Below are positions 1 through 64,000 of a DNA stretch of 64,000 nt, one piece after another; positions within the stretch are counted from its first letter, which is position 1; every line of letters starts with the position of its first letter. The notes under the pieces were generated by a model, which saw nothing but the letters and a program-made list of their open reading frames with translations, did no database searches and was not told where the DNA came from. Source of the DNA: Empedobacter sedimenti (GTDB lineage: Bacteria > Bacteroidota > Bacteroidia > Flavobacteriales > Weeksellaceae); the NCBI RefSeq assembly GCF_030005555.1, contig NZ_JASCQG010000001.1:1-64000 (forward strand), given 5' to 3'. Position numbers and translations under genes: made by a program.

Positions 1-105
1 AAATATGGTAAGGTCAAAAATCCTAATGATTTTCCTACATTTCAAATTAATCAAAATAATAATACAATAATATTAAATAAAAACTATACTTTTAAATGTT
101 CCTAA
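1..105 (+). CDS. possible C-terminal end of an unidentified protein (partial)
   Basis: An open frame enters from the left edge in frame 1 and ends with TAA at 103-105, giving 34 codons that end in the residues NYTFKCS. It converges with, and overlaps by 14 bp, the lipoprotein gene on the other strand. It is too short to assign a family. In such AT-rich DNA a frame of this length can be chance, so this is only a candidate gene end. Confidence 0.3.
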   Translation, partial: KYGKVKNPNDFPTFQINQNNNTIILNKNYTFKCS

Positions 106-658
106 CAAGGGGAAGATTACAATAGCTAAAATCATTAATTTTGGGATTAGAAGGCTCTCTAAAATTATAATCCTTATTTACTATTCTGTTAACTCCACAT
201 TTATCAAAATATGATGTTACTTCGATTGGTATAGAAACAATCATATATTCATATGAATTTTCTTTTATAATACTATCAAAGTTTGCATATTCATAAGTAG
301 ATTTTACAAAATTGTCTTTCAATTGATGAGTAATAGTAGATTCAATCTTCTTAGTAAAATTATTGATGGAATAATTTGTTTCAATAATATTATTTTTATC
401 TAAATAATTATACTCTTTTGTATAAAATAGAGTATCATTTTTATAGTACTCAACTTTGTTTACTAAAGAATCAATTATAGTGTAAGTGTATAATTCTTTA
501 TAAATATTGTTAGGTGAATTATTATAACTACTAATAATTTCTTTTAATAATTTAGATTTTTTTTTGTCTGATGAATTTGTAGAATCATCATCATTGTTAC
601 AAGCTATAAAGATCAAACTAATTGTTGTAACTCCTAAAGAGTAAATAATTTTCTTCAT
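92..658 (-). CDS. putative lipoprotein of unknown function (188 aa)
   Basis: The protein starts with a lysine pair and a hydrophobic stretch that ends in a lipobox-like FIAC, followed by Asn/Asp/Ser-rich sequence, so it is probably a lipid-anchored envelope protein. The mature part is rich in Tyr, Asn and Ile. I recognise no domain in it. It stands alone between the window edge and a divergent esterase gene. A poorly conserved cell-surface lipoprotein is the most that can be said. Confidence 0.7.
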   Translation of the reverse strand: MKKIIYSLGVTTISLIFIACNNDDDSTNSSDKKKSKLLKEIISSYNNSPNNIYKELYTYTIIDSLVNKVEYYKNDTLFYTKEYNYLDKNNIIETNYSINNFTKKIESTITHQLKDNFVKSTYEYANFDSIIKENSYEYMIVSIPIEVTSYFDKCGVNRIVNKDYNFREPSNPKINDFSYCNLPLVRNI

Positions 659-767
659 TTTTATGTTTTAGAATTTTGACTAAACTATTAATTATCTCTA
701 ATGATTATTCTTATATATTTATTAAAAATTTAAGAACTATAGTTAATTATTTTTTATTTTAATTCAA

Positions 768-775
768 TATTTTTG
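768..775 (+). promoter_or_regulatory. candidate promoter -7 element of the esterase gene
   Basis: TATTTTTG fits the Bacteroidota -7 consensus TAnnTTTG exactly and lies 36 bp before the ATG at 812. I see no clear -33 TTTG at the right distance. Confidence 0.45.
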
Positions 776-811
776 ATTTATACATAAAAAAATGTAAAAT
801 AATTAACTAAT

Positions 812-1528
812 ATGTTAAATTACCTAAAAGTTGATTCTGAATTTTTAAATCAAGAGAGAAATATTTCTGTTTGGATTCCAGAACGTTTTAAAAATGAAAG
901 TTTACCTGTTTTGTATCTATTGGATGGCGGAATTGATGAGAAATTTAAACCAATAGCAAAACTAATTGATGAGTTAATTAAATCAAATCGTATTCAACCA
1001 TTGATGATTGTAGGAATTGAAAATATCAATCGAAATTTTGATTTTACAAGAAATACAAATGTTTCGAAAGATAAAAAATGGGTTCCAGAATATGGAAATG
1101 CAGAGAATTTTGAGAAATTTATTGTGTTAGATTTACTTCCTCATATTTCGAAAAATTACAAGACAAATAACTCGAAAACTATTGTTGGTGAGTCTTTAGG
1201 TGGATTATTGGTAATGGATATATTGTTTTATTTTCCTCATTATTTTGATTCTTATATCGCAATTGATCCTTCGCTTTGGTGGAATAATCACGAATTATTT
1301 GATTCTTATTTTGAAAAATTTGATTTTAATTTGTTAGAAAATAAAAAGATTTGGATTACAAGTTCCAAAACAGTCTCAATTTCAAAGTTTACAGATCAAT
1401 TTGTAGAGAAATTACAAGGAAAAGATAACTTGAAATTCAATTGGAATTATTTACATGATTCTTCTCAAAATCATTTCACAATTTTTAATTCATCAATAGA
1501 ATCAGCCTTAATATGGACGTTTGAGTAA
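812..1528 (+). CDS. alpha/beta hydrolase, putative esterase (PF00756-like)
   Basis: A 238-aa protein without a signal peptide. Near the N-terminus is the LPVLYLLDGG block (oxyanion-hole region) typical of the Fes/IroE/esterase D type of putative esterases. The nucleophile elbow GESLGG puts the catalytic Ser at residue 128, and a late His in SQNHFTIF fits the triad. The family hydrolyses carboxylic esters, including siderophore or acyl-sugar esters. The substrate cannot be read from the sequence, and the neighbours (a lipoprotein and an exporter) do not settle it. Confidence 0.8.
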   Translation: MLNYLKVDSEFLNQERNISVWIPERFKNESLPVLYLLDGGIDEKFKPIAKLIDELIKSNRIQPLMIVGIENINRNFDFTRNTNVSKDKKWVPEYGNAENFEKFIVLDLLPHISKNYKTNNSKTIVGESLGGLLVMDILFYFPHYFDSYIAIDPSLWWNNHELFDSYFEKFDFNLLENKKIWITSSKTVSISKFTDQFVEKLQGKDNLKFNWNYLHDSSQNHFTIFNSSIESALIWTFE

Positions 1529-1581
1529 TATTTTTTTGAATGATTCATCTTACTTCAATAGGTTTCTACAACAACTTTGTC

Positions 1582-1589
1582 TAAATTTG
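1582..1589 (+). promoter_or_regulatory. candidate -7 element of the LysE-family gene
   Basis: TAAATTTG matches TAnnTTTG exactly, 22 bp before the ATG at 1612. Confidence 0.5.
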
Positions 1590-1611
1590 CAAATCTTTTT
1601 AAAAAGAATTA

Positions 1612-2250
1612 ATGCAGTATTTAGAACTACTTTTAATCGGAATTTTCACAGCTTTTATTGGATCGTCCATTCCTGGATTATTGAATATGACGGTGGTTAA
1701 AATCGGGAAACAAGAAGGAATAAAAAGTGCATACACTTTTATGTCTGGAACAGCGGTTACGATTGCAATTCAGGTGTATTTAGCTATTTTTTTAGCGAAA
1801 TTCATTGATTTTAATGAAGATGTTACCAAAATTTTCAGAGAAGTTGGTTTAGCAGTTTTTGTAATGATAACAATTTATTTTCTGTTTTTTGCATCGAATC
1901 AAGATCAGAAAAAAAAGAAAAGAAAAGAGTTGGAAATAGGTAAAGATAAGCAGAAAAATAAATTTGTTTATGGATTATTGTTATCTGCATTAAATGTTTT
2001 TCCGTTGCCATTTTATGTGTTTTTAAGCGCAACTTTAGTTTCGTATAATGTTACCGTTTTTGGTCAACCTAATAGTTCTGTTTTTGCTTTAGGAGTTGTT
2101 ATAGGTTCGATGATTATTTTTGGTCTATATCTGAAATTTTTTAACTCAAAATCAGAAGAAGAGTCTTTTATTTTAAAGAATATTAATTATGTAATTGGAG
2201 GAGTAACAAGTGCGATTTCTGTACTAACTATTTATCAACTTTTTCAATAG
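1612..2250 (+). CDS. LysE-family translocator-like membrane protein
   Basis: A 212-aa protein with about six hydrophobic segments and an N-terminal pattern (GIFTAFIGSSIPGLLNMTVVKIG) close to the LysE/RhtB amino-acid exporter family. A Lys/Glu-rich cytoplasmic loop lies in the middle (about residues 99-118). Family members export amino acids or related small molecules across the inner membrane; the cargo is unknown. The gene ends 4 bp from the convergent TerB-like gene. Confidence 0.75.
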   Translation: MQYLELLLIGIFTAFIGSSIPGLLNMTVVKIGKQEGIKSAYTFMSGTAVTIAIQVYLAIFLAKFIDFNEDVTKIFREVGLAVFVMITIYFLFFASNQDQKKKKRKELEIGKDKQKNKFVYGLLLSALNVFPLPFYVFLSATLVSYNVTVFGQPNSSVFALGVVIGSMIIFGLYLKFFNSKSEEESFILKNINYVIGGVTSAISVLTIYQLFQ

Positions 2251-2254
2251 AAAA

Positions 2255-2689
2255 TTAATTCAAATTTGGTTTTGGATGAGAATATTTAACCAAATATTCC
2301 ATCACTTCATCACATTCTTTTCCTTCTAAAACGTAACTTAGTACATCTTCTGTTAATTCATCAATAATTTGAGGGTTAAACTCAAATTTTTTAGCCAAAT
2401 CAAAACAAATCTTTTTTTCATTTTGATGAATTTTTAAATCAACAACCATTAACAATACAGTATCATACAATAATGTCAAACGATCTGTAAATGTAGTAGG
2501 TAAAGAAAACTCTATCTTTGATTTGTCGTTCAGAATATAACTTACATCTTTTGCAGAAAGTTGATGATGTTTTGCAATATCTGAAATAACTTGAATTTCT
2601 TCTTCACTCAAATTACCATCACTTTTACCAATAATAAACAAATTTTTGATATGATTTAATTTATCAATTAATGTAAGATTATTTTTCAT
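2255..2689 (-). CDS. TerB-like protein (tellurite-resistance fold, putative)
   Basis: A 144-aa, mostly helical, soluble protein. The segment IIGKSDGNLSEEEIQVISDIA near the N-terminus and the later DLKIHQNEKKICFDLAKKF resemble the two acidic half-repeats of TerB-type (DjlA N-terminal) domains, which bind metal in some members. There is no signal peptide. The role is unknown; the family name does not imply tellurite resistance here. It is transcribed divergently from the aldehyde dehydrogenase gene. Confidence 0.6.
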   Translation of the reverse strand: MKNNLTLIDKLNHIKNLFIIGKSDGNLSEEEIQVISDIAKHHQLSAKDVSYILNDKSKIEFSLPTTFTDRLTLLYDTVLLMVVDLKIHQNEKKICFDLAKKFEFNPQIIDELTEDVLSYVLEGKECDEVMEYLVKYSHPKPNLN

Positions 2690-2708
2690 TTCGATTATTT
2701 TGATTGAC

Positions 2709-2716
2709 CAAAAATA
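2709..2716 (-). promoter_or_regulatory. candidate -7 element of the TerB-like gene
   Basis: Read on the minus strand this is TATTTTTG, an exact TAnnTTTG match 20 bp upstream of the start at 2689. Confidence 0.5.
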
Positions 2717-2724
2717 CTTAAAAA

Positions 2725-4167
2725 ATGACTACATTAACAACTCAAAACATATTTGAAGTGTCAGATTTTAAAACAGCAATAGATCAGGTTTACCATTTAC
2801 AAGTTGAGAATAAAATAAATACGCGTAAGCTAACAGTTAATCAGCGAAAAGAATATTTAAGAAACTTAGAAAATGCAATTCTACAACATCGTTATGAAAT
2901 TGAAGAAGCATTATTTTTGGACTTGCGAAAGTCTAAAGTTGAAGCAGATTCTACCGAAATATTTCCTGTTTTGACTGAAATTCGATTATTTAAAAAGAAT
3001 TTGAATCGTTGGGTAAAAACAAAAGCTGTTCGTAACAACTTACTTTTTTTCGGTTCAAAAGCTAAAATTCAACCGGAAGCTTTAGGAAATTGTTTGATTA
3101 TTTCGCCCTGGAATTATCCTTTTCAATTGTGTTTAGTGCATTTGATTGCTTGTATTTCGGCAGGGAATACAGCAATTCTTAAACCTTCAGAATTCTGTCC
3201 AAATGTTTCGAAAATTCTTGACAAAATTATTTCAGAAGTTTTTGAACAAAATCATGTCGCACTTATCGAAGGAGAAGTTGAGGAAACGACTTATTTGTTA
3301 ACTAAAAAGTTTGATCATATTCATTTTACAGGTTCACCAAAAGTGGGTAAAATTGTGATGAAAGCAGGAGCAAAGCATCTTTCATCGGTGACGTTGGAGT
3401 TAGGAGGAAAGTCGCCTTTGATTATTGACGGAACAATTCCGATGCAAGAAGTGGTTGAAAAAGCAGTTTGGGGAAAATTGATAAATTTTGGTCAAACATG
3501 TATTGTGCCAGATTATATTTTGATTAAAGAAGAATTTCAAGAGCAATTTATAAATATGTTTATTGAACATATAGAAAAAGTCTTTGGAAAAAATCCAGCT
3601 CAATCGGATGATTTGACTAGAATTGTAAATCTTCAAAATTATCATCGATTAAAAAGTTTGATTGAAGATGCAATTAAAAATGGAGCAAATTGTCCTTTTG
3701 GAAATGAATATGATGAAGCTGAATTGTACATTAAACCAACTTTATTAACAGATGTTCCAATAGATGTAAAAATCAATGAGGAAGAAATATTTGGACCAAT
3801 TTTTCCAATTTATACATTTAAAGAAAAACATGAAGTAGTTAGCTTTATAAATCAGAGAGAAAATCCTTTAGCATTATATATTTTTTCTAATAATTCTATT
3901 TTTATTGATGAAATTAAAAAACGAACTTCATCTGGATCTGTGGTAATTAACGAAATATTGGTGCAAATTTTACATCCAAATTTGCCTTTTGGAGGAATTA
4001 ATAATTCTGGAATTGGAGCTTCAACAGGTTATGCAGGTTTTGTAGATTTTTCACATATGAAACCGATTTTAAAAGTCAATCGTTTTTTATCACCATCCAA
4101 GTTTCTCAATTATCCCTATAATTCTACAACTCAAAAGGTAATTGATTTTTTGATGAAATATTTTTAA
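2725..4167 (+). CDS. aldehyde dehydrogenase family protein (class 3-like)
   Basis: 480 aa, the usual length of the shorter class 3 aldehyde dehydrogenases, which oxidise aldehydes to acids with NAD(P)+. The catalytic Cys is residue 259 in GQTCIVPDY, and the general-base Glu is residue 225 in LELGGKSP. The cofactor-binding block NYPFQL and the glycine-rich HFTGSPKVG are present. The C-terminal tail is hydrophobic and aromatic, as in membrane-associated fatty aldehyde dehydrogenases. The substrate is not known. No operon partner is evident; a monocistronic unit is likely. Confidence 0.88.
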   Translation: MTTLTTQNIFEVSDFKTAIDQVYHLQVENKINTRKLTVNQRKEYLRNLENAILQHRYEIEEALFLDLRKSKVEADSTEIFPVLTEIRLFKKNLNRWVKTKAVRNNLLFFGSKAKIQPEALGNCLIISPWNYPFQLCLVHLIACISAGNTAILKPSEFCPNVSKILDKIISEVFEQNHVALIEGEVEETTYLLTKKFDHIHFTGSPKVGKIVMKAGAKHLSSVTLELGGKSPLIIDGTIPMQEVVEKAVWGKLINFGQTCIVPDYILIKEEFQEQFINMFIEHIEKVFGKNPAQSDDLTRIVNLQNYHRLKSLIEDAIKNGANCPFGNEYDEAELYIKPTLLTDVPIDVKINEEEIFGPIFPIYTFKEKHEVVSFINQRENPLALYIFSNNSIFIDEIKKRTSSGSVVINEILVQILHPNLPFGGINNSGIGASTGYAGFVDFSHMKPILKVNRFLSPSKFLNYPYNSTTQKVIDFLMKYF

Positions 4168-4190
4168 ATATCAGTTTAACGTTTTAATTT

Positions 4191-4226
4191 TATATTTGTT
4201 TTATACAACAATCAACGTTATTTTTG
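4191..4226 (+). promoter_or_regulatory. two candidate -7 elements before the Rrf2 gene
   Basis: TATATTTG at 4191-4198 and TATTTTTG at 4219-4226 both match TAnnTTTG exactly. They lie 46 and 18 bp before the TTG start. Two nested promoters would allow autoregulation, but this is inferred from pattern only. Confidence 0.45.
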
Positions 4227-4244
4227 TAATTAAATCTTATAGAA

Positions 4245-4652
4245 TTGTTATCAAAAAAGACAAAATACGGACTAAAAGCGATGGCTCATTTAGCCAGACA
4301 AGAAAGTAATAAGCCAGTTTTAATCGGTCAAATTTCTGAAACAGAGGTTATTCCGAAAAAATTTTTGGAGGCTATTTTATTGGATTTAAAAAAATTAGGT
4401 TTCGTTAATTCGAAACAAGGTAAAGGTGGTGGATATTATTTGGCGCGCGAAGCGAAAGATATTAGTTTAGCTTCTTTAATTCGTGTTTTAGAAGGTCCGA
4501 TAGCGCTTTTGCCATGTGTAAGTAAAAACTACTACGAGAAATGTGATGATTGTCCTAACGAAGGTGTTTGCACATTAAATAAAGTGATGGTTGAATTGAG
4601 AGATTCGACCTTAGAGATTCTTGAAAATAAATCTTTAGAAAGTTTAAAATAA
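4245..4652 (+). CDS. Rrf2-family transcriptional regulator with a cysteine cluster
   Basis: 135 aa, with an N-terminal winged helix (KTKYGLKAMAHLA) and the Rrf2 wing GKGGGYYLA. Cysteines at 91, 100, 103 and 109 form a cluster like that used by IscR, NsrR and RsrR to hold an Fe-S centre, so it may sense Fe-S status, NO or redox state. The frame begins with TTG at 4245, with no in-frame ATG close by, so a TTG start is likely. It is followed by a strong terminator, so it is a single-gene unit. Which regulon it controls cannot be told. Confidence 0.88.
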   Translation: MLSKKTKYGLKAMAHLARQESNKPVLIGQISETEVIPKKFLEAILLDLKKLGFVNSKQGKGGGYYLAREAKDISLASLIRVLEGPIALLPCVSKNYYEKCDDCPNEGVCTLNKVMVELRDSTLEILENKSLESLK

Positions 4653-4658
4653 ATCTTT

Positions 4659-4683
4659 AGCCTGAATTTTTTCAGGCTTTTTT
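4659..4683 (+). terminator. intrinsic terminator after the Rrf2 gene
   Basis: A 7-bp stem AGCCTGA/TCAGGCT is followed by a run of Ts, just after the stop codon at 4652. Confidence 0.85.
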
Positions 4684-4765
4684 ATTGGTAAATTTTATAA
4701 AGACTTAGAGAAAAAGTATAACGCTATCAAATAAAATCTATCTAATTTCGGATATTTGTATTAGG

Positions 4766-6073
4766 ATGAAAAATAAATCAATACAACAAGAGTTAAAAGA
4801 ACTTTTAGAACAGCATTCTTTTTCTAAACATCGTTATTTATTAGCGATTAGTGGAGGAGTTGATAGCATGATTCTGTTAGATTTATTTCGTCAAACTGCT
4901 GCAAATTTTCAAGTGGCGCATTGTAATTTTCAGTTGCGTGGAGAAGATGCAAATGGTGATGAAATGTTTGTGCGAGAATATTGTGGAAAATATAATATTC
5001 CGTTTCATTCGGTTCGTTTTGATGTTGCGGCTTATCAGAAAACAGGAAATTATTCGGTCGAAATGGCTTGCCGAAATTTGCGTTATGAATGGTTTGAACA
5101 AGTTCAACAACAAAATCTTTTGGATATTTTGGTGACAGCACATCATTTGGATGATAATATCGAAACATTTTTGATTAATCTTTCTCGTGGAACAGGTTTG
5201 AAAGGTTTGGTCGGAATGCAAATTGATAATGGAAAAATCTTTCGTCCACTTTTGAATTTCACGAAAAATGATTTGTTGGAATATGCAAAATCAAATGAAA
5301 TTAATTGGCGAGAAGATTATACGAATGCGACGGATGATTATACCAGAAATAAGATTCGTCATCACATTACGCCAATCCTAAAAGAGCTTCATCCGCAATT
5401 TGACGAGAATTTTTTGTCAAGTTTAAATCATATCAACGATAATTATCAAATTGTACAAAATAAAGTTGAAGAAATTAGAAGTAACTTATTTTCAGGAGAT
5501 AATCCAATTGAAATTGAAATTTCAGCATTAAAAAAACTTCTACCATTAGAAACATTTTTACATTATTTGTTCGAAAAATATGGATTTTCGTCGAGCAAAG
5601 AAATTTTGAAATTTTTGGATGCAGATACGGGAAGTGAAATAAAATCAGCAACTTATCGATTAATTAAAAATCGAGAAAATTTGTTGTTGCAAAAAATAGA
5701 AGAAGAAAATGAAGATGAATTAACGATTTTTGATGAGTTAATTGAAATCAATTCGTTAAATTTGAAGTTCGTGAAATCGATAAATCCACACGAAAACGCT
5801 ACTGAAATAGTAGACTTTACATCAATTTTGTTTCCGCTTAAACTTAGAAAAGTGAAAGAGGGAGATTTCTTTTATCCAATTGGAATGAAAGGTCAAAAGA
5901 AATTGTTGAGTAAGTTTATGAAAGATTTGAAACTTTCTAAGTTAGAAAAAGAGAAGGTTTGGTTGCTTTGTGACCAAAAAGATCAGATTATTTGGGTAGT
6001 AAATCATCGTTTGGATGAACGTTTCAAAACGACAGAAACAAGTAAAAACTTTTTAAACATTACAGTATGTTAA
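4766..6073 (+). CDS. tilS: tRNA(Ile)-lysidine synthase
   Basis: 435 aa. The PP-loop ATPase motif SGGVDS sits at residues 29-34, and the family-typical HHLDDNIETFLINLSRGTGLKGL segment follows. TilS modifies C34 of the AUA-reading tRNA(Ile) to lysidine, using ATP and lysine, in the cytoplasm. The C-terminal part (about 350-430) fits the TilS C-terminal domain that binds the tRNA acceptor. The gene overlaps dsbD by 7 bp, so the two are probably cotranscribed, although their functions are unrelated. Confidence 0.95.
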   Translation: MKNKSIQQELKELLEQHSFSKHRYLLAISGGVDSMILLDLFRQTAANFQVAHCNFQLRGEDANGDEMFVREYCGKYNIPFHSVRFDVAAYQKTGNYSVEMACRNLRYEWFEQVQQQNLLDILVTAHHLDDNIETFLINLSRGTGLKGLVGMQIDNGKIFRPLLNFTKNDLLEYAKSNEINWREDYTNATDDYTRNKIRHHITPILKELHPQFDENFLSSLNHINDNYQIVQNKVEEIRSNLFSGDNPIEIEISALKKLLPLETFLHYLFEKYGFSSSKEILKFLDADTGSEIKSATYRLIKNRENLLLQKIEEENEDELTIFDELIEINSLNLKFVKSINPHENATEIVDFTSILFPLKLRKVKEGDFFYPIGMKGQKKLLSKFMKDLKLSKLEKEKVWLLCDQKDQIIWVVNHRLDERFKTTETSKNFLNITVC

Positions 6074-8142
6074 AGAAACTTTGGATACTTTTTTTGTTTC
6101 CAATTTTAGTCAACGCACAATTATTTAGTCCTGCAAAATGGTCAAGTTCGGTGAAGGAGGTTGGACAAAATGAGTTTGAAATCGAGGTAACAGGAAAAAT
6201 TGATAAAGGTTGGCACCTTTATTCGATGAAACATCCTGATGGAGGAATTGGAATTCCGGCAAGTGCATCATTTAAACCAGCAGCAAATACAAAATTGGTT
6301 GGAGGTGTGCGTGAAGTTGGAAAACGTATAGATAAATACAGCCAAATTTTTGAACAAGATGAAAAATATTACGTAAATCAAGTAAAATTTGTTCAAAAAG
6401 TAAAAGTTTCGGGTGATAAATCAGTAAATGTTGCATATACTATCGAATTTCAGATGTGTGATGCTGAACGTTGTTTGCCGCCAGATGAAACAAGTGGAAG
6501 TGTAAAATTGACACCAACTGCAACAGATAAAGAAGAAGAAAAATCAGATGATAAAGCAGAGGAAGACTCCAAAATTGCTGTAGATTCTGCTACAGTAACT
6601 ACAATTTCTCATGATTCTATTTCGCATGATACTATTAGTTCGTATGTTTCTGCTACTCAAGATACAATCAAGAAAGTAGATGATTCGTTATTAGCGGACA
6701 ATGAAAAGAAAGATAATGGTTTATTGAAAATATTTTCTTTAGGATTTTTAGGAGGATTAGCAGCATTATTAATGCCTTGTATTTTCCCAATGATTCCTTT
6801 GACTGTAAGTATGTTTACGAAACAAAGTAAATCGAAAGGAGAAGGAGTAGGAAAAGCATTTATTTATGGTTTATCAATCATTGTTATTTATGTTGCATTA
6901 GGTTTATTGGCGACAGTTATTTTCGGACCATCTGTCTTGAATGAAATGTCAACAAATCCATGGGTGAATTTAGCATTCTTTATTGTGTTTATCATTTTTG
7001 CGATTTCATTCTTCGGAGCTTTCGAATTAACATTGCCAAGTAAATGGGTAAATGCAGCAGATAAAGGAGCAGATAAAGGTGGATTAATCGGAATTTTCTT
7101 TATGGCATTTACGTTAGCGTTAGTGTCATTCTCTTGTACAGGACCAATTATTGGTTCGTTATTAGTGCAAGCAACACAAGGAGGGAACTATTATTCGTTA
7201 ATGGTAGGAATGTTCGGTTTCTCTTTAGCTTTAGCTATTCCATTTACATTATTTGCGATGTTCCCAGGATGGTTAAATTCGATGCCTAAATCTGGAGGAT
7301 GGTTAAATACAATCAAAGTTTCTTTAGGATTTATTGAATTAGCTTTTGCCTTGAAGTTCTTATCAAATGCAGATTTAGTTTGGCAAATGAATTGGTTACC
7401 AAGAGAGATTTTCTTAGCATTTTGGATTGCAATTTTTATCTTCTTAGGATTGTATCTTTTAGGTAAATTTAGATTAGAATTAGATTCACCTGTGCAAACA
7501 ATTGGCGTTTCGAGAATGTTATTTGCATTGGTTTCGATATCATTTGCTATATACATGATTCCAGGTTTATGGGGAGGTCCTTTAAAATTATTAAGTGGCT
7601 TAACACCTCCAATGACGTATTCTGAATCTCCACGTGGTTTCCACGAAGGAATGGGAGGAGGGCAAGCTACAGCTAAATTTGATGATCCAAATATGGTTGC
7701 AGGACCTCACGGAATTCCATCTTTCAAAGATTTTGATCAGGCAGCGGCTTATGCAACGAAAGTTGGAAAACCAATGTTGTTAGATTTCACAGGACATGCG
7801 TGTGCAAACTGTCGTAAAGTAGAAGAACGTGTTTGGAGCGACGAGCGTGTAAAGAAAATTTTGGCAGAAGATGTTGTTTTAGTTTCGTTATATGTTGACG
7901 AAGCAAAAGAATTACCAGAAGATCAAAAAGTATTTTCGAAAGCGCTAGGTCGTAATTTAAAAACTGTCGGAAACAAATGGACTTCTTTTGAGATTGAACA
8001 TTTTAATGCCAATGCTCAACCTTATTATATTTTAGTTGATAAAGATTTGAATCGTTTCTCAAAACCTTTAGAAGCTGAGCTAGATGTAGAAGTTTACTTA
8101 AAATGGTTACAAGAAGGAATAGCAAAGTATAAAGCGAAATAA
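6067..8142 (+). CDS. dsbD: DsbD-family thiol:disulfide interchange protein
   Basis: 691 aa with a signal peptide and three parts. The N-terminal periplasmic alpha-like domain has the Cys pair 131/136. The central CcdA-like membrane domain has about eight helices, with Cys 238 in MPCIFP and Cys 357 in SFSCTGP. The C-terminal thioredoxin-like domain has CANC at 579-582. It carries electrons from cytoplasmic thioredoxin across the inner membrane to reduce periplasmic disulfides. An acidic Asp/Ser/Lys linker (about 155-215) separates the first two parts. It overlaps tilS and ends at a strong terminator. Confidence 0.93.
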   Translation: MLKKLWILFLFPILVNAQLFSPAKWSSSVKEVGQNEFEIEVTGKIDKGWHLYSMKHPDGGIGIPASASFKPAANTKLVGGVREVGKRIDKYSQIFEQDEKYYVNQVKFVQKVKVSGDKSVNVAYTIEFQMCDAERCLPPDETSGSVKLTPTATDKEEEKSDDKAEEDSKIAVDSATVTTISHDSISHDTISSYVSATQDTIKKVDDSLLADNEKKDNGLLKIFSLGFLGGLAALLMPCIFPMIPLTVSMFTKQSKSKGEGVGKAFIYGLSIIVIYVALGLLATVIFGPSVLNEMSTNPWVNLAFFIVFIIFAISFFGAFELTLPSKWVNAADKGADKGGLIGIFFMAFTLALVSFSCTGPIIGSLLVQATQGGNYYSLMVGMFGFSLALAIPFTLFAMFPGWLNSMPKSGGWLNTIKVSLGFIELAFALKFLSNADLVWQMNWLPREIFLAFWIAIFIFLGLYLLGKFRLELDSPVQTIGVSRMLFALVSISFAIYMIPGLWGGPLKLLSGLTPPMTYSESPRGFHEGMGGGQATAKFDDPNMVAGPHGIPSFKDFDQAAAYATKVGKPMLLDFTGHACANCRKVEERVWSDERVKKILAEDVVLVSLYVDEAKELPEDQKVFSKALGRNLKTVGNKWTSFEIEHFNANAQPYYILVDKDLNRFSKPLEAELDVEVYLKWLQEGIAKYKAK

Positions 8143-8161
8143 ACAATTAATATATAAATTA

Positions 8162-8189
8162 AAACCTCTCAATTTGAGAGGTTTTTTTT
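8162..8189 (+). terminator. intrinsic terminator after dsbD
   Basis: The stem AACCTCTC/GAGAGGTT with a 5-nt loop is followed by eight Ts. Confidence 0.9.
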
Positions 8190-8213
8190 GTTTTCATCTT
8201 TCATTTAAAATAT

Positions 8214-8240
8214 AAAAGCGTGCTAACAGAGTTAACACGC
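8214..8240 (-). terminator. terminator of the zinc-ribbon-like gene
   Basis: The inverted repeat GCGTGCTAAC/GTTAACACGC has one mismatch and a 3-nt loop. On the minus strand it is followed by TTTT, downstream of the gene ending at 8265. Confidence 0.65.
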
Positions 8241-8264
8241 TTTGTTCAATAAAAAAATAAAAAT

Positions 8265-8603
8265 TTATTCCTGAAATAATAAATAATTTTCTTCGTCTAG
8301 TTTTTGATATCCAGCATCGTACACATAAAAAATTGTACCATTTTTGGAATCATTTACATTTGTAATGTAGTTAAAATCGAAATTTCTCAAATTCAGTTCT
8401 AATTTACTAACTGAACGCGAACCTTCTTCTAATAAAGTTTTTAGAATTCGATTATTTCTTCTAAGTCTGTTGTTGATGTTTCTAACAATCTCTACCTTAT
8501 CACGGTTTAGATTATTGTTATAAGAATTACGACAGAAATCATTACAAAATTTCTTGTCCTTACGCCCAAATAGCGTTTGGTTACATTGTAGGCATGTATT
8601 CAT
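8265..8603 (-). CDS. small zinc-ribbon-type protein of unknown function (112 aa)
   Basis: I place the start at the ATG at 8603, giving an N-terminus with two CxxC-like knuckles (CLQCNQ and FCNDFCRNSYNN). A longer frame to 8672 is open, but its hydrophobic extension looks like noncoding AT-rich DNA. The zinc-ribbon and the FCNDFCR pattern resemble small treble-clef DNA- or RNA-binding proteins common in flavobacteria. The rest is Asn/Arg-rich and mostly helical. No enzyme motif is visible. Confidence 0.65.
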   Translation of the reverse strand: MNTCLQCNQTLFGRKDKKFCNDFCRNSYNNNLNRDKVEIVRNINNRLRRNNRILKTLLEEGSRSVSKLELNLRNFDFNYITNVNDSKNGTIFYVYDAGYQKLDEENYLLFQE

Positions 8604-8745
8604 AAGATTAGATTTAGGTATTGACGCAAATATAATAATAAATAATATTTTATTACAAAAAATTAATAACAATTATTTAACCCCGTGTTGTGCTTTGTAT
8701 TACAGTTAATTATCATTCTAAAATTTTTACTAAAACAAATATGAT

Positions 8746-8753
8746 TATTTTTG
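8746..8753 (+). promoter_or_regulatory. candidate -7 element of the SBF-like transporter gene
   Basis: TATTTTTG is an exact TAnnTTTG match 11 bp before the TTG start at 8765, so the leader would be very short. Confidence 0.45.
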
Positions 8754-8764
8754 TTTAAAATTTA

Positions 8765-9745
8765 TTGACTTTGTTTAAAAAAATTAAATTACCAGATCCT
8801 TTTATTCTTTGTTTATTTTTAGCAATTGTAATTGCATACTTGTTTCCTATGATAAGTTTGTGGAATTATAAATTGTTGTCACTTAATACAATAATTGATT
8901 TTGGTGTTATTTTAGTCTTCTTTTTTTACGGATTAAAGCTAAATTGGAAAGAAGTTTTTAAAGACTTATCCAATTGGAAAATGCATCTTCTTATTCAGTC
9001 GATTACATTCATTGTTTTTCCAATCATTGTATTAATTAGTTATCCAATAGTTAAATTTTATCCAATTTATTATACTTTATTTATTGCAATTTTTTATCTG
9101 GCAAGTCTACCAAGTACAGTTTCATCTTCGGTTGTTATGGTTTCTATAGCAAAAGGTAATATACCAAGTGCTATTTTTAATGCAAGTATTTCTGGTTTGA
9201 TAGGTATCGTTGTAACACCTTTGTGGATGAGTATTTTTTTATCTAAAGGAGGGGAAGATTTTGATTTACTCTCAACTTTTTTAGATTTGATACTGAAAAT
9301 TATTCTTCCAGTAATTGTAGGAGCTATTTTGCAGCCTTATTTAGGTCATTTTTATAATAAGTACAAAAAGCAATTTGGTAATTTAGATAAGCTAACCATT
9401 ATATTGATTGTTTACAATAGTTTTAGTCATACTTTTTTAGATGGATTATTCACTAAAATAGGTGTAATTCCTTTGATTGTAGTTTTCATAATTGTTGTTT
9501 TATTATTCTTTATAGTATTTAATTTATCTAAATGGATTGCTGTTAAGATGAATTTTAATAGAGAAGATGATATCACGATTCAGTTTTGTGCAACAAAAAA
9601 ATCGCTTGTACACGGCTCGGTTATTGCAGCTGTTTTGTTTAGTGATAATATGGGCGTTTATTTAATTCCAATTATGCTGTATCACACTTTTCAGTTAATT
9701 TATGTTAGTTACATTGCCAACCAATATGCAAAAGAAGTGGAGTAA
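8765..9745 (+). CDS. bile acid:sodium symporter-like protein (SBF_like family)
   Basis: 326 aa, about nine to ten transmembrane helices. The central motif ASLPSTVSSSVVMVSIAKGN fits the crossing region of the SBF_like (PF13593, YfeH) branch of sodium-dependent transporters; this branch is not known to carry bile acids in free-living bacteria. The start is a TTG at 8765 (residues MTLFKKIKL); a second in-frame TTG lies two codons on. Its end overlaps the start of the DUF3810 gene by 20 bp, so the two are likely cotranscribed. Confidence 0.8.
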   Translation: MTLFKKIKLPDPFILCLFLAIVIAYLFPMISLWNYKLLSLNTIIDFGVILVFFFYGLKLNWKEVFKDLSNWKMHLLIQSITFIVFPIIVLISYPIVKFYPIYYTLFIAIFYLASLPSTVSSSVVMVSIAKGNIPSAIFNASISGLIGIVVTPLWMSIFLSKGGEDFDLLSTFLDLILKIILPVIVGAILQPYLGHFYNKYKKQFGNLDKLTIILIVYNSFSHTFLDGLFTKIGVIPLIVVFIIVVLLFFIVFNLSKWIAVKMNFNREDDITIQFCATKKSLVHGSVIAAVLFSDNMGVYLIPIMLYHTFQLIYVSYIANQYAKEVE

Positions 9746-10817
9746 AATAGTTTTTTTGAGCTTATTTGTATTGTTTCAAGGGTTTTTATATGCTTTTTTA
9801 TTTTCGAATGATAAGGTTATAGATTTTGTAATAAATCATTTAACTTTTCCTCTCTCTAATTTTATTTCCAAAATATCAGGTTCGGTACAATTTCCAATTG
9901 GCGAATTGTTTTATTTGGGATTATTATTCCTTTTTATTTGGTTGATTTTTAATTTATTAAAGAGTTTTCTAAAAAATCGCACTAAAGTCAATAATTATAT
10001 TGTAAAACTTCTCATTGTTATCAACTGTTGTTATTTTGTTTACACGTTTGCTTGGGGCATTATGTATAAAAAAGAATCCTTAACATTTGATAAAAAAGAA
10101 ATAAATATTGATCCAATGATTCTAAAAAGTATTTATTGCAACGAAATGGATAAAGCAATTTTTTATCGAAATAAAATTAGTCCATCTGAAGCTCGGCCTG
10201 TTCAATTTAAAACTAGCTTAGTTGATTATAACAAAGATTTTAAAGAATTGCAGTATGATTTGAAAGAGATAGCTTGGCTGAAAAATTATCGTTTTCTAGA
10301 GAAACCTCAATATAAATTATCGACAATTTCTATGATTCAAAATTATATTGGTATTTTAGGTTATTATAATCCATTTACTGTAGAGTCTAATCTAAATAAA
10401 TATAACTCACCTCTTAAGCAATCATCTACAATGTTTCATGAGTATGGACATCAAATGGGATTTGCATCAGAAAGTGAAGCTAATTTTTTGTCCTATTATT
10501 TAGGAACTCAATCTAAGAATCCTGAAGTAAATTATTCGGTTTATTACAAAAGTATTTTTTCTTTGTTAGGTGCAATTTCAAAAACAGATTCTTATTTTGT
10601 GAAGATGGAATTAGATAATCTTGATACTAAAATAAAAGTAGATAGAAAGGCTGAAATTGAGTATTATAAAAAATATGAAGGTAAAACAAGTGAGGCTTTT
10701 AGTGAAGTAAACAATCAATTTCTGAAAGCGAATGATCAAGAAGGAACAATCAGTTATAATAAGTATGTAGAGTATATTTATTATTTATATCAACAAAAAA
10801 ACGGAACTAGCAAATAG
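9726..10817 (+). CDS. DUF3810-type membrane protein, putative zinc peptidase
   Basis: I use the ATG at 9726 (protein MQKKWSKIVF) rather than the upstream TTG at 9702. Three N-terminal transmembrane helices (to about residue 110) are followed by a long extracytoplasmic or cytoplasmic domain with MFHEYGHQMGFASESEANFLSY. HEYGH is an HExxH zinc site and the downstream ESEAN supplies a likely third Glu ligand, as in the DUF3810 family. The function is not established. A membrane-bound metallopeptidase is the best guess. It sits downstream of the SBF-like transporter. Confidence 0.75.
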   Translation: MQKKWSKIVFLSLFVLFQGFLYAFLFSNDKVIDFVINHLTFPLSNFISKISGSVQFPIGELFYLGLLFLFIWLIFNLLKSFLKNRTKVNNYIVKLLIVINCCYFVYTFAWGIMYKKESLTFDKKEINIDPMILKSIYCNEMDKAIFYRNKISPSEARPVQFKTSLVDYNKDFKELQYDLKEIAWLKNYRFLEKPQYKLSTISMIQNYIGILGYYNPFTVESNLNKYNSPLKQSSTMFHEYGHQMGFASESEANFLSYYLGTQSKNPEVNYSVYYKSIFSLLGAISKTDSYFVKMELDNLDTKIKVDRKAEIEYYKKYEGKTSEAFSEVNNQFLKANDQEGTISYNKYVEYIYYLYQQKNGTSK

Positions 10818-10824
10818 TTCCGTT
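10800..10824. terminator. bidirectional terminator between convergent genes
   Basis: A perfect 10-bp stem AACGGAACTA/TAGTTCCGTT with a 5-nt loop overlaps the stop of the DUF3810 gene. T-rich sequence follows on the plus strand and an A/T run on the other, so it can serve both convergent genes. Confidence 0.8.
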
Positions 10825-10847
10825 TTGATTTTTATAATGTACAATTG

Positions 10848-11855
10848 TTATTGAATAACATATTTGTCACCCATATTAAGAGTTGATTTGATGATGTAAT
10901 TTCCTTCAGAATTTTGCTCTGTTAATACCAAAATCGGATAATATTCTCCGCTTGGAATTAATTTTGTCAAATTAGTTGTAAAAACTGGTTTTTCAATTTT
11001 AGTATTACCAGTTATCGGAAGTACATCAACGTTTAACAATTCATAACCACTTACTTCTTTCAAATCCTTAATATCTTGATTAGAAAAATAAATCAAAAGC
11101 TTTAATTTATTTGTTGGCTTAGAATCTAAGTTTTGAATTGCATTGTTAATTCCTTCAATTTTGGCAGTTAATTTCTCATAATCTATTTCCATTTGCCAAA
11201 TACCAACTAATTTTAATTTAGCATTTGCGTTAGAAATATCCAATTCACTACCAACAGTTGTGTATGTATTAGCTAAAGATGCGTCTAAACTTTCTTTAGA
11301 AACTACAACTTTTTCTGGTTCTGTAATAGTGATTGGTACAGGAACTTCAACTTTTTTATCAATAATAATTTCATTTGTTTCTAATGAAATTTTATTACTT
11401 AATATTTTATAATTAACAATATTACCTGTACTTTTTTCTTTTAAGAGTAAAACGGGTGTATAATTCCCTTGGTTTAATGTTTTTATATCCGAATCTTTGA
11501 AGTTGACAGCTACATTACTAAAACTAGTTCCGTTACCTTCAAGTGCTCCTAAATCTGCTCTAGTATTAATTTTGTTAGGTAGTTCGTACAAATTAACTGT
11601 AGAATTACTTGGTACAAAATATAAGTCTAAATATAAAAGATCGCTCGTTTTAGAAGTGTAATTTGTTAATTTGCTTCCGTTAATTTGGTAAATATTACTC
11701 GAAGGTTTGTTCGAGATTCTCCATAAACCATCAAAAGCATAATCTTTATTGATTGTGTTAGGTAAGTCAACAATGTTAATACTATCTTGCTGAGCAACAA
11801 CAAAACTACTTGTAAAGATACTTGTGGTAAAAAACAGTTTTGTAAAAATATTCAT
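10848..11855 (-). CDS. exported protein of unknown function (335 aa)
   Basis: A clear signal peptide ends in FVVAQQDS. The mature protein has two similar halves, each with a segment of the form KLxxLWxxxxxK / LYFVPSN or LLIYFSNQD and a closing YxPxLxLxEKxxG (residues about 145-160 and 305-320). This suggests a tandem beta-rich repeat. No catalytic motif is visible. It is probably periplasmic or secreted; the role is unknown. Confidence 0.7.
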   Translation of the reverse strand: MNIFTKLFFTTSIFTSSFVVAQQDSINIVDLPNTINKDYAFDGLWRISNKPSSNIYQINGSKLTNYTSKTSDLLYLDLYFVPSNSTVNLYELPNKINTRADLGALEGNGTSFSNVAVNFKDSDIKTLNQGNYTPVLLLKEKSTGNIVNYKILSNKISLETNEIIIDKKVEVPVPITITEPEKVVVSKESLDASLANTYTTVGSELDISNANAKLKLVGIWQMEIDYEKLTAKIEGINNAIQNLDSKPTNKLKLLIYFSNQDIKDLKEVSGYELLNVDVLPITGNTKIEKPVFTTNLTKLIPSGEYYPILVLTEQNSEGNYIIKSTLNMGDKYVIQ

Positions 11856-11968
11856 AGGTTCTATTTTAAAAGGTTGTTCATTAACAAAAATATGAATTAT
11901 TATTACATAAATCGCTTAAAATCGGATATTTTCCAAAAAAGTATACTTTTTTATTCTTTTCGTTTAAG

Positions 11969-11976
11969 TAGCTTTG
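11969..11976 (+). promoter_or_regulatory. candidate -7 element of the WG-repeat gene
   Basis: TAGCTTTG is an exact TAnnTTTG match 18 bp upstream of the ATG at 11995. It overlaps the alternative TTG start at 11974, which therefore is unlikely to be used. Confidence 0.5.
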
Positions 11977-11994
11977 CATTTAGAATTGAAAATA

Positions 11995-12804
11995 ATGAAA
12001 ATTACACCAAAAGAAACAGATCAATTTGATGATTTTGTACATAAAGATACAACCACGTTTGAAGAATTGACAGTCTTTGATCGTAATAATTTGGCACCAA
12101 TTTCTATTAAAAATAAATTTGGTTTAATAGATAAGGATGGAAATGTAATTATTCCATTTGATTATGAAAAACTTGTGCTTACAACAGTTAATGCATATAG
12201 TGCACAAAAAAATGATAAATGGGGATTTATAACTAAGTCTAATCAAATTTTGATACCTTTTGAATATGAATTAACAAGCGATTTCATAGAGAATATTTGT
12301 GCTGTTAAAAAAGCTGGAAAATGGGGATTTATCGATTTATTAAATCAAACTATGATACCATTTGAATATGATGGTTGTACAGACTTTAAAGCTGGTTTAG
12401 CAGGAGTAGAGAAGGGTGGAAAATGGGGAATGATTGATAAAAATAACCAACTAGTGATTGATTATCAATACGAATACTTAACTCCAGTAGATCATAATTT
12501 TGCTACTTTTGGAGAGGCTACTTCTCTAAAAATAGAACGTCCAGATATTTTAGCGTATTTTCCATACTTTTTATCAAAAGAGAACAATTTGATGCACTTT
12601 GGTTTGATTTCTACCCAAAACGAGCGTGTTTTAGATCCAATTTCAGAATTACCGATTCTTGAAAGTTTCGAGAATCAACCAGTAATCAGACAAAATTATC
12701 AATTAGGTTATTTAAAAGATGGAAAAGAGTTTATAAAATTCGAGCAGTTTACAATTGATCCTTACGAAGAAAAAATATTGAAACAAATTGGTGTTATGAA
12801 ATAA
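11995..12804 (+). CDS. WG-repeat protein
   Basis: 269 aa from the ATG at 11995. It contains at least four WG beta-repeats: FGLIDKDGNVIIPFDYE, WGFITKSNQILIPFEYE, WGFIDLLNQTMIPFEY and WGMIDKNNQLVIDYQY, roughly residues 34-160. Further degenerate copies follow. WG repeats are short beta-hairpin units of unknown binding role, common in Bacteroidota. No signal peptide is seen, so it may be cytoplasmic. It ends at a strong terminator. Confidence 0.8.
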   Translation: MKITPKETDQFDDFVHKDTTTFEELTVFDRNNLAPISIKNKFGLIDKDGNVIIPFDYEKLVLTTVNAYSAQKNDKWGFITKSNQILIPFEYELTSDFIENICAVKKAGKWGFIDLLNQTMIPFEYDGCTDFKAGLAGVEKGGKWGMIDKNNQLVIDYQYEYLTPVDHNFATFGEATSLKIERPDILAYFPYFLSKENNLMHFGLISTQNERVLDPISELPILESFENQPVIRQNYQLGYLKDGKEFIKFEQFTIDPYEEKILKQIGVMK

Positions 12805-12806
12805 AA

Positions 12807-12832
12807 AAAAGAGCTTTTAAGAAAGCTCTTTT
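12807..12832. terminator. strong bidirectional terminator
   Basis: A perfect 11-bp stem AAAAGAGCTTT/AAAGCTCTTTT with a 4-nt loop, with T runs on both strands, lies between the convergent WG-repeat and GNAT genes. Confidence 0.88.
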
Positions 12833-12843
12833 TTGTTTTTTAA

Positions 12844-13404
12844 TTATAACTTGTATTGCATGTGTTCGTGATGTTCACTCATCAAAGTTTTTTCTCCAAC
12901 AACAACAAAACCTTTCTTTTCGTATAATTTTTTTGCACTTGGATTATCAAAATCAACTAATAAACCTAAAGTATGATTCTGTTTGATTGCAATTTCTTCA
13001 ATTAAAAAATCTAGAATTTTAGAACCAATTCCTTTACCTTGAAAATCTGGCGAAACAGCGATGGTATCAATATATATTTCACCCGCTTGTGTTTCGTCCT
13101 GAGGATTAATCGTTTTATTATACTCATTTCTCAAAACCTCTAAAACAGGTTTTCTCAATTCGTCCAATTTTCCTCCATCATAAAAAGTTGTTGCTCCAGC
13201 AACTTGTCCTTCAAATTCAACAACGTAAGTATTTTGAAAACTGTATTGATTATTTGTTTCTCTAAATAAATTCTCTAATAACGAAACGCCTTTTTCGTAA
13301 TTATTTTCTCCAATAAAATCGTACACGATTTTATCCATTGCCAACATCATTAATCTTGCTACAGATGCGGCATCTTCTTTAGTTGCTTGTCTAAAATTTA
13401 ACAT
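12844..13404 (-). CDS. GNAT-family N-acetyltransferase
   Basis: 186 aa. The acetyl-CoA binding core is IAVSPDFQGKGIGSKIL (motif A, Q/RxxGxG/A) near residues 112-128. Motif B is LLVDFDNPSAKKLYEKKGFVVVGE. The family transfers an acetyl group from acetyl-CoA to an amine on a small molecule or protein. The substrate is unknown. It lies behind the alanine-rich lipoprotein gene but is separated from it by a terminator. Confidence 0.87.
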   Translation of the reverse strand: MLNFRQATKEDAASVARLMMLAMDKIVYDFIGENNYEKGVSLLENLFRETNNQYSFQNTYVVEFEGQVAGATTFYDGGKLDELRKPVLEVLRNEYNKTINPQDETQAGEIYIDTIAVSPDFQGKGIGSKILDFLIEEIAIKQNHTLGLLVDFDNPSAKKLYEKKGFVVVGEKTLMSEHHEHMQYKL

Positions 13405-13411
13405 AAAAAAA

Positions 13412-13435
13412 TAGCCTTGAGATTTCTCAAGGCTA
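13412..13435 (-). terminator. terminator of the alanine/lysine-rich lipoprotein gene
   Basis: A perfect inverted repeat TAGCCTTGAG/CTCAAGGCTA with a 4-nt loop, followed on the minus strand by a T run. It lies between the lipoprotein stop and the GNAT start. Confidence 0.85.
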
Positions 13436-13458
13436 AGTTAGCAATTTTATTTCTAAAA

Positions 13459-13986
13459 TTATTTTGCTTTTAATTTATCTAACGTGTTGTTGTATCCTTC
13501 TTTTGCATCTTTTGCAGCGTCTTGCGCAGCAGCTTTTGTATCTGCAGCAGCTTTGTTAACACCTTCTTTTACATCTTTAGATGCATCTTTGATGTCTTCT
13601 TTAGCTTTTGCAGCTTTTTCGTCTACTTTTTCAGCAGCATTGTTTACACCTTCTTTTACATCTTGTGCAGCATTGTTTACAGCAGCTTTAGCGCTTGTCC
13701 AAGCTGTATTTGCGTCATCATAAGCTTTTTGTGCAGCTTCTGTCGCAACTTTATCACCTTTAGCTTTCGCTTCGTCTAATGCTTTTTTAGCTTCATCTAA
13801 TTTAGCTTTCGCTTCAGTTTCAGATAATGTAGTTGTTGTAGTTGTAGTCTCTGTTACAACAGCTGTAGAATCGTTTGCTAAAGAATCTACTGTTACATTA
13901 GTTTCAGTTGTTTTTGATGTTTCTTGTTTACAAGAAGTTGCAAATGATAATGAAGCAACTGCTACTAATACAAATAATTTTTTCAT
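13459..13986 (-). CDS. lysine/alanine-rich lipoprotein with heptad-like repeats
   Basis: 175 aa. A signal peptide with lipobox ATSC is followed by a Thr-rich stretch, then about 120 residues built from Ala, Lys, Asp and Glu with recurring DVKEGVNxAA units (near residues 108, 134 and in degenerate form 160). This predicts long amphipathic helices, as in LEA-like, YtxH-like or apolipoprotein-like stress proteins. It is probably tethered to a membrane and faces the periplasm. No enzyme motif is seen. A 16-bp palindrome lies upstream. Confidence 0.8.
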   Translation of the reverse strand: MKKLFVLVAVASLSFATSCKQETSKTTETNVTVDSLANDSTAVVTETTTTTTTLSETEAKAKLDEAKKALDEAKAKGDKVATEAAQKAYDDANTAWTSAKAAVNNAAQDVKEGVNNAAEKVDEKAAKAKEDIKDASKDVKEGVNKAAADTKAAAQDAAKDAKEGYNNTLDKLKAK

Positions 13987-14029
13987 AGTCCGTTTTTTTT
14001 AATGTTTTAATACGTTTAGTTAATATACA

Positions 14030-14045
14030 ATTTTGGTACCAAAAT
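14030..14045. promoter_or_regulatory. 16-bp perfect palindrome upstream of the alanine-rich lipoprotein gene
   Basis: ATTTTGGTACCAAAAT reads the same on both strands and lies 44 bp before the start codon at 13986. It has the size and position of an operator for a dimeric regulator. No regulator can be named. Confidence 0.4.
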
Positions 14046-14107
14046 ATTGTTAAATAATCTAGTTTTTATGCAAAAGTGTATTTATTAACGAATTATTATT
14101 GAAATTA

Positions 14108-14932
14108 TTATGAATGAGTAGATTTTAACATCCTATCATTTCCAGATATATCTTTAATAATTTGAGTGTTAGGATATTTTTTCTCAAAAATCTGTTTAGT
14201 TTCTTCACCTAAGTATTGATTTATTTCGCAATAAATTGTTCCATTTTCTTTGAGATGTTTTTCAGCAAAATCAAATACTTTTTTATAAAAAATCAATGGA
14301 TCATGATCTTCTACAAAAAGTGCTAAATGTGGCTCAAAATCAAGTACATTTTGATGCATTTCACTTTTTTCGAGATTTCTGATATAGGGAGGATTAGAAA
14401 TAATAATGTCAAATTTTTCGTTCAATTCAAAATCTTGTAATAAATCTTGTTGAATAAAATGAACTGAAGCTGCTAAGTTTTTTGCATTGAGCTGGGCAAT
14501 TTCTAACGCTTTTGATGATACGTCTAATGCAGAAACTTGTGCATTAGGAAATAATTTGGATAATGTAATAGGTATGCAACCCGTTCCTGTTCCTAAATCT
14601 ATAATTGAAAGTTGTTGTTCTTTTGTGTGATCATTTTTTATCAGTTCGATTAATTCTTCCGTTTCGGGACGAGGAATTAAGGTGTTTTCGTTAACAAAGA
14701 AGAAATGATTGTAGAAAAATGCTTTTTGAGTAATATGTTGAATTGGTTTTCCTTTTTGTAATTCAGAAATATCATTTAAAATAGCTTCTGTATTTTGAAT
14801 TGGAAGATCTGGTTTATACTTCAGATCAAGTTTATCTTCTAAATAAATTAAATAGATAGATTCAATTTCGTCCAATTCATAAATAGAACTCAATTGTTCA
14901 ATGAAAATTTGCTTTAGTTCGGCTAAAGTCAT
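14108..14932 (-). CDS. prmC: peptide chain release factor N5-glutamine methyltransferase
   Basis: 274 aa. The SAM-binding loop DLGTGTGC is at 112-119 and the catalytic NPPY at 180-183, which binds the GGQ glutamine of release factors. RPETEEL (88-94) is the typical PrmC/HemK linker motif. The enzyme methylates RF1 and RF2 in the cytoplasm and promotes termination. It is divergent from the DUF3060 gene and has no operon partner here. Confidence 0.95.
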   Translation of the reverse strand: MTLAELKQIFIEQLSSIYELDEIESIYLIYLEDKLDLKYKPDLPIQNTEAILNDISELQKGKPIQHITQKAFFYNHFFFVNENTLIPRPETEELIELIKNDHTKEQQLSIIDLGTGTGCIPITLSKLFPNAQVSALDVSSKALEIAQLNAKNLAASVHFIQQDLLQDFELNEKFDIIISNPPYIRNLEKSEMHQNVLDFEPHLALFVEDHDPLIFYKKVFDFAEKHLKENGTIYCEINQYLGEETKQIFEKKYPNTQIIKDISGNDRMLKSTHS

Positions 14933-15021
14933 TTTGTTAAATTTTTGTAAAGTTAGAATTTATTAGAAGAACCTGCACGATAGTTGTACTTTAAATCATC
15001 AAACCATAAAAAATCTATAGT

Positions 15022-15354
15022 ATGAAAAAAATAGTAGCAAGTTTTGTTTTTTTAGGATTAGCACAGATTTCATTTGCACAAATTGAGGTTGATGGTAATA
15101 ATAAGAAACAAACAATAGATTGTAGAGGACAAAATGTAGAAGTTGGAGGAAACGATAACAATGTTACTTTAAAAGGAAATTGTGGGAAAATTGAATTAAT
15201 GGGATCCAACAATATTGTTACAGTAAATGGATTAACTTATGCAGATTTAGGAGGTAACAATAACAAGCTTTATTATTCGAAAGCATTAACAAAGAACGGA
15301 AAATTACCGCAAGAGATTGCCGGAAATGCAAATAGAATAATTAAAGTAAAATAA
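15022..15354 (+). CDS. DUF3060-type exported small protein
   Basis: 110 aa with a signal peptide ending at FAQ. The mature part has a repeated pattern (IDCRGQNVEVGGNDNNVTL, KIELMGSNNIVTVNG, YADLGGNNNKLYY) with Asn/Gly turns, typical of the DUF3060 beta-solenoid-like domain. It is probably periplasmic or outer surface; the function is unknown. It is a single-gene unit with a strong terminator. Confidence 0.78.
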   Translation: MKKIVASFVFLGLAQISFAQIEVDGNNKKQTIDCRGQNVEVGGNDNNVTLKGNCGKIELMGSNNIVTVNGLTYADLGGNNNKLYYSKALTKNGKLPQEIAGNANRIIKVK

Positions 15355-15382
15355 TCTTTTCATTTATTATTTCTTTGATAGT

Positions 15383-15424
15383 AAGAATCTCTTTCATTTT
15401 TTAATTTTAGTGAAAGAGATTCTT
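15383..15424 (+). terminator. terminator after the DUF3060 gene
   Basis: A 14-bp perfect stem AAGAATCTCTTTCA/TGAAAGAGATTCTT with a 14-nt loop, followed by a T run. Confidence 0.85.
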
Positions 15425-15459
15425 TTTTTTGGATTAAATGATTAAACGTTTTTCAAATA

Positions 15460-15467
15460 TAGTTTTG
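15460..15467 (+). promoter_or_regulatory. candidate -7 element of the M60 peptidase gene
   Basis: TAGTTTTG matches TAnnTTTG exactly. It leaves a leader of roughly 65-70 nt before the ATG at 15539. Confidence 0.4.
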
Positions 15468-15538
15468 GTGTTTTGTAATTAGTTGAATATGATTAAATTG
15501 TAATCTTAACATTAATATAAATTAACACTAAATTATTT

Positions 15539-18500
15539 ATGAAGAAAAATTACTTTCTACTAAGTATGGTTTTGCTTGGTATAAATTCTATTGCTCAGGA
15601 ATATAAAATGCCTGTACAGAATGTAACATCTAAGCAACCTTCTCAACCTGGAAATGAACCAGTTTTTAGTACTGATGGTATCTTAACTACAATGTACCAT
15701 TCTAAATGGAATCAATCAGGAATACCAGATCAATTAGATTTTAGCTTCTCTAACCAAGTTAAAAGTATTAAATCGCTCGTTTATTATCCTAGACAAACTG
15801 GAACAAATGGAAATTGGACGAGTGTTGAAATTTTATACTCAACCAAAGATGATCCAACTAATTTTAAAACAGCTACTGCAACAGCGTTAACTTGGGCTGC
15901 AGATGCAACATCAAAAAAGTTTGTGTTTGATAAAGAGATTGTTAATCCGGCTGTTATTAGTATAAAAGTAAATGCAGCCGTTGGAAATTTTTCTAATGCA
16001 GCGGAAGTTGAATTTTATTCATCTAATCAATTAGAGCCTGTAGCTGCAGAGTGTGTTATACCAACCGATGAGTTCTCTAATTTCAAAGATATTAAAGCTA
16101 CTCCTTTGGTTACTGGATCATCCGCTTCAAATTTCCAAGCAGGAGAAAATATAGAAAAATCCTTTGATGGAGATTTTAAAACGCTATATCACTCAAATTA
16201 CGGTTCTACAGCGGCTACATTTCCTATCTCTTTAGTATATGCTTTTGATGGTAACACACCTTTAGATTATTTGGTTTACTATCCTAGAAATGATGGAGGA
16301 GTTAATGGTTTATTAGGAAAGGTGAAAATTAGTTACAATACTGCTGCAAATCCTACTTATGTTGAATTATCAAGCCAAGATTTTGCACAGAGTATGGATG
16401 TAAGAAAAGTTACATTCGGTTCTCAAATAAAACCTGCCAGCATAAAACTCGAGATTTTAGATGGAAGAGGAAATTTTGCTAGTGTTGCAGAAATGGAGTT
16501 TTATACTAATAATACCAATAAATTTGATGCAAAGAAATACGCTACAATCTTTAAAGATGATTTATTTAGTGAACTTAATACAGGTGTTACACAACAAACA
16601 ATAGACGGAATTACAACTTCACCTTTTGTAAAATCATTGGCTCAGTGTTTATTAAATAATAAATATAAAAAGGCAGATCGTGTAAATGAACATAAGCCAT
16701 ATAAGACAATTTCTTCAATAAATAAGGAGTATAAAATAGGTAACTTAAATGCATACGAAAATCCAACTGGTATTGTATTCGCAGCAAATAAAACAGCTGT
16801 AGTTGCAGTAAGTGGAATACCTACTGGTCAAAATGTTTACTTGCGTGTAAGAGATTATGCGAATGAGGCAGATGTATCAGATGTAACATATCCTTTAGTA
16901 AATGGAATCAATTCTATTGAAATGAAAAATAATGGATTAGGTTATGTGACATATTATTCGGATGTAAAAAACTTACCAAATATTAAATTAAATGTTATTT
17001 CCGGAACTGTGAACGGAGTGTATAATACTTATGCTACTACACCTGAAAAATGGAAAGAGATTATAGAGAACAATGTATATTCTAAAGTAGATATTGTAGG
17101 ATACTATACACAACTTATTATTGATAAAATTCCAGTGAAACTTTACAATCCAGTTTCTCCACAAGCTCTTATTGATAAATATGATGCAATCTCTAAATCT
17201 GAGAGAGAGTTAATGGGATTCTATAAATACAATAAGGATATTAATACAAAACATTTAGTTTATACAGAGAATAAAGGAAATTGGTTTGCAGGTGGTATTG
17301 GTGCTCATCTTGATATTACTTGGGGAGCAGCAAATTCGACATCTCCTACTAATTTAGATGTTTGGGGAGTAGCGCACGAACTTGGGCACATTAACCAAAT
17401 TCGTCCTGATATTAAATGGTTGGGCACAACAGAGGTTACGAATAATATTTATTCAGTTTGGGCTACCTACAATTTAATAAAACAAAGCGGTAATGTAAAT
17501 TATTTAAGAGTTGAGTCTGAAACTGGTGATGCGACTAATTTCCCTAAAGTATCAGGAAATCGCTATGGTGAATTTATTAAACACACTTTAATTAATAAGA
17601 AGAGTTTTAATGATATTGAGAAAGATCCAAACTTCAGAAAATTAGTTCCTTTTTGGCAATTAAGTTTATATTATCAAGTTGCAGGAGCATCAAAAGGAGC
17701 TGCAACATTAGTTTTTGATAATGATATGTCTGACGAAACAAAAACACAAGCGCCGACACAAGTTACTGGTGTAGATTATGCACATTGGTTTGCATATACA
17801 GCCGAAAAAGCCCGTAACAGAGATTCATCTAAAACAACAGCAGGTCAAAATAATTTAAATTTTGCAAAAGATTTGGCAGATGCTGTTCAAGAAGATTTAA
17901 CAGATTTCTTTACAAATATTGGATTTTTTACACCAGTTAATGTAGAAATTGATGATTACGGAAAATCAACTATTATTGTAACGCAAGAAATGATTGATGA
18001 AGCTAAAGCTTATATTAAATCAAAAAATTATCCAAAGCCAGTTTCTCCAGTTATGCATTATTTAAATTCATTTAATGTAAATAGTTACAAAGAGAAGTTG
18101 AAAGTTTCTGGAACAACAGGGATAGGTGCTACTTTAGTAACTAATGCTATTGGATCATTTTTGTCTGTAGAAACAGCAAAATGGCCAAATGCAGTTGCTT
18201 ATGAAGTGTATAATGATAAAAATGAGTTAATTTCTGTGTCAGTTTTAGGGACTGGAGATGTTACACTAAAAAATACCTTAGTAGATTATCCTACAGGTGC
18301 AGTTAAAGTATATGCAATAGGTTTTGATGGTACTAAAATACTGGTGTATCCATCTGATTTAAGTACGAGTGATGTTAATTTAAATAATAACTTTAGCATT
18401 GTTCCAAATCCAATAAAGGATCAATCTGAGATTAAAATTACACTGAAAGATTCTAAAGGAATTTATGAGCTTAATGTGTATGACATTACTGGTAAAAAAA

Positions 18501-18637
18501 TTTTGAGCTTAAAAGGTAATTTAAATGATTTAAACACAGCAATCAATTCTAAATTAAAATCTGCTACAAAAGGAGTGTATGTCGTTACAATCAACAATGA
18601 TGTAGATAAATATACACAAAAGGTTATCAGACAATAA
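15539..18637 (+). CDS. T9SS-exported M60-family metallopeptidase with F5/8-type domains
   Basis: 1032 aa. A signal peptide (to about residue 19) is followed by two related discoidin (F5/8 type C-like) carbohydrate-binding modules at about 25-165 and 190-330. Each has the matching block TLYHS/TMYHS and LVYYPR. The peptidase domain carries HELGH with His613, Glu614 and His617, and Glu632 as the likely third zinc ligand, fitting the M60 (enhancin-like) pattern HExxHx(8-28)E. The last 80 residues (FSIVPNPIKD to the C-terminus) form a type A T9SS sorting domain. M60 enzymes cleave mucins and other O-glycoproteins. A secreted glycoprotein-degrading enzyme is therefore likely. Confidence 0.9.
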   Translation: MKKNYFLLSMVLLGINSIAQEYKMPVQNVTSKQPSQPGNEPVFSTDGILTTMYHSKWNQSGIPDQLDFSFSNQVKSIKSLVYYPRQTGTNGNWTSVEILYSTKDDPTNFKTATATALTWAADATSKKFVFDKEIVNPAVISIKVNAAVGNFSNAAEVEFYSSNQLEPVAAECVIPTDEFSNFKDIKATPLVTGSSASNFQAGENIEKSFDGDFKTLYHSNYGSTAATFPISLVYAFDGNTPLDYLVYYPRNDGGVNGLLGKVKISYNTAANPTYVELSSQDFAQSMDVRKVTFGSQIKPASIKLEILDGRGNFASVAEMEFYTNNTNKFDAKKYATIFKDDLFSELNTGVTQQTIDGITTSPFVKSLAQCLLNNKYKKADRVNEHKPYKTISSINKEYKIGNLNAYENPTGIVFAANKTAVVAVSGIPTGQNVYLRVRDYANEADVSDVTYPLVNGINSIEMKNNGLGYVTYYSDVKNLPNIKLNVISGTVNGVYNTYATTPEKWKEIIENNVYSKVDIVGYYTQLIIDKIPVKLYNPVSPQALIDKYDAISKSERELMGFYKYNKDINTKHLVYTENKGNWFAGGIGAHLDITWGAANSTSPTNLDVWGVAHELGHINQIRPDIKWLGTTEVTNNIYSVWATYNLIKQSGNVNYLRVESETGDATNFPKVSGNRYGEFIKHTLINKKSFNDIEKDPNFRKLVPFWQLSLYYQVAGASKGAATLVFDNDMSDETKTQAPTQVTGVDYAHWFAYTAEKARNRDSSKTTAGQNNLNFAKDLADAVQEDLTDFFTNIGFFTPVNVEIDDYGKSTIIVTQEMIDEAKAYIKSKNYPKPVSPVMHYLNSFNVNSYKEKLKVSGTTGIGATLVTNAIGSFLSVETAKWPNAVAYEVYNDKNELISVSVLGTGDVTLKNTLVDYPTGAVKVYAIGFDGTKILVYPSDLSTSDVNLNNNFSIVPNPIKDQSEIKITLKDSKGIYELNVYDITGKKILSLKGNLNDLNTAINSKLKSATKGVYVVTINNDVDKYTQKVIRQ

Positions 18638-18660
18638 CCAGAAAAACATTTATAAAACTA

Positions 18661-18690
18661 AAAAATCCCTTCTGTCTAGAAGGGATTTTT
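18661..18690. terminator. bidirectional terminator between the M60 and serine hydrolase genes
   Basis: The stem AAATCCCTTCT/AGAAGGGATTT with a short loop has T runs on both strands and sits between convergent genes. Confidence 0.88.
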
Positions 18691-19725
18691 TTATCTAACT
18701 AATTCACTTTTTATGATAATATTTTTGATAATAGTTTCGTAGTAATAATACAAATCAGGATTTTCGTTCATTTGATTTTCAAGAACAATGATGCTGATAT
18801 CACTTTTTGGTATGTAAATATTCATTGATGCAAAACCGTCACCCAAACCAGTATGACCAAAATAATTTACATTGTATTCTGATGCAACTCTAATATTGTA
18901 TCCATAACCTTGTTTTTCACTCCCAAAAACGTTATGCTGAGAAAGTACCGTATTTTTAGTCATCAAATCATACATTTTTTTTGATAATATTTTGCCTTTG
19001 TGTAGCTTATTATTCCAAATAGCTAAATCTGCAATAGTCGTTACAACACCATCTGCAGGTGCATTTTCTTCCGTAATCATAGGTTGTTTCGGTGTAGAAA
19101 ACTGATTATTATCGTTCATATAACCTTTTACTAATTTTGGATTATTGTTTTCTACATACAAACTTGTATTTTTCATTCCAAGAGATTTAAATAAAGCAGT
19201 TGCGACTTCTCTATAAGTTTTATGAGTAACTTTCTCGATGATTTTTCCTAATAGAATGTTAGATAAATTACCATATTTAAAATCTGTTCCAGGTCGGAAA
19301 AGTAAAGGATTTTCTACGTCTATAATTCCATGTGTATGATTCAGTAATTGATGAACAGTAACAGAATCCGCCCAAGCTTGCGAAAGATTTGGTAAATATT
19401 TTTTTATTGAAGAGTGTAAGTCAATTTTACCTTTTTCCACTTCTTTCAAAACCAGTACACTAGTCATTTGTTTTGTATTTGACATAATTTCGAAACGATC
19501 ATCAAATTTTAGAGGAGTTTTAGTCTCTAAATAAGAAAAACCATGCGCCTTTTTGTAGATAATTTTATCTTTTTTCGTAATCAAAATGACTCCATTAAAA
19601 GGTCTTGGTTGAGTTTGTAAAATCATCGAATCAATTTTTGATTGATACGTTTGTTTTGATTGCGCTGTAGATTGAATAGAGAGAAACAATGTAAGTAAAG
19701 TGATGATACGGATTTGAATTGTCAT
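18691..19725 (-). CDS. serine hydrolase, class C beta-lactamase/peptidase fold
   Basis: 344 aa with a signal peptide ending near STAQ. The SxxK motif is SNTK with nucleophile Ser82 and Lys85. YGN (in FKYGNLSNILLG) takes the YxN place, and GHTG takes the KTG-like place. These are the features of PF00144 esterases, D-aminopeptidases and penicillin-binding-type proteins. A true resistance beta-lactamase is less likely, because this branch is mostly esterases or peptidases. It acts in the periplasm. Confidence 0.87.
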   Translation of the reverse strand: MTIQIRIITLLTLFLSIQSTAQSKQTYQSKIDSMILQTQPRPFNGVILITKKDKIIYKKAHGFSYLETKTPLKFDDRFEIMSNTKQMTSVLVLKEVEKGKIDLHSSIKKYLPNLSQAWADSVTVHQLLNHTHGIIDVENPLLFRPGTDFKYGNLSNILLGKIIEKVTHKTYREVATALFKSLGMKNTSLYVENNNPKLVKGYMNDNNQFSTPKQPMITEENAPADGVVTTIADLAIWNNKLHKGKILSKKMYDLMTKNTVLSQHNVFGSEKQGYGYNIRVASEYNVNYFGHTGLGDGFASMNIYIPKSDISIIVLENQMNENPDLYYYYETIIKNIIIKSELVR

Positions 19726-19760
19726 AAAATAGATTGAATATTAGTGTGATATGATTTATT

Positions 19761-19768
19761 CAAAAGTA
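19761..19768 (-). promoter_or_regulatory. candidate -7 element of the serine hydrolase gene
   Basis: On the minus strand this reads TACTTTTG, an exact TAnnTTTG match about 36 bp upstream of the start. Confidence 0.45.
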
Positions 19769-19835
19769 ATAAATTTTGGATGTGTTTTTTATGAATTATT
19801 TAAAATTCTAGAAATGTCTATATCTTAAAAAAACT

Positions 19836-19843
19836 TACCTTTG
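19836..19843 (+). promoter_or_regulatory. candidate uvrA promoter -7 element, close to the start codon
   Basis: TACCTTTG matches TAnnTTTG exactly and ends only 7 bp before the ATG at 19851. Transcription starting at the usual distance would begin at or just before the ATG. Confidence 0.5.
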
Positions 19844-19850
19844 TTCTCCG

Positions 19851-22652
19851 ATGAAAAAAGATATTAATCAACTTGATCCGAAAGAATTTATTCTGATTAA
19901 AGGTGCAAAATTGCACAACTTAAAAAACATTGATTTAGCTATTCCGAAAAATAAATTAGTTGTAATTACCGGAATGTCTGGTTCTGGGAAATCGACTTTG
20001 GCTTTTGATACGTTGTATGCAGAAGGGCAGCGACGTTATGTCGAAAGTTTGTCGTCGTATGCACGTCAGTTTTTAGGGAAATTAGATAAGCCGCAAGTTG
20101 ATTATATCAAAGGAATTGCACCTGCAATTGCGATTCAGCAAAAAGTAAATTCGACCAATCCACGCTCTACAGTTGGGACAACGACCGAAGTTTATGATTA
20201 TCTAAAGTTGTTATATGCGCGTATCGGGAAAACTTACTCGCCAATAACTGGTGAACTAGTTCAGAAAGACTCGGTGACAGATGCGATAGATTATTTACAA
20301 ACTTTTGCGGCAGATTCTAAATTTATTTTACAAATTAAATTGATTGTTCCGGAAGAACGTGTTTTTTCTGAACATTTAAATATACTTCAGCAACAGGGGT
20401 TTACCCGTTTAAGTGTTGATGGAAATCAAGTAAAAATTGAAGATCTTATTTCATTTAATTTTGAACCTCAACCAGAGAATGATGTCCATTTAATCATTGA
20501 TCGAATTGCAATTCCATCCGAAGAAGTAGAATCTTTTTATCATCGTTTGGCTGATTCTATCGAGACGGCTTTTTTCGAAGGAAAAGGTGATATTTCACTT
20601 GTTAATACCGAAGATAATTCAATCAAATATTTCTCTAATAAATTTGAAGCAGATGGTTTAATTTTTAATGAACCAAATATTCATTTTTTTAGTTTCAATA
20701 ATCCTTATGGAGCATGCCCAACTTGTGAAGGTTATGGAAAAGTAATCGGAGTTGAAGAAAATCTTGTTGTCCCAAATAAATCACTTTCAGTTTATGAAGA
20801 TGCGGTTGTAGCTTGGAAAGGAGAGAAAATGGGTGAGTGGAAGGATTATTTTATCAAGCTTTCTCAAAATGTAAATTTTCCAATTCATAAACCTTATTTT
20901 GAATTAACTGAAGAACAAAAGGATTATTTGTGGCGAGGTGAAGGTGATTGGGAAGGATTGGATGGTTTTTTCAAGATGGTAGAAGAAAATACCTATAAAA
21001 TTCAATATCGTGTAATGTTGTCACGTTATCGTGGTAAAACAACTTGTCCGACTTGTAAAGGAAAGCGTTTGCGTAAAGAAACAAATTACGTGAAAATTGC
21101 AGATAAATCGATTAATGAGTTGGTGGATTTACCTTTAAATGAGTTAAACGATTTCTTTTCGAATATAAAATTTAACGAATATGATCAGCAAATTGCAGGT
21201 CGAATTATTTACGAAATTAATTCTCGATTAACCTTTTTATTAGATGTAGGTTTGGAGTATTTGACTCTAAATCGTGCTTCAAATACACTTTCTGGTGGAG
21301 AATCGCAACGTATCAATTTAGCAACTTCGTTAGGAAGTAGTTTGGTTGGTTCTATGTATGTGTTAGATGAGCCTTCGATAGGTTTACATTCACGAGATAC
21401 AGAGAAATTTATTACTATTTTACATCGTTTACGCGATTTAGGCAATACGGTAATTGTGGTAGAACATGATGAAGATATTATGAAAGCTGCAGATTATATC
21501 ATTGATATTGGGCCAGAGGCTGGAACAAATGGAGGTGAAGTGGTTTTTGAAGGAACGTATGACGAATTGATGAAAGCCGAAACGTTGACCGCAAAATATC
21601 TGAATGGAGAAATGGAAATTGAGGTTCCGAAGAAACGTTTAAAATCGCCTAATTATTTAAAAATTATTGGAGCACGCGAAAATAATCTAAAAAATATAGA
21701 TGTTAAGTTTCCTTTGAATCAACTAACTGTAATTACAGGAGTTTCAGGATCTGGGAAATCTACTTTGATGAAAGATATTTTAACGCCAGCTATTCAACGA
21801 AATTTTGAAATTTTTGGTAATAAAATTGGAGATTTTGATGATTTGGTTGGTGATATTCGACAATTGGAAGGAATTGAGCTTATCGATCAAAATCCGATTG
21901 GTAAATCTTCTCGTTCTAATCCTGTGACGTATGTAAAAGCTTACGATGATATCCGAAATTTATTTGCCAATCAAAAAGCAAGTAAAGTGATGGGATTTCA
22001 GCCCAAACATTTTTCGTTTAATGTTGATGGCGGACGTTGTGATACATGTAAAGGAGAAGGAACAATTACAATCGAAATGCAATTTATGGCTGATGTAGAT
22101 TTGGTTTGTGAAGATTGTCATGGAGAGCGTTTTAAGAAAGAAATCTTAGAAGTTAAGTTCGAAGGAAAATCGATTTCAGATATTTTAAATCTTACGATTG
22201 ACAATGCAATTGACTTTTTTGCAACACATAATCAAACTAAAATTGTAGAGAAATTAAAGCCTTTGCAAGACGTAGGTTTAGGTTATGTTAAATTAGGACA
22301 ATCATCAAATACACTTTCTGGAGGAGAAGCTCAACGTATCAAATTAGCGTTTTTCTTGACAAAAGGAGAAACGAAGAACAAAACTCTGTTTATTTTTGAT
22401 GAACCTTCCACTGGATTGCATTTTCACGATATTCAGAAGCTGATAAAAGCTTTACGCGCTTTGATTGATTTGGGACATTCGGTTTTTGTGATTGAGCACA
22501 ATATGGATATCATAAAAGTTGCAGACTGGGTAATTGATCTTGGTCCGGAAGGAGGAAAGAAAGGAGGTTATTTGGTTGCAGAAGGAACTCCAGAAGATAT
22601 TGTAAAAGTAAAAGAATCTTACACAGGAAAATTCTTGAAAGAAAAATTATAA
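19851..22652 (+). CDS. uvrA: excinuclease ABC subunit A
   Basis: 933 aa. Two ABC ATPase modules are present: Walker A GMSGSGKST at 41-49 and GVSGSGKST in the second half; signatures LSGGESQRINLA and LSGGEAQRIKLA. The zinc-binding CPTCEGYGKV/CPTCKGKRLRK and CDTCKGEGT/CEDCHGERF pairs are all intact. UvrA scans DNA for bulky lesions with UvrB and starts nucleotide excision repair in the cytoplasm. It is monocistronic with its own terminator. In most bacteria uvrA is under SOS control; I see no LexA-type box I can vouch for. Confidence 0.97.
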   Translation: MKKDINQLDPKEFILIKGAKLHNLKNIDLAIPKNKLVVITGMSGSGKSTLAFDTLYAEGQRRYVESLSSYARQFLGKLDKPQVDYIKGIAPAIAIQQKVNSTNPRSTVGTTTEVYDYLKLLYARIGKTYSPITGELVQKDSVTDAIDYLQTFAADSKFILQIKLIVPEERVFSEHLNILQQQGFTRLSVDGNQVKIEDLISFNFEPQPENDVHLIIDRIAIPSEEVESFYHRLADSIETAFFEGKGDISLVNTEDNSIKYFSNKFEADGLIFNEPNIHFFSFNNPYGACPTCEGYGKVIGVEENLVVPNKSLSVYEDAVVAWKGEKMGEWKDYFIKLSQNVNFPIHKPYFELTEEQKDYLWRGEGDWEGLDGFFKMVEENTYKIQYRVMLSRYRGKTTCPTCKGKRLRKETNYVKIADKSINELVDLPLNELNDFFSNIKFNEYDQQIAGRIIYEINSRLTFLLDVGLEYLTLNRASNTLSGGESQRINLATSLGSSLVGSMYVLDEPSIGLHSRDTEKFITILHRLRDLGNTVIVVEHDEDIMKAADYIIDIGPEAGTNGGEVVFEGTYDELMKAETLTAKYLNGEMEIEVPKKRLKSPNYLKIIGARENNLKNIDVKFPLNQLTVITGVSGSGKSTLMKDILTPAIQRNFEIFGNKIGDFDDLVGDIRQLEGIELIDQNPIGKSSRSNPVTYVKAYDDIRNLFANQKASKVMGFQPKHFSFNVDGGRCDTCKGEGTITIEMQFMADVDLVCEDCHGERFKKEILEVKFEGKSISDILNLTIDNAIDFFATHNQTKIVEKLKPLQDVGLGYVKLGQSSNTLSGGEAQRIKLAFFLTKGETKNKTLFIFDEPSTGLHFHDIQKLIKALRALIDLGHSVFVIEHNMDIIKVADWVIDLGPEGGKKGGYLVAEGTPEDIVKVKESYTGKFLKEKL

Positions 22653-22656
22653 AATG

Positions 22657-22684
22657 AAAGTCGTTCTTCGGAGCGACTTTTTTT
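22657..22684 (+). terminator. uvrA terminator
   Basis: The stem AAAGTCGTTC/GGAGCGACTTT around a TTCG-type loop is followed by a run of Ts. Confidence 0.88.
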
Positions 22685-22702
22685 GTGAATATTAAAACCA
22701 AA

Positions 22703-22730
22703 AAAGCTTTTCTGAAAAAGAAAAGCTTTT
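22703..22730. terminator. AT-rich hairpin, likely terminator of the sigma operon
   Basis: AAAAGCTTTT is repeated around a 9-nt loop, and on the minus strand a T run follows. A second small hairpin GAACGAG/CTCGTTC at 22823-22839 lies directly after the minus-strand stop at 22850. Confidence 0.6.
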
Positions 22731-22849
22731 AAAAATGTTATAAAAAATGTAAAACATTGGCTAATCTACATGTAAAATGATATGTAAATAAGGTGTGCTT
22801 TATGTAAAAATTAAAGTTGAATGAACGAGAAACTCGTTCGCGAGGAGTA

Positions 22850-23575
22850 TTATTTTCTCAAGTAAACGTTTCCGTATTTAGAAGAAAATTCTTGGCGAGG
22901 TTCTTTTCCAATATAAGCTGTAATAGCAGTGTGGAAATCCTCTGATTTAGTAGGTTTTACAGGTAAATCTAAATTTGTAAAAATCTTTCCATAAAAACAT
23001 TCAGCATTTAGTTCGCCAATTTTTTTCTGATCTACAGTAGCGTCAACGCTTCCGTAAGTAGATTTAGCGATTAATGGACCATCAAATGTATTTACTTCAA
23101 CAGTTCCGTAAGTAGATTCAATTTGTGTTTTTGTGTTACGTGGAACTTTGATTTCTAAAACAATATCGATCTGAACTCCAATGCTTGTTATATCAAACTT
23201 TGTTTTGTTTACCTTCTCATATTCTTGAAATTCTTTTTTAGATTTGAAAGTTATTTTATCATCACCCTTGTAAGCAACAACATGCTGAGGTAAATCTTTG
23301 TAATTGTTAACTTTTCCTTCAATCAGTTTTGTATTACCAGCTAAAGTTTGTTCGCTGATAACGAAATCTCCATTATTTTGATTATTATTAATATCTACTT
23401 TTCCAGAAATTTCAATTTCATTTTTATCCCAAGTTGTAATTTTTACAAGTTGCGGATAATCAAACTTTAAGGTTAATTCTTGTCCTTTTTGTGCTTGAAA
23501 TTTTTTCTGTATTGATGTTTGAGCGAATAGACTCGCAGCAAACATTCCTATTACTAAAGTTAATGTTGTTCTCAT
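22850..23575 (-). CDS. exported DUF4097-like protein (distal gene of the sigma operon)
   Basis: 241 aa, with a signal peptide ending in LFAQ. The C-terminal half has recurring YGxVxV-type strands (STYGTVEVNTFDGPLIAKSTYGSVDAT, YGKIFTNL, YGNVYLRK), the hallmark of DUF4097 beta-solenoid proteins. Its start overlaps the previous gene by 4 bp (ATGA), so the two are translationally coupled. Its likely place is the periplasm or outer membrane surface; its molecular role is unknown. Confidence 0.8.
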   Translation of the reverse strand: MRTTLTLVIGMFAASLFAQTSIQKKFQAQKGQELTLKFDYPQLVKITTWDKNEIEISGKVDINNNQNNGDFVISEQTLAGNTKLIEGKVNNYKDLPQHVVAYKGDDKITFKSKKEFQEYEKVNKTKFDITSIGVQIDIVLEIKVPRNTKTQIESTYGTVEVNTFDGPLIAKSTYGSVDATVDQKKIGELNAECFYGKIFTNLDLPVKPTKSEDFHTAITAYIGKEPRQEFSSKYGNVYLRK

Positions 23576-24381
23576 AAAGCTCTTAAATATATTTTACCAT
23601 AATCTGATCTAAAATTAAAATTGCTTCCACCACCATTCATTGTCGCAGTTAATTGATCGTTATATTTTATCATATCCGAGTTGGTTTGCATCTTAATTGG
23701 TAATTCTGGTGCAACTAAGATATCTCCATACGAAGTTGTTACTTTTATATTCGCATTTGCTTTTTTAGGAATTGTAACATCAACTGCTCCATAAATAGAA
23801 ACTACAGAAAGAGGACCTTTTACATTTTGGTTGAAACGTGCATCAATACTTCCGTAAATACTGTTGATTGTCGCAGGACCAGAAATGTTTTCTAATACCA
23901 AATTATTGTAAGTTGCAGAAGCTTCCAACTCATTTTCGATATTTTTGAAATTGACTGAACCTCCAAACTGAGATTGATGTTCGTAAACAATTTTCACTCC
24001 ACGAGGAACTAAAATTTTAATATTTGGAGGATTGATACGGCTTAATTGCTTAACGTCAATAACACCATTTTGTTCTTCAACATTAATTCCTAAACCAGTA
24101 TTGTCAGCTAATCCCATTGCATTTATTGCACGTAATCCCTTTGCGCGTTCGTCTGTATTTTCTTTAGTTTTCTTAGCAGAGAATACAATTTCTTTACCAT
24201 CGTAACCTTCTATAGTTACTCTACCCAAATCAATGTGCAATTTACCTTTGTTAACAGCTAATTTGTATGTTCCGTTATCATCAACAGTTGTTGTTTCTGT
24301 AGACTTAACAGACTTTTCTTGTGCTTGCAACGACATTGCTAATAACATTGTTGCGATAAACATTGTTTTCTTTATCATCAT
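23572..24381 (-). CDS. exported DUF4097-like protein (sigma operon)
   Basis: 269 aa with a signal peptide ending in LQAQ. It is a paralogue of its downstream neighbour: IYGSIDARFNQNVKGPLSVVSIYGAVDVTIPKK and TTSYGDILV repeat the same YGxxxx strand, and both end with YGKIYLR/YGNVYLR. It lies 9 bp after the anti-sigma-like gene. Such proteins are common in Bacteroidota sigma-factor operons. I infer an envelope role sensed or controlled by the sigma system. Confidence 0.8.
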   Translation of the reverse strand: MMIKKTMFIATMLLAMSLQAQEKSVKSTETTTVDDNGTYKLAVNKGKLHIDLGRVTIEGYDGKEIVFSAKKTKENTDERAKGLRAINAMGLADNTGLGINVEEQNGVIDVKQLSRINPPNIKILVPRGVKIVYEHQSQFGGSVNFKNIENELEASATYNNLVLENISGPATINSIYGSIDARFNQNVKGPLSVVSIYGAVDVTIPKKANANIKVTTSYGDILVAPELPIKMQTNSDMIKYNDQLTATMNGGGSNFNFRSDYGKIYLRAL

Positions 24382-24390
24382 AAAAAGTAT

Positions 24391-25224
24391 TTATTGTGAA
24401 ACATTATTTTTTAATAAAACTGCGTAGGCTTCATCTTTTACAAACGGCATTGTTTGTGGGTCTAAAACCATTTCTTGTAATTTCTTTGTTAGTTGTGGAA
24501 CAGTCTTGTTATTATCCATTTTGCCTATAATTCCGATCAATTCCATTTGAACCATAGGATCATCTTGCTGAAGAAAAACGTTTGTTAATTCTTCCGAAAC
24601 TGTTGATTTTGGTGTCTTTTTAGCTAAAACTTCAATCGCATTTAATCGTACAATGGTATTATTGTCATTCAAAGCTTTTTGTTTTAATGCATCTAAGTCA
24701 TTTCTGTTCAAAGCTTCGTATTCACCAAGTTTTGCAATAGCATCAATACGATTACTTGTAGATTGTTCATCATTCAGCGCTAATAAAACATCCTCTTTTA
24801 CATTGTCTGTAATTATTTGATTAGTATTTAAATCGTTTTGTTTAGAGTTTTTAGATTCTTTAATTCTCGAAGCAACAATTGTTTCATTATTTTTAAATTC
24901 TTCGCTAGATTTTTCAAAAATAACAGGATTCTCCTTAATAGCTTCTGGTTTTACTTGAACTGATTTTTTTACAATTTCTTGTTGATTCACATTTAGATTT
25001 TGATCTGAATGTTGATTAAGGACAAAATATAAACCAGCACTTACAACAACCAAGGCACTCGCTGCAATAGACCAATAAGTTGTGATTGATCTTTTCGGAG
25101 TTTCAAGTACTTTGGTTTGTTGCGGAATATTAGCTTGTATTTTTTTCCACAATTCTGCCGAAGGCTCTTTATTTTCAAAAGCTTCTCGGTTGTTATCAAT
25201 ATATTTTTTTAATGGATCATTCAT
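24391..25224 (-). CDS. putative membrane-anchored anti-sigma factor with HEAT-like repeats
   Basis: I use the ATG at 25224 (MNDPLKKYIDNNREAF), giving 277 aa; the longer frame reaches back into the sigma gene. The N-terminal cytoplasmic part has the PSAELWKKIQANI pattern seen in Bacteroidota anti-sigma proteins. One transmembrane helix lies at about 53-75. The periplasmic C-terminal half has helical repeats of HEAT type (ALKQKALNDNNTIVRLNAIEVLAK and ELTNVFLQQDDPMVQMELIGII). It overlaps the sigma gene by 8 bp. Confidence 0.75.
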   Translation of the reverse strand: MNDPLKKYIDNNREAFENKEPSAELWKKIQANIPQQTKVLETPKRSITTYWSIAASALVVVSAGLYFVLNQHSDQNLNVNQQEIVKKSVQVKPEAIKENPVIFEKSSEEFKNNETIVASRIKESKNSKQNDLNTNQIITDNVKEDVLLALNDEQSTSNRIDAIAKLGEYEALNRNDLDALKQKALNDNNTIVRLNAIEVLAKKTPKSTVSEELTNVFLQQDDPMVQMELIGIIGKMDNNKTVPQLTKKLQEMVLDPQTMPFVKDEAYAVLLKNNVSQ

Positions 25225-25789
25225 AATACATGGTTTGTTGTAAAATTTGAGCAATTTTTTGTTTTGCACGATGATATTTGCTCCTCACCGTTGTGTTACT
25301 TATTCCAAGCATATTAGCTATCTCTTCTTGCGGAATATTTTCGAAAAGAAATAAATTGACAATTGTTCTTGCATCAGCTGGTAAATTTTCAATAGCCTTT
25401 TGTATTTCGATTATTTTATCTTCTAATTCGTACTTCTCAATTAATAATTCTTCTCCATCATCTATTATTGATGCATTTTCTATATCGGTAAAATAAACTT
25501 TCTTTTTCCTTAAATGAGAAATTGATTTATTGATTGCTACACGCTTCAACCAAGCACCAAGTTGCTCAATATCTTGTAATTTTTGAATATCAGAAAAAAT
25601 AGAAACAAAAATATCTTGTGTTAAATCTTCTGCTTCAGAAAGATCTACAACCAAACGATAGACCGAATTAAAAACCAATTTAGAATATCGATGATAAAAT
25701 TGAGCATAACCCGTCTCAGCACCTTTTGCACAAAGGCTGACCAATTCTTTATCACTAAGAGAGTTAATTTCTGTTTTCAAGATTCTCAA
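25217..25789 (-). CDS. RNA polymerase sigma factor, ECF (sigma-70 family)
   Basis: 190 aa. Region 2 is YHRYSKLVFNSVYRLVVDLSEAEDLTQDIFVSIF (about residues 31-64). Region 4 is the helix-turn-helix IPQEEIANMLGISNTTVRSKYHRAKQKI (about 153-180). It recruits core RNA polymerase to its own promoters, probably including this operon. It is the first of four overlapping or closely spaced genes: sigma, anti-sigma and two DUF4097-like proteins. No exact TAnnTTTG box lies just upstream, in line with a non-housekeeping promoter. Confidence 0.92.
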   Translation of the reverse strand: MRILKTEINSLSDKELVSLCAKGAETGYAQFYHRYSKLVFNSVYRLVVDLSEAEDLTQDIFVSIFSDIQKLQDIEQLGAWLKRVAINKSISHLRKKKVYFTDIENASIIDDGEELLIEKYELEDKIIEIQKAIENLPADARTIVNLFLFENIPQEEIANMLGISNTTVRSKYHRAKQKIAQILQQTMYYE

Positions 25790-25934
25790 TGTTTCTGTTG
25801 TTTCTATAGAATAGACGCATTAAGTTATGCGATGTTGCACAAATATTTTACTAAATTTTAAATTATTTAGTAAATCTATTGATTGTCAGTGTTTTGAAGT
25901 ATTGTTTTATTGAGGGATAAATGACATATAGACA

Positions 25935-25961
25935 CAAAAAAGCCCCGAAGATAGTCGAGGC
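25935..25961 (-). terminator. orphan intrinsic terminator downstream of the tracrRNA
   Basis: On the minus strand a 7-bp stem GCCTCGA/TCGGGGC (one G-T pair) with a 6-nt loop is followed by six Ts. No minus-strand gene ends here. It may insulate the sigma operon from tracrRNA read-through or end a small RNA. Confidence 0.7.
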
Positions 25962-25988
25962 GCTAAAAAGTATTAATTATATAGTTTA

Positions 25989-26037
25989 TTTTTTTGTATT
26001 CAAAAATCATTCAACAAAACGTTAGAATACAAAAAAA
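25989..26037. repeat. inverted repeat with a 13-bp perfect stem beside the tracrRNA end
   Basis: TTTTTTTGTATTC (25989-26001) pairs perfectly with GAATACAAAAAAA (26025-26037) around a 23-nt loop. The right arm includes the T run that ends the tracrRNA on the minus strand, so the two structures compete for it. Confidence 0.6.
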
Positions 26038-26098
26038 GGCGAGTTGCCCCACCTTGAATGTTCACACAACGGAATGATCCTTATTGTGAGTTCCTTTC
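26031..26098 (-). ncRNA. tracrRNA of the type II-C CRISPR system
   Basis: Read on the minus strand, a 17-nt segment (26084-26100) is the exact complement of the crRNA repeat 5' part (TTGTGAGTTCCTTTCAA on the plus strand). It is followed by the small nexus hairpin GGATCATTCC, and then by a terminator stem AAGGTG/CGCCTT with a run of Ts at 26031-26037. This order (anti-repeat, nexus, terminal hairpin) is that of known type II-C tracrRNAs. The promoter box at 26103-26110 predicts a start near 26098 and an RNA of about 68 nt, with about 15 nt of anti-repeat. The 5' end could also lie further upstream. Confidence 0.85.
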
Positions 26099-26102
26099 AA
26101 TA

Positions 26103-26110
26103 CAAATATA
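26103..26110 (-). promoter_or_regulatory. candidate tracrRNA promoter -7 element
   Basis: On the minus strand TATATTTG matches TAnnTTTG exactly and sits directly before the anti-repeat. Confidence 0.6.
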
Positions 26111-26131
26111 GAGATAAAATATTTATATATG

Positions 26132-26149
26132 ATTACGTGAAACCGTAAT
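26132..26149. promoter_or_regulatory. inverted repeat between the divergent tracrRNA and cas9 promoters
   Basis: ATTACG and CGTAAT form perfect 6-bp arms around a 6-nt spacer. The site lies 22 bp from the tracrRNA -7 box and 10 bp before the cas9 -7 box, a good place for an operator acting on both. No regulator is known. Confidence 0.4.
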
Positions 26150-26158
26150 TGCGCAAAT

Positions 26159-26166
26159 TATTTTTG
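26159..26166 (+). promoter_or_regulatory. candidate cas9 promoter -7 element
   Basis: TATTTTTG matches TAnnTTTG exactly, 29 bp before the ATG at 26196. Start of transcription is expected near 26171. Confidence 0.5.
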
Positions 26167-26195
26167 ATGTAATTTAATGCACAAAAGAAAATCAT

Positions 26196-29100
26196 ATGAC
26201 TAAAAATATACTTGGATTGGATTTGGGAACCAACTCGATTGGTTGGGCTTTTGTTAAAGAAGGTCAAGATAATACAGAGCAAACTTCTATTGAAAAAATT
26301 GGTGTTCGAGTAAATCCTCTTACAACCGATGAACAAACTAATTTTGAAAAAGGTAAGCCTATTACAACTAATGCTGGTCGTACTTTATCTCGTTCGGCTC
26401 GACGAAATTTACAACGTTTTAAATTACGTCGTGAAAATTTAATTCAAATTCTGAAAGCTCAAAATTGGATTTCGGATGAAACTATTTTAGCTGAAAATGG
26501 TAATAAAACGACTTTTGAAACTTTTAGATTACGAGCTTTAGCCGCAGAACAACAGTTAGAATTACATGATTTAGCACGAGTGTTATTAATGATTAATAAA
26601 AAGCGAGGTTATAAAAGTTCACGTAAAGTGAATAATTCTGAAGAAGGATCTTTGATTGACGGAATGGATATTGCGAAAAAGCTATATCATGAAAACTTGA
26701 CTCCTGGTCAATTTGTTTTGGATTTATTAAAATTTGGAAAAAAGAAAGTTCCTGATTTTTATCGATCGGATTTACAAGCAGAATTTGATAAAATATGGAG
26801 TTTTCAAAAGCAGTTTTATCCCGAAATTTTGACTGATGAATTTAGAGAAACTATAAAAAATAAAGGTCAAAAAGTTACTTCTCAAATTTTTTATACAACT
26901 TATAAATTCAATACTGCAGAAAATAAAGGAACGAGAGATGAAAAAAAGTTGCAAAATTATAAATGGCGTAATGAAGCGTTATCTAAACAATTAGAGAAAG
27001 AAGAAGTTGCTTATATTTTAGCTGATATTAATGGTCAAACTTATAATTCTTCTGGTTATTTGGGCGCAATTTCTGATCGAAGTAAAGAATTGTATTTCAA
27101 TAACCAAACGGTTGGACAATATCAATATACTCAATTACAAAGTAATCCACATGCACGATTAAAAAATCAAGTGTTTTATCGTCAAGATTATATGGATGAG
27201 TTTGAAAAGATTTGGGAAGTTCAAGCCAAGGGTCGTGAAGCTGTTTTTACAGATGCTTTAAAAGAAGAACTTCGTTATGTTATTATTTTTTACCAACGAA
27301 AACTAAAATCTCAAAAAGGTTTGATTTCAATCTGTGAGTTTGAACAAAGAGAAATTGTAAAAGATGGTAAAAAGAAAACCGTTGGTTTACGTGTTGTTCC
27401 AAAATCTTCACCTTTATTTCAAGAATTCAAAATTTGGCAAATTCTTCATAATGTCAAGCTGAAAAATAAAGCGACAAAAGAAGTTTTAGCTTTAAATCAA
27501 GAAGACAAGCAGTTTTTATTCGATGAATTAAATCTTAAAGGAAACTTAACGGCTACAGAAGTTTTAAAATTAATAGTTGATAAACCTAAAGATTGGGAAA
27601 TTAATTATACGAGTTTAGAAGGAAATAGCACTAGTCAAGCACTTTATAATGCTTATTTAACTATTCTTGATAACGAAGGTTACGATGTTCGCGAAGAGTT
27701 AAAACTAAAATTAAATAAAGACGAAATTACGTTAGCCGATATTGATAAATCGGCTGCTGAAATCAAAGAAATGGTTCGTGCAATTTTCAATCATTTGGAA
27801 ATTAAGACTGAAATTTTGGATTTCAATGCAGAGTTAGAAGGAAAAGCTTTTGAAGAACAATTATCTTTTCAGTTGTGGCATCTGTTGTACGCGTATGAAG
27901 AGGATAATTCGCCAACTGGAATGGATACTTTGTATCGATTGTTAGAAGAAAAATTTGGTTTTAATAAAGAGCAAGCAAAAGTAATTGGTGCAGTTGCTTT
28001 TCAAGATAATTATGGAAGCTTGAGTAGTAAAGCGATTCGTATAATATATCCATTTATAAAAGAGAATGAATATTCTACTGCTTGTGATTTGGCTGGGTAT
28101 CGACATTCCAAAAACTCATTAACCAAAGAAGAATTAGAAAACCGAGAATTAAAATCACGTTTAGATAGCTTACCTAAAAATAGCTTACGTAATCCTGTGG
28201 TTGAAAAAATTCTAAATCAGATGGTAAACGTGGTAAATACCTTAATTGATACAGAAAATGATAAATTAGAGAAAGCAGGAAAAGAAAGAAATTTTCAATT
28301 TGACGAAATCCGTATTGAGTTAGCTCGTGAACTAAAAAAGAATGCTAAAGAACGTGGAGAGCTAACAAAAGCTGTTAATCAAGGTAAATTAGAACACGAG
28401 AAAATCGTTAAAATTCTTCAATCAGAAGATGGAATCAAGTTTCCTACTCGTAATGATATTATCCGTTATAAATTATACCAAGAACTAAAAAATAATGGTT
28501 ACAAAGATTTGTACACCAATCAATATATAGAGCGTAAGGATATTTTCACTAAGAAATACGATATTGAGCATATTATTCCTCAATCTCGTTTGTTTGATGA
28601 TAGTTTTTCGAATAAAACATTAGTTCCTCGTCAAATCAATTTAGATAAAGGTAACAAAACTGCCGCTGATTACATTTTTGATGCATTTGGACAAGATAAA
28701 TTAAATGAATTTTTGCAACGTGTAGAAGCTTTGTTTAACCAAAAAGAAGAAGGAATTTCTAAAGCCAAATACAAAAAACTAACAATGAAGGGAGCTGAAA
28801 TTGGCGAAGGTTTTATTGAGCGTGATTTGCGAGACTCTCAATACATTGCTAAGAAAGCCAAGGAAATCTTGTTTCAAATTACCAAATCAGTACTTTCTAC
28901 TTCGGGCTCGGTAACGGATCGTTTGCGAGAAGATTGGGATTTGGTAAATGTAATGAAAGAGCTAAATTTAGAGAAATATCGTTTGGCAGGATTGACAGAA
29001 ATGCAAACAACCAAAGATGGAAACCCGAAAGAAGTAATCAAAGATTGGACAAAACGTAACGACCATCGTCATCATGCGATGGATGCTTTAACAGTTGCGT

Positions 29101-30476
29101 TTACAAAGCGTAGTTTTATTCAATATTTAAACAATCTTAATGCGCGTCGAAATGATGAATATGACAGTATTTCTAATGCTAAAGAAAGAAAATCAATCGA
29201 TACGAATAACCTAAAAATTTCGAGTAAAGATGCTTTAGGAATTGAAGAAAAAGAAACGCATAAAGTGCACGACAAAAAAGGAAATTATAAACGTGTATTT
29301 AATGAGCCAATTCCAAATTTCAGAGAAATTGCAAAGCAACATTTGGAAGGTGTTTTGGTTTCTCATAAAGCGAAGAATAAAGTTGTCACTAGAAATATTA
29401 ATAAAATAAAAGGAAGCGATAAAGTTCAGATTGCTTTAACACCTCGTGGGCAAATGCATAAAGAAACCGTTTACGGAAAAATTAAACAATATGCATTTAA
29501 AGAAGAGAAAGTTTCGGCAAAATTTGATGAATCGACTATCGCTATGGTTTCGAATCCTCAATACCGAGCACTTTTATTGCAACGCTTAATTGAAAATAAC
29601 AATGATCCTAAAAAAGCTTTTACGGGTAAAAATACTTTAGCTAAAAATCCAATTTTATTAAAAGATGGAAGTGAATTACCTGAAAAAGTAAAATTGATGT
29701 GGTTAGATGATGATTATACAATTCGTAAAGATGTTGGACCAGATTTAAAAATTGATAAAGTTATTGACGAAGGTGTAAAACGAATTTTACAAACTCGTTT
29801 AGATAAATTTAATGGAGATGCAAAAAAGGCGTTTTCAGATTTGGAACAAAATCCAATTTGGTTAAACGAAGATAAAGGAATTGCGATAAAACGAGTTACT
29901 ATTTCTGGAGTTAAAAATGCAGAACCTTTACATACAAAAAAAGATCATTTGGGAAACGATGTTTTAGATGACAATGGAAATAAAATTCCAGTTGACTTTG
30001 TAAGCACCGGAAATAATCATCACGTAGCAATTTACGAAGATGAGAAAGGGAACTTACAAGATAAAGTGGTTTCTTTTTATGAAGCCGTAGCTCGAGTAAA
30101 TGCTGGTTTATCTATCGTGGATAAAATTCACAACGCTCATTTAGGTTGGAAATTTCTATTTACGATGAAACAAAATGAAATGTTCGTCTTTTCATCTGAA
30201 GCTTTCGACCCTAATGAGCTTGATTTGTTAGATAGAAAAAATCAAGCTTTAATAAGTAAACATTTGTTTCGAGTACAAAAGTTTTCAAAAGTGGAATATG
30301 GCAACTCTGCTGTGAGAGATTATGTTTTTAGACATCACTTAGAAAGTGCTATTTCAGATGTAAAAGAGTTGCGTGATAAAACGTACAAAGTTTTTAAAAG
30401 CTTAGGAGAATTTAAAGGTTTAATTAAAGTTCGAACGAATCATTTGGGAGAAATTATTCATATAGGCGAATATTAA
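26196..30476 (+). CDS. cas9: CRISPR-associated endonuclease Cas9 (type II-C)
   Basis: 1426 aa, long for a II-C Cas9 but usual in Bacteroidota. RuvC-I is ILGLDLGTNSIGWAF with catalytic Asp9. The Arg-rich bridge helix follows (RSARRNLQRFKLRRENL, about residues 67-83). RuvC-II is IRIELARE with Glu708. The HNH block is YDIEHIIPQS with His792, Asn806 and Asn815. RuvC-III is HHAMDAL with His960 and Asp963. All residues needed to cut both strands are present, so the nuclease is predicted active. The C-terminal part (about 1050-1426) should hold the wedge and PAM-interacting regions. It is the first gene of cas9-cas1-cas2, with neither csn2 nor cas4, which defines II-C. Confidence 0.97.
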   Translation: MTKNILGLDLGTNSIGWAFVKEGQDNTEQTSIEKIGVRVNPLTTDEQTNFEKGKPITTNAGRTLSRSARRNLQRFKLRRENLIQILKAQNWISDETILAENGNKTTFETFRLRALAAEQQLELHDLARVLLMINKKRGYKSSRKVNNSEEGSLIDGMDIAKKLYHENLTPGQFVLDLLKFGKKKVPDFYRSDLQAEFDKIWSFQKQFYPEILTDEFRETIKNKGQKVTSQIFYTTYKFNTAENKGTRDEKKLQNYKWRNEALSKQLEKEEVAYILADINGQTYNSSGYLGAISDRSKELYFNNQTVGQYQYTQLQSNPHARLKNQVFYRQDYMDEFEKIWEVQAKGREAVFTDALKEELRYVIIFYQRKLKSQKGLISICEFEQREIVKDGKKKTVGLRVVPKSSPLFQEFKIWQILHNVKLKNKATKEVLALNQEDKQFLFDELNLKGNLTATEVLKLIVDKPKDWEINYTSLEGNSTSQALYNAYLTILDNEGYDVREELKLKLNKDEITLADIDKSAAEIKEMVRAIFNHLEIKTEILDFNAELEGKAFEEQLSFQLWHLLYAYEEDNSPTGMDTLYRLLEEKFGFNKEQAKVIGAVAFQDNYGSLSSKAIRIIYPFIKENEYSTACDLAGYRHSKNSLTKEELENRELKSRLDSLPKNSLRNPVVEKILNQMVNVVNTLIDTENDKLEKAGKERNFQFDEIRIELARELKKNAKERGELTKAVNQGKLEHEKIVKILQSEDGIKFPTRNDIIRYKLYQELKNNGYKDLYTNQYIERKDIFTKKYDIEHIIPQSRLFDDSFSNKTLVPRQINLDKGNKTAADYIFDAFGQDKLNEFLQRVEALFNQKEEGISKAKYKKLTMKGAEIGEGFIERDLRDSQYIAKKAKEILFQITKSVLSTSGSVTDRLREDWDLVNVMKELNLEKYRLAGLTEMQTTKDGNPKEVIKDWTKRNDHRHHAMDALTVAFTKRSFIQYLNNLNARRNDEYDSISNAKERKSIDTNNLKISSKDALGIEEKETHKVHDKKGNYKRVFNEPIPNFREIAKQHLEGVLVSHKAKNKVVTRNINKIKGSDKVQIALTPRGQMHKETVYGKIKQYAFKEEKVSAKFDESTIAMVSNPQYRALLLQRLIENNNDPKKAFTGKNTLAKNPILLKDGSELPEKVKLMWLDDDYTIRKDVGPDLKIDKVIDEGVKRILQTRLDKFNGDAKKAFSDLEQNPIWLNEDKGIAIKRVTISGVKNAEPLHTKKDHLGNDVLDDNGNKIPVDFVSTGNNHHVAIYEDEKGNLQDKVVSFYEAVARVNAGLSIVDKIHNAHLGWKFLFTMKQNEMFVFSSEAFDPNELDLLDRKNQALISKHLFRVQKFSKVEYGNSAVRDYVFRHHLESAISDVKELRDKTYKVFKSLGEFKGLIKVRTNHLGEIIHIGEY

Positions 30477-30487
30477 AATGTAAACAT

Positions 30488-31713
<1,226 letters not shown>

Positions 31714-31720
31714 AAATTAA

Positions 31721-31756
31721 AAAATCCGATTGAAAATTTATTTTCAATCGGATTTT
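31721..31756. terminator. strong bidirectional terminator between cas2 and the CRISPR array
   Basis: A perfect 16-bp stem AAAATCCGATTGAAAA/TTTTCAATCGGATTTT with a 4-nt loop. It can end the cas operon on the plus strand and the pre-crRNA on the minus strand. Confidence 0.9.
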
Positions 31757-31818
31757 ACATTTTTTCTCATTTCTAAATTTCTTCTCAAAACCTTTCTGAT
31801 AAAGGATTTCAAAATGAG

Positions 31819-34532
31819 GTTGTAATTACTTTGATAAATATACCAAAATTTGAAAGGAACTCACAACTACCCCTTATACCTTTAAAAAAAAGAGGTTGTT
31901 GTAATTACTTTGATAAATATACCAAAATTTGAAAGGAACTCACAACATCCTGTTATCATTAAAGACGCTATCCATAGTTGTAATTACTTTGATAAATATA
32001 CCAAAATTTGAAAGGAACTCACAACTATAGTGTTACTGGTGGCTTTGTGAATTTTGTTGTAATTACTTTGATAAATATACCAAAATTTGAAAGGAACTCA
32101 CAACTATTAAACAGGTTTATAAGTTTGTTGCAATGTTGTAATTACTTTGATAAATATACCAAAATTTGAAAGGAACTCACAACTACAATTAGATGATACA
32201 ATTACTACAGCTGGTTGTAATTACTTTGATAAATATACCAAAATTTGAAAGGAACTCACAACTATTGGCTTTTATGCTTATTTTCAAGGTAAGTTGTAAT
32301 TACTTTGATAAATATACCAAAATTTGAAAGGAACTCACAACACAGAGAGACAAGTAATAGAGATACGACAAGTTGTAATTACTTTGATAAATATACCAAA
32401 ATTTGAAAGGAACTCACAACTTAGCTCCTTCAGTTAGTTTTTCCATAAACGTTGTAATTACTTTGATAAATATACCAAAATTTGAAAGGAACTCACAACA
32501 AACAAATTAGAGAGAAGTTATGAGAAATGGTTGTAATTACTTTGATAAATATACCAAAATTTGAAAGGAACTCACAACAGACCGATAATTGAACATGGTA
32601 AAGGGTGCGTTGTAATTACTTTGATAAATATACCAAAATTTGAAAGGAACTCACAACAATGAATGAAGATGTAGTTAGATTTCAATTGTTGTAATTACTT
32701 TGATAAATATACCAAAATTTGAAAGGAACTCACAACACAGAGTTGATTATGAAAACATAGTAATCGGTTGTAATTACTTTGATAAATATACCAAAATTTG
32801 AAAGGAACTCACAACGAGACTACGATTGTCGTGTTGAAATCTGTTGTTGTAATTACTTTGATAAATATACCAAAATTTGAAAGGAACTCACAACAATGAT
32901 GTTAAATCATTATATAAATAGTCAGTTGTAATTACTTTGATAAATATACCAAAATTTGAAAGGAACTCACAACAGACAAAGAAACGTCTAAAAATTCAGA
33001 ACCGTTGTAATTACTTTGATAAATATACCAAAATTTGAAAGGAACTCACAACTTATTGTAATCATTTTTATCTTTTTCAATTGTTGTAATTACTTTGATA
33101 AATATACCAAAATTTGAAAGGAACTCACAACTCAAGTAAAACACTTTTTGAGTTAGTTGTGGTTGTAATTACTTTGATAAATATACCAAAATTTGAAAGG
33201 AACTCACAACAGTATTTAAAGTATCGTTGAATGTATTTTGGTTGTAATTACTTTGATAAATATACCAAAATTTGAAAGGAACTCACAACTACGACATTCA
33301 AATTGGGGGTCGAAATTTAGTTGTAATTACTTTGATAAATATACCAAAATTTGAAAGGAACTCACAACATCGGTTTCAAATCATTTTTTACAGCTTGTGT
33401 TGTAATTACTTTGATAAATATACCAAAATTTGAAAGGAACTCACAACAATGTTCTATTTGTACATTCTTCTGAATAAGTTGTAATTACTTTGATAAATAT
33501 ACCAAAATTTGAAAGGAACTCACAACTCGCATTCAATGGAGGATTTACGACCAAAAGTTGTAATTACTTTGATAAATATACCAAAATTTGAAAGGAACTC
33601 ACAACAAACCGATTTCTTTTTATCCCGCGTCTTTGGTTGTAATTACTTTGATAAATATACCAAAATTTGAAAGGAACTCACAACCTTCAAAAATATCAAT
33701 AGCCAACCCAATAAGTTGTAATTACTTTGATAAATATACCAAAATTTGAAAGGAACTCACAACAAAGTCAGTGGTTCGAGTCCATTCGTCTGCGTTGTAA
33801 TTACTTTGATAAATATACCAAAATTTGAAAGGAACTCACAACGGTGTAAATAACGTCTTGCCTCTTAATATGGTTGTAATTACTTTGATAAATATACCAA
33901 AATTTGAAAGGAACTCACAACTATGAGAATAATACACTTTTAATGTCTTGTGTTGTAATTACTTTGATAAATATACCAAAATTTGAAAGGAACTCACAAC
34001 TACACGTTATAACATTGTTACAGGTGGTCGGTTGTAATTACTTTGATAAATATACCAAAATTTGAAAGGAACTCACAACTGATGATCCCAACTTAGTTAA
34101 TGTTCTTGAGTTGTAATTACTTTGATAAATATACCAAAATTTGAAAGGAACTCACAACACCGAAAAGCCTCAATGCAATCATAAATGGGTTGTAATTACT
34201 TTGATAAATATACCAAAATTTGAAAGGAACTCACAACACATCGTAACGGATATCGTCTGCCAAAGCTGTTGTAATTACTTTGATAAATATACCAAAATTT
34301 GAAAGGAACTCACAACCGTAAACCGCTAATCTTTGTGGTCAATAATGTTGTAATTACTTTGATAAATATACCAAAATTTGAAAGGAACTCACAACAATTG
34401 AATTGCGATTCCGATTCCGCTACAAGTTGTAATTACTTTGATAAATATACCAAAATTTGAAAGGAACTCACAACATTGAAGATACAACTAATCAAGAAAA
34501 GAAAGTTGTAATTACTTTGATAAATATACCAA
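31819..34532 (-). CRISPR. type II-C CRISPR array: 34 full 49-nt repeats, one 28-nt repeat fragment, 34 spacers
   Basis: Repeats start every 79 nt from 31819. Each is 49 nt (plus strand begins GTTGTAATTACTTTGATAAA and ends AAAGGAACTCACAAC) with 5-bp terminal inverted repeats GTTGT/ACAAC. Spacers are 30 nt. All full repeats that I read are identical. The last copy (34505-34532) keeps only its first 28 nt. The tracrRNA anti-repeat shows that crRNAs are made from the minus strand, as spacer followed by GTTGTGAGTTCCTTTC. In that direction the fragment is the first, upstream repeat. No leader fits between it and osmC, whose stop is 9 bp away. The other flank (31757-31818, 62 nt of AT-rich DNA) is the only possible leader-like stretch. 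Confidence 0.98.
33764..33793. other. CRISPR spacer 25 (from the left) resembling a tRNA 3' end
   Basis: On the plus strand the spacer contains AGTGG-TTCGAGT-CCATT, a tRNA T-arm with a 5-bp stem (one G-T pair) and a 7-nt T-loop in the usual form. Seven nucleotides that would be the acceptor 3' strand follow, and a stretch that fits a variable loop precedes it. No tRNA gene is in this window to compare with. Confidence 0.65.
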
Positions 34533-34541
34533 TAGCCCTTA

Positions 34542-35009
34542 CTATATCACAAAACAAACTCCATTATGTTCAATACCAAAATTGCATGAGTTAGCAATAA
34601 AACACAATCTATTGGCTTCTTTATGCAATGAGTTGGCTAAATCAATTTGATTAGAATCTGTGATATAAACGATTGGATTCAAAATTACTTTCGTTATTCT
34701 ACCACTTCCATCACTATTTACTTCTAAAAAAGCCTCTGACTCGTCTGAATATGATACAACTTCAATATTATTCTGAGCGCAACAATACAAATAAGACATC
34801 ATATGACAAGAGGTTAAACTACTCAGCAAAAGATCTTCAGGATTATATAGTTTCGGATCGCCTTTAAATGCTTTTGCAGCAGAAACCTCCAAAGTAGGTT
34901 TGTCTTTTATATAAATTAAATGAGATTTTATATATGTTCGTTGACCTGAATTTTCTGTTTTAATTGGTGACTTCCAGTCTAACTCTACTTTAAATTGATG
35001 TGTATTCAT
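34542..35009 (-). CDS. OsmC-family peroxide-reductase-like protein
   Basis: 155 aa. The family block YNPEDLLLSSLTSCHMMSYLYCC carries Cys68, and ANRLCFIANSC carries Cys136 and Cys142. Two such cysteines form the thiol peroxidase centre in OsmC/Ohr enzymes, which reduce organic hydroperoxides. The YhfA-like branch is also possible, as the cysteine context is not that of classic Ohr. The gene runs toward the CRISPR array, and I see no terminator: its TAG stop is 9 bp from the repeat fragment. A good promoter box lies upstream. Confidence 0.85.
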   Translation of the reverse strand: MNTHQFKVELDWKSPIKTENSGQRTYIKSHLIYIKDKPTLEVSAAKAFKGDPKLYNPEDLLLSSLTSCHMMSYLYCCAQNNIEVVSYSDESEAFLEVNSDGSGRITKVILNPIVYITDSNQIDLANSLHKEANRLCFIANSCNFGIEHNGVCFVI

Positions 35010-35040
35010 ATATTTATAATTCTTAATGAAGGAGAATATT

Positions 35041-35048
35041 CAAAAATA
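35041..35048 (-). promoter_or_regulatory. candidate osmC-type gene promoter -7 element
   Basis: On the minus strand TATTTTTG is an exact TAnnTTTG match, 31 bp before the start codon at 35009. Downstream on the same strand lies CTCCTTCATTAAG, which may include a ribosome-binding region. Confidence 0.5.
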
Positions 35049-35096
35049 GTTCATTCAATCTAAATGATATAATTAGTTTTTATATTAAGTCTTTCC

Positions 35097-35104
35097 TATT
35101 TTTG
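35097..35104 (+). promoter_or_regulatory. candidate promoter -7 element of the M28 peptidase gene
   Basis: TATTTTTG matches TAnnTTTG. Transcription would begin near 35109, downstream of the TTG at 35106, so the ATG at 35124 is the start. Confidence 0.55.
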
Positions 35105-35123
35105 TTTGTATAAATTTTTTTCA

Positions 35124-36074
35124 ATGAAATATCTTATTGCGATTCTTATAATTTCATCTTGTGTAAAGTCTTTTGCGCAAGAAATTGAAGTCAAAAATCT
35201 TAAAAAACACGTTTATTTTTTAGCTGATGACAAAATGAAAGGAAGAGGAACTGGAAGCGAAGAAAATTTGAAAGCTGCAAAATATATTGCGAAAGAATTT
35301 AAAAAATATAAACTTCAACCTTTAGGAGAAGATGGATATTTTCAAGGATTTGAGGCGAAAGTAAATAAAGTAAAAGTTGTAGATAGTATTCGTTCTGCGA
35401 AAAATGTGATTGCTTTTTTAGATAACAAAGCGCAAAAAACGATTGTGATTGGTGCACATTACGATCATTTGGGAGAGGGAAAGCAAGGGAGTTCTTTGGC
35501 GAAAGATAGTTACGGAATGATTCACAATGGCGCTGATGATAATGCTTCTGGCGTTGCTGGTTTGTTAGAATTGGCGAGATTTTACAGTAAAAATAAAGTA
35601 ACAGAACCTGTTAATTTTTTATTTATTGCTTTTGGTGCAGAGGAGTTAGGTTTGGTTGGTTCACGTTATTTTGTGAAACATTCAACGTATGATTTATCGA
35701 AAATACATTGGATGTTGAACATGGATATGATTGGTCGTTTGAACAAAGAATCTGGTGTTTCAATTATAGGTTATGGAACTTCTCCAACTTTTGAAACGAT
35801 TTTTAATGAAATTAATCCGACTGATTTTGTCAAATTTTATACAGGTTACGAAGGTAGAGGCGGCTCGGATCAAACTTCATTTTATGAGAAAGATATTCCA
35901 GTTTTATTTTTCCATACAGGCGGCCACGACGATTATCACAAACCAACAGATGATGCAGATAAAGTAAATTATGAATCATTGAAAGGAATTCTTAATCTCG
36001 AAAAAGCTGTGATTGAGGGAAGTTTCAAAATTGAAACAATGCCGTTTAGAAGCACAGATAAAACTGAAAAATAA
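35124..36074 (+). CDS. M28-family zinc aminopeptidase, exported
   Basis: 316 aa from the ATG at 35124 (signal peptide MKYLIAILIISSCVKSFAQ). The five zinc ligands of the family can be placed: His in GAHYDHLG, Asp in GADDNASG, catalytic and binding Glu pair in FGAEELGL, Asp in NMDMIGR, and His in GGHDDYHKPTDD. It hydrolyses N-terminal residues of peptides in the periplasm or outside the cell. It is a monocistronic gene, divergent from osmC. Confidence 0.92.
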   Translation: MKYLIAILIISSCVKSFAQEIEVKNLKKHVYFLADDKMKGRGTGSEENLKAAKYIAKEFKKYKLQPLGEDGYFQGFEAKVNKVKVVDSIRSAKNVIAFLDNKAQKTIVIGAHYDHLGEGKQGSSLAKDSYGMIHNGADDNASGVAGLLELARFYSKNKVTEPVNFLFIAFGAEELGLVGSRYFVKHSTYDLSKIHWMLNMDMIGRLNKESGVSIIGYGTSPTFETIFNEINPTDFVKFYTGYEGRGGSDQTSFYEKDIPVLFFHTGGHDDYHKPTDDADKVNYESLKGILNLEKAVIEGSFKIETMPFRSTDKTEK

Positions 36075-36109
36075 TTGATAAAAATCTAAAATTATTTTTT
36101 TTCAATCCG

Positions 36110-36117
36110 TATTTTTG
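36110..36117 (+). promoter_or_regulatory. candidate promoter -7 element of the radical SAM gene
   Basis: TATTTTTG matches TAnnTTTG and lies 16 bp before the TTG start, so the leader is only about 12 nt. Confidence 0.5.
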
Positions 36118-36133
36118 CAACAAATTTCAACGA

Positions 36134-38329
36134 TTGAAAACGGATCTTTTATTAATCACACCACCTTTTACGCAATTAAATACACCATATCCTGGAACAG
36201 TTTACTTAAAAGGATTTCTAAACACACTTTCATATTCAACTTTTCAAGCTGATTTAGGTTTAGATGTTATCTTACAATTGTTTTCAAGAAAAGGTTTAGT
36301 TAATTTATTTGAATTTATTCAAAATCAAGAAATTGAATTAGGTGATAATAGTAAAAGAATGGTGTTGTTAAGCGATGAATATATCGCGACTATTGATCCA
36401 GTTATTCGATTTCTACAAGGTAAAAATTCTACCTTAGCAGATTCTATTATTCAAGATGGATATTTACCAGAAGCTTCTCGTTTTGCAGAGGTTGAAGATT
36501 TGGAATGGGCTTTTGGCTCGATGTCTTTTCAAGATAAAGCGAAACATTTAGCAACTTTATATTTAGAAGATTTATCGGATTTAATTATTGAAGCGGTTGA
36601 CGAAAATTTTGGTTTTTCTCGTTATGCAGAACGTTTGGGAAGATCGGCGAATTCTTTTGATGAATTGTATCAAGAATTACAAAAAGAGTCAACTTATATT
36701 GATAAAATTACACTTTCGGAATTAGAGAAATTAATTCAGAAAACGAATCCAAAAATGATTGGTTTTTCGGTTCCTTTTCCAGGAAATTTATATTCGGCTT
36801 TTCGTTGTGCGCAATATATTAAAGCAAATTATCCTGAAATTGTTGTGGATATGGGTGGAGGTTTTCCAAATACAGAATTACGATCTTTAAGCGATCCACG
36901 AGTATTTGAGTTTTTTGATTTTATTACATTGGATGATGGCGAAGCACCGACAGAACAGTTGCTAAAATACATCAATCAAGAAGTTGAAATTTCAGAATTG
37001 AAAAGAACGTTTGCACTTCAAAATCAACAAGTTTCTTATATCAACAATCAAACTGTTCGCGATTATAAATTTAGCGAAGTTGGAACGCCAGATTATACGG
37101 ACATCAAATTAGATCAATATATTTCTGTCATCGAAGTGGTTAATCCAATGCATCGTTTGTGGAGTGATGGACGTTGGAACAAGCTGACTATGGCGCATGG
37201 TTGTTATTGGGGAAAATGTACGTTTTGTGATATTTCGTTAGATTATATTAAGATTTATGAACCAATTGCGGCAAAACAAATTGTAGACAGAATGGAAGAG
37301 TTGATTGAAACAACTCAAAATACAGGTTTCCATTTTGTTGATGAAGCTGCTCCACCAGCATTAATGAGAGAAGTTGCGTTAGAAATTCTTCGAAGAAAAT
37401 TGACCGTAACATGGTGGACAAATATCAGATTCGAGAAAAGTTTTACCTACGATTTGTGCCGATTATTAAAAGCTTCGGGCTGTATTGCGGTCTCTGGAGG
37501 ATTGGAAGTAGCTTCGGATCGATTATTAAAATTGATTGATAAAGGTGTAACAGTGGAGCAAGTTGCCGTTGTAAATCGAAATTTTACCGAAGCTAGAATT
37601 ATGGTGCATGCATATTTGATGTATGGTTTTCCGACACAAACGAAGCAAGAAACGATTGATAGTTTGGAAATGGTTCGTCAAATGTTTGAACTTGGAATTC
37701 TTCAATCAGGATTTTGGCATCAATTTGCAATGACAGCACATAGTCCAGTTGGGTTGAATCCAGAGAAATTTCAAGTGATTAATCATAGTACTGAATTAGG
37801 TACTTTTGCGAATAATGATATGATTCACGAAGAAAAATCAGGCTTAATTCATGATCAATTTTCGTATGGATTAAAGAAATCATTGTTTAATTATATGCAC
37901 GGCGTTGGTTTTGAATTATCGCTGAATGAATGGTTTGATTTTAAAGTTCCGAGAACATCAATTCAGTCAAATTATATCGAAACAGTACTGAATAACGAAA
38001 CTTTTGTAACGCATAAACCAACGCAAAAAGTAGTTTGGTTAGGAGGGAAGCCTCAAATAGAATTTGTTACGAAAACCAAAAAAGGGAAGACTTTTGAGAA
38101 TGCTGTTTTACAGTTTCATACCAAACAAGATTATCTTGAAATTGTTGTGGACAAAGAGATTGGCGAATGGTTGATTGATTTTGTTCAATACTTGAAAGAA
38201 AGTCCAAAAGCAATTTCATATCAACAAATGAAACAAAGTTTTGAAGAAAAAATACAAATTGATTTTGAGATTTTTATCTATTCAAAACAAGCCGAAAAAT
38301 TAAAAGAAACAGCTTTGCTGATTGTATAA
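36134..38329 (+). CDS. radical SAM protein with an N-terminal B12-binding-like domain
   Basis: 731 aa starting at a TTG (MKTDLLLITPPF). The N-terminal 300 residues fit a Rossmann-type B12-binding domain (IGFSVPFPGNLYSAFRCAQYIK, VDMGGGFPNTELR), although no DxHxxG is seen. The radical SAM barrel has HGCYWGKCTFCD with Cys357, Cys362 and Cys365, that is Cx4CxxC instead of the usual Cx3CxxC. GFHFVDEAAPP and VSGGLEVASDRLL fit later barrel motifs. The C-terminal region (about 560-731) is unassigned. The reaction is unknown. A methyltransferase or tailoring role is possible but not shown. Confidence 0.85.
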   Translation: MKTDLLLITPPFTQLNTPYPGTVYLKGFLNTLSYSTFQADLGLDVILQLFSRKGLVNLFEFIQNQEIELGDNSKRMVLLSDEYIATIDPVIRFLQGKNSTLADSIIQDGYLPEASRFAEVEDLEWAFGSMSFQDKAKHLATLYLEDLSDLIIEAVDENFGFSRYAERLGRSANSFDELYQELQKESTYIDKITLSELEKLIQKTNPKMIGFSVPFPGNLYSAFRCAQYIKANYPEIVVDMGGGFPNTELRSLSDPRVFEFFDFITLDDGEAPTEQLLKYINQEVEISELKRTFALQNQQVSYINNQTVRDYKFSEVGTPDYTDIKLDQYISVIEVVNPMHRLWSDGRWNKLTMAHGCYWGKCTFCDISLDYIKIYEPIAAKQIVDRMEELIETTQNTGFHFVDEAAPPALMREVALEILRRKLTVTWWTNIRFEKSFTYDLCRLLKASGCIAVSGGLEVASDRLLKLIDKGVTVEQVAVVNRNFTEARIMVHAYLMYGFPTQTKQETIDSLEMVRQMFELGILQSGFWHQFAMTAHSPVGLNPEKFQVINHSTELGTFANNDMIHEEKSGLIHDQFSYGLKKSLFNYMHGVGFELSLNEWFDFKVPRTSIQSNYIETVLNNETFVTHKPTQKVVWLGGKPQIEFVTKTKKGKTFENAVLQFHTKQDYLEIVVDKEIGEWLIDFVQYLKESPKAISYQQMKQSFEEKIQIDFEIFIYSKQAEKLKETALLIV

Positions 38330-38334
38330 AACAT

Positions 38335-38361
38335 AAAAACCTTGATAATTCAAGGTTTTTT
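38335..38361 (+). terminator. terminator after the radical SAM gene
   Basis: AAAAACCTTGA/TCAAGGTTTTT around a 4-nt loop, followed by Ts. Confidence 0.85.
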
Positions 38362-38372
38362 ATCAATAAAAC

Positions 38373-38497
38373 CGTCAATTCGAGTGAAATTCTTATAGAA
38401 TTTCGTATCGAGAATAAGGTTTTAGAAGTTAAAATTTATCTTAGTTCTCGATACAATTTTTATTCATTTCATTTCTAAAAATCACTCGAACTGACGA
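38373..38497 (-). repeat. palindromic intergenic element, copy 1
   Basis: A 125-bp element with 15-bp terminal inverted repeats (CGTCAATTCGAGTGA and TCACTCGAACTGACG, one mismatch) and an inner inverted pair GTATCGAGAA/TTCTCGATAC. Read on the minus strand it aligns along its whole length with the copies at 60734 and 63026. It has no coding capacity. Confidence 0.75.
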
Positions 38498-38527
38498 ATT
38501 TTAATTCAAATTGAAAATTCTTTATGA

Positions 38528-39160
38528 TTAATTTTTGTCAAATGATTTTAAAGAACCATCAGCATTAAACATTCCTGTATAATTTCCTCTTGTACCTTGT
38601 ACGTTTGCCATCCATCTTAGTTCGCCTGTAGCTGGATTCATCGCATAATAAAGTGCTCCCAAAGGTTGCGCTCCTTCAATATCTTTTGATTTTGCTTCAA
38701 CTTGTTTGTTGATGTTTGCAACCGTTTCAAATTTGATATCTTTTAGCGGGAAAACATTGTCATCCATACTTCCTCCACCAGAAATTTGAACTGGTTGTGG
38801 CTCTTGCCATTTTCCGTTTTGGAACAAATAATCATCTACGTTTTCTGGTTTCGTAGGATCTTGAATTGCTAATTTAATTCTACCATCGCCATAAAAATAA
38901 ACTTGTTGAAATACTTTGATATCTTTTCCTTTGAATTTTGGTAATTCTTTCAATTCCTTCTCAGCTTTATTTAATAAAGCAACGTCATTTAATAAATTTC
39001 CGCTTGTTGTAGCTTCTCCAGAGTCAACATCTTCTGTCGTTTCGTTGTCACTTTTTGCTTCAACATTTTCCGTATCAGTTTCTGTAGCTTTTTTGTCATC
39101 TTTACAAGAAGTAAAAACTAAGGCAGAGATTGCTAAAATTGCAAATAAATTCTTTTTCAT
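38528..39160 (-). CDS. putative lipoprotein of unknown function (210 aa)
   Basis: A signal peptide with lipobox FTSC is followed by an acidic Thr/Glu/Asp linker (to about residue 55). A compact domain of about 150 residues follows, with LPKFKGKDIKVFQQVYFYGDGRIKLAIQDP and YYAMNPATGELRWMANVQG. This resembles lipoproteins of the Bacteroidota with a beta-sheet fold but no assigned activity. It has its own promoter with both elements. The function is unknown. Confidence 0.78.
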   Translation of the reverse strand: MKKNLFAILAISALVFTSCKDDKKATETDTENVEAKSDNETTEDVDSGEATTSGNLLNDVALLNKAEKELKELPKFKGKDIKVFQQVYFYGDGRIKLAIQDPTKPENVDDYLFQNGKWQEPQPVQISGGGSMDDNVFPLKDIKFETVANINKQVEAKSKDIEGAQPLGALYYAMNPATGELRWMANVQGTRGNYTGMFNADGSLKSFDKN

Positions 39161-39182
39161 AATGTTTGTGTTTTTATACTTA

Positions 39183-39210
39183 CAAATTTAGTTTGCCAAA
39201 TTGCATCAAA
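39183..39210 (-). promoter_or_regulatory. promoter of the 210-aa lipoprotein gene (-33 and -7)
   Basis: On the minus strand TTTG (39210-39207) and TAAATTTG (39190-39183) are separated by 16 bp, matching the Bacteroidota consensus TTTG-N17to23-TAnnTTTG closely. The start codon lies 22 bp downstream. Confidence 0.6.
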
Positions 39211-39290
39211 CAATCACTGAAAATAGGGAGTTTATGAGGTGTGATGATTATTCAAAATCCATATTAATAGTAAAGCATAATAGATTGAAA

Positions 39291-39319
39291 AAAAATCAGC
39301 GAAGTTTTTCGCTGATTTA
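39291..39319 (-). terminator. terminator at the end of the five-gene surface protein cluster
   Basis: The stem AAATCAGCGAA/TTCGCTGATTT with a short loop is followed by a long T run on the minus strand. Confidence 0.85.
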
Positions 39320-39323
39320 TATT

Positions 39324-39905
39324 TTAGAAAGGAAATAGGCTTGTTCTATCTTCTGATGCTACAATATTTTTTCGAATGAATAATACGTCAACAAAATCAG
39401 ATTTTTCTTTTACACCATTAATATCTCCCCAAATAACCCACTTTTTTATACTTGGATTAACTCTTAATTGCCAAGAATGTAAATGTAATTGATTAAAAAC
39501 ATTTTGTATGGCGTTAATTTCTGAAAATGAAAACCCAACGTTTGAAAGAAATGCTTCCCATTTATCTGAAGACATTTGAGTATCAAAACCATTACCATTA
39601 CTTGGATAATCGCTTATTTTGTATCTTTTTATAACAAACATGGCAGTTGAATTATCATCAGCTGTAAAATTTGCGGTAGCATTATTTGGAACTAAATTAG
39701 CTTTGGTAGTTTTTCCTATGACATTCTGAGTTGAACTTGCAACAGGATAAGAATCTAAAGTACTTTTGGCAGATAAAATCCTAATTCTCATAGTACCATT
39801 ATCATCAATAGATTCTGTCGGTGAACTTGTGTTAATACCAGCTTGTCCAAATGCAAAGCTAAAAAGACCAGAAAATATTATGCAAATTGTAAGTGTTTTT
39901 TTCAT
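39324..39905 (-). CDS. exported surface-type protein, family member 1 (short branch)
   Basis: 193 aa from the ATG at 39905, the last of five tandem genes. The signal peptide ends in FGQ, followed by AGINTSSPTESIDDNGTMRIR. This is the flavobacterial repeat QxGINTxxPxxxLDVNG, but with DDNG in place of DVNG. The C-terminal two thirds resemble member 2: MFVIKRYKISDY, KWEAFLSNVGFSF and VDVLFIRKNIVASEDR line up with it. The start lies directly beside the stop of member 2 (1-bp gap). It is probably secreted or cell-surface bound; the function is unknown. Confidence 0.75.
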   Translation of the reverse strand: MKKTLTICIIFSGLFSFAFGQAGINTSSPTESIDDNGTMRIRILSAKSTLDSYPVASSTQNVIGKTTKANLVPNNATANFTADDNSTAMFVIKRYKISDYPSNGNGFDTQMSSDKWEAFLSNVGFSFSEINAIQNVFNQLHLHSWQLRVNPSIKKWVIWGDINGVKEKSDFVDVLFIRKNIVASEDRTSLFPF

Positions 39906-39906
39906 A

Positions 39907-40578
39907 CTATTGAGATCTATTTTCAGCTGCAACATAATCAGATTTAATAAACAGAACATCTACATAAGCCTGTTCCTGTAAATTAATAATATCACCAATA
40001 ATTTTCCAAGTTCCAGCAGTATCACCTTTTAAACGGTAATTAAAATAATCGTTTTGAGCAAATTGTTGATGTGTTTGATCAGAAGAAGTTAAGAACTTAA
40101 AACTGATATTAGAAATCATAGCCTGCCATTTACTTACATCCATACCTGTATCTCCATTGAAAATACCTGGTGTTGTTCCACCTACATAGTTTGGATGGTA
40201 GCGTCCTACTAATCCACCAATATTATCATATAATAGAAAACGTTTTACAACAAAAAACGCTTCAGAAGTATTTGTTGTGTTGAATGTAGATCCTGTAGCA
40301 CTATTCGGAACAAAAGTTTCATTTACCGCTTTTCCTAAAACTCCATTTGCATCTACAACTAATGGAGATTTAGCAACAAATAACTGATCAGCAGTAGCAG
40401 ATGCTGTTCCTGATGGAGTAGTGCGGATGCCTATTGTGCCATCATCTGGTAAACTTCTTACTCTTGCTGTTCCATTTACATCTAATGTTTCAGTAGGTGT
40501 TGTTATGTTAATACCTACTTGTGCATATGAAATAGAAGAGAAAAATAATAAATATAAAAGGTTAGATTTCTTAAGCAT
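39907..40578 (-). CDS. exported surface-type protein, family member 2 (short branch)
   Basis: 223 aa from the ATG at 40578. The signal peptide ends in SYAQ, and VGINITTPTETLDVNGTARVRSLP follows, the motif of flavobacterial fibre-like or adhesin-like proteins. The later region FFVVKRFLLYDN, KWQAMISNISFKF and VDVLFIKSDYVAAENR matches member 1. Members 1 and 2 therefore form one branch and arose by duplication. There is no membrane anchor or T9SS domain; how it is held or released is unknown. Confidence 0.75.
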   Translation of the reverse strand: MLKKSNLLYLLFFSSISYAQVGINITTPTETLDVNGTARVRSLPDDGTIGIRTTPSGTASATADQLFVAKSPLVVDANGVLGKAVNETFVPNSATGSTFNTTNTSEAFFVVKRFLLYDNIGGLVGRYHPNYVGGTTPGIFNGDTGMDVSKWQAMISNISFKFLTSSDQTHQQFAQNDYFNYRLKGDTAGTWKIIGDIINLQEQAYVDVLFIKSDYVAAENRSQ

Positions 40579-40688
40579 ATTTTTTGTTTTAAAAAGCATT
40601 ATAAGTTTATTGCTAAATTAGTTTAAATTTAATGAATGAGTTAATTATTTAGAGTTATTGTCAAGTTTATTAATTCTTTAACAAATAA

Positions 40689-40725
40689 GACTATTGAAAT
40701 AATTCTGAAATTAAATCAATAGTCT
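40689..40725 (-). terminator. hairpin after family member 3, possible terminator
   Basis: GACTATTGA/TCAATAGTC form a 9-bp perfect stem with a 19-nt loop in the 206-bp gap between members 3 and 2. The T run after it is weak, so termination is uncertain. Confidence 0.4.
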
Positions 40726-40784
40726 GAAATTGTTTATTTTAGTTAGGTATAGATAGTGAAAGAGAATGATTTTCTCGTTTTATT

Positions 40785-41645
40785 TTATAATGGATTTGCA
40801 TAAAAATAATTTTCCCAATTAGATGTATTGAATATCCATTTTTTCCCCACAAAATTTGTTCCGTTATAAGTGTAATTTTCGTCATTTTTATTTTCTATCA
40901 TTAAGTAAAGTGTAAGAGTATCTACATTTACCTGAATTATATTAGATCCACTTATGAAATTGTTAGATCCACCAACATAATAGACTTCATTATTTGAGTT
41001 GACTGTTCTATATTTAGCACTTCCATGAATAAGTCCTGCATAAGAAGTATTATTTTGTGCTGTTCCAAGATTATCAAATCCATTGTTTTGAAGCCCTGTA
41101 TTTGAAGTAGATATTTTCATATGTACCCAATCTCCGTGTTGATAAGAGATTGTTGAACGAAATGTTAATCCCATATTTACCATCCAGACCCCTTTTGTTA
41201 AAGTAATTTGGACATTACTATATTTGAAACCTCCAGAATTATCAGATTCTAAAGCGATTCCTGCTCCAGAACTTGTTTTATTAAATATGCCAGTTTGTAC
41301 TTTTTTAATTGAATTTGGTAGTTGCCAGCTTCCTCTTCCTTCAGCATCACTAACTAATATCTTTCCAGTAGCCTCGTTACCATCTACAATTTTTATTGCA
41401 CCATTTGTTGTTCCATTATTAATCTCGAATCGAGTTGTAGGATTAGTTGTACCTATGCCTACAAATCCGTTATCAGTGATTACAAAATCATCAGTTTGCT
41501 GTGAAACCGAAGGAGATGATGTTGTTGGGTTATTTTTAATTCCATCAACATGAAACTTTGCTTGTGGATTTGTTGTGTTCACTCCAACCTGAGCAAAAGT
41601 TGTTATAGAAATAATAGATAAAAAAAATGTTATATGTTTTTTCAT
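40785..41645 (-). CDS. exported surface-type protein, family member 3 (long branch)
   Basis: 286 aa from the ATG at 41645. The signal peptide ends in TFAQ, then VGVNTTNPQAKFHVDGIKNNP. A second copy of the motif lies inside (VGIGTTNPTTRFEINNGTTNGAIKIVDG). A beta-rich C-terminal domain has KGVWMVNMGLTFRS, HMKISTSNTGLQ and WENYFYANPL. Members 3, 4 and 5 share this layout in full, including the block AIKIVDGxExxGKILVSDAxGxxxWQLP. This layout resembles collagen-free tail-fibre or adhesin heads, but no binding function is shown. Confidence 0.78.
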   Translation of the reverse strand: MKKHITFFLSIISITTFAQVGVNTTNPQAKFHVDGIKNNPTTSSPSVSQQTDDFVITDNGFVGIGTTNPTTRFEINNGTTNGAIKIVDGNEATGKILVSDAEGRGSWQLPNSIKKVQTGIFNKTSSGAGIALESDNSGGFKYSNVQITLTKGVWMVNMGLTFRSTISYQHGDWVHMKISTSNTGLQNNGFDNLGTAQNNTSYAGLIHGSAKYRTVNSNNEVYYVGGSNNFISGSNIIQVNVDTLTLYLMIENKNDENYTYNGTNFVGKKWIFNTSNWENYFYANPL

Positions 41646-41656
41646 AGTTTTAGGTA

Positions 41657-42475
41657 TTAGTTGATAGGTATTGCGTAGAAGAAGTTTTCCCAATAATCTG
41701 ATGCTGTATAAAATTTTTGCCCAGTAGTACCTGTAGCTAAATTTTCGATTAATAAATAAATGGTCGTCTCAGGATCAGTTACTTCAATTACACTTGATCC
41801 TGTAACAAAATTATCATTGTCTGGATAAGTTCCATCACTATAGGCATCTCTAAATCCGTGTAGTTGTCCAGCAAAAGCAGTACTTGTACCTGCAGGTCCT
41901 AAATGAGTAAAACCAGTTTGGGTGATAGATGTTTTGTTTGATGATAAATACATATGTACCCAAACAATAGAACCAATTGCAATTTTAGATTTTAAAGTCA
42001 TACCTGTATTGATAATCCATTTTCCTTTCGACAATTTTATTTCAGCATTTGTAAATTTGTATCCTCCATTATTATCTGAAGAGGTCCAAATAGGGTTGTT
42101 ATTACTATCTCTTAAGAAAACTCCTTTAGCAACATTCTTAAAAGTTGCTGGAGTTTGCCATGTTCCGATACCTTGACTATCACTAATCAATATTTTTCCA
42201 TCTCCTTGTGTTCCATCTACAATTTTAATTGCTCCAGTTGTTGTATTATTAATTTCTACTCGGGTAGTTGGTTCAGTAATTCCAATTCCAAGTCTGCCAT
42301 CTTTTGTAATTACAAGATCATCTAATTGTTGTGCTGAAGTAGGTTTACCTGTAGCAGGATTATTCTTCTGACCGTCAATATGCACTAATTGTTGTGGATT
42401 ATTTGTGTTAATACCGAGTTGCGCTGATAAAGAATAAGTAATTATTAGTAAAGTAAAAGCTATATATTTTTTCAT
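41657..42475 (-). CDS. exported surface-type protein, family member 4 (long branch)
   Basis: 272 aa from the ATG at 42475. The signal peptide ends in LSAQ, then LGINTNNPQQLVHIDGQKNNP. The inner repeat LGIGITEPTTRVEINNTTTGAIKIVDGTQGDGKIL and the C-terminal domain GKWIINTGMTLKS, HMYLSSNKTSITQTGFTHLG and YWENFFYAIPIN match members 3 and 5. It begins 16 bp after member 5 ends. Divergence is spread over the whole protein, as expected for old tandem duplication or diversifying surface proteins. Confidence 0.78.
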   Translation of the reverse strand: MKKYIAFTLLIITYSLSAQLGINTNNPQQLVHIDGQKNNPATGKPTSAQQLDDLVITKDGRLGIGITEPTTRVEINNTTTGAIKIVDGTQGDGKILISDSQGIGTWQTPATFKNVAKGVFLRDSNNNPIWTSSDNNGGYKFTNAEIKLSKGKWIINTGMTLKSKIAIGSIVWVHMYLSSNKTSITQTGFTHLGPAGTSTAFAGQLHGFRDAYSDGTYPDNDNFVTGSSVIEVTDPETTIYLLIENLATGTTGQKFYTASDYWENFFYAIPIN

Positions 42476-42491
42476 AAGATTTAATTTGAGG

Positions 42492-43316
42492 TTATTCAAC
42501 AGGAAAAGCATAAAAATAATTTTCTAATGCATCTGTACCAAATGTGTAATGAACAACACGATTCCCATTATCTTCTGGCAGTGAGTTTGAATTATCAAAA
42601 ATGATGTACAACGTAATTTTATCATTGGTAACATCTATTAAAGATGATCCACTCAAAAAATTAGAACCTTGATGTGCATAAGGATTTGTAGGCGAAGTTG
42701 GGTTACCAAAAATTGTATTTGCGTAACTTGTGTTCACGCCAGCTAGTCCTAAATGAGTAAACCCACTTTGTTGAATTGCTGTTTTTGATGTAGATAAATA
42801 GGCATGTAGCCAATATCTATCACCATTTGGCATATTTGTTCTCAAGGTTAAACCTGAATTAATAATCCATCTACCTTTAGTTAATTCAATACTTACTTGA
42901 GAGTATTTATAATTTCCAATCCCATCTGATACGACATCAATTTTAGGATTTGGGAAAATACCTAATGATATTTTTTTGAATGAATTTGGCATTTGCCATG
43001 TTGCTAAGCCATCTGCATCGCTCATCAAAACTTTTCCATCACCTTCAGTTCCGTCTACAATTTTAATAGCACCGTTAGTTGTTCCGTTATTAATATCCAA
43101 TCTATTGGTTGGATTTATAGTTCCAGTTCCAAAATTATTAGAGTTAATAATAACATCATTCAACTGTTGGTTTACATTAATTGCTGTCGTTGCATCTTTA
43201 GGATTGTCTTTTTTTCCATCAACATGGAAACTTCCCTTTGGATATGATGTTTCAACACCAACTTGCGCAAATACAATTGGTGTTGTAACAATCATAAGAA
43301 GTACAATTTTTTTCAT
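42492..43316 (-). CDS. exported surface-type protein, family member 5 (long branch, first gene)
   Basis: 274 aa from the ATG at 43316, the first gene of the cluster. The signal peptide ends in VFAQ, then VGVETSYPKGSFHVDGKKDNP. The inner repeat TGTINPTNRLDINNGTTNGAIKIVDG and the C-terminal domain GRWIINSGLTLR, HAYLSTSKTAIQQSGFTHLGLAG and ALENYFYAFPVE align with members 3 and 4. A promoter-like TACTTTCG (43380-43373, minus strand) lies 57 bp upstream. Confidence 0.78.
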   Translation of the reverse strand: MKKIVLLMIVTTPIVFAQVGVETSYPKGSFHVDGKKDNPKDATTAINVNQQLNDVIINSNNFGTGTINPTNRLDINNGTTNGAIKIVDGTEGDGKVLMSDADGLATWQMPNSFKKISLGIFPNPKIDVVSDGIGNYKYSQVSIELTKGRWIINSGLTLRTNMPNGDRYWLHAYLSTSKTAIQQSGFTHLGLAGVNTSYANTIFGNPTSPTNPYAHQGSNFLSGSSLIDVTNDKITLYIIFDNSNSLPEDNGNRVVHYTFGTDALENYFYAFPVE

Positions 43317-43634
43317 AAGTTTAGGTTGGTTAGAATCGATTCCCATAAAAATGTATCTCGATTAAGTTTAGACGAAAGTAGATTTCATTTTTAACATAAT
43401 AAAATAAACTAGTAATGATTTGGTAGTGAATCATAAATTAATATTATCGAATATATTATTGTTTTTCAGTAATTTACTCTTTTGTATTTCGGAATTTTAA
43501 ATTTATTTTTCTTTCTAGTTAATAATGATTTTTTAGTTAGAAATACATATGTTTTTGAGTTGAGATTAGATTGTTTTTTTATTGATTTAACGAAAGAATT
43601 TATTTTGTATTAGGTACATTCCAAAAAATGTTTC

Positions 43635-43642
43635 TATATTTG
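43635..43642 (+). promoter_or_regulatory. candidate hmgA promoter -7 element
   Basis: TATATTTG matches TAnnTTTG exactly. Transcription near 43647 would give a leader of about 190 nt before hmgA. The stretch 43381-43634 before it is AT-rich and shows no other feature. Confidence 0.5.
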
Positions 43643-43661
43643 AAATAGCCACAGAAAAGAA

Positions 43662-43763
43662 ATGCAAGCAATTAAAGAAAATATTAAACCTTTATTTGTT
43701 GGAATGAATAAGCAAACTTCTGCTTTACTTTCCAAAATTGTATTTGCTCAATATTCTCACTAG
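43662..43763 (+). CDS. possible leader peptide upstream of hmgA (33 aa)
   Basis: A short frame from the ATG at 43662 to TAG at 43761-43763, beginning MQAIKENIKPLFVG and ending FAQYSH. It starts about 15 nt after the predicted start of transcription and ends inside a perfect hairpin. This layout suits a translated leader that controls the hairpin. The peptide has no run of Phe or Tyr codons, so classic attenuation by aromatic amino acids is not obvious. It may also be noncoding. Confidence 0.4.
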   Translation: MQAIKENIKPLFVGMNKQTSALLSKIVFAQYSH

Positions 43764-43770
43764 AATATTG
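43749..43770 (+). promoter_or_regulatory. perfect hairpin over the leader ORF stop codon
   Basis: CAATATTCT/AGAATATTG form a 9-bp perfect stem with a 4-nt loop that contains the start of the TAG stop region. No T run follows, so it is not a terminator. A second small hairpin TGACGA-CTC-TCGTCA lies at 43783-43797. Confidence 0.5.
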
Positions 43771-43837
43771 CAGATTATTTGTTGACGACTCTCGTCATCT
43801 ATCTACCTTTTCATCAAAATAACAAACAAAATACGAT

Positions 43838-44995
43838 ATGCCACTTTATCATCATTTGGGAGAATTCCCACAAAAGCGACATACGGTATTCCGAAAACCA
43901 AATGGAGAATTATATGCAGAAGAATTAGTTTCTACGCATGGATTTTCGAGTACGTATTCCAATGTTTATCACTGTTATCCGCCAACTTTAGTAAAAGCGA
44001 TTAGCGAACCTTATTCGGTAGAGCCAAAAATTGCTCGCGCAAAACATTTAAAACATACATCTTTAAAAGGTTTCAAAGTAAAACCAACCAAAGATTATTT
44101 AGAATCTCGTGTACCAGTTTTGGTTAACAATGATTTGCATATTTCATTGGCTGCACCACAAGAATCAATGACGGATTATTTCTACAAAAATTCGATGGCG
44201 GATGAAGTAATTTTCATACACGAAGGTTCTGGAGTTCTGAAAACAGGTTATGGACAAATTGAATTTAAATATGGAGACTATTTAGTGATTCCTCGTGGAA
44301 TTATTTATCAACTACATTTCAATGATTCAAATAACCGTTTATTTATTACAGAATCTTTTAGCCCAGTTGAAACGCCTCGTCGTTATCGCAATCATTTTGG
44401 ACAACTAATGGAACATTCGCCTTTTTGCGAACGTGATATTAAACGCCCTCAAAATCTTGAAACCAATGATGAACACGGAGATTTCAAGATTATGATTAAA
44501 AAAGAAGGATTGATTTATCCATATGTTTATGGAACTCATCCTTTTGATTTTGTTGGTTGGGATGGTTATCATTATCCTTGGGCTTTTTCTATTCATAATT
44601 TCGAGCCAATTACAGGGCGTATTCATCAGCCACCACCTGTTCATCAAACTTTTGAAGGTGCAGGATTTGTGATTTGTAGTTTTGTCCCACGTCTTTTTGA
44701 TTATCATCCAAATGCTATTCCAGCGCCTTATAACCATAGTAATGTAGATTCTGATGAGATTTTATATTATGTGGATGGAGATTTTATGTCAAGAAAATCG
44801 GTTGAGAAAGGACAAATTACGCTGCATCCAGCAGGAATTCCGCATGGACCGCATCCAGGAACAGTTGAAAAATCGATTGGAGCAAAAGAAACACATGAAT
44901 TAGCTGTGATGATTGATCCTTTCAGACCATTAATGTTAACGGAACAAGCGTTAGAAATAGAAGATCCAGATTATTATAAATCTTGGCTTTATTAA
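43838..44995 (+). CDS. hmgA: homogentisate 1,2-dioxygenase
   Basis: 385 aa, a cupin-fold enzyme that opens the ring of homogentisate to maleylacetoacetate with Fe(II) and O2 in tyrosine and phenylalanine breakdown. The Bacteroidota form is recognised by MPLYHHLGEFPQKRHTVF at the start, a cupin stretch (EVIFIHEGSGVLKTGYGQIEF) at about 130-150, and the iron-site region PPPVHQTFEG, NHSNVDSDEILYYVDG and HPAGIPHGPHPG. It lies upstream of hppD, which makes its substrate. Fumarylacetoacetase is not in the window. Confidence 0.93.
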   Translation: MPLYHHLGEFPQKRHTVFRKPNGELYAEELVSTHGFSSTYSNVYHCYPPTLVKAISEPYSVEPKIARAKHLKHTSLKGFKVKPTKDYLESRVPVLVNNDLHISLAAPQESMTDYFYKNSMADEVIFIHEGSGVLKTGYGQIEFKYGDYLVIPRGIIYQLHFNDSNNRLFITESFSPVETPRRYRNHFGQLMEHSPFCERDIKRPQNLETNDEHGDFKIMIKKEGLIYPYVYGTHPFDFVGWDGYHYPWAFSIHNFEPITGRIHQPPPVHQTFEGAGFVICSFVPRLFDYHPNAIPAPYNHSNVDSDEILYYVDGDFMSRKSVEKGQITLHPAGIPHGPHPGTVEKSIGAKETHELAVMIDPFRPLMLTEQALEIEDPDYYKSWLY

Positions 44996-45022
44996 GAGAT
45001 TTTAATTTTGTTCTAAGTTCGT

Positions 45023-45100
45023 TGTCATTCTGAGCTTGTCGAAGAATCTAAGAAAATGAAAAGTTAAAATAATTGTCATTCCGACGTTAGGAGGAATCTC
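45023..45100 (+). repeat. two REP-like intergenic repeats between hmgA and hppD
   Basis: Two related units of 27 bp begin TGTCATTC and end GAATCT(C), at 45023-45049 (with the core GAGCTTGTC) and 45074-45100 (with the core CGACGTTAG). Each is an imperfect palindrome, AGATTC/GAATCT-like at the ends. Similar units are at 59997, 60037 and 63167. They are typical dispersed short repeats of Bacteroidota intergenic DNA. Confidence 0.7.
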
Positions 45101-45145
45101 ACAAAACTTTATACATCATACATAAAAATAAAAAACACAATAAAA

Positions 45146-46276
45146 ATGAGTACACAAACATTTGCAGAAAAAATAGCATTAGCACAAGATTTTCTTCCAA
45201 TTAATGGAACAGATTATATCGAGTTTTATGTTGGTAATGCAAAACAATCTGCACATTTCTACAAAACAGCTTTCGGATTTCAGGAAGTTGCATATGCAGG
45301 CCCAGAAACAGGGGTGAGAGATAGAGCTTCTTATGTTTTGCAACAAGGGAAAATTCGTTTGGTATTAACTTCTGGTTTGAAATCAGATTCTCCAATTTGT
45401 CAACATGCAATGAAACATGGTGATGGAGTTAAAATTTTAGCACTTTGGGTGGATGATGCGTACGATGCTTTTGAGCAAACAACAAAACGTGGAGGAAAAC
45501 CATATATGGAGCCAACTACGATTACAGATGAGTTTGGTGAAGTAAAAATGTCTGGAATTTACACATATGGTGAAACGGTACATATGTTTATTGAGCGTAA
45601 GAATTATAAAGGTCCTTTTATGCCAGGTTATGTGAAGTCTGAATCAACATATCAACCAACAGATTGTGGTTTATTGTATGTAGATCATTGTGTTGGTAAT
45701 GTAGGTTGGAATCGAATGAACGAGGCAGTTGCTTGGTATCAAGATGTTATGGGATTTGTAAATATTTTATCGTTTGATGACAAACAAATCAATACAGAAT
45801 ATTCGGCATTAATGTCGAAAGTGATGAGTAACGGAAATGGTTATTCAAAATTTCCAATTAATGAGCCAGCAGAAGGTCAAAGAAAATCTCAAGTTGAAGA
45901 ATATTTAGATTTTTATGAAGGAGAAGGTGTACAGCATATAGCAGTTGCAACAAAGGATATTGTGAAAACTGTAACAGAACTTAAATCTCGCGGAGTTGAG
46001 TTTTTATCTGCGCCACCAGAGGCTTATTACGATATGATTCCAGAACGTGTTGGTGAAATTGATGAGGATATCAAGAAATTACAAGATTTAGGAATTTTGG
46101 TTGATTGTGATGAAGAAGGTTATTTGTTACAAATTTTTACAAAACCAGTTGAAGATCGTCCAACATTATTCTACGAAATTATTGAGCGTCATGGAGCACA
46201 ATCGTTTGGAGCTGGTAATTTCAAAGCATTGTTCGAAGCTTTAGAAAGAGAACAAGAACGTCGAGGAAACTTATAA
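45146..46276 (+). CDS. hppD: 4-hydroxyphenylpyruvate dioxygenase
   Basis: 376 aa. Two vicinal-oxygen-chelate domains are present; the C-terminal one carries the iron ligands His181 (VDHCVGN), His264 (GVQHIAVAT) and Glu344 (TLFYEIIERHG). The end GNFKALFEALEREQERRG closes the active site as usual. The enzyme makes homogentisate from 4-hydroxyphenylpyruvate with Fe(II) and O2, and so feeds hmgA, 150 bp upstream. The REP-like repeats lie in that gap. Confidence 0.96.
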   Translation: MSTQTFAEKIALAQDFLPINGTDYIEFYVGNAKQSAHFYKTAFGFQEVAYAGPETGVRDRASYVLQQGKIRLVLTSGLKSDSPICQHAMKHGDGVKILALWVDDAYDAFEQTTKRGGKPYMEPTTITDEFGEVKMSGIYTYGETVHMFIERKNYKGPFMPGYVKSESTYQPTDCGLLYVDHCVGNVGWNRMNEAVAWYQDVMGFVNILSFDDKQINTEYSALMSKVMSNGNGYSKFPINEPAEGQRKSQVEEYLDFYEGEGVQHIAVATKDIVKTVTELKSRGVEFLSAPPEAYYDMIPERVGEIDEDIKKLQDLGILVDCDEEGYLLQIFTKPVEDRPTLFYEIIERHGAQSFGAGNFKALFEALEREQERRGNL

Positions 46277-46289
46277 ATCGATATATTTT

Positions 46290-46324
46290 AAAAGCCATTG
46301 GATTATTTCTAATGGCTTTTTTCT
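46290..46324 (+). terminator. hppD terminator
   Basis: The stem AAAAGCCATT/AATGGCTTTT with an 11-nt loop is followed by Ts. Confidence 0.87.
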
Positions 46325-46340
46325 TAATCAAATCTTAAGT

Positions 46341-46369
46341 TTTGTTTATGGAGGTTTCAAATACATTTG
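46341..46369 (+). promoter_or_regulatory. promoter of the PAP2 gene (-33 and -7)
   Basis: TTTG (46341-46344) and TACATTTG (46362-46369) are 17 bp apart, a full match to the Bacteroidota two-part promoter. The ATG is 20 bp further on. Confidence 0.7.
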
Positions 46370-46389
46370 TTCTATAAATTATATGACAA

Positions 46390-47208
46390 ATGAATCTCTT
46401 AAAAACTAAAACCATTATCTCTACCTGCATACTTGTTTCATGTATTTCAATACATGTAAAAGCTCAAGATTCAATTCAAAGAATAGCAAGTGATTCTGTG
46501 CAGATAGATTCAATTTCAAAACAAAGCTTCAATCCAGAAGATAAAGTCTATCATTTTAAAGCAAAAAAACTAATTGTACCAGCTGCTTTAATTACATACG
46601 GAAGTTTGAGTTTGGTCATCCCTGCTTTGGATGATTTAAATAAATCTACTCAAAACGAAATTTTGGAAGATAAAACCAAAGGAAATCGTTTTGATAATTA
46701 TACACAATATTTGCCTGCTGCAGCGGTCTATGGATTAAATTTAGCAGGTGTAAAAGGAAAACATAATTTAAGAGATCGAACAATAATTTTTGCAACTTCT
46801 CAAATCATCAATACAAGTTTGGTGATGGGGCTGAAGCACACTGTACAAGAAGAAAGACCCGATGGAACAAACAATCTTTCTTTTCCTTCTGGACATACGG
46901 CAAATGCGTTTTCTACGGCTCAATTTATGTTTCGAGAGTACCAAGATTCTAATTTTTGGTTGAGTTTAGCTGGGTATCCAATTGCTGCATTTACGGGTGT
47001 TTATCGAGTTATCAATAATCGTCATTGGGTTGGAGATGTAGTTGCTGGAGCGGGAATTGGAATTTTATCTACAGAGTTGGCGTATTGGCTATTTCCTACG
47101 ATTAACAATTGGTTTTCTCCAAAAAGTAAAGAATCAAAAGTGGCGACTATGGTTTTTCCTGTGTATCAGAATAATCAAGCGGGAGTTGGTTTAGTGATGA
47201 GATTTTAA
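46390..47208 (+). CDS. PAP2-family phosphatase, exported
   Basis: 272 aa with a signal peptide ending in VKAQ. The three phosphatase motifs are present: KHTVQEERP (KxxxxxxRP), PSGHT, and YRVINNRHWVGD (SRxxxxxHxxxD-like, with Tyr before the Arg). A short C-terminal strand (AGVGLVMRF) may reach the outer membrane. The family dephosphorylates lipid phosphates such as undecaprenyl diphosphate or phosphatidate in the periplasm. The exact substrate is unknown. It is monocistronic. Confidence 0.88.
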   Translation: MNLLKTKTIISTCILVSCISIHVKAQDSIQRIASDSVQIDSISKQSFNPEDKVYHFKAKKLIVPAALITYGSLSLVIPALDDLNKSTQNEILEDKTKGNRFDNYTQYLPAAAVYGLNLAGVKGKHNLRDRTIIFATSQIINTSLVMGLKHTVQEERPDGTNNLSFPSGHTANAFSTAQFMFREYQDSNFWLSLAGYPIAAFTGVYRVINNRHWVGDVVAGAGIGILSTELAYWLFPTINNWFSPKSKESKVATMVFPVYQNNQAGVGLVMRF

Positions 47209-47252
47209 AATGATTATTTTTCATTAAAAGAACATTTTAATAAAATACTTTT

Positions 47253-47270
47253 AACTAACATTCATTAGTT
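47253..47270. promoter_or_regulatory. palindromic operator-like site before the E2/E1 genes
   Basis: AACTAACATTCATTAGTT, with near-perfect 7-bp arms, lies 50 bp before the E2 start. It is 16 of 18 identical to the site at 50683-50700 before paaK. A possible -7 box TATCTTCA (47286-47293, two mismatches) lies at nearly the same distance as in the paaK promoter. Confidence 0.65.
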
Positions 47271-47319
47271 TTTACAAAAATTCACTATCTTCAACGCATT
47301 AAAACTGCAAAACAAAGAA

Positions 47320-48579
47320 ATGAAGAATATAGAACTAACGATTCCTAAGTTGGGAGAAAGTGTTGAGTCTGTACAATTGGTTCGTTTTACAAAAAACGTT
47401 GGTGATTTCATTAATGAAGATGAAGTAATTGCCGAAGTTTCGACCGATAAAGTAGATTCTGATGTGCCTTCTACAATTGCTGGAAAAATTATTGAGTTTA
47501 GATTTAATGAAGGAGATGAAATCAAAATCGGAGAAGTTTTTGCTATAATCGAGCCTTCAGGAAATCAACAACAATCAGCTCAAAAAACTGAAAATGTTGA
47601 AGAGAAAAAGATTGAAACTGTTACAACTTCACAAACTATAAATTCAATCGATACAAATCAATTTTTATCACCTTTGGTAAAAAGTATTATTCAGAAAGAA
47701 AATCTTCAATCAACAGATGTTTCACAAATAAAAGGTTCTGGTCGTGATGGAAGAATTTCTAAAAATGATGTATTAAATTATATTCAAAATAAATCATTTA
47801 CATCTAATAATTCAAGTAATACTTTAAGTGAAAATAATGTAGTTTCAAGTTCTTCTTTTGGAGCGAAAGATGAAATCATTGAGATGGATAAAATGCGTCA
47901 ATTGATTTCGAAACACATGAAAAAGAGTAAACAAACTTCACCTCATGTGACGGCTTATGTAGAACCTGATGTGACGAATTTTGTGAAATGGCGCGAAGAA
48001 AATAAAGCTGCTTTTGAAGCAAAATACAAACAAAAATTAACGTTTACGCCGTTAATTGTAGATTGTGTTGTTCGTGCAATTAAAGATTTCCCAATGATTA
48101 ATGTATCAGTTGATGAGACTGAGACTAAAATAATCAAACACAATGAGATAAATATTGGTATTGCAACGGCTTTACCAAACAATAATTTGATTGTTCCAGT
48201 CATTCATCAAGCCAATGAATTAAATTTAGAAGGTTTGGCAAAAGGCGTAAATTCTATTGTAGATAAAGCGAGAAACAATAAACTTTCTCCAGATGATGTC
48301 CGTGGAGGAACGTTCACAATTAGTAATGTGGGGACTTTTGGTAATTTGATGGGAACGCCAATTATCAATCAACCTGAAGTGGCAATTTTAGCGACTGGTG
48401 TAATTAAGAAGAAACCTGCGGTTTTAGAGACTGAATTTGGAGATATTATCGTAGCAAGACAATTTATGTATTTGTCACTTTCGTTTGATCATCGTGTGAT
48501 AGACGGATCTTTGGGAGGAGTTTTCTTGAAAAGAATTTCAGATTACATGGAGAATTGGGATGTTAACACACAAATTTAA
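47320..48579 (+). CDS. 2-oxoacid dehydrogenase E2 (dihydrolipoamide acyltransferase)
   Basis: 419 aa. A single N-terminal lipoyl domain has the lipoyl-Lys44 in STDKVDSDVP. A Gln/Thr-rich linker follows. The E1/E3-binding peripheral domain is at about 108-143 (FLSPLVKSIIQKENL, GSGRDGRISKNDVL), and the catalytic domain ends with SFDHRVIDGS (catalytic His and Asp). It moves the acyl group made by E1 to CoA. The pairing with a fused E1 suggests a branched-chain oxoacid complex. The E3 gene is not here. It starts 6 bp before E1 ends the operon pair, so both are cotranscribed. Confidence 0.93.
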   Translation: MKNIELTIPKLGESVESVQLVRFTKNVGDFINEDEVIAEVSTDKVDSDVPSTIAGKIIEFRFNEGDEIKIGEVFAIIEPSGNQQQSAQKTENVEEKKIETVTTSQTINSIDTNQFLSPLVKSIIQKENLQSTDVSQIKGSGRDGRISKNDVLNYIQNKSFTSNNSSNTLSENNVVSSSSFGAKDEIIEMDKMRQLISKHMKKSKQTSPHVTAYVEPDVTNFVKWREENKAAFEAKYKQKLTFTPLIVDCVVRAIKDFPMINVSVDETETKIIKHNEINIGIATALPNNNLIVPVIHQANELNLEGLAKGVNSIVDKARNNKLSPDDVRGGTFTISNVGTFGNLMGTPIINQPEVAILATGVIKKKPAVLETEFGDIIVARQFMYLSLSFDHRVIDGSLGGVFLKRISDYMENWDVNTQI

Positions 48580-48584
48580 TCAGA

Positions 48585-50639
48585 ATGGAAATCACACAAT
48601 CAACAACAACATTACTTAAACAAGCATACGAATTATTGGGTACAGCAAAAGCTTTAACCGAATTATACGAAGAAAATAAAGCCGTTGCAAGCAAATATGT
48701 ACACGCAACTTCGCGTGGACACGAGGCAATTCAAATTGCAACAGGATTACAATTATTACCACAAGATTACTTAAGCGCATATTACCGTGATGATGCCATG
48801 TTATTATCAATCGGAATTACGCCTTACGAATTGATGTTGCAATTATTAGCAAAGCGCGAAGATATTTTTTCTGGAGGAAGAACCTATTATTCTCATCCAA
48901 GTTTGCGTCGTGATAATATGCCGAAAATTCCGCATCAAAGTAGTGCAACAGGAATGCAAGCGATTCCAACAACTGGAATTGCAATGGGAATGCAATACAA
49001 AGAATTAGAAGGTCTTTGTGACGAAGAAATAAAACCAATTGCGGTTTGTTCGTTAGGAGATGCGTCTTGTACAGAAGGTGAGGTGGCTGAAGCTTTCCAA
49101 ATGGCAGCTTTGAAACAATTACCAATTTTATATTTGGTTCAAGATAATGAATGGGATATTTCGGCTTCGGCAGATGAAATTCGTGCGCAGGATATCGCTC
49201 ATTATGCGAAAGGTTTCAATGGTTTGGAAGTTTTTGTGGTTGATGGAACAGACTTCTTGGCTTCTTATGAAACGATTCAACGTGCAATTGAGATTATTCG
49301 TACAGAACGTCGTCCGATTTTGGTTCATGCAAAAGTTCCTTTATTGAATCATCATACATCTGGTGTTCGCAAAGAATGGTATAGAGATGATTTGGAGGAA
49401 GCGCAATCTCGTGATCCTTACGATAAATTAAAGAATACATTATTAAATGATGGTTTCGATGAAAATGATTTAATCGAAATTGAGAATAAGATAAAAGAAC
49501 AAGTTCAGGCTGAATATCAAGAAGCATTAAAAGCAGAAGATCCTCGTCCTGAAGATTTATATACGCATGTTTTTGCGCTAACACCTATAACGGAAGAAAA
49601 AGGGAATCGTTCGCCAGAAGGAAAAGATAAAACAGTGATGGTGGATTCGGCATTGTTTGCGATTCGCGAATTGATGGCAGAACATCCAGAAGCTTTATTA
49701 TATGGACAAGATGTTGGGTTGCGTTTGGGTGGAGTTTTTCGTGAAGCGGCAACTTTAGCAAAACAATATGGTAAAAATCGTGTATTTAATACACCGATTC
49801 AAGAAGCATTTATAATCGGATCTACAGTTGGAATGTCTGCAGTAGGTTTAAAACCAATAGTTGAGGTGCAATTTGCCGATTATATTTGGCCAGGTCTTAA
49901 TCAGTTGTTTACAGAAGTGGCACGTTCTAATTATTTATCAAACGGTAAATGGCCAGTTTCGATGATTTTACGTGTGCCAATTGGTGCGTACGGAAGCGGA
50001 GGACCTTATCATTCAAGTTCGGTTGAGAGTGTTTTGACGAATATTAAAGGAATCAAGATTGCTTATCCATCTACTGGAGCGGATTTGAAAGGTTTGATGA
50101 AAGCAGCGTATTACGATCCAAATCCTGTGGTGGTGCTAGAGCATAAAGGGTTGTATTGGAGTAAAATAAAAGGAACAGAAGATGCAGCGACAGTTGAACC
50201 AGACGAAGATTATGTGTTACCTTTCGGTAAAGCACGTGAAGTTTTAATGGTTGAATCTTCTCAAAATCATAATTCTGTAACGATTATTACTTATGGAATG
50301 GGTGTGTATTGGGCGAAGCAAGCGGCTAAGGATTTTCCTAATCAAGTCGAAATTATAGATTTACGAACGTTAGTTCCGTTAGATGAGGAAGCAATCTTTA
50401 ATAGTGTAAAAAAACACAATCGTTGTATTGTCTTAACAGAGGAAGCGAAGCAAAACTCTTTTGCACAGAGCATTGCAGGTTTAATTAATGAAGAATGTTT
50501 TGAGTATTTAGATGCACCAATTCGTGTGTTAGGAGCGCAAGATATGCCGGCAATTCCATTAAATTCGGTTTTGGAAGCAGAAATGTTACCAAATGCAGAG
50601 AAGTTAAAGTTGTTGATTAATAATGTTTTATCTTATTAA
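48585..50639 (+). CDS. 2-oxoacid dehydrogenase E1, fused alpha and beta subunits
   Basis: 684 aa. The alpha half (1-330) has the thiamine diphosphate motif GDASCTEGEVAEAFQMAALKQLPILYLVQDN. The beta half (about 350-684) has the typical transketolase-like block DVGLRLGGVFREA, QEAFIIGSTVGMSAVGLKPIVEVQFADYIWP. Such fused E1 proteins are usual for branched-chain 2-oxoacid dehydrogenases of Bacteroidota. It decarboxylates the oxoacid and acylates the E2 lipoyl group. It follows E2 by 5 bp. The substrate (branched-chain or aromatic oxoacids) is not proven by sequence. Confidence 0.92.
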   Translation: MEITQSTTTLLKQAYELLGTAKALTELYEENKAVASKYVHATSRGHEAIQIATGLQLLPQDYLSAYYRDDAMLLSIGITPYELMLQLLAKREDIFSGGRTYYSHPSLRRDNMPKIPHQSSATGMQAIPTTGIAMGMQYKELEGLCDEEIKPIAVCSLGDASCTEGEVAEAFQMAALKQLPILYLVQDNEWDISASADEIRAQDIAHYAKGFNGLEVFVVDGTDFLASYETIQRAIEIIRTERRPILVHAKVPLLNHHTSGVRKEWYRDDLEEAQSRDPYDKLKNTLLNDGFDENDLIEIENKIKEQVQAEYQEALKAEDPRPEDLYTHVFALTPITEEKGNRSPEGKDKTVMVDSALFAIRELMAEHPEALLYGQDVGLRLGGVFREAATLAKQYGKNRVFNTPIQEAFIIGSTVGMSAVGLKPIVEVQFADYIWPGLNQLFTEVARSNYLSNGKWPVSMILRVPIGAYGSGGPYHSSSVESVLTNIKGIKIAYPSTGADLKGLMKAAYYDPNPVVVLEHKGLYWSKIKGTEDAATVEPDEDYVLPFGKAREVLMVESSQNHNSVTIITYGMGVYWAKQAAKDFPNQVEIIDLRTLVPLDEEAIFNSVKKHNRCIVLTEEAKQNSFAQSIAGLINEECFEYLDAPIRVLGAQDMPAIPLNSVLEAEMLPNAEKLKLLINNVLSY

Positions 50640-50682
50640 TTAGTGAGATAGTTAATTATGATTGTAAATTTTACACTAAAAA

Positions 50683-50700
50683 AACTAACGTTTGTTAGTT
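50683..50700. promoter_or_regulatory. palindromic operator overlapping the paaK promoter
   Basis: AACTAACGTTTGTTAGTT has perfect 7-bp arms AACTAAC/GTTAGTT. It covers the TTTG that serves as the -33 element (50691-50694) of the paaK promoter, so binding there should block transcription. The TetR-family gene is the second gene of the operon, the usual autorepressed layout. Confidence 0.75.
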
Positions 50701-50725
50701 TATGTTAATTTTTTGATTAAATTTG
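50691..50725 (+). promoter_or_regulatory. paa operon promoter (-33 and -7)
   Basis: TTTG (50691-50694) and TAAATTTG (50718-50725) are 23 bp apart, at the long end of the usual range. The -7 box is an exact match. The leader before the paaK ATG at 50757 is about 27 nt. Confidence 0.65.
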
Positions 50726-50756
50726 TTATTATCAAAAATCAAAATCTGCAAAAATT

Positions 50757-52094
50757 ATGATATTTAATCCCGAGATAGAACAAATGCCAATTGAAAAATT
50801 GCGCGTTCTTCAAAACGAAAGACTTCAAAATATGTTACAAAAAGTGTACAAAAATGTACCTTTTTACAAAGAAGCATTTGATACAGCTGGAATCAAACCA
50901 GAAGATATCAATGGAGTTGAAGATTTACACAAGCTACCTTTCACCAAAAAAACACATTTAAGAGAGAACTATCCATTCGGATTATTTGCAGAACCAAAGA
51001 GTAATGTAATCCGTTTACATTGTTCAAGCGGTACAACAGGAAAACCAACTGTTGTAGGCTATACCAAAAATGACATCGAATTATTTTCAGAAGTAGTAGC
51101 GCGTTCTTTAGCAGCTTCTGGATGCGAACCAGGAATGACATTACAAAATGCCTATGGTTATGGTTTATTTACAGGTGGTTTGGGATTACACTATGGAGCA
51201 GAGAAATTAGGAATGACAGTTGTTCCTATTTCAGGCGGAAATACGGAGAAACAAATCATGTTGTTGAAGGATTTTCAAGCTGATGCGATTTGTGCAACGC
51301 CTTCGTATGCATTAACAGTAGCAGAGGAAATCAAGAAAAGAGGAGAATCGTTAGATAATTTTAATTTAAAGTTTGCGATTTTAGGATCAGAACCTTGGTC
51401 AGAAGCGTTACGTCAAGAAGTAGAAGGAAGTTTAAATATCAAAGCTTCCAATATTTATGGATTGAGCGAAATTATCGGCCCTGGTGTATCTAACGAAGAT
51501 TACGAAGAGCAAGGAACAGGATCTTACATTTGGGAAGATCATTTCTTTCCAGAAATTGTAGACGAAAAAACAGGTGAACCTGTACCATATGGACAACCTG
51601 GTGTATTAGTGATTACAACGTTAACAAAAGAAGCTTTACCGTTGGTACGTTATTGGACGGGAGATATTACAACCCTTACATACGAACATTCTAAGAAAAG
51701 AACACATATCAAAATGGGACCAATCATTGGTCGTGCTGATGATATGATGATTATTAGAGGTGTAAATTTCTTCCACACGCAAATCGCTGATTTTATTCCA
51801 GAATTTCCAGAGTTATCGCCAAATTATCAAGTAGTTTTAACAAAACCTAAAAATATGGATGCTGTAGAAGTTGGATTTGAAATTAATCCTGACTATTTTG
51901 CAAGCCAAGGTTTATCTTGTGATAATTTGAACGACGAATCTAATCTTGCATGTTGTAAATTACTTTCTAACATTCATAAAAAAATTAGAGACAATATCGG
52001 ATTAGGAATGAATGTCAAATTGTATCAAGTAGATGAACTTCCGAAAAGTGAAGGAGGTAAATTAAACCGAATCATCGATAACAGACATTTATAA
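50757..52094 (+). CDS. paaK: phenylacetate-CoA ligase
   Basis: 445 aa, the usual PaaK length. The AMP-binding P-loop is CSSGTTGKPTVVGYT (about residues 82-96), with YGLSEIIGPGV and the hinge MIIRGVNFFHTQI further on. It activates phenylacetate to phenylacetyl-CoA with ATP in the cytoplasm, the first step of the paa pathway. It heads the operon behind a palindromic operator and is followed 5 bp later by the TetR regulator. Confidence 0.96.
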   Translation: MIFNPEIEQMPIEKLRVLQNERLQNMLQKVYKNVPFYKEAFDTAGIKPEDINGVEDLHKLPFTKKTHLRENYPFGLFAEPKSNVIRLHCSSGTTGKPTVVGYTKNDIELFSEVVARSLAASGCEPGMTLQNAYGYGLFTGGLGLHYGAEKLGMTVVPISGGNTEKQIMLLKDFQADAICATPSYALTVAEEIKKRGESLDNFNLKFAILGSEPWSEALRQEVEGSLNIKASNIYGLSEIIGPGVSNEDYEEQGTGSYIWEDHFFPEIVDEKTGEPVPYGQPGVLVITTLTKEALPLVRYWTGDITTLTYEHSKKRTHIKMGPIIGRADDMMIIRGVNFFHTQIADFIPEFPELSPNYQVVLTKPKNMDAVEVGFEINPDYFASQGLSCDNLNDESNLACCKLLSNIHKKIRDNIGLGMNVKLYQVDELPKSEGGKLNRIIDNRHL

Positions 52095-52099
52095 AATAT

Positions 52100-52672
52100 A
52101 TGCCTAAACAAAGTAAAAAAGAACTGATTATTCAAGAAGCTGCATTAATCTTTAAACAAAAAGGTTATTCGGCAACATCAATGCGTGAGCTAGCAGAAAA
52201 GGTCGGAATGGAAGCCGCAAGTTTATACAATCACATTCGTTCGAAGGACGAAATTTTAGAAGAGATTTGTTTTAAAGTTGCCAATCAATATGTTTCGCAC
52301 ATTAGTTCTATTGAAGATACAAATGAGTCAAATGTTCAGAAATTGAGAGATTTAATTCAATTGCACGTCAGAATGATCATTGCTGAGCCAAACGAAGTTT
52401 CTGTAGCAAATAACGACTGGAAAAATCTTTCGGATACGAAAAAAGAGTTGTACAAAACAATTCGAAAAGGATACGAAAAAAGAATCGCCAATCTTATCAA
52501 AGCAGGAATTGCGGCAGGCGAATTTAAAGACTTGAATGTTTCGGTTGCTTTATTTACTTTATTATCATCATTACGTTGGATAGAATTGTGGTACAAACCA
52601 GGGAGAGATATCTCACCAGAACAATTAGAAAATGACTTAATGACACTATTAATTAACGGATTTCAAAAATAA
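52100..52672 (+). CDS. TetR-family regulator of the paa genes (PaaR-like)
   Basis: 190 aa. The N-terminal helix-turn-helix is TSMRELAEKVGMEAASLYNHIRSKDEIL (27-54). The C-terminal ligand domain fits the acyl-CoA-sensing TetR type. It lies between paaK and paaE with gaps of 5 bp and 1 bp, so it is made along with the pathway. By analogy with PaaR regulators, which release DNA on binding phenylacetyl-CoA, I infer that it represses the paa operon and the E2/E1 operon through the shared 18-bp palindrome. Binding has not been shown. Confidence 0.9.
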   Translation: MPKQSKKELIIQEAALIFKQKGYSATSMRELAEKVGMEAASLYNHIRSKDEILEEICFKVANQYVSHISSIEDTNESNVQKLRDLIQLHVRMIIAEPNEVSVANNDWKNLSDTKKELYKTIRKGYEKRIANLIKAGIAAGEFKDLNVSVALFTLLSSLRWIELWYKPGRDISPEQLENDLMTLLINGFQK

Positions 52673-52673
52673 T

Positions 52674-53756
52674 ATGGCTATAAATTTTCACCAATTACGC
52701 GTTAAAAATGTAAAAAAGGAAACACCAGATTGTGTATCCGTTACATTTGAAGTGCCAGAAGAATTAAACCAAGAATTCAAATTCAAACATGGTCAATATT
52801 TAACGTTTAAGAATCTTCACAATAATGAAGAAATTAGACGTTCTTACTCAATTTGTTCAAGTCCTTTGGATAATGAATTAAGAGTTGCTGTAAAGAAAAT
52901 TGAGGATGGAATTTTCTCGACATTTGTTAACGATACAATCAAAGTTGGCGATGTTCTTGATGTAATGACTCCACAAGGTAATTTCTTTACAGAAGTACAT
53001 GAAGACAACAAAAAATTATATGTAGGAATTGTAGCGGGATCAGGAATTACACCTGTACTTTCTATCATCAAAACAGTCCTACAAACAGAGCCTAACAGCC
53101 AATTTGTGCTGATTTATGGAAACAGAAACAAAGGATCGATTATTTTTAAAGAAGAAATTGAAGCATTAAAAAATAAATATATGGAACGCATCAGCGTTTA
53201 CAATATTTTGAGTCGCGAAACGGCTGATGCTGAGATTTTGAGTGGTCGTATTGATAAAGCAAAAATTGAATATTTCTTGCAAAATATCATCGATCCAAAA
53301 GAAGTAAGCGAAGTTTTCCTTTGTGGACCAGAAGATATGATTTTAAGCGGTCGTGACGCTTTTGTAGAAGCAGGAGTTGATGCAAAACATTTGCATTTCG
53401 AATTATTCTATAGTGCATCTGCAGAAGCGAAAAAGGTAGAGCGTCAAAAAGCTGTAAAACAATCAGATGACACAATGAGTAAAGTAACCATCAAATTAGA
53501 TGCAACAGCTTTACAAATCGATTTGGGTTACAATGGCGACACAATCTTAGATGCGGCTTTACAAAACGGAGCTGATTTACCTTATGCTTGTAAAGGTGGT
53601 GTTTGTGCAACTTGTAAGTGTAAAGTAGAGAAGGGTGAGGTAGAAATGGACATCAACTACTCACTTGAGCCAGATGAATTAGAAAGAGGATTTGTATTAG
53701 CTTGTCAAGCGCATCCTCGTTCTGCTGAAGTCGTGGTAGATTTTGATGCCAAATAA
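52674..53756 (+). CDS. paaE: phenylacetyl-CoA epoxidase reductase subunit PaaE
   Basis: 360 aa. The FAD-binding motif RRSYSICSS is at 55-63, and the NAD(P)-binding region GIVAGSGITPVLSIIK follows. The C-terminal plant-type [2Fe-2S] domain has Cys306, Cys311, Cys314 and Cys344. It passes electrons from NAD(P)H to the di-iron PaaA subunit. It lies directly after the TetR gene (1 bp) and before paaA. In this phylum paaE precedes paaABCD, unlike E. coli where it is last. Confidence 0.95.
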   Translation: MAINFHQLRVKNVKKETPDCVSVTFEVPEELNQEFKFKHGQYLTFKNLHNNEEIRRSYSICSSPLDNELRVAVKKIEDGIFSTFVNDTIKVGDVLDVMTPQGNFFTEVHEDNKKLYVGIVAGSGITPVLSIIKTVLQTEPNSQFVLIYGNRNKGSIIFKEEIEALKNKYMERISVYNILSRETADAEILSGRIDKAKIEYFLQNIIDPKEVSEVFLCGPEDMILSGRDAFVEAGVDAKHLHFELFYSASAEAKKVERQKAVKQSDDTMSKVTIKLDATALQIDLGYNGDTILDAALQNGADLPYACKGGVCATCKCKVEKGEVEMDINYSLEPDELERGFVLACQAHPRSAEVVVDFDAK

Positions 53757-53778
53757 TCAACTTTAAAAACTTTTAGAA

Positions 53779-54744
53779 ATGAGTGCAAAAGAAATTGATT
53801 TTCAAGAAATCTTTGATAATAAGATTGAAAATGAAGTTCGTATCGAACCAAAAGATTGGATGCCAGACGCATACCGCAAAACATTAATCAGACAAATCTC
53901 TCAACACGCTCACTCAGAAATTGTTGGGATGTTACCAGAAGCAAACTGGATTACAAGAGCGCCTTCGTTAAATAGAAAGAAAATTTTGTTAGCGAAAGTT
54001 CAAGACGAAGCTGGGCACGGATTATACTTATATTGTGCTGCTGAAACGTTAGGAACAAGCCGTATCCAAACTTTAAATGATTTACATTCAGGTAAAGCAA
54101 AATATTCATCAATCTTCAATTATCCAACCCTTACTTGGGCAGATATCGGAATGATTGGTTGGTTGGTAGATGGAGCTGCGATTTTGAATCAAGTTCCGTT
54201 ATGTAGAACTTCTTACGGACCTTATGCTCGCGCAATGGTACGTGTTTGTAAAGAAGAATCTTTCCACCAAAGACAAGGTTACGAAGCATTAGTGGTATTA
54301 TCAAAAGGAACACCAGAACAAAAAGCGATGTTGCAAGATGCAATGAATCGTTGGTGGTGGCCTACATTAATGATGTTTGGGCCAAAGGATGAAGAATCAT
54401 CAAACTCAGAATTATCAATGAAATGGAGAATCAAACGTTTCTCAAATGACGAATTACGTCAACGTTTCGTGGATATTTCTATTCCTCAAGCTGAATATTT
54501 AGGATTAACTATTCCAGATCCAGATCTAAAATTCAACGAAGAAACAGGTCATTACGAATTCGGAGAAATTGATTGGGAAGAATTCTGGAATGTTGTGAAA
54601 GGAAACGGTAAATGTAACAAACAACGTTTGGATGCTCGCCGTAACGCACACAACGAAGGAGCTTGGGTTCGTGACGCTGCAACAGCTTACCACGAAAAAA
54701 GAAAACAAAGAGAATTAGAAAAAGAACAACGCAAAAACGCATAA
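53779..54744 (+). CDS. paaA: 1,2-phenylacetyl-CoA epoxidase, catalytic subunit PaaA
   Basis: 321 aa. The ferritin-like four-helix bundle holds the di-iron ligands: an early Glu region HSEIVG (45-50), DEAGH (76-80), and KEESFHQ (158-164). It epoxidises the ring of phenylacetyl-CoA with O2. It works with PaaB, PaaC and PaaE. A basic, Glu/Arg-rich tail closes the protein. It is 4 bp from paaB. Confidence 0.97.
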
Positions 54745-54748
54745 AAAG

Positions 54749-55036
54749 ATGGAAAATAGAGATTGGCCTTTATGGGAAGTATTCATTAGAAGTAAACAAG
54801 GGTTAGACCACAAACACGTTGGGAGCTTACATGCTGCTGATGCTACAATGGCGCTAGAAAATGCACGTGATGTTTATACACGTCGTTTAGAAGGTGTAAG
54901 TATTTGGGTGGTAGAATCTGCTAATATTCATGCTTCTAATCCTGATGAAGCAGAACAATTTTTTGATCCTGCAGAAGACAAAGTTTATCGTCATCCAACT
55001 TTTTATGATGTACCAGAAGAAATTAAAAACATGTAA
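54749..55036 (+). CDS. paaB: 1,2-phenylacetyl-CoA epoxidase subunit PaaB
   Basis: 95 aa, the usual size. WPLWEVFIRSKQGLDHKHVGSLHAAD and the middle NARDVYTRRLEGVSIWVVES match the PaaB family. It bridges PaaAC units in the epoxidase complex and has no catalytic residue of its own. The gene sits between paaA (4 bp) and paaC (3 bp). Confidence 0.95.
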   Translation: MENRDWPLWEVFIRSKQGLDHKHVGSLHAADATMALENARDVYTRRLEGVSIWVVESANIHASNPDEAEQFFDPAEDKVYRHPTFYDVPEEIKNM

Positions 55037-55039
55037 TTT

Positions 55040-55816
55040 ATGACAAGTACAGTTTATCAAAACAATCAAAATTACATCGATTTTATCTTGCATTTAGCGG
55101 ATACAAATCTGATTTTGGCACAACGTTTATGCGAATGGTGTGGTCATGGTCCAATTTTAGAACAAGACATTGCAATGTCTAATATGGCGTTGGATTTATT
55201 AGGTCAAACTTCTAATTATTATGACTATGCGGCTGAAATGATCGGGAATGGAGCAACTGAAGATACGTTAGCAATGTTACGTGAAGAGCGTGAATACAAA
55301 AACTTATTGTTAGTTGAATTACCAAACGGACATTTCGGAGATACGGTTGCACGTCAGTTCTTTTACGATTCTTACCACGCGTTATTGTTAGAGCAATTCT
55401 TGAAAGTGAAAGATCTTAAATTACAAGCTATCGCTGAAAAGTCATTGAAAGAGGTGAAATATCACTTAAAATGGTCATCAGAATGGATGATTCGTTTAGG
55501 AGACGGAACACAAGAATCTCACGATAAAATTCAGGAAGCTGTAAACAATATTTTACCTTATGTAAAAGAAGCGTTTTTATTAGCGCCTTACCAAAAAGCT
55601 TTAGTTGAAGAAGGATTAATTTCAAGTCCAGAAGAATTTCAAGCAACGTGGTTAGCAAATGTAAAAGCAATTTTAGACGAAGCGACAATCGAAGCTGATG
55701 TAGAAAATGCTTTTGTACAAAAAGGAGGTAAAGAAGGTGTTCATACTGAGCATTTAGGATTTATCTTAACAGATTTACAATATTTACAAAGAACTTATCC
55801 AAATTCGCAATGGTAA
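55040..55816 (+). CDS. paaC: 1,2-phenylacetyl-CoA epoxidase subunit PaaC
   Basis: 258 aa, a ferritin-like helical protein lacking a full di-iron site, as in the family. WCGHGPILEQDIAMSNMALDLLGQ and the closing HTEHLGFILTDLQYLQRTYP are PaaC signatures. It is the structural partner of PaaA. It overlaps the paaD start by 7 bp. Confidence 0.95.
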   Translation: MTSTVYQNNQNYIDFILHLADTNLILAQRLCEWCGHGPILEQDIAMSNMALDLLGQTSNYYDYAAEMIGNGATEDTLAMLREEREYKNLLLVELPNGHFGDTVARQFFYDSYHALLLEQFLKVKDLKLQAIAEKSLKEVKYHLKWSSEWMIRLGDGTQESHDKIQEAVNNILPYVKEAFLLAPYQKALVEEGLISSPEEFQATWLANVKAILDEATIEADVENAFVQKGGKEGVHTEHLGFILTDLQYLQRTYPNSQW

Positions 55817-56298
55817 CCGAAAAAGAAATTTGGCAATACATGGAGGAAGTCGCTGATCCAGAAATTCCTGTGATTAGTGTAATCGATCTTGGTGTTGTGC
55901 GTAAAATTGAATTAATTGATCAAGAAAGTGTCAACGTTACAATTACGCCAACGTATTCGGGATGTCCTGCTATGAGTGCAATTTCAATTTCTGTTCGTTT
56001 AAAATTAATCGAAAAAGGATTCAAAAATATCAATGTCATTAATCAGTTGAGTCCTTCGTGGTCAACTGATTGGATGACAGAAGAAGGAAAGCAAAAAATG
56101 AAGGCTTATGGAATTGCACCGCCAACCAAAAATCCTTCGTCTGATGCGCTTTTTTCGGATGAACAAAATGTAGAATGTCCACAATGTGGCTCTACGGATA
56201 CCAGACTTATCAGTCAATTTGGTTCTACGGCCTGCAAAGCTATGTATCAATGCAATAGTTGCCACGAACCATTTGATTATTTCAAATGTCATCACTAA
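55810..56298 (+). CDS. paaD: phenylacetyl-CoA epoxidase assembly protein PaaD
   Basis: 162 aa. The N-terminal MIP18/DUF59 domain (EVADPEIPVISVIDLGVVRKIE) carries the conserved TYSGCPAM segment. A C-terminal zinc-ribbon follows, with CPQCGS, a Cys in GSTACKAMYQC and CNSCH. Such proteins help Fe-S or di-iron assembly of the epoxidase complex. It overlaps paaC and lies 6 bp before paaG. Confidence 0.95.
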   Translation: MVTEKEIWQYMEEVADPEIPVISVIDLGVVRKIELIDQESVNVTITPTYSGCPAMSAISISVRLKLIEKGFKNINVINQLSPSWSTDWMTEEGKQKMKAYGIAPPTKNPSSDALFSDEQNVECPQCGSTDTRLISQFGSTACKAMYQCNSCHEPFDYFKCHH

Positions 56299-56304
56299 AA
56301 AATT

Positions 56305-57090
56305 ATGGAAAATTCAACATCAATCCTATACACACAAGAGGGAGGAATTGCTACGATTACGTTGAATCGTCCTTCTGTTTTTAATAGTTTTAATCAGGAA
56401 ATGATTAAATCTCTTCAACATCAGTTGGATGTTGCAGCTCAAGATGTTTCTGTTCGTGCAGTAGTTTTAACTGGAACGGGAAAAGCATTCTGCGCTGGTC
56501 AAGATTTAGGCGAAGTTTTAGAAGAAAAAGAAATCGACTTTAATAAAATCGTTCAAGAAAATTACAATCCATTGGTTCTTAAAATTAGAAACATGGACAA
56601 ACCAGTTGTTGCTGCTGTAAACGGTGTTGCTGCCGGTGCGGGAGCAAATTTAGCTTTGGCTTGTGACATTGTTGTCGCGAAAGAATCGACAAATTTTATT
56701 CAAGCTTTTTCTAAAATTGGTTTAATCCCAGATTGTGGAGGAACTTATTTCTTACCTCGTTTAATTGGACTGCAAAAAGCAACTGCTTTGATGATGCTTG
56801 CTGATAAAGTTTCGGCTGCTCAAGCAAAAGAAATCGGAATGATTTATGAGTTTTTTGCTGATGATATTTTCGATGCTGAAGTTGCAAAGATTGCTGATAA
56901 ATTAGCCAATCTTCCAACAAAAGGTTTGGCTTATACAAAGAAATTATTGAATCAAACATTTAATAATTCAATCGAAGAACAATTAATTCAAGAAGGATTA
57001 TTTCAAGCTAAATCAGGGAATACATCAGATTATCAAGAAGGTGTAGACGCGTTTATCGAGAAAAGAAATCCAGTTTTTAAAGGCGAGTAA
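56305..57090 (+). CDS. paaG: 1,2-epoxyphenylacetyl-CoA isomerase (PaaG-like enoyl-CoA hydratase family)
   Basis: 261 aa, crotonase fold. The oxyanion-hole sequences are FCAGQDLGE and AAVNGVAAGAGANLALACD. The segment KIGLIPDCGGTYFLPRLIG closely fits PaaG, where the Asp is catalytic, rather than PaaF. It turns the ring epoxide into the oxepin-CoA. It is 3 bp before paaH. Which of the two crotonase genes is PaaF or PaaG is by motif only. Confidence 0.9.
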   Translation: MENSTSILYTQEGGIATITLNRPSVFNSFNQEMIKSLQHQLDVAAQDVSVRAVVLTGTGKAFCAGQDLGEVLEEKEIDFNKIVQENYNPLVLKIRNMDKPVVAAVNGVAAGAGANLALACDIVVAKESTNFIQAFSKIGLIPDCGGTYFLPRLIGLQKATALMMLADKVSAAQAKEIGMIYEFFADDIFDAEVAKIADKLANLPTKGLAYTKKLLNQTFNNSIEEQLIQEGLFQAKSGNTSDYQEGVDAFIEKRNPVFKGE

Positions 57091-57093
57091 GAA

Positions 57094-58251
57094 ATGAAAA
57101 AAATAGGAATTATTGGTGGTGGAGCAATGGGTTCTGGAATTGCGCAAGTATTTGCTCAATCTGGTCATTCTGTTGTTTTATATGACACAAATAAAGAAGC
57201 TTTAGATCGTTCAAAACAAAACTTAGCGAAGACTTTCGAGAAGTTAGTGGTGAAAGAAAAATATACTGCTGAAAAATCACAAGAAATTCAAAATAATATC
57301 GAATATGCAGATAGCTTATCAGCTTTTGCATCTATCGATTTGATGATTGAAGCAATTATTGAAAACTTAGATATAAAAAAATCAGTTTTCAAACAAGTGG
57401 AAGAAATCGTTTCTGACGAATGTATTTTAGCGTCAAACACTTCTTCGTTATCAATCGCATCAATCGCATCTGCTTGTACTAAACCAGAACGTGTAATAGG
57501 AATTCATTTTTTCAATCCAGCACCATTAATGGCATTGGTAGAAATTATTCCAGCCGTACAAACACGCGAAGATTTAGCAAAAGAAGTAAAAGCATTAATT
57601 CAATCTGTTGGTAAATTACCTGTAATCACAAAAGATACACCAGGATTTATTGTAAATCGTGTTGCTCGTCCATTCTACAGCGAATCTATTCGTTTATTAG
57701 AAGAAGGCGTTGCTGATGCAGAAACAATCGATTTTGCGATGACTTCTGTTGGTGGTTTCCGTATGGGACCTTTCGAATTGATGGATTTTATTGGACATGA
57801 TGTCAATTATCGTGTAACAGAATCGGTTTTCGAATCATTCTTTTATGATCCAAGATTTAAACCATCTTTCTCTCAAAAACGCTTATTCGAAGCTGGATAT
57901 TACGGACGTAAATCTGGTCGCGGATTTTACAATTATGCAGAAGGAGTGGAGAAAAAAGCACCATCTCAAGATCAAGCTTTATTAGAAAAAATCTACAAAC
58001 GCGTTTTAGTGATGTTAATCAACGAAGCAGCTGATGCTTTATTTTTAAACATTGCAAATCGTGAAGATTTGGATACGGCGATGACAAAAGGGGTGAATTA
58101 CCCTAAAGGATTATTGAAATGGGCAGATGAATATGGTCTTGAAAATGTACAAAACGATTTAGATGAATTGTACAATTATTATCACGAAGATCGTTACCGT
58201 TTAAGTCCAATTATTAGAAATTTCGTCAAAGAAAACAAAACATTCTACTAA
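57094..58251 (+). CDS. paaH: 3-hydroxyacyl-CoA dehydrogenase
   Basis: 385 aa. The NAD-binding Rossmann fold begins IGIIGGGAMGSGIAQVFAQSGH. The catalytic His lies in VIGIHFFNPAPLMALVEII, and the C-terminal domain (from about 185) has DTPGFIVNRVARPFYSE. It oxidises 3-hydroxyadipyl-CoA to 3-oxoadipyl-CoA. It is shorter than E. coli PaaH (475 aa), as is common in this phylum. It is 13 bp before paaI. Confidence 0.94.
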   Translation: MKKIGIIGGGAMGSGIAQVFAQSGHSVVLYDTNKEALDRSKQNLAKTFEKLVVKEKYTAEKSQEIQNNIEYADSLSAFASIDLMIEAIIENLDIKKSVFKQVEEIVSDECILASNTSSLSIASIASACTKPERVIGIHFFNPAPLMALVEIIPAVQTREDLAKEVKALIQSVGKLPVITKDTPGFIVNRVARPFYSESIRLLEEGVADAETIDFAMTSVGGFRMGPFELMDFIGHDVNYRVTESVFESFFYDPRFKPSFSQKRLFEAGYYGRKSGRGFYNYAEGVEKKAPSQDQALLEKIYKRVLVMLINEAADALFLNIANREDLDTAMTKGVNYPKGLLKWADEYGLENVQNDLDELYNYYHEDRYRLSPIIRNFVKENKTFY

Positions 58252-58264
58252 AAATTATCAATAA

Positions 58265-58681
58265 ATGGAACCACAAAAGTTATTGAATAGAATGCTTGAC
58301 CACGATAAATTTAGTGAATGGTTAGGTTTAGAAGTGATTGAAGTAAGAGAAGGATATGCAAAATTACAAGCAGCAATTCGTCCAGAAATGATGAACGGAG
58401 TAGGTTCTGTTCACGGAGGCGTTACTTTTGCGATGGCAGATTCTGCGTTTGCTTTTTCGTGTAATATGTATAATAATATTTCAGTTGCTTTAGATGTTCA
58501 TATTTCATTTACGAAAGCTGGGCGCAATGGAGATGTTTTTACAATCGAATCGCAAGAGATTTCTTCAACAAAAAGAACAGGTATTTACGATATCAAAGTT
58601 ACGAATCAAAACAATGAGTTAATAGCTTTATTTAAAGGAACTTGTTTTAGAACAGGTAAACCTTTGATTGAAGAGAATTAA
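58265..58681 (+). CDS. paaI: phenylacetyl-CoA pathway thioesterase PaaI
   Basis: 138 aa, a hotdog-fold thioesterase. GSVHGGVTFAMADSAFAFSCN holds the catalytic Asp and the Asn of the PaaI family. It hydrolyses acyl-CoAs that build up in the pathway and so acts as a safety valve. It is the last of the tightly spaced genes; 77 bp of noncoding DNA follow. Confidence 0.93.
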   Translation: MEPQKLLNRMLDHDKFSEWLGLEVIEVREGYAKLQAAIRPEMMNGVGSVHGGVTFAMADSAFAFSCNMYNNISVALDVHISFTKAGRNGDVFTIESQEISSTKRTGIYDIKVTNQNNELIALFKGTCFRTGKPLIEEN

Positions 58682-58758
58682 GTAATAAGTTATGGGTTAT
58701 AAGTATTGGGTATTTCCAATTCAAAACTTAGAACTCATTACTCAAAACTAAAGAAACA

Positions 58759-59964
58759 ATGAACCAAACATATATTATAGATGGAGTTAGAACTCCAATT
58801 GGTAAATTAAAAGGTGGATTATCTGCTGTTCGTCCAGACGATATGGGCGCAATGGTAATCGCCGAATTATTAAAAAGAAATCCGTCAATTGATCCTGCTG
58901 CATTTTACGATGTAATTTTAGGAAATGCAAATCAAGCAGGAGAGGATAACCGTAATATTGCACGTATGTCGGCTTTATTATCTGGTTTACCTTATACAGT
59001 TCCGGGAGAAACGGTGAACCGTTTATGTGCTTCTGGATTATCAGCTGCAATTGCTGCATCAAGAGCGATTCAAGTTGGTGATGCGCAATTAATGATTTCA
59101 GGTGGAGCAGAATCGATGACACGTGCACCTTTAGTAGTTTCTAAATCGTCTTCTCCATTTGGTGGTGATGCGCAAATTTATGATTCAACTTTTGGTTGGC
59201 GTTTTATCAACCCAAAAATGAAAGAAATGTGGGGTGTTGATGGAATGGGAAATACAGCAGAGAATTTAGCGGAACGTGATAATATTTCGCGTGAAGATCA
59301 AGATTTATTTGCCGTTTGGTCTCAACAAAAAACGGCTGCTGCGCAAGCGAATGGTCGTTTAGCGAAAGAGATTGTTCCTGTAATTATTCCTCAACGTAAA
59401 GGAGATGCAATCATTTTTGATACAGATGAATTTCCAAAGAATAATACTACGATGGAGATTTTATCGAAGTTACGTCCAGCTTTCAAAGCAGATGGTACAG
59501 TAACTGCTGGTAATGCTTCTGGTCTTAATGATGGTGCGGCTGCTAATATCTTAGCTTCTGAACAAGCGATTAAAGATTTTGGTTTAACACCAATGGCTCG
59601 TATTGTTTCTTCTGGTGTTGCAGGTGTTGAGCCTCGTATCATGGGAATTGGACCAGTAAATGCAACGAAAATTGCATTAGAAAAAGCTGGTTTAACAATG
59701 AATGATATTGACATTATCGAATTAAACGAAGCATTTGCAGCGCAATCTTTAGCATGTACGCGTGCATTAGGTTTAGCGGATAACGATTCTCGTATCAATC
59801 CAAATGGTGGAGCAATTGCTTTAGGACATCCACTTGGAATGTCTGGAGCACGTATCTTAAACTCTGCGGCTTATGAATTACAAGCAACAGGAAAACGTTA
59901 TGCATTAGTTACAATGTGTATCGGTTTAGGACAAGGTTACGCTGTAATTATTGAAAGAGCATAA
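58759..59964 (+). CDS. paaJ: 3-oxoadipyl-CoA thiolase (PaaJ/PcaF-type)
   Basis: 401 aa. The nucleophilic Cys90 is in NRLCASGLSAA; the His is in GGAIALGHPLGMSG; the second Cys is in TMCIGLGQG. It cleaves 3-oxoadipyl-CoA and also 3-oxo-5,6-didehydrosuberyl-CoA to yield acetyl-CoA plus succinyl-CoA, the last steps of the pathway. A 77-bp gap with no clear terminator separates it from paaI, so cotranscription is possible. Confidence 0.94.
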   Translation: MNQTYIIDGVRTPIGKLKGGLSAVRPDDMGAMVIAELLKRNPSIDPAAFYDVILGNANQAGEDNRNIARMSALLSGLPYTVPGETVNRLCASGLSAAIAASRAIQVGDAQLMISGGAESMTRAPLVVSKSSSPFGGDAQIYDSTFGWRFINPKMKEMWGVDGMGNTAENLAERDNISREDQDLFAVWSQQKTAAAQANGRLAKEIVPVIIPQRKGDAIIFDTDEFPKNNTTMEILSKLRPAFKADGTVTAGNASGLNDGAAANILASEQAIKDFGLTPMARIVSSGVAGVEPRIMGIGPVNATKIALEKAGLTMNDIDIIELNEAFAAQSLACTRALGLADNDSRINPNGGAIALGHPLGMSGARILNSAAYELQATGKRYALVTMCIGLGQGYAVIIERA

Positions 59965-59996
59965 AATAGATTTTAGTATTGAGAAGTTAGATATTA

Positions 59997-60063
59997 GTCA
60001 TGTTGAACTTGTTTCAACATCACATCAACTTAATCAGATTCTGAGATAAACTCAGAATGACAA
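59997..60063. repeat. inverted pair of REP-like units after paaJ
   Basis: GTCATGTTGAACTTGTTTCA (from 59997) and, on the minus strand, TGTCATTCTGAGTTTATCTC (from 60063) face each other. They match the units at 45023 and 63167 and can fold into a cruciform or a transcript hairpin. Confidence 0.6.
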
Positions 60064-60111
60064 TTAAATAAAATCTCATTACTTAATACTACTATCTCAA
60101 ATCTATAAATT

Positions 60112-60705
60112 ATGATTTACGAATTCAAAGGATATAAACCAGTTGTTCATCCAACAGCTTTTATTCATCCACAAGCGGTAGTGACAGGAAATGTGATTAT
60201 CGGAAAAGATGTTTACATCGGTCCGGGTTGTGCATTGCGTGGTGATTGGGGACAAATTATTATCGAAGATAATTGTAACGTACAAGAAAATTGTACGATT
60301 CATATGTTTCCGGGAACTACAGTTCATTTGAAAGAAAAAGCGCATATTGGTCACGGAGCAATTATTCACGGAGCAACAATTGGTCGCAATTGTATGGTTG
60401 GGATGAATGCAGTTGTAATGGATAATGTTATTGTGGAGGATGAATGTATCGTTGGTGCTTTAACATTTATAAAAGCTGATACGCATATTCCGACAAGAAG
60501 TGTAGTTGTTGGAAATCCTGCCAAAATCGTAAAACAAGTTTCGGATCAAATGATAGAATGGAAAGATCAAGGTACTCAACAATATATGCAATTGCCAAGT
60601 GATTGTCATGAGAGTTTAAAACCTTGTGAACCATTAACAGAAGTTCCAGATTATTATTACGAGTCAATGGCGAGTAATTATAAAACGTGGAATGAAACAA
60701 AGTAA
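60112..60705 (+). CDS. paaY: PaaY-like gamma-carbonic anhydrase-type hexapeptide protein
   Basis: 197 aa. A left-handed beta-helix of hexapeptide repeats runs from about residue 15 to 150. Metal ligands His are in IHMFPGTTVHLKEKAHIGHGAIIHGATIG. PaaY is a thioesterase that protects the pathway from dead-end ring-opened CoA products. The C-terminal helix and QQYMQLPSDCHESL are as in PaaY. It is 148 bp from paaJ and 224 bp from paaZ. Confidence 0.9.
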   Translation: MIYEFKGYKPVVHPTAFIHPQAVVTGNVIIGKDVYIGPGCALRGDWGQIIIEDNCNVQENCTIHMFPGTTVHLKEKAHIGHGAIIHGATIGRNCMVGMNAVVMDNVIVEDECIVGALTFIKADTHIPTRSVVVGNPAKIVKQVSDQMIEWKDQGTQQYMQLPSDCHESLKPCEPLTEVPDYYYESMASNYKTWNETK

Positions 60706-60733
60706 AAAGTTGTGAGTTTTGAGTAATAAGTTT

Positions 60734-60863
60734 CGTCAGTTCGAGTGATTTTTAGTTCATCTAAAAATTGTATCGAGAACTTAGACGAAAGAATTTGTAA
60801 AACCATCTTATTTCTCGATACGAATGTTCAATTTTAAAAATTAAACATTCATTCGAAATGACG
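60734..60863 (+). repeat. palindromic intergenic element, copy 2
   Basis: 130 bp between CGTCAGTTCGAGTGA and ATTCGAAATGACG, with the inner inverted pair TATCGAGAA/TTCTCGATAC. It aligns over its full length with copies 1 (inverted) and 3. Confidence 0.75.
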
Positions 60864-60928
60864 ATTAGAAATCTAATTACTAAAATCTATCATCTCAATA
60901 CTAATAAATAAACACAAACAACATAAAA

Positions 60929-62980
60929 ATGGCTAAACAATTAGAAAATTATGCTTTAGGACAATGGACAAAAGGTTCGTCTGAAGGGCAAATGTTATAT
61001 AACGCCATCAATGGCGAAGAAATAGGAACTGCATCATCAGCTGGATTAGATTTCGGTGCGATGATGGATTATGCACGTACAGTTGGTGGACCAGCTTTAC
61101 GTAAAATGACGTTTCAAGAAAGAGGTTTAATGTTGAAAAAATTAGCCCTATACTTAATGGATCGTAAAGAAGAATTCTACACTGTTTCTTGGGCAACTGG
61201 AGCAACACGTTCAGATTCTTGGGTTGATATTGAAGGAGGGATTGGGAACTTATTTGCCAATGCATCTTTACGTCGTCAATTCGGCGATCAACCTTTTTAT
61301 GTGGAAGGAGAAACTCATAAAATCTCTAAAAACGGAACATTCTTAGGTACACATATTTTAACACCAAAACGCGGTGTTGCAATTCATATCAATGCATTCA
61401 ATTTCCCAGTTTGGGGAATGTTAGAAAAAGTTGCGGTTAACTTATTGGCTGGAGTTCCAGCTATCGTAAAACCTGCTACAATTACATCATTCTTAACGGA
61501 AACTGTTGTTCGTGCAATTATTGATTCAAATATTTTACCAGACGGTGCTTTACAATTAATCACAGGTTCTGCAAACGGAATTTTAGATAATGTAGAGTCA
61601 GAAGATGTTGTAACTTTTACAGGTTCAGCTTGGACAGGACAAATGTTAAAAGCTCATCCGAGAATTACGTCAGAAGGTGTTCCATTCAACTTAGAAGCGG
61701 ATTCTTTAAACGCTTGTGTTTTAGGGGAAGATGTACAAGTTGGATCACCAGAATTTGATATTTTCATCAAAGAGGTAACACGTGAAATGACAACTAAAGC
61801 AGGACAAAAATGTACTGCGGTTCGTCGTGCATTGGTTCCAGCGAACTTAGTTGAAGACGTACAAATTGCTTTAGGTCAACGTTTGGCAACGACTACAATT
61901 GGAGATCCAAATGTGGAAGGTGTTCGTATGGGAGCTTTGGCAGGAGCAGCGCAAGTGAAAGAAGTTCGTGAGAAAGTAGAAGAATTAGCTAAATCGCAAG
62001 AAATTATTTTTGGAAATTTAGATAATTTCGAAGTGAAAGGTGCTGATAAAAACAAAGGTTCTTTCATTTCTCCAATTTTATTTTTAAACAACGATCCATT
62101 CAATAAAACAGACGTTCATAATATCGAAGCGTTTGGACCAGTTTCTACGATTATTCCTTACAACGGAACTGCCGAAGCAATTGAGTTAGTGCGTATGGGG
62201 AAAGGATCTTTAGTGTGTTCGATTGTTACGGCTGATAATGATATCGCTACAGAATTCGTATTGAATGCAGGTTCATTACATGGACGTATCGTTATTTTAG
62301 ATGCTGAATGTATCAAAGAATCTACAGGTCACGGATCACCACTTCCATTGTTGGTTCACGGAGGTCCAGGTCGTGCAGGTGGAGGAGAAGAAATGGGTGG
62401 TAAACGTGGTGTGTTACACTATATGCAACGTACAGCAATCCAAGGTTCTCCAAATAAATTAACGGCAGTTACGCAACAATATCAATACGGAGCAGATTAT
62501 ATTGAAAAAGATAAACATCCATTTGCAAAACATTTTGAAGAAGTAAAAGTTGGAGATACGTTAATTACAGCAAAACATACGATTCAACAATCAGATATTA
62601 ATGCATTTGCGGCTTTATCTGGCGATAATTTCTATGCACACGTTGATGCAACTTCTTTAGAAGGGACTATTTTCGAGCGTAATGTTGCTCACGGATACTA
62701 TTTATTGTCAAAAGCGGCTGGTTTATTTGTTTTAGCGAAAAAAGGACCAGTTTTATTGAACTATGGTTTAGATGAATGTCGTTTTGTGAAGCCTGTTTAT
62801 CCAGGTTCTACAATTGGAGTTCGTTTTACATGTAAAGAAAAAATCGATCAAGAGAAAAAAGACGAAAACGATGTGGCAAAAGGAATTGTTCGTTGGTTGG
62901 TTGATATTTACGATGAAACAGGAGAAACAGTTGGTATTGCAACAATCTTAACAATGGTTAAAAAATTAAATCAAGATTAA
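60929..62980 (+). CDS. paaZ: oxepin-CoA hydrolase / 3-oxo-5,6-dehydrosuberyl-CoA semialdehyde dehydrogenase PaaZ
   Basis: 683 aa, near the E. coli length (681). The N-terminal aldehyde dehydrogenase has Glu256 (NLEADSLN) and Cys295 (GQKCTAVRRAL), the same numbers as in E. coli PaaZ. The C-terminal MaoC-like hydratase domain (from about 535) has Asp566 and His571 in LSGDNFYAHVD. It opens the oxepin ring and oxidises the resulting aldehyde. Both active sites are intact. It is followed by a repeat-rich gap before the next hydratase gene. Confidence 0.97.
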   Translation: MAKQLENYALGQWTKGSSEGQMLYNAINGEEIGTASSAGLDFGAMMDYARTVGGPALRKMTFQERGLMLKKLALYLMDRKEEFYTVSWATGATRSDSWVDIEGGIGNLFANASLRRQFGDQPFYVEGETHKISKNGTFLGTHILTPKRGVAIHINAFNFPVWGMLEKVAVNLLAGVPAIVKPATITSFLTETVVRAIIDSNILPDGALQLITGSANGILDNVESEDVVTFTGSAWTGQMLKAHPRITSEGVPFNLEADSLNACVLGEDVQVGSPEFDIFIKEVTREMTTKAGQKCTAVRRALVPANLVEDVQIALGQRLATTTIGDPNVEGVRMGALAGAAQVKEVREKVEELAKSQEIIFGNLDNFEVKGADKNKGSFISPILFLNNDPFNKTDVHNIEAFGPVSTIIPYNGTAEAIELVRMGKGSLVCSIVTADNDIATEFVLNAGSLHGRIVILDAECIKESTGHGSPLPLLVHGGPGRAGGGEEMGGKRGVLHYMQRTAIQGSPNKLTAVTQQYQYGADYIEKDKHPFAKHFEEVKVGDTLITAKHTIQQSDINAFAALSGDNFYAHVDATSLEGTIFERNVAHGYYLLSKAAGLFVLAKKGPVLLNYGLDECRFVKPVYPGSTIGVRFTCKEKIDQEKKDENDVAKGIVRWLVDIYDETGETVGIATILTMVKKLNQD

Positions 62981-63025
62981 TATTATAATGTGAGAATGTG
63001 AGAATTCGTTAATGAGATTAAATTT

Positions 63026-63161
63026 CGTCAGTTCGAGTGATTTTCGTTTCGGTAGAAAGAGAGAATTATATCGAGAAATTAGACGAAAGAACTTATAAAA
63101 ACCATCTTATTTCTCGATACAAATGTTTAATTTAAGAATTAAACATTTACTCGAAATGACG
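63026..63161 (+). repeat. palindromic intergenic element, copy 3
   Basis: 136 bp between CGTCAGTTCGAGTGA and CTCGAAATGACG with inner TATCGAGAA/TTCTCGATAC. It is closest to copy 2, sharing AGACGAAAGAA and CCATCTTATTTCTCGATAC. Confidence 0.75.
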
Positions 63162-63166
63162 GTTTT

Positions 63167-63194
63167 TGTCATGCTGAGCTTGTCGAAGCATCTC
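63167..63194 (+). repeat. REP-like unit after element copy 3
   Basis: TGTCATGCTGAGCTTGTCGA, followed by AGCATCTC, is nearly identical to the unit at 45023 and starts 6 bp after the end of copy 3. Confidence 0.65.
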
Positions 63195-63289
63195 TTAAAT
63201 AAGTTTTAGATTAATAATCATCAACTAATAGCATCTCAAATTATTAATTAAATTTGCTGATTATCACATTAACATATATTCAAATTACT

Positions 63290-64000
63290 ATGGAAGCTTA
63301 CGTAAAATCAGATATACAAAACGGAATTGGTACAATTGAATTCTTTCATCCACAAAGTAATTCGATGCCAGGTTCTCAATTAAGAAACTTAGCAACAGAA
63401 ATTGAAAAATTAGGAAACAATGACGAAGTAAAAGTTATTGTTTTGAGAAGTGCTGGAGACCGTACATTTTGTGCAGGAGCTTCATTTGATGAGTTAATCT
63501 CAATTAAAGATCGCGAGACAGGTTTAGAGTTTTTCTCTGGATTTGCTCATGTTATTAATGCGATTCGTAAAGCACCAAAATTTGTTTTAGCTCGTATTCA
63601 AGGTAAAGCAGTTGGTGGTGGAGTTGGTATTGCTTCCGCAGCAGATTATACTTTTGCAACAGAATTTGCATCTGTAAAATTATCAGAATTAGCTGTAGGT
63701 ATCGGACCATTTGTAGTTGGACCTGCTGTAGAACGTAAAGTTGGAAATTCTGCTTTTACACAAATGGCAATCAATGCAACTGAATTTCAGTCGGCTGAAT
63801 GGGCGAAAGAAAAAGGTTTGTATGCAGAAGTTTATGCAAATGCAGTTGAAATGGACGAAGGAATCGATATTTTAGCTAAAAAGTTAGCTAATTCAAATCC
63901 AGAAGCAATGAAACATTTAAAACGTGTTTCTTGGGAAGGAACAGAAAATTGGGACGAATTACTAATTGAGCGTGCCAAAATCTCGGGTGAATTAGTTTTA
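63290..64000 (+). CDS. enoyl-CoA hydratase/isomerase family protein, PaaF-like (3' end cut by the window)
   Basis: 237 codons remain open to the right edge, in a frame fixed by the continuous translation (MEAYVKSDIQNGIGTIEFF). The start may be off by a base in the numbering. Crotonase motifs are FCAGASFDELI and RIQGKAVGGGVGIASAADY. It resembles the second hydratase found behind paaZ in Bacteroidota, probably acting as PaaF on 2,3-dehydroadipyl-CoA. It differs clearly from the PaaG-like protein at 56305: it lacks the PDCGG segment (LAVGIGPFVVGPAV instead). Confidence 0.85.
   Translation, partial: MEAYVKSDIQNGIGTIEFFHPQSNSMPGSQLRNLATEIEKLGNNDEVKVIVLRSAGDRTFCAGASFDELISIKDRETGLEFFSGFAHVINAIRKAPKFVLARIQGKAVGGGVGIASAADYTFATEFASVKLSELAVGIGPFVVGPAVERKVGNSAFTQMAINATEFQSAEWAKEKGLYAEVYANAVEMDEGIDILAKKLANSNPEAMKHLKRVSWEGTENWDELLIERAKISGELVL

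What the first reader, a model, noticed from the sequence alone, without database searches (positions are those of the whole stretch)
34505..34541. CRISPR array fused to the 3' end of osmC with no leader; pre-crRNA may come from osmC read-through
The tracrRNA anti-repeat fixes the crRNA strand as minus. On that strand the array begins at 34532 with only the last 28 nt of a repeat, and osmC (same strand) ends at 34542, 9 bp upstream. No promoter or leader fits, and I see no terminator after osmC. So either osmC transcription runs into the array, tying immunity to an organic-peroxide stress gene, or promoters lie inside the repeats as in Neisseria II-C. The retained half-repeat holds TTGG and TATATTTA (7 of 8 to TAnnTTTG), candidates for such a promoter. 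Read-through is my inference.
Basis: partly seen in the sequence, partly recalled or inferred. Interest (0 to 1): 0.8.

Follow-up and report, generated by a model that had tools for sequence, protein, structure and literature searches.

The report
Ordinary leader-distal end of CRISPR array
The half-repeat beside the osmC gene is the ordinary old end of a CRISPR-Cas9 array whose repeats each look like a small promoter, so immunity is probably not tied to osmC; as a by-product, related arrays that lost part of this end repeat mostly kept its promoter half.

Summary
In detail: beside osmC the array ends in the last 28 nt of a repeat, 9 bp from the osmC stop, no terminator between, crRNA strand minus. 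The leader is not missing: it lies at the other end, between cas2 and the array, looks conserved in relatives and holds a two-way terminator. That is the known layout of flavobacterial type II-C, where arrays are reported to be transcribed from the repeats towards the leader. A link to osmC is not supported: osmC turned up in 1 of 101 related array loci (this one), the neighbouring ORF points into the array in 28 of 56 arrays, and osmC lies elsewhere in relatives. Repeat promoters are supported: 53 of 57 distinct repeats carry the TAnnTTTG box on the crRNA strand (shuffle mean 18, maximum 29; other strand 3), 48 of those 53 with TTG at promoter spacing. The first-transcribed repeat is cut short in 30 of 59 arrays; 27 of the 30 keep the box (p = 0.006 against even breakpoints). 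Minor read-through is not excluded; there are no RNA data.

The parts
26030..26110 (-). tracrRNA region: box TATATTTG (26110-26103), anti-repeat (26100-26084), hairpin and T-run near 26037-26030
   Evidence: sequence; box scored 6/6 (no TTG at 18-22 nt there); RNA ends are inferred by eye
26196..30476 (+). cas9 (1426 aa)
   Evidence: TIGR01865, 451.9 bits against cut-off 100
30488..31378 (+). cas1 (type II)
   Evidence: TIGR03639, 311.7 bits against 120
31375..31713 (+). cas2
   Evidence: TIGR01573, 64.2 bits against 24.5
31714..31818 (.). leader on the cas2 side, with a two-way intrinsic terminator at 31721-31756
31819..34474 (-). 34 full 49-nt repeats with 30-nt spacers; each repeat has TTG at positions 2-4 and TATATTTA at 26-33 on the minus strand
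34505..34532 (-). truncated first-transcribed repeat (last 28 nt); box TATATTTA at 34528-34521 kept
34550..34553 (-). TTTG in the 3' end of osmC, 21 nt upstream of that box: possible substitute -33 element, not beyond chance
34542..35009 (-). osmC-family gene (155 aa), neighbour of the array, not judged part of the system

Best explanation
This is the leader-distal (oldest) end of a type II-C CRISPR array, probably in an Empedobacter-like bacterium. Each repeat carries its own Bacteroidota-type promoter (TTG, about 21 nt, then TAnnTTTG) pointing out of the repeat into the next spacer on the minus strand, so pre-crRNAs start inside the array, run towards cas2 and probably stop at the two-way terminator in the leader. 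The first-transcribed repeat has no spacer before it and so does not need its tracrRNA-pairing half. That half has been lost here, and the promoter half that serves the first spacer remains. osmC is next to it because a block carrying the CRISPR locus and osmC was recombined into this place. Shown: the anatomy, the conservation of box and spacing, the leader's place, and the lack of conservation of the osmC neighbourhood. Inferred: start sites, direction, use of the half-repeat as a promoter, and the import.
For: Leader-like sequence on the cas2 side in relatives (by eye) and two-way terminator there. In R. [quoted passage not shown] the F. columnare II-C array is reported transcribed towards the leader, on eight reads (passages). 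Box in 53 of 57 distinct repeats on the crRNA strand against 3 of 57 on the other, shuffle mean 18.2, maximum 29; exact box 16 of 57 against 1.4 and 0. TTG 18-22 nt upstream in 40 of 45 repeats with an early box and 8 of 8 with a late box. In this clade exact TAnnTTTG starts 21-50 nt before ORFs on the sense strand 32 times against 3 on the antisense strand, in 137 upstream regions without cas9. First-transcribed repeat: 21 full, 8 interrupted, 30 truncated of 59; 27 of 30 truncated keep the box, p = 0.006. The terminal repeat is no template for new repeats and has no spacer before it, so promoter use is the function left to it (inference).
Against: No RNA data. In a single AT-rich repeat the motif is weak evidence alone (5 of 6 specified letters). 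Substitutions in the box of terminal repeats (2 of 336) are not significantly rarer than 3' of it (16 of 785; p = 0.12). TTG at -33 is not kept in the replaced flanks: 4 of 35 at gaps 20-22, one of them L107's own, so truncated copies may be weak promoters. The repeat's TTG lies in the tracrRNA-pairing half, so its conservation is confounded. Loss from the outer side alone would also favour keeping the inner half. Three truncated copies lost the box (L062, L070, L101). Repeats and arrays are related by descent; the tests treat them as independent after collapsing near copies.
Confidence: 0.8

Rival explanations
1. osmC transcription reads through into the array and is the main source of pre-crRNA, tying immunity to osmC expression.
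For: Same strand, 9 bp apart, no terminator between; an exact box TATTTTTG lies about 35 nt upstream of the osmC start (read).
Against: osmC found in 1 of 101 array loci; the 4 same-genus relatives with a strong cas9 match (G205, G206, G208, G212) have osmC elsewhere; nearest ORF co-oriented in 28 of 56 arrays; signature of an imported block; published inference of repeat promoters in Flavobacterium.
Confidence: 0.08
2. Both: repeat promoters do most of the work, and weak osmC read-through adds crRNAs for the oldest spacers.
For: No terminator after osmC; the truncated repeat has lost its own -33 element.
Against: Untested; would be peculiar to this genome.
Confidence: 0.3
3. The box is conserved for spacer integration or repeat structure, not for transcription.
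For: All repeats but the first-formed are copied during acquisition, so any integration signal would be conserved.
Against: The box lies about 7 nt further on in 8 of 53 repeats, and there TTTG at positions 8-11 keeps the spacing (7 of 8 against 8 of 45, p = 0.0003; not corrected for relatedness); truncated terminal repeats, which are not copied, mostly keep the box (27 of 30).
Confidence: 0.12

Closest known systems
Flavobacterium columnare B185 II-C locus (PMC8092290, passages read)
   Same: II-C; leader-end acquisition; array reported transcribed towards the leader (eight reads); TTG motif 33 bp upstream of each spacer; terminal repeat marked in the figure legend
   Different: 36-nt repeats; parDE genes between cas9 and array; the passages read say the TAAAT promoter of other II-C arrays is absent and name only TTG, no -7 box
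Flavobacterium psychrophilum CN46 II-C (PMC10309648, passages read)
   Same: RNA-seq shows a transcribed array; repeat promoter proposed; TAnnTTTG named, but for cas9
   Different: In the passages read the repeat promoter is described by TTG only
Riemerella anatipestifer CH-2 CRISPR1 (PMC6008519, passages read)
   Same: Same gene order, tracrRNA upstream of cas9, 47-nt repeats, 30-nt spacers, leader between cas2 and array
   Different: Spacer entry shown by experiment there; crRNA start not treated in the passages read
Neisseria meningitidis II-C (Zhang et al. 2013; not read, recalled and cited in the passages)
   Same: A promoter in each repeat, transcription towards the leader
   Different: Another promoter type and 36-nt repeats (recalled)

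Membership tests
Type II-C CRISPR-Cas | cas9, cas1, cas2 without csn2 or cas4 | tested here: met
   names the three; one search lists no other plus-strand ORF of 60 aa or more between 26196 and the array
Type II-C CRISPR-Cas | tracrRNA with anti-repeat | tested here: met
   26084-26100, 17 nt identical to repeat positions 2-18 (read)
Type II-C CRISPR-Cas | leader on the cas2 side, array transcribed towards it | tested here: inconclusive
   leader position supported; direction only from the tracrRNA strand, no RNA
Repeat-encoded promoter arrays | promoter motif in each repeat on the crRNA strand | tested here: met
Repeat-encoded promoter arrays | transcription start at each repeat | not testable with these tools
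   needs 5'-end mapping
osmC-CRISPR operon | conserved adjacency | tested here: not met
   1 of 101 loci; 0 of 4 same-genus genomes with a strong cas9 match
osmC-CRISPR operon | joint transcript | not testable with these tools
   needs RT-PCR or RNA-seq

The most novel reading that the evidence does not exclude
Across Bacteroidota the type II-C repeat is a compact two-box promoter of the phylum's own kind fused to a tracrRNA-binding half. At the first-transcribed position the binding half is free to decay, be replaced or be split by inserts, while the promoter half is kept, so terminal repeats are natural experiments that separate the repeat's functions. In this window the lost -33 element would be replaced by the 3' end of osmC, making a hybrid promoter for the oldest spacer.
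Probability: 0.6. Interest if true: 0.5.

Novelty: new member of a known kind. Interest (0 to 1): 0.35.

Why it matters
It removes an attractive but unsupported link between stress response and immunity, and it gives the repeat-promoter idea for Bacteroidota a testable form (box, spacing, expected start roughly 8-13 nt before each spacer). It also shows how to read a half-repeat at the end of a II-C array: as the old, first-transcribed end, not as a lost leader.

Tried and rejected
Rfam scan of 24000-37000 at E up to 0.1: nothing. Sigma-70 scan of 34380-35120: 5 promoter-like sites against 4.3 in shuffles. A -33 TTG supplied by the new flank in truncated repeats: not enriched; given a box of at least 5/6 in the window outside the array, a TTG at 18-22 nt occurs about 14% of the time (0.0019/0.0138), so the in-register TTTG from osmC is only suggestive. 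Substitution rate in the box of terminal repeats: trend only. The first count of 39 non-full terminal repeats (35 keeping the box, p = 0.0014) was corrected to 30 truncated (27 keeping it, p = 0.006) after finding 8 interrupted copies and one copy with an indel, L107. L066 was dropped before the counts because its end could not be aligned. Totals of TAnnTTTG within 100 nt upstream of ORFs are equal on the two strands (57 sense, 62 antisense); only the position profile separates them. Many antisense sites lie 71-100 nt upstream (46 of 62, falling to 11 of 23 without cas9), where the tracrRNA promoter sits in front of cas9. Guide-like words from the interrupted units against the cas9 upstream region in L057 and L060: no match of 9 nt or more printed.

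Searches for a published -7 box in II-C repeats: in an open-access library only; one search for osmC-like read-through was judged by its listing. I read passages of five papers and none in full. A published account elsewhere is possible. PMC9067536 and PMC9367070 gave nothing on repeat promoters in the passages shown (the word promoter does not occur in either main text).

Full report
What is there. The window holds a complete type II-C locus: tracrRNA region (minus, about 26110-26030), cas9, cas1, cas2 (plus), a 105-nt leader (31714-31818) and 34 full 49-nt repeats with 30-nt spacers, then a 35th repeat cut to 28 nt at 34505-34532. osmC, on the minus strand, stops at 34542, 9 bp away. No terminator-like site lies in 34380-35120. 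The anti-repeat fixes the crRNA strand as minus.

Where the leader is. [quoted passage not shown] The window's leader has a 16-pair hairpin scored as a terminator on both strands (z -5.1 and -5.7), able to end both the cas operon and minus-strand pre-crRNA. In R. anatipestifer, with the same gene order, new spacers enter there (PMC6008519, passages). In F. columnare the II-C array is reported to be transcribed from within, towards the leader, on only eight reads (PMC8092290, passages). So the osmC side is the leader-distal end, where a damaged terminal repeat is expected.

The sample. Some genomes occur in both sets. 101 of 141 gave an array by the script's criteria. Of these 101, 22 ends were not resolved (contig or locus end, or N) and 79 were. 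I removed 9 same-genome duplicates and 10 with similar flanks (a loose cut, some by chance), leaving 60, then dropped L066, leaving 59.

The promoter in the repeats. The script kept repeats of 45-51 nt (L151 at 36 nt and L147 at 41 nt fell out), 73 distinct, 57 after collapsing those with up to 4 mismatches. On the crRNA strand 53 of 57 have at least 5 of the 6 specified letters of TAnnTTTG from position 18 on; shuffles give 18.2 on average and 29 at most of 1000; the opposite strand gives 3. Exact boxes: 16, 1.4 (maximum 6) and 0. In 45 of the 53 the box starts before position 30 and TTG lies 18-22 nt upstream in 40; in 8 it starts at 31-32 and TTG lies 19-20 nt upstream in all 8, with TTTG at positions 8-11 in 7 of 8 against 8 of 45 (p = 0.0003, not corrected for kinship). 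The exact box also starts 21-50 nt before ORFs on the sense strand in this clade: 36 against 4 antisense in 179 regions, 32 against 3 in 137 regions without cas9 (window and 40 loci, some homologous). An exact TATATTTG stands in front of the window's tracrRNA. The window's repeat has TTG, 21 nt, TATATTTA. From the usual distance between box and start (recalled), RNAs should begin roughly 8-13 nt before each spacer.

The end repeat. In the 59 arrays the first-transcribed repeat is full in 21 (L107 counted here after an indel was seen), split by an insert in 8 and cut short in 30. In 27 of the 30 the cut lies upstream of the box, against 68% expected for breakpoints spread evenly over detectable lengths (p = 0.006). 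Over all 59, the box score is at least that of the array consensus in 55; it is lower in L062, L070, L101 and, by one letter, L102. The outer half is the tracrRNA-pairing half, which a repeat with no spacer before it does not need; the inner half is the promoter for the first spacer. A purely outward-in decay would also favour the inner half, so this is support and not proof. The -33 element is generally not kept in truncated copies.

osmC. A relative is present in all 14 genomes of the genus searched but I found it beside a II-C array only here: 1 of 101 loci, though some of these end soon after the array, and in none of the four same-genus genomes with a strong cas9 match (G205, G206, G208, G212). 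The nearest mechanical ORF of 100 aa or more beyond the array points into it in 28 of 56 arrays and away in 28; 3 of 59 had too short a flank. In G207 and G208, whose peptidase next to osmC is 95% identical to the window's (the name M28 is recalled), the order is a uvrA-like gene (name by look), osmC, two genes, a HEAT-gene relative, the sigma factor and the peptidase, with no CRISPR locus between. In the window the stretch from about 22850 to 35150 is only about 69-75% identical where it aligns, between flanks of 87% and 94-95%, and osmC has changed places. The simplest reading is an imported block carrying the CRISPR locus and osmC; I did not look for a donor.

Verdict. The finding describes an ordinary leader-distal end. 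The read-through link is not supported; the repeat-promoter option is, with a comparative case that I did not find in print in the searches named. All claims about transcription await RNA data.

Noticed in passing
L119, L108, L152, L158, L102, L135, L042, L057 (array ends): In 8 of 59 arrays the tracrRNA-pairing half of the leader-distal repeat lies upstream of the promoter half on the same strand, split from it near position 15 by an insert of about 45-90 nt (in L152 the nearest intact half is 255 nt away); 0 of 59 show it on the opposite strand. L119 has at least 3 and L108 has 2 such long repeats in tandem with spacers of about 30 nt. Function unknown.
   Followed up: partly
L057, L060, L042 between cas2 and the array: Copies of the same split-repeat unit also lie on the leader side; in the genomes G064, G054 and G001 the unit matched only at the CRISPR locus (7, 9 and 2 places), and in L057 it sits between two leader-like sequences.
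   Followed up: partly
window 22850-35150: Block of low identity to G207/G208 between well-conserved flanks, carrying two genes, a HEAT gene, an ECF-type sigma factor, the CRISPR locus and osmC: likely import by recombination.
   Followed up: partly
L076 (G208): A close relative carries a II-C locus elsewhere whose cas9 match comes in pieces with stops inside, with 13 repeats and a full terminal repeat.
   Followed up: no
L151: A 36-nt II-C repeat (Cyclobacteriaceae MAG) still has a GATCTTTG box with TTG 19 nt upstream, suggesting the promoter layout does not need the longer repeat.
   Followed up: no
window 38360-38535: Stretch downstream of the radical SAM-like gene is 84.5% identical to L224 10185-10359, upstream of the peptidase gene there: a possible dispersed intergenic repeat.
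   Followed up: no
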